From assembly GCA_032433765.1 (NCBI GenBank), contig JAVIAB010000073.1, positions 54,163,787-54,227,786 of the forward strand: a DNA stretch of 64,000 nt. Direction: 5' to 3'. Of the stretch, positions 1 through 64,000 are shown piece after piece. This DNA is from Megaustenia siamemsis (taxonomy: Eukaryota; Mollusca; Gastropoda; Stylommatophora; Ariophantidae). The notes below the pieces were generated by a model. That model ran no database searches and had not been told where the DNA came from. It saw nothing but the letters and a program-made list of their open reading frames with translations. Numbering within the stretch: the stretch's first letter is position 1; each line of letters starts with the position of its first letter. Made by a program: the position numbers and the translations under genes.

Positions 1-345
1 GAGAAGCATCAGTCAGCGACACATTTCCACCACCTACAAAAATGAAACGCAGCTCAAAACAAAAGAAGATAGAACAAATAACGAACGAAACAACGCAGCA
101 ACAGAGGCCCAGAACAAAAGTCAAGACGGTCACATCAACTGAAACATATGATGAACATGGAAGCAAAAAACTCAGAAACAAAGAATGACAGCCCAAAACC
201 CACACACGAATCTACACTGACGGAAGAACAACGATGGACAAACACAACCTGCGAAACGGGGTGGGACGGCTTAGATTTCGATGACGAACATAACCAGCCA
301 ACCTACTTCAGCGACTCCGAGTACCACCGAGAGTATCAATGATAC
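1..345 (+). pseudogene. C-terminal end of a Tx1-like LINE ORF1
   Basis: An open frame from 148 to 342 ends in an acidic tail with the motif HFSDS/YFSDSEYHREY. The same tail (HPAHFSDSDCQYDLDYH) closes ORF1 in every unit of the array at 39 kb and beyond, so this is a diverged copy of that ORF1 end. Lysine- and glutamine-rich sequence precedes it in broken frames. The start of the gene lies outside the window. ORF1 proteins of L1/Tx1-type LINEs are RNA-binding particle proteins; this piece alone has no catalytic motif. Confidence 0.6.
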
Positions 346-353
346 TACCTTCA

Positions 354-370
354 TGCCCAATTTCAGGGCA
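354..370 (+). other. Hairpin just after LINE ORF1
   Basis: TGCCC, a 7-base loop, then GGGCA, 11 bases after the ORF1 stop codon. The array copies have the same stem one pair longer (TGCCCT-TCTG-AGGGCA) at the same place, with a different loop, followed by AATAAA-type signals. Confidence 0.5.
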
Positions 371-439
371 AAATAAATACGAAATTGTTCTAAAATGGTT
401 ATATTTAAACAACAACATTTGTAAATAAAATCCTATACG

Positions 440-480
440 AAACTACTACTGCTGCTGCTGCTGCTACTACAACTACTGGG
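440..480 (+). repeat. CTA/CTG trinucleotide microsatellite
   Basis: Runs of ACT/GCT triplets follow the LINE hairpin. The array units carry a (TAC)n tract at the homologous position, so the microsatellite seed predates the split of these copies. Confidence 0.7.
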
Positions 481-504
481 GAAAAAAATTGCTAAAGCTT
501 ATAT

Positions 505-770
505 TAATATTTTCATCAACAATTCAACGGTACAATATGTTCTTGTATTTAAATTGGTTGTTTTAGAACGAGACGTGCCTCAAAATAGTATGCAGCATTT
601 GTACATGCATTATTATAAGATTAATTGTCTTCTTTCTGGGGGATTCCAAAAAAATGCATGTCGAGTAATATTCCCAAATGGCTCCTGCAGTGTGTGTCCT
701 ATCTAATGACATTATCTTCATCGTATTCTGTAGCAGTGGATCCATAATGTTATCTGTAATTGTAACAATC
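505..770 (+). other. LINE intergenic segment between ORF1 and ORF2
   Basis: This non-coding segment starts with CAACAATTCAACGGT and contains AAAAAAATGCATGTCGAG. It matches 45786-46000 in the array units and, more weakly, 31420-31560 and 34380-34520. Here it leads directly into endonuclease coding sequence, so it appears to be the ORF1-ORF2 spacer of this LINE family. Confidence 0.55.
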
Positions 771-2000
771 CTACACAAACACAAGCCAGACTTCATTTTA
801 CAACAGGAAACATACACACAGACGACCACGCATACCGCATCACAACACGGCTAGGCTTGCGCGAGTGTTTCAGCCTAGCCACAAACAAAACAGGTTCAGG
901 AGTTGCAGTTCTAAAAACATCAGACAGGTCATCTCATATCTTTGTGTGTACATGTCTGTGTTAGTCACCTCTAGTGACTCGGGCGTAAACCTGGGAGGGC
1001 CGACCATCTAAGGGCAGAATCCCCCTACAGAAAAGATCATCTGCTGCCTTGCAGGAAGATTGGGGACAATCAAAGACTAAGGAATGCAAACCTGAATAAA
1101 ATGCTGGCTGAAATCGGATGCACTGGGCCACTGGCGCAGAACACAGTGCAACGTTTTAACGGGTGTTCAGAGTGGATCTGACAGACTCCAATTGTGATGT
1201 TCTGTCTGTGGGGGCGATCAACACACTTAACCTGACAGCTGACTTGATGTGAGAGTCTGGAATCCTACTCTGATTGAGTCCTGATCGCAGAGAGAGAGAG
1301 AGAGAGAGAGAGAAAGTGAGATGCAGGTCGACGACCATTAGGAAAGACAAGGATGGCGACGGCAAGACAGCTATAGTTCAAGTAAAAGACGACGACAAAC
1401 ACACATACACCATAGTTTGCATACACGCACCACCACATTACGGACAGCAACCTATCTTTTATGTCACACAGGGGACACAATATTTTTTTAGGGGGAGACT
1501 TTAACTGCGTCTTGACGGGACATCGTGGGATGAGAGGTTAGGAATCAGATAAGGAGAGCTAATAAAGAAGACAATCACCAACTGGAGATTTTACAGTCGA
1601 TAATAGACACACACGGTTTGGCGGATGCTTACAGACACAAACACCCACACGGCATGGACCTCACACACAAAAAACCACTCCCACAACATGGCAACACGGC
1701 TAGACAGGATTTACGTACCGTCCGCTCACTTCATCAGCCAGGCCAGACATATCACAAACACACTCCAGTTTACAGACCACAAGGCAGCCATTGCAACCAT
1801 TAACATCGCACACACAAACACTCATTTCAGGAGGTCACCTCACTGGAATTCAACAACACCCTACTGCAGAACAAAACATATACAGAACATATTAAACAAA
1901 TTATCCAGTTATACACTGACGACAAAGACACAGACAATATACAGCAATATTGGGAACTCCTCAAAAACACTTGACGGGAAAATACACAGATTCTAGCACT
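745..2000 (+). pseudogene. LINE ORF2 endonuclease (EEP) domain, degenerate
   Basis: The piece encodes an exonuclease-endonuclease-phosphatase domain of the L1/Tx1 type in shifting frames. Visible parts in order are a KPDFILQQETYT segment, a GSGVAVL segment, VCIHAPPHY (about 1415-1440), a degraded GDFN region near 1500, RLDRIYVPSAHF (about 1700-1735) and TDHKAAIAT (about 1775-1800), the counterpart of the catalytic SDH motif. Such domains nick the target for target-primed reverse transcription. Many frameshifts and a GA-tailed insertion (960-1315) make it inactive. Confidence 0.75.
960..1315 (+). mobile_element. Unidentified insertion with (GA)n end inside the endonuclease
   Basis: Coding similarity stops at about 960 and resumes after a (GA)n run at 1290-1312, at the point where the endonuclease continues with STTIRKDKDGDGK. 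The 350 bp between show no coding match and no clear tRNA promoter boxes. A short non-autonomous retroposon is possible; I cannot name it and see no convincing TSD. Confidence 0.35.
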
Positions 2001-2339
2001 ACGGATAAACAAAGACAGACTAAGACAAGAGCAATTTCTAGAAGACGCCATCAAATTAACAAGTAAATAGACAGACATGCACCCAATATCCCACACTAGA
2101 GGAGTTGGAACAGCACAGACACCACACATTTCAGGGAGCACTGCTTCGCACAGGCTTAAAGACAATCACACAGGAAATTCCAAGAAAACAGTACATGGCA
2201 ATAGAACAGAGCATACAACGAAACAAACAAATAGGGAAAATATAAAACGTAGACGGCAACACACAAACTGACACTTCAAATATAACGAAAACATTAGAAA
2301 ACTACTACAAGAACCTCTATACGGAAAGTAACACACAAT

Positions 2340-3450
2340 AAAAAAAAGCAAAGACAAATTCATGCAATACACAAGGAAACTACCAGACTCTGACAGGGAG
2401 AAACTTGAAGAACTCACATTAGCTGACATACAAACACTGTATAAGCAATGCAAAAGAACAAATCTCCGGGACCTAACGGTCTCACAACAGAATTCTTCAA
2501 ACGTTTCTTCCCTCTTCTTCTCAGAATGTACACAGACTCACTTAAAAAGAAACAACTTCCTCCAAGCTTAAACATGTCTTACTTAACATTACTCCGCAAA
2601 GACAACACAGACAAATCACTTCTTAAAAACTGCAGACCCATTTCACTACTAAACACAGACTACAAGATTCTAACAAAAGCATTAACAAACTCAAACCCTT
2701 CACGGCAACACTCATTCACAAAGACCAACAGTGCAGTGTACAAGGCAGAAACATCCACTAGCACACAGTTTATACGAGACATAACGTAAACTCATGACAA
2801 AGACAGCCAGTCTTCCATTCTAACTCTCGACCAAGAAAAAGTCTTCGACAGAGAAGCTCATTCCTACCTCCACAAGACACTACTGACCTGCAACATATGA
2901 AGAAGCTTCAGACAGTGGATACACATTCTGTATTCTAGTCCTGAAAGTAAAGTCCTAGTGAACCATTCGTTCACAGAGGCCTTCGGACTAACCAGATCGG
3001 TTAGACAGGGGTCTTCCCTCTCTCCTCTACTTTACGCTCTGACCATAGAACCTGCTCCTAGAGAGCATCAGACAAGACAGTTCCATTAAAGGTACATTCA
3101 CACCAGGAAAAAAAGAGCAGAAATTGTTAGCTTACGCTGACGATACTGTCTTCTTTCCATCAAACATGTACATCAATAGACCACATCCTCAATACATTTA
3201 CAGAATTTGGAAAAGGTAGCGGGGCACAGATAAACATGCAGAAATCATTCATCATGGGCATAGGCAGGTGGAAGAACAAAGTGGTCTTTCCCTCTGCTCT
3301 AACACCTGTCACTAACATTAAGTTGTACGGAATAACATATCCTTGCAACCCAAACAGAACACACAAACCAACATGGCAGAACCTAGTCACAAAGATAACA
3401 GACATGCTGCAGAGTTACAAATATAAAACATCCACAATTTTTGGTAGGAG
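2340..3450 (+). pseudogene. Tx1-like LINE reverse transcriptase, degenerate
   Basis: The RT blocks appear in order. There is a KSPGPNGLTTEFF finger motif (about 2455), LKNCRPISLLNTDYKIL (about 2620-2670), VRQGSSLSPLLYALTIEP (about 3001-3050), the palm catalytic motif LAYADDTVFFPS (about 3130-3165) and a downstream MGIGRWKNKVVFPSALTPV block (about 3255-3310). The NTDYK and RQG-LSPLLYAL patterns are typical of L1/Tx1-group LINEs. Several stops and frameshifts are present. It is cut off at about 3450 by RTE-like sequence on the other strand. Confidence 0.8.
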
Positions 3451-4640
3451 CATCGTGTTCAACATTGTTTCTATATCTCTTGTTATTTTCCAGCTCTCGC
3501 ATGCACACGTAAAGGTAGATAGTACATTTGATTTGAATAGTCTAAGTTTTGTGTTTGTGCTGATGAGTTTTGATTTCCACATTTCAAGGCTTCTGAAAGA
3601 CATTGCTGCTTTAGCTTTTCTTATTCTATTTTTTTTACTTGTATCCTCTTCTCGATCAATGTGACTTCCAAGATAGATAAAGTGATCGATCTCTTCTACT
3701 GGTTTGTTTTCCGTGTATATTCTGTCATCTGTTGGAATTAAACTTTTCATGACTTTAGTCTTTTCATGATTGATCTCAAGCCCAATTTTGCTGGCTATTG
3801 ATGATAGTTCATTTGTGTTTTCCTGCATCGTTTTTATCTGACTGCTAATGAGGACTATGTCATCAGCAAAGTCGAGGTCCTCCGAATGGTCTCCTTGTAT
3901 CCATTCGATGCCTTTATTACCAGTGCAGCATTTCTTCATTATGAAGTCCATAACAACTCCAAATAACAAGGGGGATAAAATACATCCTTGTTTAACCCCA
4001 GTTTCTATTGGGAAACATTCGCTCAGTCCTTCCTCTGTTCAAACTGCACATGTGTAGCCATCATAAATGTCTTTAATAATATTTATGATATTTTATGGTA
4101 AGCCATATTGCTTCAGAATTTTCCACAAAGAATGTCTATGAATACTGTCGGATGTTTTTTTGAAGTCGATGAAGTTAAGTACAAAAGGTTTTTGCTTTTC
4201 AATGTGTTCCTCCAATATAAGTCGTAGAGTAAAAATGTGGTCAAGGCAGCTTCTCCCTTTTCTAAACCCAGTCTGTTTTTCAAGCATTACTGTATCTTTT
4301 GAATGCTTTATTCTATTCAGAATGATTTTGCAGAATAACTTTGAGGCAACTGACAAAAGTGTCACGCCTCTCCAGTTGCTACAATCTGAGATTGCCCTTT
4401 TTTTGGAATCTTAACAATGATTCTTTTTTTCTACTTATGAAGAACTTCACTGGTTTCTATCTGCATCTCGGTAAATGTCTATATTTTTTGTTCCCACTCA
4501 GTGATTTGTTCTTTTCCTCCTGCACTACAAGGAATCAGCAACAGGAGACCTTGAAAAACATGCCCGTGATCTGCGCTAGAGCCGTATATGATCCCTAGTG
4601 TGATTGTCTTTAAACTCTTGTATCATCGTGGATTCCCGGG
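3450..4640 (-). pseudogene. RTE-like LINE reverse transcriptase fragment
   Basis: Read leftwards from 4640 the RT blocks run VKIPKKGNL, TLLSVASKLFCKIILNRI (about 4365-4310), EKQTGFRKGRSCLDHIFTLR (about 4285-4225), FIDFKKTSDSIHR (the palm A-type block), then after a gap of shifted frames LFGVVMDFI, LDFADDIVLISS (catalytic FADD, about 3870-3835), KTKVMKS and FIYLGSHIDREEDTSKKNRIRKAKAAM. These are hallmarks of RTE-clade RTs. The 3' end stops inside the domain at the junction with the Tx1-like LINE, so it lost its own 3' end, either by deletion or because it was captured by rearrangement. Confidence 0.75.
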
Positions 4641-5040
4641 GCACTGCCTTTATTTTCTCTAATGTTACTCCTCTAACATTTTCTAATCTAGTGTTATCTA
4701 TTGTTAGTAATATTAATTAAATTACTTATAAGCTACAATGAACATTGTTTTTCATTTCGTTAAAATATAATACTAAAGCACAATGTATCCTTACGGAGTA
4801 AATGAAATACTGATAGAATACATACATAAGGTTAAATTTCATGCATTTCTTAAAAAATTACAATGTAAAATAATCTAACAATGGGACAAAAATTACTACT
4901 GATAAAATACACTACTTTATAATGAACATTTCCTATTTTTGTAAATGTACAAGAAAGTTCGAGAATTAAAACACCTATTCTCATATTTCCCCCAATACGG
5001 CTAGTCCACTCAAGTATCTATAGCAGGCTAACAGTAGAAT
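4640..5040. other. AT-rich non-coding stretch
   Basis: About 400 bp of AT-rich sequence with no coding similarity, no tandem repeat and no promoter I can support. Confidence 0.5.
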
Positions 5041-6815
5041 TAATTTACTGTGAATCTCTTTTGTTGTTGTTGTAGGTGTAGTGTTGATCATGAATGCTTT
5101 GACATGTCTGTTGTCTGATTTGTTTGAGCTTCTATTATGTGTTGTAATGCTTTTATTGTTGGTCCTACTATCGGGCGTCTACAGAAGGTGTGTTCCTCGG
5201 TTTTCTCGTGGGTTTTCGGTGCACAGCTGGCAGCGGTCTACGTGTGGTTGTACTGGTGTCATGTTATAAATCAGCCTGTAGGTGACCTCTTTGGCTCTTG
5301 GCTTGATGTCCGCTTGATGCAGGTTTTTAAAAGTGGTTCTGAAGTTCAAAGTTTTGTAGAGTTAAGTAGGTGTAACTCCATTTGATTTTACTTTGGAGTG
5401 AAGGTTCCTGCTGCTTGACGAGCTGCTTGTGTTTTGTGATGCATCAGGCGGACGTTTGCTACAAGGATTGGACGCAGATCTTGTAGATGTCTCGTGTTTT
5501 GTGATGCATCAGGCGGTCGTTTGCTACAGGGGTTGGACGCAGATCTTGTAGATGTCTCGTGTTTTGTGATGCATCAGGCGGTCGTTTGCTACAAGGGTTG
5601 GACGCAGATCTTGTAGATGTCTCGTGTTTTGTGATGCATCAGGTGGTCGTTTGCTACAGGGGTTGGACGCAGATCTTGTAGATGTCTCGTGTTTTGTGAT
5701 GCATCAGGCGGTCGTTTGTTACAAGGGTTGGACGCAGATCTTGTAGATGTCTCGTGTTTTGTGATGCATCAGGTGGTCGTTTGCTACAGGGGTTGGACGC
5801 AGATCTTGTAGATGTCTCGTGTTTTGTGATGCATCAGGTGGTCGTTTGCTACAGGGGTTGGACGTAGATCTTGTAGATGCCTCGTGTTTTGTGATGCATC
5901 AGGTGGTCGTTTGCTACAGGGGTTGGACGTAGATCTTGTAGATGTCTCGTGTTTTGTGATGCATCAGGCGGTCGTTTGCTACAGGGGTAGGACGCAGATC
6001 TTGTAGATGGACGGCATTGTCTAGAAGTGATGCGGTTTGTCGTTGCTTAGTTTTTATTTTTTTTCATTTTAATAATCTTAGGTCCATGTATAATGGGCGA
6101 AAGTATAGCGTTCCGAAAGGTGGATGATGCGACCCACATGGCTGATCCTGAGGGCTTTGACTTTTGTAGCGATGTCCTGATGTGAACTACTTCCTTCATG
6201 TTTGTCTTGGATGAGCATTTTGTGTTGTATCTTGTGAATTTTGTTACGGAAGACGAATTTGTTTGTTGATTTCCTTAATGTCGTCAAGGGGTGGATCAAA
6301 AACTATGGCCATGTAGATTAGGTTAGGAATGATGTACGTGTTTACTATAACACTACTTCCGAAGATGGTCGCCGTTTTGTGTTTGTATCGTTAGAGTGTA
6401 ATGGTGCTCTGTGTGATTTGACCCATGTGGGTTTGTGTATTCCAGGGAGCTGATGGAAGATGATGCCGTACACTTTCATGACGTTGACCGGGGTCATTTC
6501 TCGGTGGCAATCCACTTTGTTCTTCCACCTGACAATTCCCATGTTGGACGATTTTTGGGCGTTAATGTTGGCTCCGCTTCCGGTTCCGAAATCCATGAAC
6601 GTTTTGATGATGTGGCATATTGTTTCGGTGTTCCTTGGGAAGAAAATTGTGTCATCGGCGCACACTATAAATTTCTTTTCGCCATCACCTGGTGTGAAAG
6701 TGCCTCTGATGGTGCCGTCTTGTCGGATTTTCTCCAGCAGAGGCTCAATGGCTAGGACGTTGAGTGGCTGTGAGAGGGGGCATCCTTGTCTCACTGATCG
6801 GGTCAGTTGAGTAGT
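5041..6815 (-). pseudogene. Tx1-like LINE 3' half, minus strand
   Basis: Read leftwards from the minisatellite: VRQGCPLSQPLNVLAIEPLLEKI (about 6805-6735), GTFTPGDGEKKF, the RT palm motif VCADDTIFFPRN (Y to C in YADDT, about 6665-6630), GSGANINAQKS, MGIVRWKNKVD, then KVKALRISHVGRI near 6155-6115. A degraded C-terminal zinc motif CQLC...EEHT lies near 5235-5180. A 65-bp minisatellite interrupts the coding part at 5430-6010. Tx1-like LINEs end in a CCHC-type C-terminal motif, which this matches. Frameshifts and the repeat make it non-functional. Confidence 0.75.
5430..6010. repeat. 65-bp minisatellite, about 9 copies
   Basis: The 65-bp unit contains GTGATGCATCAGGCGGTCG and GGACGCAGATCTTGTAGATG. 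Successive GATGCATCAG cores are 65 bp apart (5438, 5503 and so on). Copies differ by a few substitutions. It sits inside the LINE C-terminal region, and 65 is not a multiple of three, so it destroys the frame. Confidence 0.9.
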
Positions 6816-9800
6816 GGTGACAGGGAGCATCCTTGTCTCACTGATCGGGTCAGTTGAGTAGTGGTGACAGGGAGCATCCTTGTCTACTGATCGGGTCAGT
6901 TGAGTAGCTGTGATAGGGGGCATCCTTGTCTCACTGATCGGGTCAGTTGAGTAGCTGTGATAGGGGGCATCCTTGTCTCACTGATCGGGTCAGTTGAGTA
7001 GTGGTGACAGGGGGCATCCTTGTCTAACTGATTGGGTCAGTTGAGTAGTGGTGACAGGGAGCATCCTTGTCTAACTGATCGGGTCAGTTGAGTAGTGGTG
7101 ACAGGGAGCATCCATGTCTCACTGATCGGGTCAGTTGAGTAGTGGGGACAGAGAGCATCCTTGTCTCACTGATTGGGTCAGTTGAGTAGTGGTGACAGGG
7201 AGCATCCTTGTCTCAATGATCGGGTCAGTTGAGTAGTGGTGACAGGGAGCATCCTTGTCTCACTGATCGGGTCAGTTGAGTAGTGGTAACAGGGAGCATC
7301 CTTGTCTCAATGATCGGGTCAGTTGAGTAGTGGTGACAGGGGGCATCATTGTCTCACTGATTGGGTCAGTTGAGTAGTGGTGACAGGGAGCATCCTTGTC
7401 TCACTGATCGGGTCAGTTGAGTAGTGGTGACAGACAGCATCCTTGTTTCACTGATTGGGTCAGTTGAGTAGTGGTGACAGGGAGCATCCGTGTCTCACTG
7501 ATCGGGTCAGTTGAGTAGTGGTGACAGAGAGCATCCTTGTCTCACTGATCGGGTCAGTTGAGTAGTGGTGACAGGGAGCATCCTTGTCTCACTGATTGGA
7601 TCAGTTGAGTAGTGGTGACAGGGAGCATCCTTGTCTGACTGATTGGGTCAGTTGAGTAGTGGTGACAGAGAGCATCCTTGTCTCACTGATCGGGTCAGTT
7701 GAGTAGTGGTGACAGGGGGCATCCTTGTCTAACTGCTAACTGATCGGGTTAGTTGAGTAGTGGTGACAGGGAGCATCCATGTCTCACTGATCGGGTCAGT
7801 TGAGTAGTGGGGACAGAGAGCATCCTTGTCTCACTGATTGGGTCAGATGAGTAGTGGTGACAGGGAGCATCCTTGTCTCAATGATCGGGTCAGTTGAGTA
7901 GTGGTGACAGGGAGCATCCTTGTCTCACTGATCGGGTCAGTTGAGTAGTGGTGACAGGGAGCATCCTTGTCTCAATGATCGGGTCAGTTGAGTAGTGGTG
8001 ACAGGGGGCATCCTTGTCTCACTGATTGGGTCAGTTGAGTAGTGGTGACAGGGAGCATCCTTGTCTCACTGATCGGGTCAGTTGAGTAGTGGTGACAGAC
8101 AGCATCCTTGTTTCACTGATTGGGTCAGTTGAGTAGTGGTGACAGGGAGCATCCGTGTCTCACTGATCGGGTCAGTTGAGTAGTGGTGACAGAGAGCATC
8201 CTTGTCTCACTGATCGGGTCAGTTGAGTAGTGGTGACAGGGAGCATCCTTGTCTCACTGATTGGATCAGTTGAGTAGTGGTGACAGGGAGCATCCTTGTC
8301 TGACTGATTGGGTCAGTTGAGTAGTGGTGACAGAGAGCATCCTTGTCTCACTGATCGGGTCAGTTGAGTAGTGGTGACAGGGGGCATCCTTGTCTAACTG
8401 ATCGGGTCAGTTGAGTAGTGGTGACAGGGAGCATCCTTGTCTCACTGATTGGGTCAGTTGAGTAGTGGTGACAGGGAGCATCCTTGTCTCACTGATCGGG
8501 TCAGTTGAGTAGTGGTGACAGGGAGCATCCATGTCTCACTGATCGGGTCAGTTGAGTAGTGGTGACAGGGAGCATCCTTGTCTCACTGATTGGGTTAGTT
8601 GAGTAGTGGTGACAGGGAGCATCCATGTCTCACTGATCGGGTCAGTTGAGTAGTGGTGACAGGGAGCATCCTTGTCTCACTGATCGGGTCAGTTGAGTAG
8701 TGGTGACAGGGAGCATCCTTGTTTCACTGATTGGGTCAGTTGAGTAGTGGTGACAGGGAGCATCCTTGTCTCACTGATTGGATCAGTTGAGTAGTGGTGA
8801 CAGGGAGCATCCTTGTCTGACTGATTGGGTCAGTTGAGTAGTGGTGACAGAGAGCATCCTTGTCTCACTGATCGGGTCAGTTGAGTAGTGGTGACAGGGG
8901 GCATCCTTGTCTAACTGATCGGGTCAGTTGAGTAGTGGTGACAGGGAGCATCCTTGTCTCACTGATTGGGTCAGTTGAGTAGTGGTGACAGGGAGCATCC
9001 TTGTCTCACTGATCGGGTCAGTTGAGTAGTGGTGACAGGGAGCATCCATGTCTCACTGATCGGGTCAGTTGAGTAGTGGTGACAGGGAGCATCCTTGTCT
9101 CACTGATTGGGTTAGTTGAGTAGTGGTGACAGGGAGCATCCATGTCTCACTGATCGGGTCAGTTGAGTAGTGGTGACAGGGAGCATCCTTGTCTCACTGA
9201 TCGGGTCAGTTGAGTAGTGGTGACAGGGAGCATCCTTGTTTCACTGATTGGGTCAGTTGAGTAGTGGTGACAGGGAGCATCCTTGTCTCACTGATTGGGT
9301 TAGTTGAGTAGTGGTGACAGGGAGCATCCTTGTCTCACTGATTGGGTCAGTTGAGTAGTGGTGACAGGGAGCATCCTTGTCTCACTGATTGGGTCAGGGA
9401 GCATTCTTGTCTACTGATCGGGTCAGTTGAGTAGTGGTGACAGGGAGCATCCTTGTCTCACTGATCGGGTCAGTTGAGTAGTGGTGACAGGGAGCATCCT
9501 TGTCTACTGATCGGGTCAGTTGAGTAGTGGTGACAGGGAGTATCCTTGTCTCACTGATCGGGTCAGTTGAGCTGTGGTGACACGGAGCATCCTTGTCTCA
9601 CTGATCGGGTCAGTTGAGCAGTGGTGACAGGGAGCATCCTTGTCTCACTGATCGGGTCAGTTGAGTAGTGGTGACAGGGAGCATCCTTGTTTCACTGATC
9701 GGGTCAGTTGAGCAGTGGTGACAGGGAGCATCCTTGTCTCACTGATCGGGTCAGTTGAGTAGTGGTGACAGGGAGCATCCTTGTTTCACTGATCGGGTCA

Positions 9801-10552
9801 GTTGAGTAGTGGGGACAGGGAGCATCCTTGTCTCACTGATCGGGTCAGTTGAGTAGTGGTGACAGGGAGCATCCTTGTCTACTGATCGGGTCAGTTGAGT
9901 AGTGGTGACAGGGAGTATCCTTGTCTCACTGATCGGGTCAGTTGAGCTGTGGTGACACGGAGCATCCTTGTCTCACTGATCGGGTCAGTTGAGCAGTGGT
10001 GACAGGGAGCATCCTTGTCTCACTGATCGGGTCAGTTGAGCAGTGGTGACAGGGAGCATCCTTGTCTCACTGATCGGGTCAGTTGAGTAGTGGTGACAGG
10101 GAGCATCCTTGTTTCACTGATCGGGTCAGTTGAGCAGTGGGGACAGGGAGCATCCTTGTCTCACTGATCGGGTCATTTGAGTAGTGGTGACAGGGAGCAT
10201 CCTTGTCTCACTGATCGGGTCAGTTGAGTAGTGGTGACAGGGAGCATCCTTGTCTCACTGATCGGGTGAGTTGAGTAGTGGTGACAGGGAGCATTCTTGT
10301 CTAACTGATCGGGTCAGTTGAGTAGTGATGACAGGTAGCATCCTTGTCTAACTGATCGGGTCAGTTGAGTAGTGGTGACAGGGAGCATCCTTGTCTAACT
10401 GATCGGGTCAGTTGAGTAGTGGTGACAGGGAGCATCCTTGTCTCACTGATCGGGTCAGTTGAGTAGTTGTGACAGGGAGCATCCTTGTCTCACTGATCGG
10501 GTCAGTTGAGTAGTTGTGACAGGGAGCATCCTTGTCTCACTGATCGGGTGAG
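6782..10552. repeat. 47-bp minisatellite, about 80 copies
   Basis: The unit is GGGAGCATCCTTGTCTCACT + GATCGGGTCAGTTGAGTAGT + GGTGACA (47 bp). Variants include CTAACT, ACTGATTGGG, GGGGGC and GAGAGC. Higher-order structure is visible: a block of about 14 units near 7108 recurs near 7772, and an 11-unit block near 8391 recurs 517 bp later near 8908. The reverse complement of the unit contains the LINE RT sequence for VRQGC, so the array grew from RT codons. Confidence 0.95.
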
Positions 10553-10555
10553 TGT

Positions 10556-12123
10556 GAAGACGAACTGACTACAGAGCAACTCTTAGGAAACAGTCAAGAC
10601 AACTCCATAGCAGGCACACTCATACCAGGGAAAGGAGAACAAAATCTGTTAGCCTACGCCGATGACACTGCTTTCTTTCCATCAACCACTAGATCAATAG
10701 ACAACATCCTCAGCGCCTTCCCAGAGTTTGGGAAGGGCAGCGGGGCACAAATAAATATAGAGAACTCTTTTATTATGGGTATAGCCAGGTGGAAGAGCAA
10801 AGCGGACTTTCCCCTCAGCCCCAACACCGGTCACCAACTTAAAACTATACGGGATAACATATCTATGCAACCCAAATAAAACACACAAACCAACATGGCA
10901 GAACCTAGTCACAAAAATAACAGACATGCTACAGAGATACAAATACAAAACATCAACAATTTTTGGCCGGAATATCATAGCATACACATACATCATCCCC
11001 AAATTGATTTACACAGCCACAGCCTTCGACCCACCGCAATCAACAATCAAAGAGATAAAGAAACTGATAAGAACCTTTGTATTTGGCCACACAATACACA
11101 GCATAAAACAAAAAACACAGATACAGCACAAAAGACAGGGAGGGATCTCACTACAGGACATACACACAAAAATAAAAGCTCTCAGAATAAATCACATAAG
11201 TCGCATCATCAAATAACCAGACAACCACACCTTGCACACTACTACATGGGGCTGAGATTAACCAGGTTCAGAAAACTTAATACATTGCCTCACCATTTCG
11301 GCACCACACCCAGATATTACCAAGCAAGTCTACAGGCCATCCAAGGACATGACAGTTTATTACACCAAGGGACAAACAACATCTACAAACACCTAATTAA
11401 ACAACAAGCACCTTCACTAAATCACAGAAACAAGAGAGGCCAAAAGTACTTGCTCACAAACTACACCTGCATTTTCTCAAACCTCCACAATCCAAAACAT
11501 TGCCCCCAAAGCGAGGAAGGTCACATATAGACTCATATATAACATGACACCCATTACAGCGAGTGAGGTCACATACAGACATATAACATGACACCCATTA
11601 CAGCGAGGGAGGTCACATACAGACATATAACACGACACCCATTACAGCGAGGGAGGTCACATACAGACATATATAACATGACACCCATTACAACGAGGGA
11701 GGTCACATACAGACATATATAACATGACACCCATTACAGCGAGGGAGGTCACATACAGACATATAACACGACACCCATTACAGCGAGGGAGGTCACATAC
11801 AGGCATATAACATGACACCCACCACAGCGAGACCAACCCACAGATTAAGACGGACACCCCGATGTCCCCTCTGCAGACAAAAAATTCAAGAAACAGAAGA
11901 GCACCTATTCTATAGATGCAGTACAATCATACCGGCGAGAATGGCACTGCAACAGATACTAAAATTACACACAACACAAAAAGTCGACACATACAGATTT
12001 ATTATGCTTAACACACTGCCAAAAACAACAACACAAGATATCTTTACACAATTACTTATACTTCTATCAGAATACAGACATACAATAAGGGCCTGCAGGA
12101 ATGAAGCTATGTACGAATGTTAG
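10556..12123 (+). pseudogene. Tx1-like LINE 3' half, plus strand
   Basis: Starting right at the minisatellite edge: EQLLGNSQDNSIAGTLIPGKGEQN, the RT palm motif LLAYADDTAFFPS (about 10645-10685), GSGAQIN, MGIARWKSKADFPL, then in another frame a thumb/connection region with FGRNIIAYTYIIPKLIYTA and GGISLQDIHTKIKALRINHISRI (about 10965-11215). The C-terminal zinc motif CPLCRQKIQETEEHLFYRC (C-x2-C...H-x4-C type) is at about 11863-11925. The RNA-facing C-terminus ends at 12120 with a stop. At least one frameshift plus a 44-bp minisatellite disrupt it. Confidence 0.8.
11516..11825. repeat. 44- to 46-bp minisatellite inside LINE coding sequence
   Basis: CACCCATTACAGCGAGGGAG + GTCACATACAGACATATAAC repeats with spacings of 44, 44 and 46 bp (starts at 11548, 11592, 11636, 11682). 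The unit corresponds to LINE codons for VTYR-IYNMTP, which also occur unrepeated in the LINE ends at 5.2 kb and 16.4 kb. Confidence 0.85.
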
Positions 12124-12194
12124 AATTTTAATTCCCATCTTTTTCTACACATTTTAAACAAAGAACAATGTCCATCTTAAAATAAAAAAGTTTA

Positions 12195-12435
12195 CTGTTG
12201 TGAATGAACGTACGTGAACGAAAGAGATAAACAATAACAAAATGTACATTATTTTTGTAAACGTTGCGGGTGGAACTAAAATAAACAAGATATACTGTTG
12301 AGCATGAAAGTATGTGAACGAAAGAGATAAACAATAACAAAATGTACATTATTTTTGTAAACGTTGCGGGTGGAATTAAAATTTACAAGTTTAATTGTTG
12401 AGCATGAAAGTATGTGAACGAAAGAGATAAATACT
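12195..12435 (+). repeat. 100-bp tandem repeat in the LINE 3' UTR
   Basis: GTGAACGAAAGAGATAAACA recurs at about 12215, 12315 and 12415, a 100-bp period with about 2.4 copies. The segment follows the LINE stop codon and a CAATGTCCATCTTAAAATA motif. That motif also lies downstream of the minus-strand LINE end at about 16045. Confidence 0.8.
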
Positions 12436-12439
12436 AAAT

Positions 12440-12925
12440 GTTCTTTCTTCTTTGAAATGTTATGGATGGAATGTGAGGGAAGCTATTCCATTTTGTTTTT
12501 CATGAATGTTATCATGCACTGTAATGTGGAATTTAAAGATACAATTAAGGTTTATTTAAAAAATTTTAAAAATAAGACATAAATGTTAGACGAGAGCAGG
12601 GGAGATTAGATACCTGCCTCAAGGCAGAAGATAGAATTAAGAGTCAGGCATTTTATAACAGTCGTCTAGAGATTTAGTTAGAAACATTTTGAATGGAGAA
12701 AGTTCTCAAGTTAGTATGATATGCATATATTGAGGAAGAACATGAATACGATCACGATGTTACTTATGATAATCATCGCCGATAGACTCCATCAAGTAAC
12801 GCTATAGTAATGTCAGATTTATAAGAGAATTGAGAACTTGTTGATTGTATCAGAGACTTATTGTCAAACCACATGTGGATGTCATTAATAGAGAATGTCT
12901 TGTCCTGCGTATTTGTCTGTCGATT
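12440..12925. other. Non-coding stretch without recognisable features
   Basis: Nearly 500 bp of AT-rich sequence between a LINE 3' UTR and the next LINE fragment. I see no repeat, RNA gene or coding similarity. Confidence 0.45.
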
Positions 12926-12929
12926 CACA

Positions 12930-13305
12930 AGGTTTTCGTAGAAATGGGGCTGATCTCGTTGGTGAGGTGGTGCATGAATGTTAACTGTCGTGTATGTGTG
13001 TCAGTCGTCTTTAGCTTGCGCTATGACTGTTCTGCCATCACTGTCCCTGCACATCTTCCCAAGAATCCACTTGTCGGAGGTCTGGAGTATAGCGACACCG
13101 GACCCTAAGGTTGCACCGCCAAGCTGAAACAGGAATGTTTTAGGCCTAACCGTGTTGTTATTTGTTGTACGTGGTAGTCTGTGTGTATGTTCGTTTCTTA
13201 CACTGAAATGAAGTCTGGTTTGTTCTGGTGTATTAGTGAAATGATATGCTGTGTTTTGGCCCTTAGGCCCCTAATGTTGATGGATACAATCTTAATGTTA
13301 GCCAT
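12930..13305 (-). pseudogene. Start of a LINE ORF2 (endonuclease N-terminus)
   Basis: On the minus strand an ATG at 13305 begins MANIKIVSINIRGLRAKTQH, the usual opening of L1/Tx1-type ORF2, where SINIRGL is the first EEP motif. KPDFISV and, after frameshifts, VNIHAPPHQRDQPHFYENL (about 12990-12935) follow. The same HAPPH block is present in the plus-strand LINE near 1430. The rest of ORF2 is missing, so it is a truncated relic. The matching ORF1 lies just upstream on the same strand. Confidence 0.75.
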
Positions 13306-13452
13306 GGTAAACACATTTACTAAAATTAAACATTCTGAATTGTATATGTATATTGTTTATTTATGTTTAGTATATTCTATTGAAAAATCTAAAATCTAAT
13401 TAACGTGTTCTGTTCTTTTGCGTCTCGCTCTTTATTTGTGGCGATGTTACTT

Positions 13453-14458
13453 TTATCCATGCAGAAGATGGGAGTAATCTGTGTCAATCAACAACAGGCA
13501 ATGAGTAGCGGGAGCCTTCAGTGTATCGTCCTCACTGTCTGTGTCTGGTGCTCCACGTGCCAGAATCTTATGCTCAGGCGACTCCTTTACTTGTCTGAGC
13601 TGACGGTGTTTTCTGCCGGTCAACGCCTCTGTGGAAGTCCCTGGGGTTTCCACTGTTTTATGTGGCAATGATGGCGGCAGCCAATTTATGTGCCCAGTGC
13701 TATGCTCTTTCTCTATATGTTGCAACTTTATGGAGATTTGTGGAGATTTCAGGTGGAGTTCTTTGTCATATATATTTTTTATAGTTCGTTCGCTTTCGTC
13801 AGCTTTGACCTCAGACGAAGTCCCACCCACTCAATTTTGTGGGACTGAATATTGCGTGTAAAGTCTGTTTTATCCCATTACAGGATGCCCCTCGCCATGC
13901 AGGCAGATTTACTCCGACTTCAGAGGTACTAATTTTTAGGGAATTAGTAAAACCCAGGTGTCCTCGCCAGGGTACGAACCCCGGCTGTTGCCGTGGTAAG
14001 CCAACCGACTATCGATTGCGCTAACCGGACACCCATTTTTTTATAGTGGGTTAGGTGGGCTGCTGCCGATAATGTAAAAAAAAAAAAACAACTACTTACG
14101 GGGGTTTGCAAAGCGGTATAGCGTGATCTCACCGCTGGTTCCGAGGCCGTCTGTCCTCATCAACATAAACATCAAGGTTGAGTGGATCATTGTATGGGCT
14201 TCTGGCCCGCTGATATCCGCTACTACAGTCCCTTTTACGTGAATCTTTCCACCTTCGAGGTTGACATCGTGGAGTGGGACGTATCGTGTGAATTCAGCTG
14301 AAGTGGCAGCCACGTGGTTGAGACTCTTGGACAAATCGTGTCGCTTGTGGGTTTCTGTAAAATTGTCGTCTAGTCGATTTCTGGCACAAAAATTAACTAA
14401 ATCGTGATAGCATTGAAAACACTTACTTGGCTCCTTTACTCGAGACCTTGGCAGGCAT
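13453..14458 (-). pseudogene. Tx1-like LINE ORF1, interrupted by a SINE
   Basis: On the minus strand ORF1 opens at the ATG at 14458 with MPAKVSSKGAK and meets an early stop. A long frame then runs to about 14092 (CFQCYHD..., GPEAHTMIHSTLMFMLMRTD, ITLYRFANPRK). After the SINE it resumes at about 13830-13453 (ELHLKSPQISIKLQHIEKEH, INWLPPSL, LTGRK). These blocks line up with the array ORF1 (NTMYRFRDTRK, IKLKEPNVTIVISHQEKEQS, IQWMPPTI, MTGNK), so both are one family. The endonuclease start at 13305 lies downstream, which gives the natural ORF1-ORF2 order. Confidence 0.7.
13870..14040 (-). mobile_element. tRNA-derived SINE inside ORF1
   Basis: On the minus strand a segment beginning GGGTGTCCGGTTAGCGCAAT has an A-box (TAGCGCAATCG fits TRGYNNARNNG) and, about 45 bp on, a B-box-like GGTTCGTACCC. 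These are the internal RNA polymerase III promoter of tRNA-derived SINEs. It separates the two halves of a LINE ORF1. I could not define a target-site duplication. Confidence 0.6.
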
Positions 14459-14502
14459 GGTGTGTATTCCGAAGAAAAACAACAACAGTTTTGAGAAAAC
14501 AA

Positions 14503-14885
14503 AGTTGTAGGTAAATATCTATATTAGATCGTAGCCCTCTAAACTCTTTGTAGATCTGGTCTAAATCCTGTAAATCCTATGTGCTTAAGTTTAAATACTC
14601 CAGTTTCATTCTCCCAAGCTCCCCCTCTCAACCAATCAAAATTCGACACGCTGAATTATCTTTGTCTCTAATTTATAAAAACAACACGTCACTACTCAAC
14701 TTTGCCCAACCTTCGAAGTCTCCAGACAACTCAGCCTTGAACTTTTGGCCTCAATCTCACGGATTTATTCTGCCTGTTGTCGACCTATTCTCTACGTGTC
14801 ACCAGTCACGTACTGTTCTATTAACAGCTTCCCCATGCTTTAGGAAAATTCCATTCTCAACTGACTCCGCTACTGTTATACCATT
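14503..14885. other. Stretch without recognisable features
   Basis: An open frame exists on the plus strand from 14581, but its composition (serine, proline, leucine, no motif) gives no support for a gene. No repeats are seen. Confidence 0.4.
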
Positions 14886-14887
14886 AC

Positions 14888-15165
14888 TTGATGTCGCTAT
14901 GCTGCTACAGAACGACCATCATCCAAATAAAAGACGTCGCACAGCGATACACCATGGTCAACATCCACTCAACACCAATACCGGCACAACAACAACAATT
15001 ATATGAGGACCTCTCCCTCCTAGTAACGAGGAAATACACGGGACAGAAGACCATCCTTAGTGGGAGATTTCAACTGCTTCCTGTCAAGGAACGATGTGGA
15101 AGGAGACGCATACAGCACACATACTAACCACCCCAACGCTCTGTACGACATAATAATCGTCTCAC
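14888..15165 (+). pseudogene. LINE endonuclease fragment
   Basis: The fragment encodes TTIIQIKDVAQRYTMVNIHS, QQQQLYEDLSLLV and, after a one-base frameshift, VGDFNCFLSRNDVEGDAYST. GDFN is a core EEP endonuclease motif. It is an isolated piece without the flanking domains. Confidence 0.65.
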
Positions 15166-15214
15166 GAGTGTGTTCTCACATGCTTTTGAACGTTAAAACC
15201 TGCTGTACACCTTA

Positions 15215-15345
15215 TTACCTTATTGTATGTATTTATTTATGTATATATTATGTTTTACCTTACTGTATGTATTTATTTATGTATGTATTATGTTTTACCT
15301 TATTGTATGTATTTATTTATGTATGTATTATGTTTTACCTTGTTG
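15215..15345. repeat. 40-bp tandem repeat
   Basis: TATTGTATGTATTTATTTAT followed by GTATGTATTATGTTTTACCT repeats with starts at 15221, 15261 and 15301, just over three copies. Confidence 0.9.
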
Positions 15346-15359
15346 TTTCTTTCATGTAT

Positions 15360-16015
15360 GTGTCCGTCTATGTATATGCGTGGTATGAAAGTGAGAGAAC
15401 CCCAAATATAGCTCTCAACTTTTATCTGGGAGTGGATAAATTGTCCCACTAGTTTACAACAAAAAGCGATACTTATAGATTCTCGTGTTTGTGTAAACAT
15501 CGGTGATTTTAACTGACTTAAATATGTAAAGCTGTCAACACAATTATCACGCCTGTACGGCTTCACTTTTGTATGTGATTTTTAGATTTATGTAGCACAT
15601 GTTTTTTTAAAAAAAATAATAATCCTTATTCCATTTTCAAATTCAAAATCATCACAGTACATACAAATAATTACATTGATATGATTCAATAATGGGAGTG
15701 AAAGATGTTACATTATTTTAGATGTAATTAAGAGGTCAATAAGATATGACATCACACGACCAAGGATTTCCAGGGACACCAGAGGCGACATGAAGACAAA
15801 AGCACCCCGACATCTCAGTTTATTTAAGGAGGGTGTGACATCACAGTTTATTTTGGGAGGTGTGACGACTCGTCGGCATCTGTAAAGCAAAATTGACCGA
15901 TGACTGGCGCCTCCCGCCTGTCACCAACAAATGTAGCAAACAAGGGAAAGGAAAGACTTGAAAGATGTGTCTTTCTAAATGAATATTGGACAATCATTCA
16001 TTCATTCTCACAAAT
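15360..16015. other. Non-coding stretch
   Basis: I find no coding similarity, tandem repeat or RNA gene. The sequence is AT-rich around 15600-15720. Confidence 0.4.
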
Positions 16016-16019
16016 TAAA

Positions 16020-16620
16020 TTATGTTGTTTTAAAGATGGACATTGATTTTTGATTATAAAACTGTACAAACAGGTTGGCATTAAACGTTTTGAATTGGAA
16101 AACGTCAGCATTTCTACAGGTCCACACTAAATTTCTATATTCGGATATTAGAATTAGCGCTTTAGTGTAGGATTCTTGTGTTGTTGTTGACAGTGTGTTG
16201 AGCATGATAGATCTGTATATGTCTACATTCTATGTGTTTCTAGTGTAAGTTGTAACGTCGTTCTTGATGGTATGATTGTGTTGCATTCGTAGAATATGTG
16301 TTCTTCCGTTTCTTGTATGTTTCGTCTGCAAAGTTGGCACTTGGCTGTCTGTCCTGACATGGGAGCTTCTCTTTCTGTTGTGGGTGTCATGCTGTATATG
16401 AGCCTGTATGTGACTTACCTTTGGGAGCGATGTGTGGATTGTGAAGTTTTGAGAAGGTGCTGGTGTAGTCTTTGAGAAAGTGGCCAGGAAATCTGGCAAG
16501 TGTAGCATTACGGTGTCCAGCATGAGAACGGAGATAGAAGCAGCAACGACGGAGATAACAGGGTTGGTTACACAGAATGTGGATCACGCAGTCTTGGGAA
16601 CCGACTCTCAAAGTATGCAA
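16020..16620 (-). pseudogene. 3' end of a Tx1-like LINE, minus strand
   Basis: In shifting frames the segment encodes KVTYRLIYSMTPTTE, the C-terminal zinc motif CQLCRRNIQETEEHIFYEC (about 16335-16280), then LSTTTQES--ALILISEYRN and CRNADVF. These match the plus-strand LINE end at 11812-12120 (CPLCRQKIQETEEHLFYRC, LLILLSEYRH, CRNEAM). A CAATGTCCATCTTTAAAACA motif in the 3' UTR is also shared. The 5' part is missing. Confidence 0.75.
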
Positions 16621-16624
16621 CAGA

Positions 16625-16980
16625 AGATTGATAGAGAATGTCTGCAGCAGGAGTGGATGCAGCTCCCGGCAGAATCCAATAATGGGAAAATACCATACAG
16701 ATAGTTTTCAGACAGATCCGTCACAACTCCTTGTCACTGATATTTTCGTTGATTTGCTATTTGTCTCTTTTGAGAAATGCATATCCTTTGTCTTTTGTAC
16801 ATTCAAGTTGATTGCACGAATTGATATATCTGAAATAATGAGAACATTTGGCGTTGAAAAATTAATTATTTCAAAACAGAACGTGTCAAATTTGACAATT
16901 TTGGAAGAAAAAACAATGATAATTACTAGTTTTATTCTATTAAAACATCATTCATGCACAGATTAATTAAGCCACACGTT
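16625..16980. other. Stretch without recognisable features
   Basis: I find no motif, repeat or supported reading frame here. Confidence 0.4.
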
Positions 16981-16982
16981 TG

Positions 16983-17115
16983 GAGCCTCGATGGCTGAGT
17001 GGTTAGTGTGAACATTGCTTGATTAGAAGGATCTAAGTTCGATTTCCAGAAGTGGATATTTTCGGACCGACAAGGCTTCAATCTTCACTCGGTCTCTGTA
17101 AATGGGTATCGGATG
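16983..17115 (+). mobile_element. tRNA-derived SINE head
   Basis: The A-box TGGCTGAGTGG fits TRGYNNARNNG exactly. A B-box-like AGTTCGATTTC follows about 45 bp later (near 17035). The order and spacing are those of a tRNA-derived pol III promoter (serine/leucine-like head). A 109-bp tandem repeat follows, so the SINE body may continue into it. Confidence 0.6.
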
Positions 17116-17130
17116 TTTTTTTTCCCCGAG

Positions 17131-17457
17131 AAGTATAGACGGCCTAGAGTGATACCGCCCACCTCACTAAACAATTTGCGTTGTCATGGAAATATATGGT
17201 CACTAACATCATATTCCACACATGCCTAGCAAGGCAGGGAAGTATAGACGGCCTGGAGTGATACCGACCACCTCACTAAACAATTTACCTTGTCATGGAA
17301 ACATATGGTCACTAACATAATATTCCACACATGCCTAGCAAGGCAGGGAAGTATAGACGGCCTGGAGTGATACCGACCACCTCACTAAACAATTTACCTT
17401 GTCATGGAAACATATGGTCACTAACACCATACTCCACACATGCCTAGCAAGGCAGTG
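17131..17457. repeat. 109-bp tandem repeat, three copies
   Basis: AAGTATAGACGGCCTGGAGT begins copies at 17131, 17240 and 17349. Each ends with CACACATGCCTAGCAAGGCA. The repeat directly follows the tRNA-like SINE head. Confidence 0.9.
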
Positions 17458-17500
17458 AAGTGAACCGTAACTTTTACTTGTTAGCTACTCTAGAAGCTTC

Positions 17501-17501
<1 letters not shown>

Positions 17502-17565
<64 letters not shown>

Positions 17566-17843
17566 TGTTTGTGTGTGTGTGTGTCTGGTGTCACACATTG
17601 AAACCACTCCCATAAAATATACATTTTTGACTGGGCAAAATGTTGTAGACTCAGGTCATCTTCACTTATTAATGCTGTAAACGTTTCAATGTAGGAAGTA
17701 AAATGCCACTTTAAGATTGAAACAAGCAGCTGTGCCGTAGCTTTAACTTTAGAACGGAATGGCTTCACTACAGTCTGGGCACCTCCATATCTGCTCAGCC
17801 AGCAACCAACAAATGTCCATCTCGATCGTTCATACTTTTCCAT
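17502..17843 (-). CDS. Unidentified open frame running into a (CA)n tract
   Basis: The ATG at 17843 (minus strand) opens about 86 residues of balanced, non-repetitive composition: MEKYERSRWTFVGCWLSRYG near the start, then FRSKVKATAQLL, TFTALISEDDLSLQHF and MYILWEWFQC. A His-Thr run encoded by a (CA)n/(GT)n microsatellite follows. I do not recognise the family, and no signal peptide or transmembrane helix is evident. It could be a real exon, a transposon fragment or chance. Confidence 0.25.
17505..17583. repeat. (GT)n microsatellite
   Basis: An almost uninterrupted GT dinucleotide tract with one GA and one TT interruption. Confidence 0.95.
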
Positions 17844-18244
17844 AGAACACGCTGAGTTCTTCTCTCAAAATGGTGTGCTACTTGATGCATAGAACGCGCT
17901 GAACTCTGTACAGAAGGCGTGCAGCTCATAACGGACACACCCGAGTCACTGTAACGTCCGTCACAAGCAGCATAACTCTATGTGTCAGCGACAAAACCGT
18001 GGACTTAAGATTAGTGAGCATGCCATAACAACAGTCGCTGTCCCAACAAATGAAGTCAGACCACCACTTCCGTGAAACACTCGATCAGACCGCGATCCAG
18101 CTTGTGGCAAATTTTTAATTGGAAACAGACAAATCATACACCCCGTACCAAGGCAAGGCCGAGGCCTGTTACCGTTCTACTAAACTCAAGAGCCAGTGGC
18201 ACTGCAGCACTATCTCATCTCGTGGGCACGCGAAATTCCTGTCA
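17844..18244. other. Stretch without recognisable features
   Basis: No supported gene or repeat. CATAGAACAC/CATAGAACGC occurs twice near 17840-17890. Confidence 0.4.
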
Positions 18245-18447
18245 CGGGCGAGAGAGAGTGGCAGTTTAAAATCGTAACATTAAGAGAGAGAGAGAGAGAG
18301 ACAGTTTAAAATCCTAACATTAAGAGAGAGAGAGAGAGAGAGACAGTTCAAAATCCTAACATTAAGAGAGAGAGAGAGAGAGAGAGAGACAGTTCAAAAT
18401 CCTAACATTAAGAGAGAGAGAGAGAGAGACAGTTTAAAATCGTAACA

Positions 18448-18482
<35 letters not shown>

Positions 18483-18530
18483 TTCAAAATCCTAACATTA
18501 AGAGAGAGAGAGAGTTTAAATTTCTAGCAG
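18245..18530. repeat. GA-rich tandem repeat with a conserved spacer
   Basis: Variable (GA)n blocks alternate with CAGTTTAAAATCCTAACATT-type spacers, about seven times. The same spacer plus GA run recurs at 31800-31920, which links this segment to the duplicated region at 30-34 kb. Confidence 0.9.
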
Positions 18531-18659
18531 TAATATATAGAGATCAAGATTAAAATGAAGGAGTTAAGAGAGTTGAGAAAGTTGATACTTCTAGCATCAA
18601 AAGTTAACCATTTAAAAATCCTAGAATGACCAGAGAGACAATTTAAAATACAAGCACGA

Positions 18660-18960
18660 TGTGGAAAGCAGATTATAATATTGGTATGAAAAGAGATACA
18701 GTTACAAATCATACTATTAATAAAGAAACAGTTAGAAATACTAAAAATAAAAATAAAAGCAGATTATAATATTGGTATGAAAAGAGATACAGTTACAAAT
18801 CATACTATTAATAAAGAAACAGTTAGAAATACTAAAAATAAAAATAAAAGCAGATTATAATATTGGTATGAAAAGAGATACAGTTACAAATCATACTATT
18901 AATAAAGAAACAGTTAGAAATACTAAAAATAAAAATAAAAGCAGCTTAAAATAATGTTAT
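18660..18960. repeat. 91-bp tandem repeat, three copies
   Basis: GCAGATTATAATATTGGTAT starts copies at 18668, 18759 and 18850 (91-bp period). Each includes GAAACAGTTAGAAATACTAA. Related single-copy sequence occurs at 29935-30320 and 32130-32260. Confidence 0.9.
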
Positions 18961-19199
18961 GAAAAGAGAGATAGACAATTACATCTCAAGCATTAAAATA
19001 GTGAAAGACAGTCATTCTTGTTTATTTTATTTTTAAACTGAAAATCAAGTTCAGAATAATTGATCAAACTTGTAGAATAAAGTGTAATATGGGGTGTTTA
19101 TAATGTCGCTATGGAGTGACTTGATCAATATTCTTGAAATGAAATCACCGATTGATGAAATTGACATCACATTCTGCGTCCACAATCCCGTCACAAACA

Positions 19200-19995
19200 T
19201 AACACAGTAAGCCGCTGTTATATTCACGGTCTCATTGCTGAAGGGAAATGCTGTTATACAATGGAAACAGGATATTCTTTTAAAATACGTCTTCGGTAAT
19301 GATAGCAAATATACTGAAGAAGTTATTCAACAATTTGTGTAGAAATGTCCAAACTCACAAGTCTCTCACCGCAATGAGGCTATGACTTTGATTGACAAGT
19401 TTCGTGCTACGGATAGTGTTGTAGATGCATACGGATCTGGAGGGCCTTCAACTTCAGAAGACACAGAACTTGATATGCAAACCAGAATTACAATGAGCCC
19501 TAATAAATCTTTAAGGTGGTTGTCTCAACATGCAAACTTTTCCAATGAATACCGTCCTCAAGGTTATGAAGTGTTAGCTGCACTATCGTCCTTACAGATT
19601 AATTCAATCGTCTTAAATACATGCAAGTGATTGTGAATCCAGATTGAACTACTGCATGTGGTTTCAGAACCTTATCTCTGAACAAGGTGATGAAGTCCTT
19701 GACGTGACATTCTTCACTAAGAGGCACGGTTTCATCTCTCCGGTTGCGTCAACAAGTAGGAACAACCGTATGTAGAGCAGTAAAAAAAAAACCCGCATGA
19801 ATTACATCAAGTACCGCTTTACGTTCAGAAAGTCGTTTGTGGATAATTGGGAAACATTTTTTTCAATGCAAAAATCAAGGCAGAACATGACCGTACTTTA
19901 ATGCTGGAATCATTCATAGCTCACCTTACAGAGCGGGAAATTAAAGAAACTCGGTTTCGGCAGGATGGGGCAACATCACACACAGCCGCAACAAC
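19200..19995 (+). pseudogene. Mariner-like DDE transposase, 5' part
   Basis: The N-terminal DNA-binding part is visible as KYTEEVIQQFV, SHRNEAMTLIDKFRATDSVV, GGPSTSED and TRITMSPNKSLRWLSQ (about 19310-19540). Degraded frames follow, with EARFHLSG-VN, and the run FRQDGATSHTAATT ends at 19995. The QDGATxHTA block is a hallmark of a large mariner-like DDE family. A stop replaces the aspartate usually found before EARFHLSG, so a catalytic residue is lost. The gene continues at 28585, after the palindromic insertion. Confidence 0.8.
19990..19995. other. Left 6-bp target-site duplication (AACAAC)
   Basis: AACAAC directly precedes the AG that opens the palindrome. The same six bases follow its CT end at 28585-28590. 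Confidence 0.85.
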
Positions 19996-20209
19996 AGTAG
20001 TAGTATAGGTGGCTGTGAACTCAACAGAAAAGTGGAATAACATGCACCGAAATACAATAGATTTGGCACCGACTTTGCACCGACTTTGCACCAAAACGGT
20101 GCCAAAAAAAAAAAAAAAAATATTTTTTTTTTCGAATTCGCGATTTTTTCGAACTTCATAATTTTTTTTTTTGGGGGGAATTTTTTTTTGGTGTTCGTCA
20201 GTTTGTCGA

Positions 20210-20640
20210 AATGGTTCACTGAGAGCTTAACTCAGGTAAATTCAAAAGACTCGGTGCTAATCCGGTGATCGCCTCTCGTTGTGTGTTAGATGAAAATGAA
20301 AGAGTATTTTAAAAGAGTATATTTGTGAAAGTAAACAGAATTATTTAAAAAATATGTATTTGTGAAAGTAAACTCAGAATTATTAAAAATAATAAAAAAA
20401 AAAAGTCTCCCTTCAGGATTCGAACACGGGTCTACTACGTGACAGGCAACATGTAAAAAAAATGCTGACAAGCAATAACATTGAAAGGTTAGTTTTGTCG
20501 AACGGTCTCCTGTGTTTCTGAGAGCTTAACCGCAGGTAAATTCAATAGAGACTCGGTGCTAATCCGGTGATCGTCGCTCCGTGTCCGGTGATCGCCTCGC
20601 TCGTGTTAGAAATTTGTGAAAGAGTATTTTAAAAGAGTAT
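20210..20640 (+). repeat. Subterminal direct repeats in the left arm
   Basis: GAGAGCTTAAC--CAGGTAAATTCAA followed by ACTCGGTGCTAATCCGGTGA occurs at about 20220-20270 and again at 20520-20570. Each copy is followed by GAAAGAGTATTTTAAAAGAG. The mirrored copies lie at about 27925-28345 in the right arm. Internal direct repeats near the ends fit a terminal region that binds element proteins, but that is inference. Confidence 0.6.
20395..20450 (-). other. tRNA-like B-box fragment in the left arm
   Basis: On the minus strand GTGTTCGAATCC, preceded by GTAGTAGACCC and followed by a T run, resembles the T-arm half of a tRNA-derived SINE. The mirror copy is at about 28115-28175. No A-box is visible, so it is probably a fragment. 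Confidence 0.35.
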
Positions 20641-21449
20641 GTGATAAATAAAAAATATGTTTCAAAACGTTAAGAAATATAGTTAAATGTGATAAAACTG
20701 ATTTTAAAAAAAGGCGAAATAATAAAAACTATGAAAAAAATAAGTTAACATACTGACGGAAAACTGTATGTTAAGTCAAGAAACTGGAATGACATGGCAG
20801 CTTTTGTTGACTGGGCTAGTGGTACTTGAGGAATGCTATTGTTAGGAAAAATCGCTTATTATTGTCAAGGAATCGTGGTCATTGTTAGGAAAATATGCTG
20901 ACGGTCATTGTTAGGCATGTAACTGAAACTCCGTGTTTAGAGTTAAAGTTAGGTAGAGGCATAATTATGAAAAATCAATATTTAAAAAAAAACGTAAAAT
21001 GAAGGGAAAATTTAAAATTATAGGCGATCTCGTAACTGATTGGGTCGCGGATCTTGCACTACATTTTTTTAGTGCCACCCTCAACACCATCATCCCTTCA
21101 TGTCCTATCATCATCATCATACCACACAAAGTTTCAAACCGATTATTATTCGCCGGCGGTGGGCATGTGAGGTGGAGGGGCGGGTAATAGGCAACATGTA
21201 AAACGAGTTGGTTGACACAGGTGTGTTATTGTAGTATCGCTAACATCATGTGCCAGGATAGCGGTTCTTGGGGAAAGATTATTGGTCGTGTGTGTTATCG
21301 CTACCAACATCATCATGTGTCGGTTAGTAAGGTGTGCTAATATTAAATAGTGACGCTCGCTCTTTCTCATTCAATGTAAAGCAAAACAAAATTCTATATT
21401 TCACAATTTTATTAATACATCATATATTACTGTCCGGATGCTGATAATT

Positions 21450-21656
21450 TTAACCGTCTGGGTTTCCTACACAACCGCCCTCCATTTTGACAAAACCTTG
21501 ATCAAAGCTGGAATAGGTAATCGGTGACTTTGCTGAAACATCCTGGGCATCCACACTGGCTGCCGGAGCTGTCGTCTGATTAACAAGAGTGAGGTCCCCT
21601 TGGTTAACAGAAAAGGGCGTGTAGTTGATGTTACCATAAGCGTTTTCGAGACTGCC
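21450..21656 (-). pseudogene. Unidentified 3' coding end, left-arm copy
   Basis: Mirror image of 26911-27117. It encodes 68 residues in one frame with a stop and then an AATAAA signal towards the element's outer end. Confidence 0.4.
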
Positions 21657-21659
21657 TTA

Positions 21660-21960
21660 ACGCCATGTGCCACCCTCAACACCATCATCCCTTCATGTCC
21701 TATCATCATCATGTACCACCCTCAACACCATCATCCCTTCATGTCCTATCATCATCATGTGCCACCCTCAACACCATCATCCCTTCATGTCCTATCATCA
21801 TCATGTGCCACCCTCAACACTAGCATCATGTGCCACCCTCAACACTAGCATCTTGTGCCTCAACATCACCCTTCATGTCCTATCATCATCATGTGCCACC
21901 CTCAACACCATCATCAGCCCTTCAGGTCCTATCATCAAACCACACAAAGTATCAACCAGC
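21660..21960 (+). repeat. 46-bp minisatellite in the left arm
   Basis: ACCCTCAACACCATCATCCC + TTCATGTCCTATCATCATCA repeats every 46 bp (starts at 21672 and 21718) with shorter variants after 21800. Scattered copies recur at 21070 and at 22900-23080. The mirror is at about 26605-26905. Confidence 0.85.
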
Positions 21961-22171
21961 GAAATTCTCTCTCTCTCTCTCTGTCTCTCTCACATTCATG
22001 GTAAACCAAAACAAAATAAATCACTAAGATTTTACCACCATAACACACAAATTTAGGGTCATATTTAAAAAAGTCGACCTTAAAACCATACAAATCTACT
22101 CCCATACTCATAAAAGTTAGACACATCAAACAAATAATTACTTCCAAACTCCAAAAAAGTTAGACCAAATC

Positions 22172-22455
22172 ACGCCTCGATCGTTCTCTAACATTGCCTC
22201 GATCGTTCTTTAACATTGCCTCGATCGTTCTTTAACATTGCCTCCAGCGTTCTTTAACATTGCCTCCAGCGTTCTGTAACATTGCCTCCAGCGTTCTGTA
22301 ACATTGCCTCCAGCGTTCTGTAACATTGCCTCCAGCGTTCTGTAACATTGCCTCGATCGTTCTGTAACATTGCCTCGATCGTTCTTTAACATTACCTCGA
22401 GCGTTCTCTAACATTGCCTCCAGCGTTCTCTAACATTCCCTTGCTCGTTCTCTAA
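22172..22455 (+). repeat. 22-bp minisatellite in the left arm
   Basis: Units such as AACATTGCCTCCAGCGTTCT plus two bases repeat about 12 times, in two main variants (CCAGCG and CGATCG). The 22-bp unit reads through all frames without stops on one strand, so apparent peptides here are repeat artefacts. The mirror copy is at 26112-26395. Confidence 0.9.
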
Positions 22456-23087
22456 CATTTTCATTAGTTGGAGTCTTTGTGTTGCCTTCTTAGTGAGATT
22501 CTCTACGTGTTTCTTCAGGCTCAATTGTCAGTCTAGTTGTATTCCTAAAAAAATCTACTTCCATACTGATACTAGTTAGACACATCGATCAGATAGTTAC
22601 ATCCAAATCGCAAACATTTTACCCCAGAACACAAAAATTTAGGGTCATACTCAAAAAGTCGACCTTAAAACCATACAAATCTACTCCCATACTCATAAAA
22701 GTTAGACACATCAAACAGATAATTACTTCCAAACTCATAAAAGTTAGACACATCAAACAGATAATTACTTCCAAACTCCAAAACCCCCTTCCTATCATCA
22801 TCATGTGCCACCCTCACTCTCTCTCTCTCTCTCTATCGCATATCCAAGCTAACTCAAGTCAAATAAAAATCATCACCAAGCCACACAAATTGACACATCA
22901 TCACCATGTGCCACCCTCAACACTATCATCATCATCATCATCCACCCTCATCACCCCTTCCTATCATCATCATGTGCCACCCTCAACACTATCATCATGT
23001 ACCACCCTCATCACTATCATCATCATGCGCCACCCTCAACACCAGCCCTTCATGTCCTATCATCATGTGCCACCCTCAACATCAAAC

Positions 23088-23229
23088 CTTCCGGCTTGGA
23101 CGGAGGAACTGTTTTCCATCAGTCGAGTAAATGAAACAAACCCCGTTACATATGTGTTGAAAGACGATAAGGGCGATGAGATAGAGGGGTCATTCTACAC
23201 ACCGAAAATTCAAAAAGTTGGAGACAAAC
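23088..23229 (+). pseudogene. Polinton-like integrase C-terminal fragment, left-arm copy
   Basis: One open frame reads PAWTEELFSISRV, then PVTYVLKDDKGDEIEGSFYT and PKIQKVGDK. The pattern W-EE-F-I, TY-LKD--G-EI-G-FY, LQKV-like is the C-terminal (chromo/SH3-like) tail found in integrases encoded by Maverick/Polinton elements and related sequences. The catalytic DDE core is absent, and minisatellite sequence lies on both sides. The mirror copy is at 25338-25479. Confidence 0.6.
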
Positions 23230-23284
23230 TCATCCTCCCTCCATGTCCTATCATCAAGCCACACAAAGTATCAACCAGCGAAAT

Positions 23285-23322
<38 letters not shown>

Positions 23323-23526
23323 GCTCTGTCTCTCTCTCACATTCATGATAAACCAAACCAAAATAGGCTCATATTAAAAAAGTCGACCTAAAACCGTAAA
23401 ATATTCCACTACAACACAGACCGCTAGACTGAACAGTACTATGAAAACAAACGTCCGTGAATCAAGCGCGCTTATAACACGAAGTCTCACATCCGACTAG
23501 TTTAAATATAATCTGGTAAATAAAAG

Positions 23527-23902
23527 TTAGGAGGCAAGGGCAGAAACCTAGGAGGTAAGGGCAGAAACCAAAGAGGCAAGGTCAGAAAACAAGGAGGGAA
23601 GGGCAGAAACCAAAGAGGCATGGTCAGAAATCTAGGAAGCTGTGTTAGAAAACAAGGAGGCGAGGGCAGAAACCTAGGAGGGAAGGTCAGAAACCTAGGA
23701 GGCGAGGTCAGAAACCTAGGAGGCGAGGTCAGAAACCTAGGAGGCGAGGTCAGAAACCTAGGAGGCAAGGTGAGAAAACAAGGAGGGAAGGTCAGAAATC
23801 TAAGAGGCGAGGGCAGAAACCAAAGAGGCAAGGTCAGAAATCTAGGAAGCTGTGTTAGAAAACAAGGAGGCGAGGGCAGAAACCAAAGAGGCAAGGTCAG
23901 AC
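23527..23902 (+). repeat. 21-bp minisatellite in the left arm
   Basis: GGAGGCAAGGTCAGAAACCTA-type units of 21 bp repeat about 18 times. The period is a multiple of three, so both strands stay open (RNLGGEV-type and FLTSPPR-type peptides). I treat these as repeat artefacts. The mirror copy is at 24665-25040. Confidence 0.9.
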
Positions 23903-24225
23903 ATTTTCATTATTTGGAGTCTTTGTATTACCTTCTTAGTGAGATTCTCTACGTGTTTCTTCAAAAAGCTACTCTCATTCTCATACTAGTTAGACACATC
24001 GAACCGTTCGTTATTTCTAAAGCCAAAAAAAAAAAAGTTTGGCCAAATCACTAACAATTTACCCACAGAACAAAATAAATATAGACTCATATTAAAAAAG
24101 TCGACCTCAAAACCATAAAAATCTACTCCCACACTCATCTAAAAGTTACACCAAAACCGCACGAGATTTGCACCGTGCAAAAACATGCACAAGTTTGACA
24201 CGCGCACCAGTTTGGCACAATGCAC

Positions 24226-24341
24226 CAATAGACATCCCCATACCAAAAAAAATTTACTTAAAAATCACTTTTATGATTGTTACGCCCCTTACGAATGCTG
24301 ATTGTTACGCCCCTTACGAATGCTGATTGTTACGCCCGAAT
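24226..24341. other. Unpaired centre of the palindrome with 25-bp repeats
   Basis: The 116-bp spacer holds about 2.6 copies of a 25-bp unit (GATTGTTACGCCCCTTACGA + ATGCT). This is the only part of the element without a mirror copy and marks where the inverted duplication was joined. Confidence 0.8.
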
Positions 24342-25242
24342 GTGCATTGTGCCAAACTGGTGCGCGTGTCAAACTTGTGCATGTTTTTGCACGGTGCAAA
24401 TCTCGTGCGGTTTTGGTGTAACTTTTAGATGAGTGTGGGAGTAGATTTTTATGGTTTTGAGGTCGACTTTTTTAATATGAGTCTATATTTATTTTGTTCT
24501 GTGGGTAAATTGTTAGTGATTTGGCCAAACTTTTTTTTTTGGCTTTAGAAATAACGAACGGTTCGATGTGTCTAACTAGTATGAGAATGAGAGTAGCTTT
24601 TTGAAGAAACACGTAGAGAATCTCACTAAGAAGGTAATACAAAGACTCCAAATAATGAAAATGTCTGACCTTGCCTCTTTGGTTTCTGCCCTCGCCTCCT
24701 TGTTTTCTAACACAGCTTCCTAGATTTCTGACCTTGCCTCTTTGGTTTCTGCCCTCGCCTCTTAGATTTCTGACCTTCCCTCCTTGTTTTCTCACCTTGC
24801 CTCCTAGGTTTCTGACCTCGCCTCCTAGGTTTCTGACCTCGCCTCCTAGGTTTCTGACCTCGCCTCCTAGGTTTCTGACCTTCCCTCCTAGGTTTCTGCC
24901 CTCGCCTCCTTGTTTTCTAACACAGCTTCCTAGATTTCTGACCATGCCTCTTTGGTTTCTGCCCTTCCCTCCTTGTTTTCTGACCTTGCCTCTTTGGTTT
25001 CTGCCCTTACCTCCTAGGTTTCTGCCCTTGCCTCCTAACTTTTATTTACCAGATTATATTTAAACTAGTCGGATGTGAGACTTCGTGTTATAAGCGCGCT
25101 TGATTCACGGACGTTTGTTTTCATAGTACTGTTCAGTCTAGCGGTCTGTGTTGTAGTGGAATATTTTACGGTTTTAGGTCGACTTTTTTAATATGAGCCT
25201 ATTTTGGTTTGGTTTATCATGAATGTGAGAGAGAGACAGAGC

Positions 25243-25280
<38 letters not shown>

Positions 25281-25337
25281 ATTTCGCTGGTTGATACTTT
25301 GTGTGGCTTGATGATAGGACATGGAGGGATGATGAGT

Positions 25338-25479
25338 TTGTCTCCAACTTTTTGAATTTTCGGTGTGTAGAATGACCCCTCTATCTCATCGCCCTTATCG
25401 TCTTTCAACACATATGTAACGGGGTTTGTTTCATTTACTCGACTGATGGAAAACAGTTCCTCCGTCCAAGCCGGAAGGT
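25338..25479 (-). pseudogene. Polinton-like integrase C-terminal fragment, right-arm copy
   Basis: Mirror of 23088-23229. A Leu/Ile difference after KVGDKLI is one of the few changes between the arms. Confidence 0.6.
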
Positions 25480-26910
25480 TTGATGTTGAGGGTGGCACAT
25501 GATGATAGGACATGAAGGGCTGGTGTTGAGGGTGGCGCATGATGATGATAGTGATGAGGGTGGTACATGATGATAGTGTTGAGGGTGGCACATGATGATG
25601 ATAGGAAGGGGTGATGAGGGTGGATGATGATGATGATGATAGTGTTGAGGGTGGCACATGGTGATGATGTGTCAATTTGTGTGGCTTGGTGATGATTTTT
25701 ATTTGACTTGAGTTAGCTTGGATATGCGATAGAGAGAGAGAGAGAGAGAGTGAGGGTGGCACATGATGATGATAGGAAGGGGGTTTTGGAGTTTGGAAGT
25801 AATTATCTGTTTGATGTGTCTAACTTTTATGAGTTTGGAAGTAATTATCTGTTTGATGTGTCTAACTTTTATGAGTATGGGAGTAGATTTGTATGGTTTT
25901 AAGGTCGACTTTTTGAGTATGACCCTAAATTTTTGTGTTCTGGGGTAAAATGTTTGCGATTTGGATGTAACTATCTGATCGATGTGTCTAACTAGTATCA
26001 GTATGGAAGTAGATTTTTTTAGGAATACAACTAGACTGACAATTGAGCCTGAAGAAACACGTAGAGAATCTCACTAAGAAGGCAACACAAAGACTCCAAC
26101 TAATGAAAATGTTAGAGAACGAGCAAGGGAATGTTAGAGAACGCTGGAGGCAATGTTAGAGAACGCTCGAGGTAATGTTAAAGAACGATCGAGGCAATGT
26201 TACAGAACGATCGAGGCAATGTTACAGAACGCTGGAGGCAATGTTACAGAACGCTGGAGGCAATGTTACAGAACGCTGGAGGCAATGTTACAGAACGCTG
26301 GAGGCAATGTTAAAGAACGCTGGAGGCAATGTTAAAGAACGATCGAGGCAATGTTAAAGAACGATCGAGGCAATGTTAGAGAACGATCGAGGCGTGATTT
26401 GGTCTAACTTTTTTGGAGTTTGGAAGTAATTATCTGTTTGATGTGTCTAACTTTTATGAGTATGGGAGTAGATTTGTATGGTTTTAAGGTCGACTTTTTT
26501 TAATATGACCCTAAATTTGTGTGTTATGGTGGTAAAATCTTAGTGATTTATTTTGTTTTGGTTTACCATGAATGTGAGAGAGACAGAGAGAGAGAGAGAG
26601 AATTTCGCTGGTTGATACTTTGTGTGGTTTGATGATAGGACCTGAAGGGCTGATGATGGTGTTGAGGGTGGCACATGATGATGATAGGACATGAAGGGTG
26701 ATGTTGAGGCACAAGATGCTAGTGTTGAGGGTGGCACATGATGCTAGTGTTGAGGGTGGCACATGATGATGATAGGACATGAAGGGATGATGGTGTTGAG
26801 GGTGGCACATGATGATGATAGGACATGAAGGGATGATGGTGTTGAGGGTGGTACATGATGATGATAGGACATGAAGGGATGATGGTGTTGAGGGTGGCAC
26901 ATGGCGTTAA

Positions 26911-27117
26911 GGCAGTCTCGAAAACGCTTATGGTAACATCAACTACACGCCCTTTTCTGTTAACCAAGGGGACCTCACTCTTGTTAATCAGACGACAGCT
27001 CCGGCAGCCAGTGTGGATGCCCAGGATGTTTCAGCAAAGTCACCGATTACCTATTCCAGCTTTGATCAAGGTTTTGTCAAAATGGAGGGCGGTTGTGTAG
27101 GAAACCCAGACGGTTAA
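26911..27117 (+). pseudogene. Unidentified 3' coding end with polyadenylation signal, right-arm copy
   Basis: One frame of 68 codons reads SLENAYGNINYTPFSVNQG, then VDAQDVSAKSPITYSSFDQG and ends FVKMEGGCVGNPDG with TAA at 27115-27117. AATAAA follows at 27154. Even residue composition and the stop-plus-signal layout suggest the true C-terminus of an element gene reading towards the terminus. I do not recognise the protein; a Polinton structural protein is possible but unsupported. Confidence 0.4.
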
Positions 27118-28584
27118 AATTATCAGCATCCGGACAGTAATATATGATGTATTAATAAAATTGTGAAATATAGAATTTTGTTTTGCTTTACATTGAATGA
27201 GAAAGAGCGAGCGTCACTATTTAATATTAGCACACCTTACTAACCGACACATGATGATGTTGGTAGCGATAACACACACGACCAATAATCTTTCCCCAAG
27301 AACCGCTATCCTGGCACATGATGTTAGCGATACTACAATAACACACCTGTGTCAACCAACTCGTTTTACATGTTGCCTATTACCCGCCCCTCCACCTCAC
27401 ATGCCCACCGCCGGCGAATAATAATCGGTTTGAAACTTTGTGTGGTATGATGATGATGATAGGACATGAAGGGATGATGGTGTTGAGGGTGGCACTAAAA
27501 AAATGTAGTGCAAGATCCGCGACCCAATCAGTTACGAGATCGCCTATAATTTTAAATTTTCCCTTCATTTTACGTTTTTTTTAAATATTGATTTTTCATA
27601 ATTATGCCTCTACCTAACTTTAACTCTAAACACGGAGTTTCAGTTACATGCCTAACAATGACCGTCAGCATATTTTCCTAACAATGACCACGATTCCTTG
27701 ACAATAATAAGCGATTTTTCCTAACAATAGCATTCCTCAAGTACCACTAGCCCAGTCAACAAAAGCTGCCATGTCATTCCAGTTTCTTGACTTAACATAC
27801 AGTTTTCCGTCAGTATGTTAACTTATTTTTTTCATAGTTTTTATTATTTCGCCTTTTTTAAAAATCAGTTTTATCACATTTAACTATATTTCTTAACGTT
27901 TTGAAACATATTTTTTATTTATCACATACTCTTTTAAAATACTCTTTCACAAATTTCTAACACGAGCGAGGCGATCACCGGACACGGAGCGACGATCACC
28001 GGATTAGCACCGAGTCTCTATTGAATTTACCTGCGGTTAAGCTCTCAGAAACACAGGAGACCGTTCGACAAAACTAACCTTTCAATGTTATTGCTTGTCA
28101 GCATTTTTTTTACATGTTGCCTGTCACGTAGTAGACCCGTGTTCGAATCCTGAAGGGAGACTTTTTTTTTTATTATTTTTAATAATTCTGAGTTTACTTT
28201 CACAAATACATATTTTTTAAATAATTCTGTTTACTTTCACAAATATACTCTTTTAAAATACTCTTTCATTTTCATCTAACACACAACGAGAGGCGATCAC
28301 CGGATTAGCACCGAGTCTTTTGAATTTACCTGAGTTAAGCTCTCAGTGAACCATTTCGACAAACTGACGAACACAAAAAAAAATTCCCCCAAAAAAAAAT
28401 TCCCCCCCCCAAAAAAAAATTATGAAGTTCGAAAAAATCGCGAATTCGAAAAAAAAAATATTTTTTTTTTTTTTTTTTTGGCACCGTTTTGGTGCAAAGT
28501 CGGTGCAAAGTCGGTGCCAAATCTATTGTATTTCGGTGCATGTTATTCCACTTTTCTGTTGAGTTCACAGCCACCTATACTACT

Positions 28585-28590
28585 AACAAC
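28585..28590. other. Right 6-bp target-site duplication (AACAAC)
   Basis: Matches 19990-19995. Counting one copy of the six bases keeps the transposase frame across the insertion point. Confidence 0.85.
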
Positions 28591-28860
28591 ATCACTTACT
28601 TATTAGGAAAGCGTATTTGGAAATCGCATTATTTCACTTGTAATCTGGCCTGCTCATTCACCAGACCTAACCCCGCCTAATTATTACCAGACCTAACCCC
28701 GCCTAATTATTATCTGTGGGGGTGAGCTGAAAAGAAATGTTTATCGAATATTCTGAAGACAGATAATGACCTGAAGGCAGAAATCGTCACCCAAAGACAA
28801 CAAATATCACCGGTCATTATCCAGCAGGTTTTTGTAGACAAACACCAGACATACCAAGAG
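28585..28860 (+). pseudogene. Mariner-like DDE transposase, 3' part
   Basis: In the frame that continues from 19995 this piece reads SLTY, a stop, then ESVFGNRIISLVIWPAHSPD and LTPPNYYLWGELKRNVY. SPDLTP-xYLWG holds the third acidic catalytic residue of this transposase family. A 28-bp local duplication (ACCAGACCTAACCCCGCCTA and on) at about 28655-28712 shifts the frame. Similarity fades by about 28860, where an RNase H LINE begins. Confidence 0.75.
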
Positions 28861-29700
28861 TTGTTAACCCCCTACTGCCCATACCAGAACAGACTCCCTT
28901 AACAGAGGAATCAGTATTGTCAAAACAAACACGGACAGATGTGAAAGGAATACTTGACAAGGATGAACAGATAACCTGCAGCGTAAAACAATAACTCTCA
29001 GTTTCTTGGATGAAGAATACCCACAAGACCTATGGATTCGTGTGTACACAGATGGGTCAGTACAGATGCAGTAAAGAATGGGTGAGCAGGTGCATACATA
29101 GAATACCCAAATAACAATAGTGATATGGATAAAATAGCAACAGGGAAATATCGTCACAATTACGATGCAGAAATGCAAGCAATAGAGTTGGCAATAGAAA
29201 AACTGATGAACAGTAATCTTAGCCCACAGCCTGTAGTGTTTCTAGCAGATACAAGAGCAGTACTCCAAGCACTGCAATCCAGAAAGCTGCCACATCTGCA
29301 GACCGTATTGTCTGAACTCTGCAAACATCACAGGATTGTCCTGCAGTGGTCCCACCTCACTGTAGAATACCAGGAAACGATAGAGCTGATCAGATGGCAA
29401 AAGAAGGTGAAATAGGCACACAACCAGATGCACCGGTTACATACCATTATAAGAAACAGATAATCAAATTAATCAGGAGACAACATGCTCCAAATCAGGA
29501 TACTTTTCATAATATGAATAGATGGGAACATGTTATCATTATACGCATTAGAACCGGGCACAATCGACAATCGACAGTCACCTGTATATAAAATTCAAGA
29601 TCGGTACCTCAACTACATGTACATGTGGACAGGCGCACCAAACAGCGGGACGCATATTTCAAGAATGCACTGAATATAGTAGACTGAGGAAAGTCCACTT
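28860..29700 (+). pseudogene. LINE fragment with RNase H domain (copy a)
   Basis: A linker (PEQTPLTEESVLSKQ) leads to an RNase H domain in shifted frames. It shows VYTDGSV (first Asp, about 29040-29060), NYDAEMQAIELAIEKL (Glu), VVFLADTRAVLQAL (Asp) and GNDRADQMAKEG (last Asp, about 29365-29400). A C-terminal region with RRQHAPNQDTFHNMNRWEH and RIRTGHN follows. All four DEDD residues are present, but stops and frameshifts interrupt. RNase H plus this C-terminus is typical of Jockey/I-type LINE pol proteins. The RT part is absent. Confidence 0.75.
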
Positions 29701-29962
29701 ATACCATTAATACAACACAACAGACAAGACTATATGCATCACTTAAAGAATGACAAAAGGCGGTAACATGTATACGGGAAACGATATTGCCGATATAGAC
29801 AACACTTCAGGCGAACGAAAGATAAATATAAAGATCCAGAAGGAAAATAGTAAGAGACAAGTCTGAGAATGTCTTAAGGCCTGCAGTGGATTTTTTGAAT
29901 ACATGCTGTGATCACATCTCCATCGAGATACAGTTATAAAAGTCTACTGTTAAGACAGAAAC
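29700..29962. other. Non-coding stretch shared with later copies
   Basis: It contains GACAACACTTCAGGCGAACG, also found near 30805 and 33760 downstream of the other two RNase H copies, so it is the 3' flank of the duplicated segment. Confidence 0.5.
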
Positions 29963-29972
29963 AGTTAATAAT

Positions 29973-30247
29973 CTATCTATTGTCCTTTCGAGCCGAAGAC
30001 GGCACATAGGGTAGAACCACAATCTCAAAAACAGAAACCTTGCGTGCCAAAGTGGCACATATTGCAGAGATCACTGCTCTATGGTGCTGTTTCTATAACA
30101 ATACATTTTACAATGACAGCTTGTCAAGCCATCAATCAAACTCCTTAGTCGCCTCTTACGACATGCCTGGAAGGTCACAGTGTCACTATTCTTTAATTCC
30201 TTCATAATGAGGCCCCGGTAACACACGGGATCTCATCTCGGGACGGT
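29973..30247 (-). mobile_element. 275-bp SINE-like insertion with 10-bp TSD
   Basis: AGTTAATAAT flanks it on both sides (29963-29972 and 30248-30257). At 32170-32200 the homologous locus reads AAACAGTTAATAATGCTGAT without the insert, so this window contains the empty site. The insert includes, on the minus strand, GGCATGTCGTAAGAGGCGAC. No A/B box is clear and there is no coding frame. I would call it a non-autonomous retroposon of unknown family. Confidence 0.75.
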
Positions 30248-30319
30248 AGTTAATAATGCTAATATGAAAATGAAAGCAGCTTAAAATCCTGTTATGAAAA
30301 TAGAGATAGACAATTACAT

Positions 30320-30700
30320 CTCAAATGAATAAGATAGCAACAGGGAAATATTGTCACAATTACGATGCAGAAATGCAAGCAATAAAGTTGGCAATAGAAA
30401 AACTGCTGAACAGTAATCTTAGCCCACAGCCTGTTGACTCCACAGTTACGTGTATACAAAATTCAAGATCGGTACCTCAACTACATGTACATGTGGACAG
30501 GCGCCCTTACAGAGGAACACATATTTCAAGATTACACTGAATATAGTAAAAAAAAAAGGTGCCCCCGTCACGCCAAGTGGCGTATAGGGAATATGGTATT
30601 AGTGACCATAAATTTTACAGACCTTCAGCACATGATTTTTGAGGTAATGTGGTCCGTATTACGCCCGTGTCGCTACTCAATATAGTAGACTGATGAAAAT
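30320..30700 (+). pseudogene. RNase H LINE fragment (copy b), internally deleted
   Basis: NYDAEMQAIKLAIEKLLNSN is joined, by loss of the central RNase H part after CCTGT, directly to the C-terminal segment KIQDRYLNYMYMWTGA and EEHIFQDYTEYS. Copy c at 32262-33660 keeps the segment deleted here. The Cys of the C-terminal CxC...H...C motif is partly lost (QDC to QDY). Confidence 0.65.
30549..30678. mobile_element. 130-bp insertion with 9-bp TSD (copy b)
   Basis: AATATAGTA lies at 30540-30548 and again at 30679-30687. Copy a at 29673-29681 has a single AATATAGTA and no insert. The insert begins with an A run and GGTGCCCCCGTCACG. Confidence 0.7.
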
Positions 30701-31800
30701 CCCACATATCCCATAGATACAACACTACAGAGAAAACTATATGGACCACTGCAAGAATAACAAAAGACGGTAACATTTATACAGGAAGCGACATTGCAGA
30801 TATAGACAACACTTCAGGCGAACGAAAGATAGATATATAGATCCAGAAGGTTTTCGAAAATAGTAAGAGACAAGACTTAGAATATCTTGAGGCCTGTGCT
30901 GGATATTTTGAACACATGCTGTAAACACAACTCCATCGCGTGAACAGCTCTTTAACTAATACAAGCCAGCCAACAGCAGTAGAATCTAGATGAATAACAC
31001 ACATTTTATTTACAATTTCACGTAATTTCAACAATATGTTCACTGCACCGGACTTAATACAGCCACGTTTTCTTATTTAAGACTCAAGTTGACTTTTCTG
31101 TGAGCAAAGGAAGATAACTTTTAATTTTGAAAGAAATTATAAATAATTAATATTTGCAACTACACGTTAAGGAAAGTTACATTTCTTTTAATTTGTTGCT
31201 TTAGTAGTTTTAATGTTTAATAGAAATTTTCAAAGACCTTGCACATTTTATGTTAAAATTATTTTTTGAAAAGCAATATGCAAATGTTTGAAACTTTTGA
31301 TAATTTACAATTACAATTTATCGACTTATAAAAAAATTGGTAGTATTAATTTAACTGGAGTTGCTTCCCTTTTATTAGAGCAAGATAGATTTTAATTTCT
31401 TAAGCAGATAAGAATATATTAACATTTTCATCAACAATTCAACGGCAGAACACTTTTTTGCGTTTAAGTTTGATATGTTAGAGCGAACCATGCCTGTAAA
31501 TATTATGCAACATTTAAATATATATTCTTCAAAGAATTATTATATTTCTTAGCTGGTAATCAACTGTTTAAAGTTTCTCAACATTTTTATAGATCTCAGG
31601 TGCAAACGAAGTTAATTTCCAAAAATTAGCTGATGCCGTCTCATCATTTCACTGTAGAGTCTAGAAGAGATATTGTTAGAGAGAGAGGTATCAATAACAC
31701 AAGGAAAATACTATGCAGTTGAAATTTCAAAATTCTAGTAGAAAAAGGGAGAGGAGTTGGAGATAGACAATTGCACATAATTCATGTCACTGGAGAGGGA
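30700..31800. other. Non-coding segment with satellite-like AT-rich part
   Basis: This is the 3' flank of copy b. From about 31080 it resembles the 230-bp monomers of the array (AATAATTAATATTTGCAACT, AATATGCAAATG). At 31420-31560 it carries the LINE intergenic segment CAACAATTCAACGGCAGAAC. The whole stretch recurs at 33660-34740. Confidence 0.65.
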
Positions 31801-31824
31801 GAGTGGCAGTTTAAAAGGCTAACA

Positions 31825-31826
<2 letters not shown>

Positions 31827-31908
<82 letters not shown>

Positions 31909-31920
31909 AAGAGCGAAAAA
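31827..31920. repeat. (GA)n microsatellite
   Basis: Nearly pure GA dinucleotides with a few AAA interruptions, preceded by the same spacer as the GA repeats at 18.3 kb. Confidence 0.95.
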
Positions 31921-32261
31921 AAGAGATTCAGTTATATATATTAAACATTTAGATATAGATTGAAGAATGAGAGGGAATCAGTTTAAATTTATAGCAGTAA
32001 TAGATATAGAGTAAACTGTAGGAGTTATGAGAATTTATTTTTCTAGCATCAAAAGTAAACTTTTGAAAATCCTAGAATGAACAGCGACAATTTAAAATAC
32101 TAGCATGAAGATAAAAAGCTGTTTAAAATCTTAGTATGAAAAGAGATACAGTTATAAAAGTCTACTGTTAAGACTGAAACAGTTAATAATGCTGATATGA
32201 AAATGAAAGCAGCTTAAAATTCTGTTATGAAAATAGAGATAGACAATTACATCTCAAATGA
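31921..32261. other. Non-coding flank, intact version of the 29.9-30.3 kb sequence
   Basis: It contains GTCTACTGTTAAGACTGAAA and the uninterrupted AGTTAATAAT site, so it is the empty-site counterpart of the SINE-like insertion. Confidence 0.6.
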
Positions 32262-32570
32262 ATAAGATAGCAACAGGGAAATAATGTCACAATTACAGAA
32301 ATGCAAGCAATAAAGTTGGCAAATGAAAAACTGCTGAACAGTATCTTAGCCCACAGCCTGTAGAGTTTTTGACAGATACAAGATCAGTGCTCCAGGCACT
32401 GCAATCCAGAAAGTTTCTACATCTGCAAACTTTATTGACTGAACTCTACAAACACCACAGGGTTGCCCTGCATTGGATCCCATCTCACTATGGAATACCA
32501 GGAAACTAGAGAGCAGATCAGCTTTCAAAAGAAGGTGCAACAGGCACACAACCAGATGCGCCGGTCACAT
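32262..32570 (+). pseudogene. RNase H LINE fragment (copy c), first part
   Basis: It is collinear with copy a (ATGAATAAGATAGCAACAGG, then GACAGATACAAG for LADTR and TACCAGGAAACTAGAGAGCA). It is interrupted at about 32570 by a minus-strand LINE tail and resumes at about 33262. Confidence 0.65.
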
Positions 32571-33262
32571 TTGGTTATTTGGTTATTTGCGGTTCATCAT
32601 CATTGCACTCCGATTATGTCCATAGGTGCTCAGATCCCCTCCTCAGCAATTCCCTCAGTGTCCAGCGACTGACGACTCCAGTTCCATATTGTTTGATAAG
32701 TCTTCTTACACGCCCACTAAGTTTCTCATTTCTGGCTGTGCCCATCATAACTCCCATCTCTTTCATCCGAAGAAGTGACGTGGATATGTGTTTGTCGAAG
32801 TCATGTGCTCTTCCCACATCTCGGAGGGCAATGCTGATGTCCGCCCGATCCATTGGTTGCCCGTCCTCAACGACAGCGCAGCTAGCCAACCTGTCCGCTC
32901 TTTCATTTCCCGTACTCCCGCATGTCCAGGGACATAGACAAAGGTGACCTTACGTATTTTGGATTTCTGCAATGACTCTACCCATTGCATGCGTACAGAG
33001 CCCGCCTCCACTTTTTTTATCATGCTCATCGAATCGCTCAGTATACATGCTTGGGTGTAGTCTTGTGACTCTAACCATTTGAATGCCTTGGTCACTGACA
33101 TCGCCTCCATTGTCATGCTACTCCTGGTCATGACGTAAGCACCACTGTCTCCCTTGACTATTCTGCCTGCCGAAAGTGCTGTAAATGCCCATGCACTTCT
33201 TTGGTGTCGTCTTACAGATCCGTCTGTATATATGACTGTATCTTTCTCATCGTTGTTACATA
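32571..33262 (-). pseudogene. 3' fragment of a second RNase H LINE family, inserted
   Basis: On the minus strand, beginning near 33262: DTVIYTDGSVRRHQRSAWAF (first Asp), MTRSSMTMEAMSVTKAFKWL (Glu), ACILSDSMSMIKKVEAG (Asp), VTFVYVPGHAGVREMKER (GHAG block), then after a frameshift DGQPMDRADI, TARNEKLSGRVRRLIKQYGT and SRWTLRELLRRGSEHLWT. Its 3' end has short repeats of AACCAAAT before the junction with copy c. Flanks read GGTCACAT and GTTACATACC, consistent with a short TSD. The 5' end is truncated, as usual for target-primed LINE insertions. Confidence 0.75.
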
Positions 33263-33660
33263 CCATCATAAGATACCGATAATCAAATCAATCAGAAGAT
33301 CAAATGCTCCAAATCAGGATGCCTTTCATAATACGAATAGATGGGAACAAGTTATCATTATAAGCATTAGAACAGGACACAATTGACTCCACAGTCACGT
33401 GTCTACAAAATTCAAGATCGGCACCTCAACTACATGTACATGTGGACAGGCGCCCCAGACAGAGGAACACATATTTCAAGATTGCACTGAATATAGTAAA
33501 AAAAAAAAGGTGAAGTGCCCCCGTCACGTCAAGTGGCGTATAGGGAATATGGTATTAGTGACCATAAATTTTACAGACCTTCAGCACATGATTTTTGGGG
33601 TAATGTGGTCCGTATTACTCCCGTGCCGCTACTCAATATAGTAGACTGAGGAAAATCCCA
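33262..33660 (+). pseudogene. RNase H LINE fragment (copy c), second part
   Basis: It continues copy c with SIRRSNAPNQDAFHNTNRWE, ISIRTGHN, then KFKIGTSTTCTCGQAPQTEE and HIFQDCTEYS. The CTCG...H-x4-C pattern is the C-terminal Cys/His motif of this LINE type and is intact here, unlike in copy b. Confidence 0.65.
33499..33634. mobile_element. 136-bp insertion with 9-bp TSD (copy c)
   Basis: AATATAGTA flanks it at 33490-33498 and 33635-33643. It is the same insert as in copy b, so it was present before the duplication. The A run is at the left end. Both strands lack terminal inverted repeats. Confidence 0.7.
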
Positions 33661-34803
33661 CATATCCCATAGATACAATACTACAGAGAAAACTATATGG
33701 ACCACTGCAAGAATAACAAAAGACTGTAACATTTATACAGGAAGCGACATTGCAGATATAGACAACACTTCAGGCGAACGAAAGATAGATATATAGATCC
33801 AGAATGTTTTCGAAAATAGTAAGAGACAAGACTTAGAATATCTTGAGGCCTGTGCTGGATATTTTGAACACATGCTGTAAACACTACTCTATCGCGTGAA
33901 CAGCTTCTTTACCTAATACAAGCCAGCCAACAGCAGTAGTATCTAAATGAATAACACAAATTTTATTTACAGTTTCACGTAATTTCAACAACATGTTCAC
34001 TGCACCGGACTTAATACAGCCACGTTTTCTTATTTAAGGCTCAAGTTGACTTTTCTGTGAGCAAAGAAATATAACTTTTAATTTTTGAAAGAAATTATAA
34101 ATAATTAATATTTGCAACTACACGTTAAGAAAAGATACATTTCTTTTAATTTGTTACGTTAGGAGTTTTAAGTTTTTATAGAAATATTTAATAATCTTGC
34201 ATATTTTATGTGAAAATTATTTTCTAGAGAACAATATGCAAATGATTAAAACTTTTGACAATTTACAATTACAATTTATCGACTGATAAAGAAATGTTAG
34301 TTATTAATTTAACAGGAGTTGCTTCCCTTTTATTAGAGCAAGATAGATTTTAATTTCTTAAGCAGATAAGAATATATTAACATTTTCATCAACAATTCAA
34401 CGGCAGAACACTTTTTCTGCATTTAAGTTTGATGTGTTAGAGCGAACCATGCCTGTAAATATTATGCAACATTTAAATATATATTCTTCAAAGAATTATT
34501 ATATTTCTTAGCTGATAATCAACTGTTTAAAGTTTCTAAACATTTTTATAGATGACGGGTGCAAAAGCATTTAATTTACAAAAATTAACTAATGCCGTCT
34601 CATCATTTCATTGTAGAGTCGAGAAGAGGTATCAATACACAAGGAAAATGCTATGAAGAAAAAATTTCAAAATTCTAGTACAAAAAGTGAGCGGAGTTGG
34701 AGATAGACAATTGCACATAATTCATGTCACTGAGAGAGGGAGAGAGAATATAAGGAAAATGCATTTCCTTTATTTGATTATAATTTCTGGAATGTTCCCA
34801 TAT
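33660..34803. other. Non-coding segment, second copy of 30.7-31.8 kb
   Basis: It matches 30700-31760 over about 1.1 kb, including GACAACACTTCAGGCGAACG, CACTGCACCGGACTTAATAC, the AT-rich satellite-like part with AATATGCAAATG near 34235, and the LINE intergenic segment at 34380-34520. Confidence 0.65.
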
Positions 34804-35809
34804 CATCATCATCAAGTACCGGGCCTACTGGCGTAGGTGATCGTGTCTCTCCACAACTTTCGATCTCGACAGTTCTTTATCATTTTTGTTGTTGACCTTC
34901 TGCCTAGCCATTCTCTTAAGCTGTTTGGTATCTTTTCTCTTTGTTTCCTCTATCACTTTGTCCTCAATTTTTCCAGTTGTTACAATATATTCCAGTTGTT
35001 CTCTTCTCATTATATGGCCAAAAAATGATGATTGTTTCTTCCTAATATTGGAAATTGGAATAGCTCCCTTTTTGCTTTGGCCTCTTTCAGAACATTTTCA
35101 TTTCTCATCTTAGCTGTCCATGGTATTCTCAACATTCTTCTGTAAAACCACATTTCAGTGTTTTCTTGTTTGTTGTTCTATTGTCCACGATTCACATCCG
35201 TATGTTAAGACTGGCACTACATATTATTTGAGAACTCTTTTTCTTGTTTCTATTGTCAAAAATGGATTGCATAATATCTTCCTCATTTTCTGGAAAGCTG
35301 CTTTTGCATGAGCCATCCTGCATCTCACCTCTTTTGTAAATCTTCCGTCTGAGGTTAATAAAGTTCCCAAATATTTAAATTCATTTACCTGTTTTAATAT
35401 TGTTCCACTTGTCTTTATTTCGCACTGATGTGATGTCTTTTTCTTTGTTGTTCTGTCATTTTGCTATTAAGGCTGAGTCCTTTATTTTTGCTTTCTTTTA
35501 CTATAATGTCCAACATTTCTTGTAACTCATTTTCACTTTTAGCGATTACGACTGTATCATCAGCATGCCTTAGATTATTTATATTATGACCTCCAATTGT
35601 TATTCCAGGCATGTCCCTTATGGATCTTAAAATAATCTCAATATAAATATTAAACAAATCTGGTGACAACACACAACCTTGTCTAACACACTGTTTTATT
35701 TGTTGAAACATTCCCAATTGGTTTCCAGTTCTTCTGGCCGTTGTTTGTTGCCAGTACATGTTCTTTATTATTCTTAGATCTTTGCTGTCTATGTTTAAAC
35801 TTTCAAAAT
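34804..35809 (-). pseudogene. 5'-truncated RTE-like LINE inserted in satellite sequence
   Basis: Read leftwards: LNIDSKDLRIIKNMYWQQT (about 35795-35750), VRQGCVLSPDLFNIYIEIIL, GGHNINNLRHADDTVVIAKS (palm motif HADD, about 35595-35535), GLSLNSK, NEFKYLGTLLTSDGRFTKEV (about 35380-35330), YVVPVLTYGCESW and FFGHIMRREQLEYIVTTGKI near the end. The 3' end is a (TGATGA)n tail at 34801-34815. TTCCCATAT on the left and TTTCCATAT on the right (35809-35817) look like a 9-bp TSD within an array-type satellite monomer. The clade (RTE-like) is my best guess. Confidence 0.75.
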
Positions 35810-36241
35810 TTCCATATAGGCAACTTTAAAATAATACAAACCATTTATGAAACTTTATATTTACGAATTAATATGTAAAATTAAGACGGTTGATAGAAAT
35901 TACGCTACAGAATTTTCGTCCCTGGAAGTTAAATTAGATAACTTGAAGTGCTTGAAAGAGATTTTTGAAATAATTTAATATTTAACCACAAATGTAAGGA
36001 AAAGGCAATTGTTTTTTTTTCCTATTTAATTATGCGATATATAACCCTTTAAAATAATGCTTAGCTTTAATACAATTTTATATTTTAAAAATAATATGCA
36101 AAATTGGACCGTGATAGAAATTACGTTGTGAAATATTACATAATATTAGTTGATAATTTGCCATGATTTCTGTGTAAAATAAAAAAGCAGATAATTTAAA
36201 TTTGCTCAAGCTTATATATACTTTGTATTTTAACACGCAAA
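35810..36241 (+). repeat. Left edge of the array: truncated 230-bp satellite monomers
   Basis: The satellite interrupted at 34803 resumes here. It carries TTTATATTTACGAATTAATA and GACGGTTGATAGAAATTACG, as in the later units, and runs into the first H2A-like start at 36242. Confidence 0.75.
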
Positions 36242-36280
36242 ATGTCCGGACGAGGAAAAGGAGAAAAAGTCAAATTATAA
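36242..36280 (+). other. Histone H2A-like start codons (unit 1)
   Basis: ATG TCC GGA CGA GGA AAA GGA GAA AAA GTC AAA then TTA TAA reads MSGRGKGEKVKL, stop. Animal H2A opens MSGRGKGGKVK, so ten of eleven residues agree. A TATATATAC box-like stretch lies about 30 bp upstream. Homologous starts are at 39146, 44102, 48924, 53747, 58570 and 62438. Confidence 0.5.
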
Positions 36281-36417
36281 AGATGTCCTGAGAGCTAAGT
36301 GAACTGAAACAATGAATTAAAACACGATGCTCCTCAAAACAGAGAAATCGAATAGATGGATTAGAGATCATATATAACTTCAGACAAGAACAAATACATT
36401 CTCACAGAAAACAAGCC

Positions 36418-36813
36418 ATGCCAAAGAAGACGTCAAAGGAAGTAAAGAAAGCGAGCCAAACTACTCAAGCTGTCCAGAACAATTCAGAAGCAAGAATGAG
36501 AACAGAGCAGGTCCAGATGCCTCCCAAGCCGCCAGCTAAGTGGGAACTCTCAGAAGCAAGAATGAGAACAGAGAAGGTCCAGATGCCTCCCAAGCCACCA
36601 GCTAAGTGGGAGCTCTCAGAAGCAAGAATGAGAACAGAGCAGATCCAGATGCCTCCCAAGCCACCAGCTAAGTGGGAGCTCTCAGAAGTAAGAATGAGAA
36701 CAGAGCAGGTCCAGTTGCCTCCCAATCCATCCACTCAGAACATATCAGAGACATTCAAAGATTTCATTCTGGGATGTGAAGCCAAACTGAACGTCCAAAA
36801 AAAAAAACCATAA
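36418..36813 (+). pseudogene. ORF1 N-terminus fused in frame to RT tail (unit 1)
   Basis: The frame opens MPKKTSKEVKKASQTTQAVQ, then four copies of the 22-residue repeat SEARMRTEQVQMPPKPPAKW + EL. At about 36725 it joins STQNISETFKDFILGCEAKL from the RT palm region. Deletion of about 2 kb relative to other units made the fusion without breaking the frame. It ends at 36811 after NVQKKKP. There is no evidence it is expressed. Confidence 0.6.
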
Positions 36814-36856
36814 TTGTGATCGGCAAATGGACAAACAAGGCAGGCTTCCCCTTCGG

Positions 36857-37535
36857 TCTAACATCAAAACATAACATCAACACATGACATTAACATAAAA
36901 CATCAACACATAACATTAACATATAACATCAAAACATAACATTAACACATGACATTAACATATAACATCAACACATAACATTAACATATAACATCAACAC
37001 ATAACATTAACATATTACATCAAAACATAACATAACACATGACATTAACATATAACATCAAAACATAACATCAACACGTAACATTAACATATAACATCAC
37101 AACATAACATTAACATATAATAACAACAACACATAACATTAATATATAACATCAACACATAACATTAACATATAACATCAGAACATAACATTAACATATA
37201 ACATCAACACATAACATTAACATTAAACATCAAAACATAACATTAACATATAACATCAACACATAACATTAACATATAACATTAACATGTAACATTAACA
37301 TATAACATCAGAACATAACATTAACATATAACATCAACACATAACATTAACATATAACATCAACACATAACATTAACATATAACATCAAAACATAACATC
37401 AACACATAACATTAACATATAACATCAAAACATAACATCAACACATAACATTAACATATAACATCAAAACATAACATCAACACATAACATTAATAAATAA
37501 CATCAACACATAACATCAACATATAACATCAAACT
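36857..37535 (+). repeat. AACATA-type minisatellite, expanded (unit 1)
   Basis: ATAACATCAACACATAACAT / TAACATATAACATCAAAACA repeats for about 680 bp. The other units have about 200 bp of the same repeat at the same place, just after the RT block KAGFPFGLTSKHNI. Confidence 0.9.
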
Positions 37536-37674
37536 CTATGGCACACACTTCAGTGGCTCTCAAAGAGAGTACATAAAACTACATGGATGAACATCGTATC
37601 CCAGATAATAGACATGCTACACAGATACAAGTTCTAGAAGACCAGTATATCTGGAAGTAGCAAGGTATTGAGTT

Positions 37675-38040
37675 GTTTGCGGGTCATCATCATTGCACTC
37701 CAAGCAGGTCCATATATGCTCAGATTCACTCATCATCAAAGCCCAGCAGTGTCCAACGACTGACGATTCCAGTTCTGTGTTGGTTAATATGTCTTTTGAT
37801 ACGCCCACTAAGTTTCTCGTTTCTGGCTGTTCCCATCTTAACTCCCATCTATTTCATCCCAAGGAGTGATATGGACTCGTGGTTGTCGAAGTGAAGTGCC
37901 CTTCCCGCATCTCGGATGGCATTGATGCTGTCCGCCCCACCCATTGATTGACCGTCTTCAATGACAGCGCTTCTAGTCAACCTGGCCACTTTTTCATTAT
38001 CCCTTACTCCCGCATGTTCAGGGACGTAGACAATTGTGAC
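37675..38040 (-). pseudogene. Antisense RNase H-LINE tail (unit 1)
   Basis: On the minus strand it reads IGRTD/NAIRDVG-type codons, TARNEKLSGRIK, TELESSVVGH and HIWTCLECNDDDPQ. This is the C-terminus of the LINE family inserted at 32571-33262, diverged from it and shared by all units. Confidence 0.7.
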
Positions 38041-38049
38041 CTGATGTAT

Positions 38050-39145
38050 TCCGTAATTTCACAAATACTTTCACTGCACAGCGACTTTTTATAGTCTTGT
38101 TTCCACATTCAGGCAGAATTTGCCTCCCTGTAAATAATGGTAGATAACTTAAAGTGCTTGAAAGAGATTTTAAAATAATTTAATATTTTACCACAAGTTA
38201 AAGAAAAATGCATTTCCTTTATTCGTTTCTAATTACTGGAAATTTTGCCATATTAAAAATATTAAAAACTGCAAACTGTTTATGAATATTTATATTTGCA
38301 AATTAATATGCAAAACGTAGACGGTTGATGGTAAATACATTGCAGAATTTTCCTCCCTCTAACTGATGGTAAATAACTTAAAGTACTTGAAAGAGATTTT
38401 TTAAATAGTTTAATATTGTACAACAAATCTACAGAAAATGCAATTCCTTCATTTAATTCTAATTTAGAAAATTTTCCCACATATAACAATTTTAAAAAGT
38501 GCAAACTATTTATCAAACTTTATATTTGTAAATTAATATACACAATTTAGACGGTTGAAGAAATTACGTTACAGAATTTCCCTCCCTGCAATTTGAGGTA
38601 GATAACTTAAAATGTTTGAAAGAGAGTTTTTAAAAATAATTGAATACTACCACACATTTAAAGAAAATAAATTTCCTTTATTTCTTTATAATTGTTAAAA
38701 TATTCCCATATAGGATAATTAAAAATTCTGCAAAATATTTATGAAAATTTATATTTGCAAATTAATATGCAAAATTTAAACGGTTTATCGAAATTACGTT
38801 ACAGAATTTCCTCCCTTTGATTCTAGGTAGATAACTTACAGTGCGGGAAAGAGATTTTTTTTTAAAATAATAATACTTTACCATAAATTTAAGGAAAATG
38901 CAATTCTTTTATTTGATTCTATTAGCTATAATTGTGATATATATTATTCTTTAAAATAATGCCTAGCGTTATTAAAATTTTATATTTTAAAAATAATATG
39001 CAAAATTTAGACCCTTGATAGAAATTACGTTGTGAAATATTACATAATGTTAGTTGATAATATGCCATGATTTCTGTGTAAAATAAAAAAGCAGATAATT
39101 TAAATTTGCTCAAGCTTATATATACTTTGTATTTTAACACTCAAA
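38050..39145 (+). repeat. 230-bp AT-rich satellite monomers (unit 1)
   Basis: About five diverged monomers, each with CAGAATTT(C)CCTCCCT, TAGATAACTTAAAGTG, TTGAAAGAGATTTT and TTTGCAAATTAATATGCAAA. Confidence 0.85.
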
Positions 39146-39184
39146 ATGTCCGGACGAGGAAAAGGAGAAAAAGTCAAATTATAA
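39146..39184 (+). other. Histone H2A-like start codons (unit 2)
   Basis: Same 12 codons and stop as at 36242. Confidence 0.5.
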
Positions 39185-39321
39185 AGATGTCCTGAGAGCC
39201 AAGTGAACTGAAACAATGAATTAAAACACAATGCTCCTCAAAACAGAGAAATCGAATAGATGGATTAGAGATCATATATAACTTCAGACAAGAACAAATA
39301 CGTTCTCACAGAAAATAAGCC

Positions 39322-40718
39322 ATGCCAAAGAAGACGCCAAAGGAAGTAAAGAAAGCGAGCCAAACTACTCAAGCTGTCCAGAACAATTCAGAAGCAAGAA
39401 TGAGAACAGAGCAGGTCCTGATGCCCCCAAGCCGCCAGCTAAGGGGGAACTCTCAGAAGCAAGAATGAGAACAGAGCAGATCCAGATGCCTCCCAAGCCG
39501 CCAGCTAAGCCAGAACTCTCAGAAGTAAGAATGAGAACAGAGCAGGTTCTGATGCCCCCAAGCCGCCAGCTAAGGGGGAACTCTCAGAAGTAAGAATGAG
39601 AACAGAGCAGGTCCAGATGCCCCCAAGCCACCAGCTAAGCTGGAACTCTCAGAAGTAAGAATGAGAACAGAGCAGGTCCAGATGCCCCCCAAGCTGCCAG
39701 CTAAGCTGGAACTCTCAGAAGTAAGAATGAGAACAGAGCAGGTCCAGATGCCTCCCAAGCCGCCAGCTAAGCCGGAACTCCAAACCTACGAGATCGACTT
39801 AGAAAGCAAGCACGAGAAAGGCACATTGATGGCCACTATCGACGGACCAGACGTCTCAAAAAATTACCGCTTCCATGATGACGAGCATTCTCATAGGCCC
39901 CGCCGAAGTTATGCTCAACGGAATAAACACCATGTACCGTTTTAGGGACACAAGGAAGTGGTTCTTCACATTAAAACCTGTCGCACATGAACATCAGTAC
40001 CAAGTGCTTGAAAACAAAACGATCAAACTGAAAGAACCCAATGTCACAATCGTGATAAGTCACCAAGAGAAAGAACAGTCACGAGGGTGCATCCAATGGA
40101 TGCCGCCAACTATAAAATGCAAACAAGTCCAAGAAATTTTATCACAAATGACCGGGAATAAAGAGGCCCAGGTGAAAAAAGACACTTACCAAGCGGACAA
40201 GTGGATTTTCTGGTACAAGCCAGTTTCGGATGTCCAGATACCACATTACATAAAACTAAGATTTAAAGGAGAGATTACCGAAACGATTAAGATCTTCGTT
40301 ACCCTTCCAGGCAGGAGAACATGATGTTCTCACTGTGGACTCGACACACACTGGGAAAACCGGTGCCCCATGAGACCAGGCCTGAGATTGCAGACGACAG
40401 TCGATGAACCAATCATTACTAAACCGGTCCAGACCATCGATCCAAATACAACTACTGCAGCACCAGCAGTCCACAGCCCCACCAACTACAAAGAAGAAAC
40501 GTAACTCTAAAAAAAAGAAAACAGAATAAACAACAAAGGAGCACACGCAGCAGCAGACTTCCAGAACAAAAGCCCAGACGCCCACAGAAACAGATTCAGA
40601 AGAACTTACACAAGACTACTATACGGAGTGGAACGACTGGGCTGTGGAGGTAGACGAACATGACCATCCAGCCCACTTCAGCGACTCCGACTGCCAGTAC
40701 GACCTAGATTATCATTGA
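39322..40718 (+). pseudogene. LINE ORF1, broken (unit 2)
   Basis: The ATG at 39322 opens MPKKTPKEVKKAS. Six 66-bp repeats follow, three of them with one-base losses (GCCCCCAAG for GCCTCCCAAG) that shift the frame. The conserved domain runs 39781-40324 (frame change in the A6 tract near 39857). TGA at 40322-40324 directly precedes the zinc knuckle CSHCGLDTHWENRC. The acidic tail ends at 40716-40718. Domain roles are described under unit 3. Confidence 0.75.
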
Positions 40719-40832
40719 CACCCTCATGCCCTTCTGAGGGCAACAAAGACAAAATGTTTTCTAAAATGTTTTCCATGTATACAATAAATAAAATTTGGTA
40801 AATAAAAGTTCCCAAATAAAAAAAATGTATAC

Positions 40833-40835
40833 TCT

Positions 40836-40874
<39 letters not shown>

Positions 40875-40910
40875 ACTCACGACTACTACACTCACTATTA
40901 ATACTACTTC

Positions 40911-40952
<42 letters not shown>
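40833..40952 (+). repeat. (TAC)n and (TA)n microsatellites (unit 2)
   Basis: An ACT/TAC trinucleotide tract with CTCACGA interruptions, then a TA run that is longer than in units 3-5. Confidence 0.9.
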
Positions 40953-40961
<9 letters not shown>

Positions 40962-41430
40962 CCTTTCAACAATTCAACGGTAGAACATGTTTATGCATTT
41001 AAATTGGTTGTTTCAGAACGAGGGGAGCCTTGAAATATTATGCAACATTTGTACATGTTTCTTCAAAGATTATAATTTGTCTTCTTTCTTGAGGGATTCC
41101 AAAAAAAATGCATGTCGAGTAATATTCCCAAATGGCTTCCGCAGTATCAGTGGATGCATAATATTATTTGTATGTTCTCTTGATGATAGTTGGTGAGAGA
41201 ATGACATTTGTCCGTATTTTGATGTTGCTCAGAAGCTTGTTGGTAACATTAGCTGTACTTTAGTTCAAGGTCTGGCTCGGTTCATAAACGAAGTCTGCAT
41301 AAGATATTAACTTTCTCAACTGGAGAGTTGACAAGAAAATTCAAATAAATAAAAAGAGAAATGGTCACGGTTGTGTGGTCACCTATAAGAAAAACATGAT
41401 ATTAATCTTCGTAATTTGTTCTATGTATTT

Positions 41431-42060
41431 CAGTGAGACAAGGATGTCTGCTAAACCCGTTACTCTGTATACTCGAAATAGAACCACTCTTAGAAAAAAC
41501 TAGTAAAGACGCAGCCATAAGGGGCACTTTCATTCAAATCAGAGGAGAACAAAAGCTGCCCATCTATGTGGAGGACACCATTTTCTTCCCGCCAAGTGAA
41601 ACATCCACTCAGAACATATTAGAGACATTCTAAGATTTCATTCAAGTCAGAGGAGAATAAAAGCTGCCCATCTATGTGGAGGACACCATTTTCTTGCCGC
41701 CAAGTGAAACATCCACTCAGAACATATTAGAGAAATTCAAAGATTTCATTCAAATCAGAAGAGAACAAAAGCTGCACATCTATGTGGAGGACACCATTTT
41801 CTTCCCGCCAAGTGAAACATCCACTCAGAACATATTAGAGACATTCAAAGATTTCATTCAAGTCAGAGGAGAACAAAAGCTGCACATCTATGTGGAGGAC
41901 ACCATTTTCTTCCCGCCAAGTGAAACATCCACTCAGAACATATCAGAGACATTCAAAGATTTCATTCTGGGATGTGAAGCCAAACTGAACGTCCAAAAAA
42001 AAACCATAATTGTGATCGGCAAATGGACAAACAAGGCAGGCTTCCCCTTCGGTCTAACAT
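41431..42060 (+). pseudogene. LINE RT remnant with tandem palm repeats (unit 2)
   Basis: VRQGCLLNPLLCILEIEPLL leads without a break into EKTSKDAAIRGTFIQIRGEQ and the palm segment IYVEDTIFFPPSETSTQN. Four 108-bp copies follow, then GCEAKLNVQKKTIIVIGKWT. A deletion has removed the endonuclease and finger domains, because the segment upstream is the ORF1-ORF2 spacer. Confidence 0.75.
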
Positions 42061-42258
42061 CAAAACATAACATCAACACATAACATTAACATATAACATC
42101 AAAACATAACATTAACATACAACATCAACACATAACATTAACACATAACATCAAAACATAACATTAACATATAACATCAAAACATCACATCAACACATAA
42201 CATTAACATATAATATCAAAACATAACATCAACACATAACATTAACATATAACATCAA
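42057..42258 (+). repeat. AACATA-type minisatellite (unit 2)
   Basis: About 200 bp of ATAACATTAACATATAACAT-type repeats. Confidence 0.9.
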
Positions 42259-42396
42259 ACTCTATGGCACACACTTCAGTGGCTCTCAAAAAGAGTACAT
42301 AAAACTACATGGATGAACATCTTGTCCCAGATAATAGATATGCTACACAGATACAAGTTCAAGAAGACCAGTATATCTGGAAGTAGCAAGGTATTG

Positions 42397-42770
42397 AGTT
42401 ATTTGCGGGTCATCATCATTGCACTCCAAACATGTCCATATATGCTCAGATTCACTCATCATCAAAGCCCAGCAGTGTCCAACGACTGACGATTCCAGTT
42501 CTGTGTTGGTTAATATGTCTTTTGATACGCCCACTAAGTTTCTCGTTTCTGGCTGTTCCCATCTTAACTCCCACCTTTTTCATCCCAAGGAGGGATATGG
42601 ACTCGTGGTTGTCGAAGTCAAGTGCCCTGCCCACATCTCGGATGGCATTGATGCTGTCCGTCCGACCCATTGGTTCACCGTCTTCAATGACAGCGCTTCT
42701 AGCCAAACCTGACCACTTTTTCATTATCCCCTTACTCCCGCATGTTCAGGGACGTAGACAATTGTGACCT
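42397..42770 (-). pseudogene. Antisense RNase H-LINE tail (unit 2)
   Basis: Minus strand: RSAVIEDGEPMGRTDSINAI, RDVGRALDFDNHESISLLGM, TARNEKLSGRIKRHINQHRT, SRWTLLGFDDE, then HIWTCLECNDDDPQITQ after a frame change. It lines up with DGQPMDRADI...RWTLRELLRRGSEHLWT at 32614-32889. Confidence 0.7.
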
Positions 42771-42779
42771 GATGTATTC

Positions 42780-44101
42780 CGTAATTTCACAAATACTTTC
42801 ACTGCACAGCGACTTTTTATAGTCTTGTTTCCATATTCAGGCAGAATTTGCCTCCCTGTAAATAATGGTAGATAACTTAAAGTGTTTGAAAGAGATTTTA
42901 TTAAATAATTTAATATTTACCACAGGTTAAAGAAAAATGCATTTCCTTTATTTGTTTTTAATTTCTGGAAATGTTGCCATATAAGAAACATAAAAAATGC
43001 AAACTGTTTATGAAAATTTATATTTGCAAATTAATATGCAAAACGTAGACGGTTGATGGTATATACATTGCAGAATTTCCCTCCCTGTAACTAAAGGTAA
43101 ATAACTTAAAGTATTTGAAATAGATTTTTTTGAATCGCTTAATATATTTACCACAAATTAACAGAAAATGCAATTTCTTTATTTGATTCTAATTTCTGAA
43201 AATTTTCACATGCAAATCCTTTAAAAAAAGGGCAAACTTTTTATAAAGCTTTATATTTGCAAATTAATATGCACAACTTAGACGGTTGATGGTATATACA
43301 TTGCTGAATTTCCTCCCTCTAAATAAGGGAAATAACTTAAAGTAATTGAAAGATATTTTTTATATAGTTTAATATTTACAACTAATTTATAGAAAATGCA
43401 ATTTCTTTATTTATTTCTAATTTAGGTAATTTTCCCACATATAATCCTTTAAAAAGTGCAAACTATTTATCAAACTTTATATTTGTAAATTAATATGCAC
43501 AATTTGGACGGTTGAAGAAATTACGTTACAGAATTTCCCTCCCTGCAATACGAGGTAGATAACTTAAACTCTTTAAAAGAGAATTTTTAAAAATAATTGA
43601 GAACTACCATACATTTAAAGAAAATACATTTCCTTTATTTCGTTATAATTGATAGAATATTCTCATATAGGAAATTTAAAAATTCTGCAAACTCTTTATG
43701 AAAATTTATATTTGCAAATTAATATGCAAAATTTAAACGGTTTATCAAAATTACGTTACAGAATTTTCCTCACTTAGATTCTAGGTAGATAACTTACAGT
43801 GCGTAAAAGAGATTTTTTAAAAATAATTAATACTTTACCATAAATTTAAGGAATATGTAATTCGTTTATTTGATTCTATTAGCTATAATTGTGAGATATA
43901 TTATTTTTTAAAATAATGCCTAGCATTATTAAAATTTTATATTTTAAAAATAATATGCAAAATTTAGACCCTTGATAGAAATTACGTTGTGAAATATTAC
44001 ATAATGTTAGTTGATAATTTGCCATGTTTTCTGTGTAAAATAAAAAACAGATAATTTAAATTTGCTCAAGCTTAAATATACTTTGTATTTTAACACTCAA
44101 A
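42780..44101 (+). repeat. 230-bp AT-rich satellite monomers (unit 2)
   Basis: Five monomers; TTTGCAAATTAATATGCA-type cores lie near 43023, 43256, 43481, 43711 and 43941 (226-233 bp apart). Confidence 0.9.
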
Positions 44102-44140
44102 ATGTCCGGACGAGGAAAAGGAGAAAAAGTCAAATTATAA
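44102..44140 (+). other. Histone H2A-like start codons (unit 3)
   Basis: Same 12 codons and stop as at 36242, 176 bp upstream of the ORF1 start codon. Confidence 0.5.
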
Positions 44141-44277
44141 AGATGTCATGAGAGCCAAGTGAACTGAAACAACGAATTAAAACACGATGCTCCTCAAAAC
44201 AGAGAAATCGAATAGATGGATTAGAGATCATATATAACTTCAGACAAGAACAAATACATTCTCACAGAAAACAAGCC

Positions 44278-45545
44278 ATGCCAAAGAAGACGCCAAAGGA
44301 AGTAAAGAAAGCGAGCCAAACTACTCAAGCTGTCCAGAACAATTCAGAAGCAAGAATGAGAACAGAACAGGTCCAGATGCCTCCCATGCCGCCAGCTAAA
44401 TGGGAACTCTCAGAAGTAAGAATGAGAACAGAGCAGGTCCAGTTGCCTCCCAAGCCGCCAGCTAAGCTGGAACTCTCAGAAGCAAGAATGAGAACAGAGC
44501 AGGTCCAGATGCCTCCCAAGCCGCCAGCTAAGCTGGAACTCTCAGAAGCAAGAATGAGAACAGAGCAGGCCCAGATGCCTCCCAAGCCGCCAGCTAAGCC
44601 GGAACTCCAAACCTACGAGATCGACTTAGAAAGCAAGCACGAGAAAGGCACATTGATGGCCACTATCGACGGACCAGACGTCTCAAAAAATTACCGCTTC
44701 CATGATGACGAGCATTCTCATAGGCCCCGCCGAAGTTATGCTCAACGGAATAAACACCATGTACCGTTTTAGGGACACAAGGAAGTGGTTCTTCACATTA
44801 AAACCTGTCGCACATGAACATCAGTACCAAGTGCTTGAAAACAAAACGATCAAACTGAAAGAACCCAATGTCACAATCGTGATAAGTCACCAAGAGAAAG
44901 AACAGTCACGAGGGTGCATCCAATGGATGCCGCCAACTATAAAATGCAAACAAGTCCAAGAAATTTTATCACAAATGACCGGGAATAAAGAGGCCCAGGT
45001 GAAAAAAGACACTTACCAAGCGGACAAGTGGATTTTCTGGTACAAGCCAGTTTCGGATGTCCAGATACCACATTACATAAAACTAAGATTTAAAGGAGAG
45101 ATTACCGAAACGATTAAGATCTTCGTTACCCTTCCAGGCAGGAGAACATGATGTTCTCACTGTGGACTCGACACACACTGGGAAAACCGGTGCCCCATGA
45201 GACCAGGCCTGAGATTGCAGACGACAGTCGATGAACCAATCATTACTAAACCGGTCCAGACCATCGATCCAAATACAACTACTGCAGCACCAGCAGTCCA
45301 CAGCCCCACCAACTACAAAGAAGAAACGTAACTCTAAAAAAAAGAAAACAGAATAAACAACAAAGGAGCACACGCAGCAGCAGACTTCCAGAACAAAAGC
45401 CCAGACGCCCACAGAAACAGATTCAGAAGAACTTACACAAGACTACTATACGGAGTGGAACGACTGGGCTGTGGAGGTAGACGAACATGACCATCCAGCC
45501 CACTTCAGCGACTCCGACTGCCAGTACGACCTAGATTATCATTGA
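44278..45545 (+). pseudogene. LINE ORF1, broken by a frameshift and a TGA (unit 3, reference)
   Basis: Segment 1 (44278-44772): basic start MPKKTPKEVKKAS, four 22-residue proline-rich repeats (SEARMRTEQVQMPPKPPAKL + EL), then YEIDLESKHEKGTLMATIDG. An A6 tract near 44687 marks a one-base frame change. Segment 2 (to 45151): AEVMLNGINTMYRFRDTRKW, NVTIVISHQEKEQSRGCIQW, WYKPV and IKLRFKGEITETIKIFVTLP. After an in-frame TGA comes the zinc knuckle CSHCGLDTHWENRC (C-x2-C-x4-H-x4-C) and 45 more codons to TAA at 45329. The acidic tail lies in another frame. Order and zinc knuckle match Tx1/L1-type ORF1 proteins, which bind LINE RNA. The minus-strand ORF1 at 13.5-14.5 kb has the same blocks. With two disruptions it is a pseudogene unless recoding occurs. 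Confidence 0.8.
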
Positions 45546-45553
45546 CACCCTCA

Positions 45554-45569
45554 TGCCCTTCTGAGGGCA
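45554..45569 (+). other. Hairpin after ORF1 (unit 3)
   Basis: TGCCCT-TCTG-AGGGCA, 8 bp after the tail stop codon. AATAAATAAAATTTGG follows about 40 bp downstream, which may act as a polyadenylation signal. Present in units 2-5 and 7; deleted in units 1 and 6. Confidence 0.6.
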
Positions 45570-45659
45570 ACAAAGACAAAATGTTTTCTAAAATGTTTTC
45601 CATGTATACAATAAATAAAATTTGGTAAATAAAAGTTCCCAAATAAAAAAAATGTATAC

Positions 45660-45662
45660 TCT

Positions 45663-45719
<57 letters not shown>

Positions 45720-45780
45720 ACTCACGACTACTACACTCACTATTAATACTACTTCTAATATATATATATATATTTTTTTT
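45660..45780 (+). repeat. (TAC)n, (TA)n and (T)n microsatellites (unit 3)
   Basis: About 20 ACT/TAC triplets, two CTCACGA-type interruptions, then TA and T runs. Length differs between units. Confidence 0.95.
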
Positions 45781-45785
45781 TTTTT

Positions 45786-46250
45786 CCTTTCAACAATTCA
45801 ACGGTAGAACATGTTTATGCATTTAAATTGGTTGTTTCAGAACGAGGGGAGCCTTGAAATATTATGCAACATTTGTACATGTTTCTTCAAAGATTATAAT
45901 TTGTCTTCTTTCTTGAGGGATTCCAAAAAAATGCATGTCGAGTAATATTCCCAAATGGCTTCCGCAGTATCAGTGGATGCATAATATTATTTGTATGTTC
46001 TCTTGATGATAGTTGGTGAGAGAATGACATTTGTCCGTATTTTGATGTTGCTCAGAAGCTTGTTGGTAACATTAGCTGTACTTTAGTTCAAGGTCTGGCT
46101 CGGTTCATAAACGAAGTCTGCATAAGATATTAACTTTCTCAACTGGAGAGTTGACAAGAAAATTCAAATAAATAAAAAGAGAAATGGTCACGGTTGTGTG
46201 GTCACCTATAAGAAAAACATGATATTAATCTTCGTAATTTGTTCTATGTA
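45786..46250 (+). other. LINE ORF1-ORF2 spacer segment (unit 3)
   Basis: Non-coding; its first 200 bp match 505-770 at the window start. The remainder, to the RT block, is shared by units 2-5 only and contains TTGATGATAGTTGGTGAGAG. Confidence 0.6.
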
Positions 46251-46254
46251 TTTC

Positions 46255-46895
46255 AGTGAGACAAGGATGTCTGCTAAACCCGTTACTCTGTATACTCGAA
46301 ATAGAACCACTCTTAGAAAAAAACTAGTAAAGACGCAGCCATAAGGGGCACTTTCATTCAAATCAGAGGAGAACAAAAGCTGCCCATCTATGTGGAGGAC
46401 ACCATTTTCTTCCCGCCAAGTGAAACATCCACTCAGAACATATTAGAGACATTCTAAGATTCCATTCAAGTCAGAGGAGAATAAAAGCTGCCCATCTATG
46501 TGGAGGACACCATTTTCTTGCCGCCAAGTGAAACATCCACTCAGAACATATTAGAGAAATTCAAAGATTTCATTCAAATCAGAAGAGAACAAAAGCTGCA
46601 CATCTATGTGGAGGACACCATTTTCTTCCCGCCAAGTGAAACATCCACTCAGAACATATTAGAGACATTCAAAGATTTCATTCAAGTCAGAGGAGAACAA
46701 AAGCTGCACATCTATGTGGAGGACACCATTTTCTTCCCGCCAAGTGAAACATCCACTCAGAACATATCAGAGACATTCAAAGATTTCATTCTGGGATGTG
46801 AAGCCAAACTGAACGTCCAAAAAAAAACCATAATTGTGATCGGCAAATGGACAAACAAGGCAGGCTTCCCCTTCGGTCTAACATCAAAACATAAC
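46255..46895 (+). pseudogene. LINE RT remnant with tandem palm repeats (unit 3)
   Basis: VRQGCLLNPLLCILEIEPLL is followed by an extra A and a stop. Four copies of a 36-codon block (starts 46355, 46463, 46571, 46679) carry IYVEDTIFFPPSETSTQN. In normal RTs the block is YADD; here the first catalytic Asp is Glu and Ala is Val. The end reads ILGCEAKLNVQKKTIIVIGK, the usual post-palm region. The protein would lack finger and thumb domains, so it cannot be a working RT. Confidence 0.75.
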
Positions 46896-47083
46896 ATCAA
46901 CACATAACATTAACATATAACATCAAAACATAACATTAACATACAACATCAACACATAACATTAACACATAACATCAAAACATAACATTAACATATAACA
47001 TCAAAACATCACATCAACACATAACATTAACATATAATATCAAAACATAACATCAACACATAACATTAACATATAACATCAAA
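46881..47083 (+). repeat. AACATA-type minisatellite (unit 3)
   Basis: ATAACATTAACATATAACAT-type repeats, about 200 bp. A short RT-like relic (KLYGTHFSGS, YIKLHG) follows at 47085-47140. Confidence 0.9.
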
Positions 47084-47220
47084 CTCTATGGCACACACTT
47101 CAGTGGCTCTCAAAAAGAGTACATAAAACTACATGGATGAACATCTTGTCCCAGATAATAGATATGCTACACAGATACAAGTTCAAGAAGACCAGTATAT
47201 CTGGAAGTAGCAAGGTATTG

Positions 47221-47595
47221 AGTTATTTGCGGGTCATCATCATTGCACTCCAAACATGTCCATATATGCTCAGATTCACTCATCATCAAAGCCCAGCAGT
47301 GTCCAACGACTGACGATTCCAGTTCTGTGTTGGTTAATATGTCTTTTGATACGCCCACTAAGTTTCTCGTTTCTGGCTGTTCCCATCTTAACTCCCACCT
47401 TTTTCATCCCAAGGAGGGATATGGACTCGTGGTTGTCGAAGTCAAGTGCCCTGCCCACATCTCGGATGGCATTGATGCTGTCCGTCCGACCCATTGGTTC
47501 ACCGTCTTCAATGACAGCGCTTCTAGCCAAACCTGACCACTTTTTCATTATCCCCTTACTCCCGCATGTTCAGGGACGTAGACAATTGTGACCTG
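47221..47595 (-). pseudogene. Antisense RNase H-LINE tail (unit 3)
   Basis: Same fragment as in unit 2. Its 3' end (GATGATGACCCGCAAATAAC on the minus strand) matches that of the insertion at 32.6 kb, so both end at the true LINE 3' terminus. Confidence 0.7.
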
Positions 47596-47599
47596 ATGT

Positions 47600-48923
47600 A
47601 TTCCGTAATTTCACAAATACTTTCACTGCACAGCGACTTTTTATAGTCTTGTTTCCATATTCAGGCAGAATTTGCCTCCCTGTAAATAATGGTAGATAAC
47701 TTAAAGTGTTTGAAAGAGATTTTATTAAATAATTTAATATTTACCACAGGTTAAAGAAAAATGCATTTCCTTTATTTGTTTTTAATTTCTGGAAATGTTG
47801 CCATATAAGAAACATAAAAAATGCAAACTGTTTATGAAAATTTATATTTGCAAATTAATATGCAAAACGTAGACGGTTGATGGTATATACATTGCAGAAT
47901 TTCCCTCCCTGTAACTAAAGGTAAATAACTTAAAGTATTTGAAATAGATTTTTTTGAATCGCTTAATATTTACCACAAATTAACAGAAAATGCAATTTCT
48001 TTATTTGATTCTAATTTCTGAAAATTTTCACATGCAAATCCTTTAAAAAAAGGGCAAACTTTTTATAAAGCTTTATATTTGCAAATTAATATGCACAACT
48101 TAGACGGTTGATGGTATATACATTGCTGAATTTCCTCCCTCTAAATAAGGGAAATAACTTAAAGTAATTGAAAGATATTTTTTATATAGTTTAATATTTA
48201 CAACTAATTTATAGAAAATGCAATTTCTTTATTTATTTCTAATTTAGGTAATTTTCCCACATATAATCCTTTAAAAAGTGCAAACTATTTATCAAACTTT
48301 ATATTTGTAAATTAATATGCACAATTTGGACGGTTGAAGAAATTACGTTACAGAATTTCCCTCCCTGCAATACGAGGTAGATAACTTAAACTCTTTAAAA
48401 GAGAATTTTTAAAAATAATTGAGAACTACCATACATTTAAAGAAAATACATTTCCTTTATTTCGTTATAATTGATAGAATATTCTCATATAGGAAATTTA
48501 AAAATTCTGCAAACTCTTTATGAAAATTTATATTTGCAAATTAATATGCAAAATTTAAACGGTTTATCAAAATTACGTTACAGAATTTTCCTCACTTAGA
48601 TTCTAGGTAGATAACTTACAGTGCGTAAAAGAGATTTTTTAAAAATAATTAATACTTTACCATAAATTTAAGGAATATGTAATTCGTTTATTTGATTCTA
48701 TTAGCTATAATTGTGAGATATATTATTTTTTAAAATAATGCCTAGCATTATTAAAATTTTATATTTTAAAAATAATATGCAAAATTTAGACCCTTGATAG
48801 AAATTACGTTGTGAAATATTACATAATGTTAGTTGATAATTTGCCATGTTTTCTGTGTAAAATAAAAAACAGATAATTTAAATTTGCTCAAGCTTAAATA
48901 TACTTTGTATTTTAACACTCAAA
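47600..48923 (+). repeat. 230-bp AT-rich satellite monomers (unit 3)
   Basis: Five monomers with the same motifs as unit 2. Confidence 0.9.
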
Positions 48924-48962
48924 ATGTCCGGACGAGGAAAAGGAGAAAAAGTCAAATTATAA
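48924..48962 (+). other. Histone H2A-like start codons (unit 4)
   Basis: Same 12 codons and stop as in the other units. Confidence 0.5.
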
Positions 48963-49099
48963 AGATGTCATGAGAGCCAAGTGAACTGAAACAACGAATT
49001 AAAACACGATGCTCCTCAAAACAGAGAAATCGAATAGATGGATTAGAGATCATATATAACTTCAGACAAGAACAAATACATTCTCACAGAAAACAAGCC

Positions 49100-50367
49100 A
49101 TGCCAAAGAAGACGCCAAAGGAAGTAAAGAAAGCGAGCCAAACTACTCAAGCTGTCCAGAACAATTCAGAAGCAAGAATGAGAACAGAACAGGTCCAGAT
49201 GCCTCCCATGCCGCCAGCTAAATGGGAACTCTCAGAAGTAAGAATGAGAACAGAGCAGGTCCAGTTGCCTCCCAAGCCGCCAGCTAAGCTGGAACTCTCA
49301 GAAGCAAGAATGAGAACAGAGCAGGTCCAGATGCCTCCCAAGCCGCCAGCTAAGCTGGAACTCTCAGAAGCAAGAATGAGAACAGAGCAGGCCCAGATGC
49401 CTCCCAAGCCGCCAGCTAAGCCGGAACTCCAAACCTACGAGATCGACTTAGAAAGCAAGCACGAGAAAGGCACATTGATGGCCACTATCGACGGACCAGA
49501 CGTCTCAAAAAATTACCGCTTCCATGATGACGAGCATTCTCATAGGCCCCGCCGAAGTTATGCTCAACGGAATAAACACCATGTACCGTTTTAGGGACAC
49601 AAGGAAGTGGTTCTTCACATTAAAACCTGTCGCACATGAACATCAGTACCAAGTGCTTGAAAACAAAACGATCAAACTGAAAGAACCCAATGTCACAATC
49701 GTGATAAGTCACCAAGAGAAAGAACAGTCACGAGGGTGCATCCAATGGATGCCGCCAACTATAAAATGCAAACAAGTCCAAGAAATTTTATCACAAATGA
49801 CCGGGAATAAAGAGGCCCAGGTGAAAAAAGACACTTACCAAGCGGACAAGTGGATTTTCTGGTACAAGCCAGTTTCGGATGTCCAGATACCACATTACAT
49901 AAAACTAAGATTTAAAGGAGAGATTACCGAAACGATTAAGATCTTCGTTACCCTTCCAGGCAGGAGAACATGATGTTCTCACTGTGGACTCGACACACAC
50001 TGGGAAAACCGGTGCCCCATGAGACCAGGCCTGAGATTGCAGACGACAGTCGATGAACCAATCATTACTAAACCGGTCCAGACCATCGATCCAAATACAA
50101 CTACTGCAGCACCAGCAGTCCACAGCCCCACCAACTACAAAGAAGAAACGTAACTCTAAAAAAAAGAAAACAGAATAAACAACAAAGGAGCACACGCAGC
50201 AGCAGACTTCCAGAACAAAAGCCCAGACGCCCACAGAAACAGATTCAGAAGAACTTACACAAGACTACTATACGGAGTGGAACGACTGGGCTGTGGAGGT
50301 AGACGAACATGACCATCCAGCCCACTTCAGCGACTCCGACTGCCAGTACGACCTAGATTATCATTGA
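49100..50367 (+). pseudogene. LINE ORF1, broken (unit 4)
   Basis: Same architecture, A6 frameshift and pre-knuckle TGA (49971-49973) as unit 3. Confidence 0.75.
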
Positions 50368-50484
50368 CACCCTCATGCCCTTCTGAGGGCAACAAAGACA
50401 AAATGTTTTCTAAAATGTTTTCCATGTATACAATAAATAAAATTTGGTAAATAAAAGTTCCCAAATAAAAAAAATGTATACTCT

Positions 50485-50541
<57 letters not shown>

Positions 50542-50609
50542 ACTCACGACTACTACACTCACTATTAATACTACTTCTAATATATATATATATATATTTT
50601 TTTTTTTTC
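50485..50609 (+). repeat. (TAC)n, (TA)n and (T)n microsatellites (unit 4)
   Basis: As in unit 3, with small length differences in the TA and T runs. Confidence 0.95.
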
Positions 50610-51076
50610 CTTTCAACAATTCAACGGTAGAACATGTTTATGCATTTAAATTGGTTGTTTCAGAACGAGGGGAGCCTTGAAATATTATGCAACATTTGTA
50701 CATGTTTCTTCAAAGATTATAATTTGTCTTCTTTCTTGAGGGATTCCAAAAAAATGCATGTCGAGTAATATTCCCAAATGGCTTCCGCAGTATCAGTGGA
50801 TGCATATTATTATTTGTATGTTCTCTTGATGATAGTTGGTGAGAGAATGACATTTGTCCGTATTTTGATGTTGCTCAGAAGCTTGTTGGTAACATTAGCT
50901 GTACTTTAGTTCAAGGTCTGGCTCGGTTCATAAACGAAGTCTGCATAAGATATTAACTTTCTCAACTGGAGAGTTGACAAGAAAATTCAAATAAATAAAA
51001 AGAGAAATGGTCACGGTTGTGTGGTCACCTATAAGAAAAACATGATATTAATCTTCGTAATTTGTTCTATGTATTT

Positions 51077-51700
51077 CAGTGAGACAAGGATGTCTGCTAA
51101 ACCCGTTACTCTGTATACTCGAAATAGAACCACTCTTAGAAAAAAACTAGTAAAGACGCAGCCATAAGGGGCACTTTCATTCAAATCAGAGGAGAACAAA
51201 AGCTGCCCATCTATGTGGAGGACACCATTTTCTTCCCGCCAAGTGAAACATCCACTCAGAACATATTAGAGACATTCTAAGATTTCATTCAAGTCAGAGG
51301 AGAATAAAAGCTGCCCATCTATGTGGAGGACACCATTTTCTTGCCGCCAAGTGAAACATCCACTCAGAACATATTAGAGAAATTCAAAGATTTCATTCAA
51401 ATCAGAAGAGAACAAAAGCTGCACATCTATGTGGAGGACACCATTTTCTTCCCGCCAAGTGAAACATCCACTCAGAACATATTAGAGACATTCAAAGATT
51501 TCATTCAAGTCAGAGGAGAACAAAAGCTGCACATCTATGTGGAGGACACCATTTTCTTCCCGCCAAGTGAAACATCCACTCAGAACATATCAGAGACATT
51601 CAAAGATTTCATTCTGGGATGTGAAGCCAAACTGAACGTCCAAAAAAAAACCATAATTGTGATCGGCAAATGGACAAACAAGGCAGGCTTCCCTTCGGTC
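51077..51700 (+). pseudogene. LINE RT remnant with tandem palm repeats (unit 4)
   Basis: Four YVEDT blocks as in unit 3; a one-base loss changes the frame after NKAGFP. Confidence 0.75.
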
Positions 51701-51905
51701 TAACATCAAAACATAACATCAACACATAACATTAACATATAACATCAAAACATAACATTAACATACAACATCAACACATAACATTAACACATAACATCAA
51801 AACATAACATTAACATATAACATCAAAACATCACATCAACACATAACATTAACATATAATATCAAAACATAACATCAACACATAACATTAACATATAACA
51901 TCAAA
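51701..51905 (+). repeat. AACATA-type minisatellite (unit 4)
   Basis: About 200 bp, same order of variants as unit 3. Confidence 0.9.
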
Positions 51906-52042
51906 CTCTATGGCACACACTTCAGTGGCTCTCAAAAAGAGTACATAAAACTACATGGATGAACATCTTGTCCCAGATAATAGATATGCTACACAGATAC
52001 AAGTTCAAGAAGACCAGTATATCTGGAAGTAGCAAGGTATTG

Positions 52043-52417
52043 AGTTATTTGCGGGTCATCATCATTGCACTCCAAACATGTCCATATATGCTCAGATTCA
52101 CTCATCATCAAAGCCCAGCAGTGTCCAACGACTGACGATTCCAGTTCTGTGTTGGTTAATATGTCTTTTGATACGCCCACTAAGTTTCTCGTTTCTGGCT
52201 GTTCCCATCTTAACTCCCACCTTTTTCATCCCAAGGAGGGATATGGACTCGTGGTTGTCGAAGTCAAGTGCCCTGCCCACATCTCGGATGGCATTGATGC
52301 TGTCCGTCCGACCCATTGGTTCACCGTCTTCAATGACAGCGCTTCTAGCCAAACCTGACCACTTTTTCATTATCCCCTTACTCCCGCATGTTCAGGGACG
52401 TAGACAATTGTGACCTG
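52043..52417 (-). pseudogene. Antisense RNase H-LINE tail (unit 4)
   Basis: Same fragment and frame changes as unit 3. Confidence 0.7.
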
Positions 52418-52424
52418 ATGTATT

Positions 52425-53746
52425 CCGTAATTTCACAAATACTTTCACTGCACAGCGACTTTTTATAGTCTTGTTTCCATATTCAGGCAGAATTTGCCTC
52501 CCTGTAAATAATGGTAGATAACTTAAAGTGTTTGAAAGAGATTTTATTAAATAATTTAATATTTACCACAGGTTAAAGAAAAATGCATTTCCTTTATTTG
52601 TTTTTAATTTCTGGAAATGTTGCCATATAAGAAACATAAAAAATGCAAACTGTTTATGAAAATTTATATTTGCAAATTAATATGCAAAACGTAGACGGTT
52701 GATGGTATATACATTGCAGAATTTCCCTCCCTGTAACTAAAGGTAAATAACTTAAAGTATTTGAAATAGATTTTTTTGAATCGCTTAATATTTACCACAA
52801 ATTAACAGAAAATGCAATTTCTTTATTTGATTCTAATTTCTGAAAATTTTCACATGCAAATCCTTTAAAAAAAGGGCAAACTTTTTATAAAGCTTTATAT
52901 TTGCAAATTAATATGCACAACTTAGACGGTTGATGGTATATACATTGCTGAATTTCCCTCCCTCTAAATAAGGGAAATAACTTAAAGTAATTGAAAGATA
53001 TTTTTTATATAGTTTAATATTTACAACTAATTTATAGAAAATGCAATTTCTTTATTTATTTCTAATTTAGGTAATTTTCCCACATATAATCCTTTAAAAA
53101 GTGCAAACTATTTATCAAACTTTATATTTGTAAATTAATATGCACAATTTGGACGGTTGAAGAAATTACGTTACAGAATTTCCCTCCCTGCAATACGAGG
53201 TAGATAACTTAAACTCTTTAAAAGAGAATTTTTAAAAATAATTGAGAACTACCATACATTTAAAGAAAATACATTTCCTTTATTTCGTTATAATTGATAG
53301 AATATTCTCATATAGGAAATTTAAAAATTCTGCAAACTCTTTATGAAAATTTATATTTGCAAATTAATATGCAAAATTTAAACGGTTTATCAAAATTACG
53401 TTACAGAATTTTCCTCACTTAGATTCTAGGTAGATAACTTACAGTGCGTAAAAGAGATTTTTTAAAAATAATTAATACTTTACCATAAATTTAAGGAATA
53501 TGTAATTCGTTTATTTGATTCTATTAGCTATAATTGTGAGATATATTATTTTTTAAAATAATGCCTAGCATTATTAAAATTTTATATTTTAAAAATAATA
53601 TGCAAAATTTAGACCCTTGATAGAAATTACGTTGTGAAATATTACATAATGTTAGTTGATAATTTGCCATGTTTTCTGTGTAAAATAAAAAACAGATAAT
53701 TTAAATTTGCTCAAGCTTAAATATACTTTGTATTTTAACACTCAAA
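52425..53746 (+). repeat. 230-bp AT-rich satellite monomers (unit 4)
   Basis: Five monomers as in unit 3. Confidence 0.9.
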
Positions 53747-53785
53747 ATGTCCGGACGAGGAAAAGGAGAAAAAGTCAAATTATAA
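53747..53785 (+). other. Histone H2A-like start codons (unit 5)
   Basis: Same 12 codons and stop as in the other units. Confidence 0.5.
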
Positions 53786-53922
53786 AGATGTCATGAGAGC
53801 CAAGTGAACTGAAACAACGAATTAAAACACGATGCTCCTCAAAACAGAGAAATCGAATAGATGGATTAGAGATCATATATAACTTCAGACAAGAACAAAT
53901 ACATTCTCACAGAAAACAAGCC

Positions 53923-55190
53923 ATGCCAAAGAAGACGCCAAAGGAAGTAAAGAAAGCGAGCCAAACTACTCAAGCTGTCCAGAACAATTCAGAAGCAAGA
54001 ATGAGAACAGAACAGGTCCAGATGCCTCCCATGCCGCCAGCTAAATGGGAACTCTCAGAAGTAAGAATGAGAACAGAGCAGGTCCAGTTGCCTCCCAAGC
54101 CGCCAGCTAAGCTGGAACTCTCAGAAGCAAGAATGAGAACAGAGCAGGTCCAGATGCCTCCCAAGCCGCCAGCTAAGCTGGAACTCTCAGAAGCAAGAAT
54201 GAGAACAGAGCAGGCCCAGATGCCTCCCAAGCCGCCAGCTAAGCCGGAACTCCAAACCTACGAGATCGACTTAGAAAGCAAGCACGAGAAAGGCACATTG
54301 ATGGCCACTATCGACGGACCAGACGTCTCAAAAAATTACCGCTTCCATGATGACGAGCATTCTCATAGGCCCCGCCGAAGTTATGCTCAACGGAATAAAC
54401 ACCATGTACCGTTTTAGGGACACAAGGAAGTGGTTCTTCACATTAAAACCTGTCGCACATGAACATCAGTACCAAGTGCTTGAAAACAAAACGATCAAAC
54501 TGAAAGAACCCAATGTCACAATCGTGATAAGTCACCAAGAGAAAGAACAGTCACGAGGGTGCATCCAATGGATGCCGCCAACTATAAAATGCAAACAAGT
54601 CCAAGAAATTTTATCACAAATGACCGGGAATAAAGAGGCCCAGGTGAAAAAAGACACTTACCAAGCGGACAAGTGGATTTTCTGGTACAAGCCAGTTTCG
54701 GATGTCCAGATACCACATTACATAAAACTAAGATTTAAAGGAGAGATTACCGAAACGATTAAGATCTTCGTTACCCTTCCAGGCAGGAGAACATGATGTT
54801 CTCACTGTGGACTCGACACACACTGGGAAAACCGGTGCCCCATGAGACCAGGCCTGAGATTGCAGACGACAGTCGATGAACCAATCATTACTAAACCGGT
54901 CCAGACCATCGATCCAAATACAACTACTGCAGCACCAGCAGTCCACAGCCCAACCAACTACAAAGAAGAAACGTAACTCTAAAAAAAAGAAAACAGAATA
55001 AACAACAAAGGAGCACACGCAGCAGCAGACTTCCAGAACAAAAGCCCAGACGCCCACAGAAACAGATTCAGAAGAACTTACACAAGACTACTATACGGAG
55101 TGGAACGACTGGGCTGTGGAGGTAGACGAACATGACCATCCAGCCCACTTCAGCGACTCCGACTGCCAGTACGACCTAGATTATCATTGA
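53923..55190 (+). pseudogene. LINE ORF1, broken (unit 5)
   Basis: Same architecture and the same two disruptions as unit 3. Confidence 0.75.
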
Positions 55191-55307
55191 CACCCTCATG
55201 CCCTTCTGAGGGCAACAAAGACAAAATGTTTTCTAAAATGTTTTCCATGTATACAATAAATAAAATTTGGTAAATAAAAGTTCCCAAATAAAAAAAATGT
55301 ATACTCT

Positions 55308-55364
<57 letters not shown>

Positions 55365-55432
55365 ACTCACGACTACTACACTCACTATTAATACTACTTC
55401 TAATATATATATATATATATTTTTTTTTTTTC
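55308..55432 (+). repeat. (TAC)n, (TA)n and (T)n microsatellites (unit 5)
   Basis: As in unit 4. Confidence 0.95.
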
Positions 55433-55900
55433 CTTTCAACAATTCAACGGTAGAACATGTTTATGCATTTAAATTGGTTGTTTCAGAACGAGGGGAGCCT
55501 TGAAATATTATGCAACATTTGTACATGTTTCTTCAAAGATTATAATTTGTCTTCTTTCTTGAGGGATTCCAAAAAAATGCATGTCGAGTAATATTCCCAA
55601 ATGGCTTCCGCAGTATCAGTGGATGCATAATATTATTTGTATGTTCTCTTGATGATAGTTGGTGAGAGAATGACATTTGTCCGTATTTTGATGTTGCTCA
55701 GAAGCTTGTTGGTAACATTAGCTGTACTTTAGTTCAAGGTCTGGCTCGGTTCATAAACGAAGTCTGCATAAGATATTAACTTTCTCAACTGGAGAGTTGA
55801 CAAGAAAATTCAAATAAATAAAAAGAGAAATGGTCACGGTTGTGTGGTCACCTATAAGAAAAACATGATATTAATCTTCGTAATTTGTTCTATGTATTTC

Positions 55901-56545
55901 AGTGAGACAAGGATGTCTGCTAAACCCGTTACTCTGTATACTCGAAATAGAACCACTCTTAGAAAAAAACTAGTAAAGACGCAGCCATAAGGGGCACTTT
56001 CATTCAAATCAGAGGAGAACAAAAGCTGCCCATCTATGTGGAGGACACCATTTTCTTCCCGCCAAGTGAAACATCCACTCAGAACATATTAGAGACATTC
56101 TAAGATTCCATTCAAGTCAGAGGAGAATAAAAGCTGCCCATCTATGTGGAGGACACCATTTTCTTGCCGCCAAGTGAAACATCCACTCAGAACATATTAG
56201 AGAAATTCAAAGATTTCATTCAAATCAGAAGAGAACAAAAGCTGCACATCTATGTGGAGGACACCATTTTCTTCCCGCCAAGTGAAACATCCACTCAGAA
56301 CATATTAGAGACATTCAAAGATTTCATTCAAGTCAGAGGAGAACAAAAGCTGCACATCTATGTGGAGGACACCATTTTCTTCCCGCCAAGTGAAACATCC
56401 ACTCAGAACATATCAGAGACATTCAAAGATTTCATTCTGGGATGTGAAGCCAAACTGAACGTCCAAAAAAAAACCATAATTGTGATCGGCAAATGGACAA
56501 ACAAGGCAGGCTTCCCCTTCGGTCTAACATCAAAACATAACATCA
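55901..56545 (+). pseudogene. LINE RT remnant with tandem palm repeats (unit 5)
   Basis: Four YVEDT blocks. It shares with unit 3 the change GATTCCATTCAAG in the second block, where unit 4 has GATTTCATTCAAG. Confidence 0.75.
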
Positions 56546-56729
56546 ACACATAACATTAACATATAACATCAAAACATAACATTAACATACAACATCAACA
56601 CATAACATTAACACATAACATCAAAACATAACATTAACATATAACATCAAAACATCACATCAACACATAACATTAACATATAATATCAAAACATAACATC
56701 AACACATAACATTAACATATAACATCAAA
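56525..56729 (+). repeat. AACATA-type minisatellite (unit 5)
   Basis: About 200 bp, same variants as unit 3. Confidence 0.9.
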
Positions 56730-56866
56730 CTCTATGGCACACACTTCAGTGGCTCTCAAAAAGAGTACATAAAACTACATGGATGAACATCTTGTCCCAG
56801 ATAATAGATATGCTACACAGATACAAGTTCAAGAAGACCAGTATATCTGGAAGTAGCAAGGTATTG

Positions 56867-57241
56867 AGTTATTTGCGGGTCATCATCATTGCACTCCAAA
56901 CATGTCCATATATGCTCAGATTCACTCATCATCAAAGCCCAGCAGTGTCCAACGACTGACGATTCCAGTTCTGTGTTGGTTAATATGTCTTTTGATACGC
57001 CCACTAAGTTTCTCGTTTCTGGCTGTTCCCATCTTAACTCCCACCTTTTTCATCCCAAGGAGGGATATGGACTCGTGGTTGTCGAAGTCAAGTGCCCTGC
57101 CCACATCTCGGATGGCATTGATGCTGTCCGTCCGACCCATTGGTTCACCGTCTTCAATGACAGCGCTTCTAGCCAAACCTGACCACTTTTTCATTATCCC
57201 CTTACTCCCGCATGTTCAGGGACGTAGACAATTGTGACCTG
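56867..57241 (-). pseudogene. Antisense RNase H-LINE tail (unit 5)
   Basis: Same fragment as unit 3. Confidence 0.7.
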
Positions 57242-57244
57242 ATG

Positions 57245-58569
57245 TATTCCGTAATTTCACAAATACTTTCACTGCACAGCGACTTTTTATAGTCTTGTTT
57301 CCATATTCAGGCAGAATTTGCCTCCCTGTAAATAATGGTAGATAACTTAAAGTGTTTGAAAGAGATTTTATTAAATAATTTAATATTTACCACAGGTTAA
57401 AGAAAAATGCATTTCCTTTATTTGTTTTTAATTTCTGGAAATGTTGCCATATAAGAAACATAAAAAATGCAAACTGTTTATGAAAATTTATATTTGCAAA
57501 TTAATATGCAAAACGTAGACGGTTGATGGTATATACATTGCAGAATTTCCCTCCCTGTAACTAAAGGTAAATAACTTAAAGTATTTGAAATAGATTTTTT
57601 TGAATCGCTTAATATTTACCACAAATTAACAGAAAATGCAATTTCTTTATTTGATTCTAATTTCTGAAAATTTTCACATGCAAATCCTTTAAAAAAAGGG
57701 CAAACTTTTTATAAAGCTTTATATTTGCAAATTAATATGCACAACTTAGACGGTTGATGGTATATACATTGCTGAATTTCCCTCCCTCTAAATAAGGGAA
57801 ATAACTTAAAGTAATTGAAAGATATTTTTTATATAGTTTAATATTTACAACTAATTTATAGAAAATGCAATTTCTTTATTTATTTCTAATTTAGGTAATT
57901 TTCCCACATATAATCCTTTAAAAAGTGCAAACTATTTATCAAACTTTATATTTGTAAATTAATATGCACAATTTGGACGGTTGAAGAAATTACGTTACAG
58001 AATTTCCCTCCCTGCAATACGAGGTAGATAACTTAAACTCTTTAAAAGAGAATTTTTAAAAATAATTGAGAACTACCATACATTTAAAGAAAATACATTT
58101 CCTTTATTTCGTTATAATTGATAGAATATTCTCATATAGGAAATTTAAAAATTCTGCAAACTCTTTATGAAAATTTATATTTGCAAATTAATATGCAAAA
58201 TTTAAACGGTTTATCAAAATTACGTTACAGAATTTTCCTCACTTAGATTCTAGGTAGATAACTTACAGTGCGTAAAAGAGATTTTTTAAAAATAATTAAT
58301 ACTTTACCATAAATTTAAGGAATATGTAATTCGTTTATTTGATTCTATTAGCTATAATTGTGAGATATATTATTTTTTAAAATAATGCCTAGCATTATTA
58401 AAATTTTATATTTTAAAAATAATATGCAAAATTTAGACCCTTGATAGAAATTACGTTGTGAAATATTACATAATGTTAGTTGATAATTTGCCATGTTTTC
58501 TGTGTAAAATAAAAAACAGATAATTAAATTTGCTCAAGCTTAAATATACTTTGTATTTTAACACTCAAA
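57245..58569 (+). repeat. 230-bp AT-rich satellite monomers (unit 5)
   Basis: Five monomers as in unit 3. Confidence 0.9.
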
Positions 58570-58608
58570 ATGTCCGGACGAGGAAAAGGAGAAAAAGTCA
58601 AATTATAA
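58570..58608 (+). other. Histone H2A-like start codons (unit 6)
   Basis: Same 12 codons and stop as in the other units. Confidence 0.5.
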
Positions 58609-58745
58609 AGATGTCATGAGAGCCAAGTGAACTGAAACAACGAATTAAAACACGATGCTCCTCAAAACAGAGAAATCGAATAGATGGATTAGAGATCATA
58701 TATAACTTCAGACAAGAACAAATACATTCTCACAGAAAACAAGCC

Positions 58746-59842
58746 ATGCCAAAGAAGACGCCAAAGGAAGTAAAGAAAGCGAGCCAAACTACTCAAGCTG
58801 TCCAGAACAATTCAGAAGCAAGAATGAGAACAGAACAGGTCCAGATGCCTCCCATGCCGCCAGCTAAATGGGAACTCTCAGAAGTAAGAATGAGAACAGA
58901 GCAGGTCCAGTTGCCTCCCAAGCCGCCAGCTAAGCTGGAACTCTCAGAAGCAAGAATGAGAACAGAGCAGGTCCAGATGCCTCCCAAGCCGCCAGCTAAG
59001 CTGGAACTCTCAGAAGCAAGAATGAGAACAGAGCAGGCCCAGATGCCTCCCAAGCCGCCAGCTAAGCCGGAACTCCAAACCTACGAGATCGACTTAGAAA
59101 GCAAGCACGAGAAAGGCACATTGATGGCCACTATCGACGGACCAGACGTCTCAAAAAATTACCGCTTCCATGATGACGAGCATTCTCATAGGCCCCGCCG
59201 AAGTTATGCTCAACGGAATAAACACCATGTACCGTTTTAGGGACACAAGGAAGTGGTTCTTCACATTAAAACCTGTCGCACATGAACATCAGTACCAAGT
59301 GCTTGAAAACAAAACGATCAAACTGAAAGAACCCAATGTCACAATCGTGATAAGTCACCAAGAGAAAGAACAGTCACGAGGGTGCATCCAATGGATGCCG
59401 CCAACTATAAAATGCAAACAAGTCCAAGAAATTTTATCACAAATGACCGGGAATAAAGAGGCCCAGGTGAAAAAAGACACTTACCAAGCGGACAAGTGGA
59501 TTTTCTGGTACAAGCCAGTTTCGGATGTCCAGATACCACATTACATAAAACTAAGATTTAAAGGAGAGATTACCGAAACGATTAAGATCTTCGTTACCCT
59601 TCCAGGCAGGAGAACATGATGTTCTCACTGTGGACTCGACACACACTGGGAAAACCGGTGCCCCATGAGACCAGGCCTGAGATTGCAGACGACAGTCGAT
59701 GAACCAATCATTACTAAACCGGTCCAGACCATAAGATCCAAATACAAGAAAACTACTGCAGCACCAGCAGTCCATTCAGCAAGACAAACTGCTAAACTAC
59801 TCTGTATACTCGAAATAGAACCACTCTTAGAAAAAAACTAGT
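58746..59842 (+). pseudogene. LINE ORF1 with zinc-knuckle segment joined to RT (unit 6)
   Basis: Same start, frameshift and TGA (59617-59619) as unit 3. After the zinc knuckle the frame passes through altered codons (RSKYKKTTAAPAVHSARQTA) and continues in frame into LLCILEIEPLLEKN, stop, of the RT block. The acidic ORF1 tail is lost. Confidence 0.65.
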
Positions 59843-60410
59843 AAAGACGCAGCCATAAGGCACTTTCATTCAAATCAGAGGAGAACAAAATGCTGCCCAT
59901 CTATGTGGAGGACACCATTTTCTTCCCGCCAAGTGAAACATCCACTCAGAACATATTAGAGACATTCTAAGATTCATTCAAGTCAGAGGAGAACAAAAGC
60001 TGCCCATCTATGTGGAGGACACCATTTTCTTGCCGCCAAGTGAAACATCCACTCAGAACATATTAGAGAAATTCAAAGATTTCATTCAAATCAGAAGAGA
60101 ACAAAAGCTGCACATCTATGTGGAGGACACCATTTTCTTCCCGCCAAGTGAAACATCCACTCAGAACATATTAGAGACATTCAAAGATTTCATTCAAGTC
60201 AGAGGAGAACAAAAGCTGCACATCTATGTGGAGGACACCATTTTCTTCCCGCCAAGTGAAACATCCACTCAGAACATATCAGAGACATTCAAAGATTTCA
60301 TTCTGGGATGTGAAGCCAAACTGAACGTCCAAAAAAAAACCATAATTGTGATCGGCAAATGGACAAACAAGGCAGGCTTCCCCTTCGGTCTAACATCAAA
60401 ACATAACATC
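59795..60410 (+). pseudogene. LINE RT remnant with tandem palm repeats (unit 6)
   Basis: VRQGC is lost at the deletion; LCILEIEPLLEK and four palm blocks remain. The first two blocks have small indels (AAAATGCTGCCC, GATTCATTCAAG). Confidence 0.7.
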
Positions 60411-60596
60411 AACACATAACATTAACATATAACATCAAAACATAACATTAACATACAACATCAACACATAACATTAACACATAACATCAAAACATAACAT
60501 TAACATATAACATCAAAACATCACATCAACACATAACATTAACATATAATATCAAAACATAACATCAACACATAACATTAACATATAACATCAAAC
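60397..60596 (+). repeat. AACATA-type minisatellite (unit 6)
   Basis: About 200 bp, same variants as unit 3. Confidence 0.9.
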
Positions 60597-60732
60597 TCTA
60601 TGGCACACACTTCAGTGGCTCTCAAAAAGAGTACATAAAACTACATGGATGAACATCTTGTCCCAGATAATAGATATGCTACACAGATACAAGTTCAAGA
60701 AGACCAGTATATCTGGAAGTAGCAACGTATTG

Positions 60733-61107
60733 AGTTATTTGCGGGTCATCATCATTGCACTCCAAACATGTCCATATATGCTCAGATTCACTCATCATCA
60801 AAGCCCAGCAGTGTCCAACGACTGACGATTCCAGTTCTGTGTTGGTTAATATGTCTTTTGATACGCCCACTAAGTTTCTCGTTTCTGGCTGTTCCCATCT
60901 TAACTCCCACCTTTTTCATCCCAAGGAGGGATATGGACTCGTGGTTGTCGAAGTCAAGTGCCCTGCCCACATCTCGGATGGCATTGATGCTGTCCGTCCG
61001 ACCCATTGGTTCACCGTCTTCAATGACAGCGCTTCTAGCCAAACCTGACCACTTTTTCATTATCCCCTTACTCCCGCATGTTCAGGGACGTAGACAATTG
61101 TGACCTG
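60733..61107 (-). pseudogene. Antisense RNase H-LINE tail (unit 6)
   Basis: Same fragment as unit 3, with AGCAACGTATTG for AGCAAGGTATTG at its 3' edge. Confidence 0.7.
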
Positions 61108-61109
61108 AT

Positions 61110-62437
61110 GTATTCCGTAATTTCACAAATACTTTCACTGCACAGCGACTTTTTATAGTCTTGTTTCCATATTCAGGCAGAATTTGCCTCCCTGTAAATA
61201 ATGGTAGATAACTTAAAGTGTTTGAAAGAGATTTTATTAAATAATTTAATATTTACCACAGGTTAAAGAAAAATGCATTTCCTTTATTTGTTTTTAATTT
61301 CTGGAAATGTTGCCATATAAGAAACATAAAAAATGCAAACTGTTTATGAAAATTTATATTTGCAAATTAATATGCAAAACGTAGACGGTTGATGGTATAT
61401 ACATTGCAGAATTTCCCTCCCTGTAACTAAAGGTAAATAACTTAAAGTATTTGAAATAGATTTTTTTGAATCGCTTATATATTTACCACAAATTAACAGA
61501 AAATGCAATTTCTTTATTTGATTCTAATTTCTGAAAATTTTCACATGCAAATCCTTTAAAAAAAGGGCAAACTTTTTATAAAGCTTTATATTTGCAAATT
61601 AATATGCACAACTTAGACGGTTGATGGTATATACATTGCTGAATTTCCTTCCCTCTAAATAAGGGAAATAACTTAAAGTAATTGAAAGATATTTTTTATA
61701 TAGTTTAATATTTACAACTAATTTATAGAAAATGCAATTTCTTTATTTATTTCTAATTTAGGTAATTTTCCCACATATAATCCTTTAAAAAGTGCAAACT
61801 ATTTATCAAACTTTATATTTGTAAATTAATATGCACAATTTGGACGGTTGAAGAAATTACGTTACAGAATTTCCCTCCCTGCAATACGAGGTAGATAACT
61901 TAAACTCTTTAAAAGAGAATTTTTAAAAATAATTGAGAACTACCATACATTTAAAGAAAATACATTTCCTTTATTTCGTTATAATTGATAGAATATTCTC
62001 ATATAGGAAATTTAAAAATTCTGCAAACTCTTTATGAAAATTTATATTTGCAAATTAATATGCAAAATTTAAACGGTTTATCAAAATTACGTTACAGAAT
62101 TTTCCTCACTTAGATTCTAGGTAGATAACTTACAGTGCGTAAAAGAGATTTTTTAAAAATAATTAATACTTTACCATAAATTTAAGGAATATGTAATTCG
62201 TTTATTTGATTCTATTAGCTATAATTGTGAGATATATTATTTTTTAAAATAATGCCTAGCATTATTAAAATTTTATATTTTAAAAATAATATGCAAAATT
62301 TAGACCCTTGATAGAAATTACGTTGTGAAATATTACATAATGTTAGTTGATAATTTGCCATGTTTTCTGTGTAAAATAAAAAACAGATAATTTAAATTTG
62401 CTCAAGCTTAAATATACTTTGTATTTTAACACTCAAA
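61110..62437 (+). repeat. 230-bp AT-rich satellite monomers (unit 6)
   Basis: Five monomers as in unit 3. Confidence 0.9.
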
Positions 62438-62476
62438 ATGTCCGGACGAGGAAAAGGAGAAAAAGTCAAATTATAA
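62438..62476 (+). other. Histone H2A-like start codons (unit 7)
   Basis: Same 12 codons and stop as in the other units. Confidence 0.5.
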
Positions 62477-62613
62477 AGATGTCATGAGAGCCAAGTGAAC
62501 TGAAACAACGAATTAAAACACGATGCTCCTCAAAACAGAGAAATCGAATAGATGGATTAGAGATCATATATAACTTCAGACAAGAACAAATACATTCTCA
62601 CAGAAAACAAGCC

Positions 62614-63881
62614 ATGCCAAAGAAGACGCCAAAGGAAGTAAAGAAAGCGAGCCAAACTACTCAAGCTGTCCAGAACAATTCAGAAGCAAGAATGAGAACA
62701 GAACAGGTCCAGATGCCTCCCATGCCGCCAGCTAAATGGGAACTCTCAGAAGTAAGAATGAGAACAGAGCAGGTCCAGTTGCCTCCCAAGCCGCCAGCTA
62801 AGCTGGAACTCTCAGAAGCAAGAATGAGAACAGAGCAGGTCCAGATGCCTCCCAAGCCGCCAGCTAAGCTGGAACTCTCAGAAGCAAGAATGAGAACAGA
62901 GCAGGCCCAGATGCCTCCCAAGCCGCCAGCTAAGCCGGAACTCCAAACCTACGAGATCGACTTAGAAAGCAAGCACGAGAAAGGCACATTGATGGCCACT
63001 ATCGACGGACCAGACGTCTCAAAAAATTACCGCTTCCATGATGACGAGCATTCTCATAGGCCCCGCCGAAGTTATGCTCAACGGAATAAACACCATGTAC
63101 CGTTTTAGGGACACAAGGAAGTGGTTCTTCACATTAAAACCTGTCGCACATGAACATCAGTACCAAGTGCTTGAAAACAAAACGATCAAACTGAAAGAAC
63201 CCAATGTCACAATCGTGATAAGTCACCAAGAGAAAGAACAGTCACGAGGGTGCATCCAATGGATGCCGCCAACTATAAAATGCAAACAAGTCCAAGAAAT
63301 TTTATCACAAATGACCGGGAATAAAGAGGCCCAGGTGAAAAAAGACACTTACCAAGCGGACAAGTGGATTTTCTGGTACAAGCCAGTTTCGGATGTCCAG
63401 ATACCACATTACATAAAACTAAGATTTAAAGGAGAGATTACCGAAACGATTAAGATCTTCGTTACCCTTCCAGGCAGGAGAACATGATGTTCTCACTGTG
63501 GACTCGACACACACTGGGAAAACCGGTGCCCCATGAGACCAGGCCTGAGATTGCAGACGACAGTCGATGAACCAATCATTACTAAACCGGTCCAGACCAT
63601 CGATCCAAATACAACTACTGCAGCACCAGCAGTCCACAGCCCCACCAACTACAAAGAAGAAACGTAACTCTAAAAAAAAGAAAACAGAATAAACAACAAA
63701 GGAGCACACGCAGCAGCAGACTTCCAGAACAAAAGCCCAGACGCCCACAGAAACAGATTCAGAAGAACTTACACAAGACTACTATACGGAGTGGAACGAC
63801 TGGGCTGTGGAGGTAGACGAACATGACCATCCAGCCCACTTCAGCGACTCCGACTGCCAGTACGACCTAGATTATCATTGA
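62614..63881 (+). pseudogene. LINE ORF1, broken (unit 7)
   Basis: Same architecture as unit 3, with the full acidic tail restored compared with unit 6 and the same two disruptions. Confidence 0.75.
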
Positions 63882-64000
63882 CACCCTCATGCCCTTCTGA
63901 GGGCAACAAAGACAAAATGTTTTCTAAAATGTTTTCCATGTATACAATAAATAAAATTTGGTAAATAAAAGTTCCCAAATAAAAAAAATGTATACTCTTA

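What the first reader, a model, noticed from the sequence alone, without database searches (positions are those of the whole stretch)
19990..28590. An 8.6-kb palindromic element with Polinton-type ends split a transposase gene
Seen: arms 19996-24225 and 24342-28584 are near-perfect inverted copies. The ends are AG...CT, and the flanks are the direct repeat AACAAC. The transposase block QDGATSHTAATT stops exactly at the left edge, and SLTY/VFGNRIIS resumes in the same frame at the right edge when one AACAAC is counted. Known: Polinton/Maverick elements make 6-bp TSDs, start with 5'-AG and have long inverted repeats. Inferred: this is a mobilised, fully palindromic Polinton derivative with no replication or capsid genes of its own. 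Elements that are almost all inverted repeat have been called foldback elements, but a Polinton-end foldback of this size is unfamiliar to me.
Basis: partly seen in the sequence, partly recalled or inferred. Interest (0 to 1): 0.9.

Follow-up and report, generated by a model that had tools for sequence, protein, structure and literature searches.

The report
Palindromic hitch-hikers of Polinton transposons
This is one copy of a large family of mobile DNA elements that are almost perfect giant palindromes, carry the ends of virus-like Polinton transposons but none of their working genes, and seem to renew themselves by folding back and copying one half into the other.

Summary
In detail: 19996-28584 is an 8.6-kb palindrome (arms 99.3% identical, 116-bp spacer) with (AGT)3/(ACT)2 ends and a 6-bp duplication, AACAAC. 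The host genome shows what it is. The terminal 25-mer occurs 948 times (reversed control 0); 23 of 23 copies with both ends in hand have 6-bp duplications. Arms carry pieces of a Polinton integrase (98.6% nt) and a PC4-like gene that are open frames in a gene-bearing element with the same ends, L077. So it is a non-autonomous Polinton derivative; its spacer lies at roughly 430 loci (estimate). Two results point to mechanism. Arms evolve in concert: between two subfamilies, 219 differences are shared by both arms of a copy, 1 follows side, 9 are in one arm. Three of 68 listed spacer loci are palindromes with a moved centre and all or part of the old spacer mirrored. Fold-back copying in an extrachromosomal phase, with integration in trans, explains both; that step is inferred. 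No full-length polymerase gene was located. Six literature searches (listings partly capped) showed no such element.

The parts
19990..19995 (.). left target-site duplication AACAAC
28585..28590 (.). right target-site duplication AACAAC
19996..24225 (+). left arm of the palindrome, 4230 bp
   Evidence: inverted alignment to the right arm
24342..28584 (-). right arm of the palindrome, 4243 bp
24226..24341 (.). central spacer, 116 bp, with a 25-bp repeat x2.6; gives orientation; a 38-mer of it has 629 matches (up to 3 mismatches, several per locus) in the host genome
19996..20004 (+). terminal (AGT)3; Maverick-type end motif with one extra repeat unit
   Evidence: motif described in PMC8097293 section 7
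28579..28584 (-). terminal (ACT)2, i.e. (AGT)2 read inward
19996..20106 (+). terminal region 89-90% identical to both ends of the gene-bearing element L077
23091..23229 (+). piece of a Polinton integrase gene (between core and chromodomain), 98.6% nt identical over 139 bp to the L077 integrase gene
25336..25474 (-). exact mirror copy of the integrase piece in the right arm
21469..21630 (-). piece of the PC4-like ORF of L077 (88% nt over 162 bp; 41/54 aa)
26937..27098 (+). exact mirror copy of the PC4-like piece in the right arm
22174..22459 (+). 22-bp minisatellite, 13 copies (mirrored at 26108-26393)
23528..23901 (+). 21-bp minisatellite, 17.8 copies (mirrored at 24664-25037)
19847..19995 (+). 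left part of the interrupted transposase-like pseudogene
28591..28759 (+). right part of the interrupted transposase-like pseudogene

Best explanation
The element is a non-autonomous, palindromic satellite of a Polinton/Maverick lineage that lives in the same host genome. Shown: it has the Polinton end motif and 6-bp target duplications, shares terminal sequence and gene pieces with gene-bearing elements, and end and spacer counts imply hundreds of loci. Shown: in the copies examined its two arms evolve together, although mutations that arise after insertion mostly stay in one arm. Inferred: new copies are made outside the chromosome by Polinton proteins acting in trans. The (AGT)n end serves as protein-primed origin. 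A strand that has copied one arm and the spacer folds back on itself and is copied back to the same terminus, or a snapped-back hairpin is repaired, so both arms come from one template. The Polinton integrase then inserts the molecule with a 6-bp duplication. The known parallel in logic is the snap-back or copy-back defective genome of viruses.
For: Ends and duplications: 23 of 23 copies with both ends in hand; (AGT)2//(ACT)2 is the commonest vertebrate Maverick end motif and its repetition is linked there to jumping-back in protein-primed replication (PMC8097293, section 7 and passages); an extra AGT at one end in 2 of 23 copies (this one and L059) fits that. Copy number: 948 end matches, control 0; 629 spacer matches, control 0. 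Descent: integrase piece 98.6% nt and PC4-like piece 88% nt to L077, which shares the terminal ~106 bp and whose genes are collinear with another Polinton, L003. Concerted arms: in 15 copies (30 arms, 3419 clean columns) 31 variable sites, 24 in a single arm, 7 shared, of which 5 are in both arms of every copy that has them, 2 are mixed and 0 are side-specific; a 17-bp indel agrees between arms in 15 of 15 copies (8.9 expected by random pairing). Between subfamilies: 219 copy-concordant, 1 side-concordant, 9 one-arm sites of 2603 clean columns (one copy of each). Re-centring: L069 (arms 4.77 kb including the old spacer, 99.87% over 4499 columns), L083 and L084. Exchange with gene-bearing elements: mosaic L076 and the mirrored polymerase-type piece in L082.
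Against: No full-length polymerase gene was found: L077 shows none, and my genome search for it did not complete. No extrachromosomal DNA or transcript data exist here. The centre is conserved in the 15 copies and between the two subfamilies compared, so fold-back at random points cannot be the usual route; copying must normally preserve the spacer, or homogenisation is by repair of a hairpin. Of the 7 shared sites in the 15-copy set 2 are mixed, and two of the concordant ones (1837, 2659) are private to one copy, which would also fit occasional conversion after insertion. Homopolymer runs show no agreement between arms beyond random pairing (e.g. 3 of 15 copies, 3.3 expected; 7 of 15, 8.3 expected), as expected if they change fast after insertion, but they give no support. 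Most indel blocks in that alignment are private to one arm. Several protein names of L077 (capsid, penton, PW) rest on gene order, not on profile hits.
Confidence: 0.72

Rival explanations
1. Arms are kept alike by ordinary gene conversion between inverted repeats in the chromosome, and the element moves by simple copying of the whole duplex.
For: Inverted repeats do convert (recalled), and two variants private to one copy are in both arms. In Galileo, repeats of one copy are 98-100% identical and repair from another copy is discussed as extending the repeats (PMC3573991, passages).
Against: In 15 copies 24 variable sites are private to a single arm against 2 sites private to a copy and present in both arms, so conversion after insertion looks slower than mutation, while all but 1 of 220 differences that separate the two subfamilies or sides are homogenised. 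Mirrored spacers in L069, L083 and L084 are not produced by conversion that respects the old centre.
Confidence: 0.2
2. Foldback element of another superfamily (Mutator-like, P/Galileo or Drosophila FB type) that happens to have AG ends.
For: Overall anatomy, arms of tandem repeats, is that of foldback elements (PMC3573991 passages).
Against: 6-bp duplications in 23 of 23 copies, the (AGT)2 end motif, integrase and PC4-like pieces, and gene-bearing relatives with the same ends.
Confidence: 0.03
3. Assembly artefact, for example an inverted chimera from a missed sequencing adapter.
For: Long perfect palindromes are a known artefact of some long-read methods (recalled).
Against: The palindrome stops exactly at target duplications with different flanks on each side, the same element recurs at many loci with different duplications, and arms differ by private mutations.
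Confidence: 0.02
4. The palindrome works as a host-useful or self-limiting RNA hairpin: transcripts fold into long double-stranded RNA carrying integrase, PC4-like and polymerase pieces and silence the helper Polinton.
For: Each arm mirrors Polinton gene pieces, the integrase piece at 98.6% nt; L082 mirrors a polymerase-type piece.
Against: No transcript or small-RNA data; pieces are short; a selfish satellite explains the same facts.
Confidence: 0.1

Closest known systems
Polinton/Maverick elements (polintoviruses)
   Same: 6-bp target duplications, (AGT)n termini, long terminal inverted repeats, shared gene pieces and terminal sequence with gene-bearing relatives in the same genome
   Different: No intact gene, 8.6 kb rather than 12.7-24.6 kb (intact vertebrate elements, PMC8097293), arms make up 98.6% of the element instead of repeats of 46-1447 bp
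Foldback elements (FB, Galileo copies made only of repeats)
   Same: Almost all inverted repeat; arms built of tandem repeats; arms of one copy near-identical
   Different: [quoted passage not shown] duplication lengths of known foldback elements differ (recalled); here the ends, duplications and gene-bearing relatives are Polinton-type
Snap-back / copy-back defective viral genomes
   Same: Self-complementary derivative that keeps one replication terminus at both ends and depends on a helper (recalled)
   Different: The copy-back genomes in the listing are of RNA viruses; here DNA copies sit in a chromosome set at hundreds of loci
ODIRA hairpin-capped inverted linear fragments in yeast (PMC10766183, abstract)
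   Same: Template switching yields inverted linear DNA ending in native telomeres
   Different: Chromosomal fragments with telomeres, not a transposon with protein-primed ends

Membership tests
Polinton/Maverick | 6-bp target-site duplication | tested here: met
   23 of 23 copies with both ends in hand (L067 ambiguous because its flanks are a repeat)
Polinton/Maverick | 5'-AG / (AGT)2 ... (ACT)2 termini | tested here: met
   motif from PMC8097293
Polinton/Maverick | retrovirus-like integrase gene | tested here: not met
   only a 139-bp piece in each arm; open frame of 356 aa in L077, same ends
Polinton/Maverick | protein-primed family B polymerase gene | tested here: not met
   none among the ORFs of the arm; polymerase-type pieces in L076 and L082, not confirmed by Pfam
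Polinton/Maverick | capsid, ATPase and protease genes | tested here: not met
   none among the ORFs of the arm; candidates in L077
Non-autonomous derivative of a Polinton | shares termini and internal sequence with a gene-bearing Polinton of the same genome | tested here: met
Non-autonomous derivative of a Polinton | mobilised in trans | tested here: inconclusive
   many copies with their own duplications imply it; no experiment
Foldback element | element consists almost only of long inverted repeats with internal tandem repeats | tested here: met
Drosophila FB / Galileo | target duplication length and transposase of that superfamily | tested here: not met
   6-bp duplications, Polinton-type integrase in relatives; FB and Galileo lengths recalled
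Snap-back replicating genome | hairpin or inverted intermediate observed outside the chromosome | not testable with these tools
   only footprints: concerted arms and moved centres

The most novel reading that the evidence does not exclude
A lineage of defective Polinton genomes, fixed in chromosomes, that replicate as self-complementary DNA: each cycle rewrites one arm from the other by fold-back copying, so a palindrome behaves as one hereditary unit, diversifies into subfamilies with the same centre, and now and then shifts its centre. It would be a DNA-transposon counterpart of copy-back defective viral genomes, and a record that Polintons replicate extrachromosomally.
Probability: 0.5. 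Interest if true: 0.88.

Novelty: new variant of a known kind. Interest (0 to 1): 0.8.

Why it matters
How Polintons replicate is inferred from their polymerase and ends, not observed, so far as I recall. A family whose two arms change together, with the extra AGT units and moved centres expected of protein-primed and fold-back copying, is sequence evidence for an extrachromosomal replication phase and makes it testable in one host. It also suggests that virus-like transposons can spawn long-lived satellites, as viruses spawn defective genomes, and offers one origin for foldback elements.

Tried and rejected
Polinton relatives in viral contigs: three scans with integrase queries and one with the terminal 18-mer found nothing; an internal 18-mer gave two contigs without a BLAST match to the window, probably chance. 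The terminal 18-mer was absent from genome contigs. The element has no BLAST match in the rest of the window.

The 68-residue piece at 21450-21656 matched designed ankyrin proteins in PDB (E 1.5e-6); rejected as chance because Pfam gave no ankyrin match and L077 shows it to be the tail of a PC4-like ORF. Protein searches for it found nothing.

I asked whether the inner end of an arm is a relic of a second terminus because both are rich in GCAC; in direct orientation 20 of 300 shuffles and 8 of 500 background windows were as good or better, in inverted orientation 104 of 300 and 224 of 500, so it is dropped.

I took the 22.9-kb copy on C103 for the autonomous element; it is the 8.6-kb palindrome with a nested 14.3-kb insertion.

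Left out of the 15-copy arm statistics: L059 (one arm lacks about 2 kb), L066 and L068 (one end in hand), L067 (rearranged), L069 (moved centre), L070/L072-L074 (nested insertion), and all copies fetched later. Only 12 of the 40 loci (L003-L014) were used.
Full report
1. The observation. The stretch 19996-28584 is an 8589-bp palindrome. Its arms, 19996-24225 and 24342-28584, align at 99.29% over 4248 columns. A global alignment shows 5 single-base substitutions and 8 length changes, mostly in A/T, T/G and CT runs. The 116-bp spacer between them is not mirrored in this copy and gives it an orientation. The ends read (AGT)3ATAGG on the left and (AGT)2ATAGG on the right, read inward. The flanks are the direct repeat AACAAC. 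Taking out the element and one AACAAC restores one frame through a decayed DDE-type gene; its Pfam match is weak (DDE_3, E 0.064, below cut-off) and it matches no PDB chain. Rfam has no match in the window at gathering score.

2. Contents of the arms. Arms are made of tandem repeats (22-bp and 21-bp minisatellites, a family of CCACCCTCAACACC repeats, CT runs) and internally repeated modules. Two pieces look coding. A piece of about 48 residues at 23083-23230 is 67% identical to P0001, a protein with integrase core and chromodomain, and lies between those domains. A 68-residue piece at 21450-21656 on the minus strand had no convincing match in Pfam, PHROGs or the protein database. Both lie as exact mirror copies in the right arm over the parts listed.

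3. The host genome. The window lies in an unnamed assembly of 2.59 Gb in 155 contigs. The first 1.1 kb of the element gave 40 scored matches out of 2379 candidates, 94-100% identical, many of them as plus/minus pairs about 8.6 kb apart. The terminal 25-mer with up to 2 mismatches occurs 486 times forward and 462 times reverse; the reversed pattern occurs 0 times. Only the first 100 places were listed, all exact matches. Of these, 74 form 37 plus-then-minus pairs 5.3-11.2 kb apart and 26 are unpaired in the list (a partner with mismatches would not show there); no minus-then-plus neighbours lie within 12 kb. A 38-mer of the spacer, up to 3 mismatches, occurs 629 times, control 0. The 100 places listed collapse to 68 loci, which scales to about 430 loci (an estimate).

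4. Target duplications. In 23 of 23 copies with both ends in hand a 6-bp duplication flanks the element: this copy, L051-L065, L067, L069/L071, L070/L072 and L075-L078. L067 lies in a repeat, so its duplication is ambiguous. L066 and L068 could not be judged because only one end was in hand; L079-L084 are probes of the centre only. The 23 duplications are 22 different sequences (GACATG occurs twice). Where an AGT unit belongs to the duplication it was counted there; two copies (this one and L059) then carry a third AGT unit at one end. In vertebrate Mavericks (AGT)2//(ACT)2 is the commonest end motif; 6-bp duplications are among the marks of intact elements, and the repeats are linked to jumping-back in protein-primed replication (PMC8097293: section 7 and passages read).

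5. Gene-bearing relatives. Eight copies were chosen by their ends and size and read in whole (L075-L078) or in 1.5 kb at the centre (L079-L082). Four are palindromes (L075 decayed, L078, L079, L082), three are gene-bearing (L077, L080, L081) and one is a mosaic (L076). L077 (8824 bp, terminal repeats 923 bp at 98.9%) encodes an integrase with rve and chromodomain (E 7e-13 and 6e-6) and a PC4-like protein (E 1e-7); matches of an ATPase-type and an adenovirus-protease-type ORF are below Pfam cut-offs. Its ORFs are collinear with L003, a contig filed under an endosymbiont of the tubeworm Escarpia laminata that I take to be eukaryotic contamination. The names capsid, penton and PW rest on that order and on the order published for Mavericks, not on profile hits. 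L077 has no ORF that I can assign to a polymerase. A polymerase-type piece lies in L076; it is 35% identical to a stretch of L003 upstream of the ATPase, its DTDS motif is recalled as typical, and Pfam does not confirm it. The same piece is mirrored in both arms of L082. The integrase piece in the window arm is 98.6% identical over 139 bp to the L077 gene and 44 of 46 residues match. The second piece matches the PC4-like ORF of L077 at 88% nt over 162 bp and 41 of 54 residues. The terminal ~106 bp are 89-90% identical; beyond that the terminal repeats differ apart from a shared minisatellite. Descent from, and exchange with, this Polinton lineage is well supported.

6. Arms evolve in concert. 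Fifteen complete copies (this one, L051-L058, L060-L065) were oriented by the spacer and their 30 arms aligned: 3419 clean columns of 4352, 31 variable. The copies are close relatives: mean distance between arms of different copies is 3.3 of 3419. Of the 31 sites, 24 are seen in one arm only and 7 in two or more arms. In 5 of these 7 every copy that has the variant has it in both arms; 2 are mixed; none is side-specific. Among 113 indel blocks, a 17-bp indel agrees between arms in 15 of 15 copies (8.9 expected for random pairing), a 3-bp indel in 14 of 15 (7.8 expected) and a CT run in 12 of 15 (5.1 expected); homopolymer runs agree no better than random (e.g. 3 of 15, 3.3 expected; 7 of 15, 8.3 expected), and most other blocks are private to one arm. 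These 15 copies were found through similarity to this element, so they sample few subfamilies. The wider test is L078, a palindrome about 8% diverged with the same spacer. Against this copy, 2603 clean columns hold 219 differences shared by both arms of each copy, 1 that follows the side, and 9 confined to one arm. The two subfamilies have the same centre, yet arms within a copy stay alike. Mutations after insertion are not corrected at a comparable rate: in the 15-copy set there are 24 single-arm sites against 2 sites private to one copy but in both arms.

7. Moved centres. Of the 68 spacer loci listed, 3 hold the spacer in both orientations close together, and all 3 were read. L069 is part of a 10.0-kb palindrome whose arms (4.77 kb, 99.87% over the 4499 columns in hand) contain the usual arm, the spacer, and 306 bp more; the loop is now 435 bp. 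L083 runs through an arm and the spacer, a short way into the other arm, then turns back through the inverted spacer into the arm; L084 does the same from the other side, with part of the spacer mirrored (self-inverse at 98.3% and 96.0% over 1 kb; the outer ends of these two were not fetched). A rearrangement present at mirrored places in both arms must have been copied from one arm to the other. Such turns are what a template switch onto the strand's own copy would leave.

8. A second family. The copy at C103:24354863-24377747 carries a 14.3-kb insertion that is itself a palindrome (arms 95% over 6.6 kb) with ends AGTAGTAG..CTACTACT and the 6-bp duplication CACGAA. Palindromic Polinton-ended elements are thus not a single accident here.

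9. How it most likely works. Shown: ends, duplications, copy counts, shared sequence with gene-bearing elements, concerted arms, moved centres. Inferred: Polinton proteins supplied in trans replicate the element from its (AGT)n ends outside the chromosome; a displaced or nascent single strand pairs with itself; copying back to the same end, or repair of the snapped-back hairpin, makes both arms from one template; integrase inserts the product. [quoted passage not shown] The chief rival is gene conversion in the chromosome; it sits badly with the single-arm mutations and does not explain mirrored spacers, but a mixture cannot be excluded.

10. Known kinds and novelty. It is Polinton-type by ends and duplications and foldback-type by anatomy. 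It is not itself a complete Polinton, because integrase, polymerase and capsid genes were looked for and not found in it. Galileo copies made only of long repeats are the nearest foldback precedent; there the repeats of one copy are 98-100% identical, and repair from another copy is discussed as extending repeats (PMC3573991, passages). Searches of the held library for Polinton with foldback, palindrome, non-autonomous, satellite or concerted evolution showed no such element among the titles and abstract starts listed: 7 of 7 papers, 10 of 10, 20 of 52, 15 of 21, 3 of 3, 10 of 30. Passages of PMC6431247 and PMC12368964 did not describe one. Subscription journals are largely not held, and the founding Polinton paper was not available. 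I rate it a new variant of a known kind.

Noticed in passing
G000:C103:24358362-24372637 (L073 362-8000, L074 1-6637): A second palindromic element, 14.3 kb, nested in a copy of the first: ends AGTAGTAG..CTACTACT, 6-bp duplication CACGAA, arms 95% identical; no Pfam match for the two ORFs tested.
   Followed up: partly
window 39510-64000: Tandem array of 4.8-kb units about 99% or more identical, with a 66-bp coding-like repeat and an open frame that reads like part of a reverse transcriptase (by eye).
   Followed up: no
window 6759-10557: Long 47-bp minisatellite (about 80 copies) next to LINE-like sequence (by eye).
   Followed up: no
window 36242-36280: Short sequence resembling the start of a histone H4 gene (MSGRGKG..), then a stop.
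   Followed up: no
G000:C105:31181738 (+) and C105:31717589 (-) (L066, L068): Two partial copies of the element in inverted orientation 535 kb apart, one ending at a run of N; could be a large inverted duplication or an assembly duplication.
   Followed up: no
L077 7505-8236 (+): PC4-like transcription coactivator encoded by a Polinton relative; its tail is one of the pieces carried by the palindromes.
   Followed up: partly
L076 (G000:C47:66441332-66448903): Mosaic between palindrome-type arm and gene-bearing Polinton pieces inside one 6-bp duplication, suggesting exchange before insertion.
   Followed up: partly
L003-L014: Polinton-type integrase loci in contigs filed under bacterial genomes (e.g. 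endosymbiont of Escarpia laminata); probably eukaryotic contamination.
   Followed up: partly
window 19996-20212 and 24119-24552: GCAC/GTGC motifs cluster at the outer end and at the centre of the arms (5 and 7 per 217 bp against 0.8 background); possible protein-binding sites, but similarity of the two regions is not clearly above chance.
   Followed up: yes
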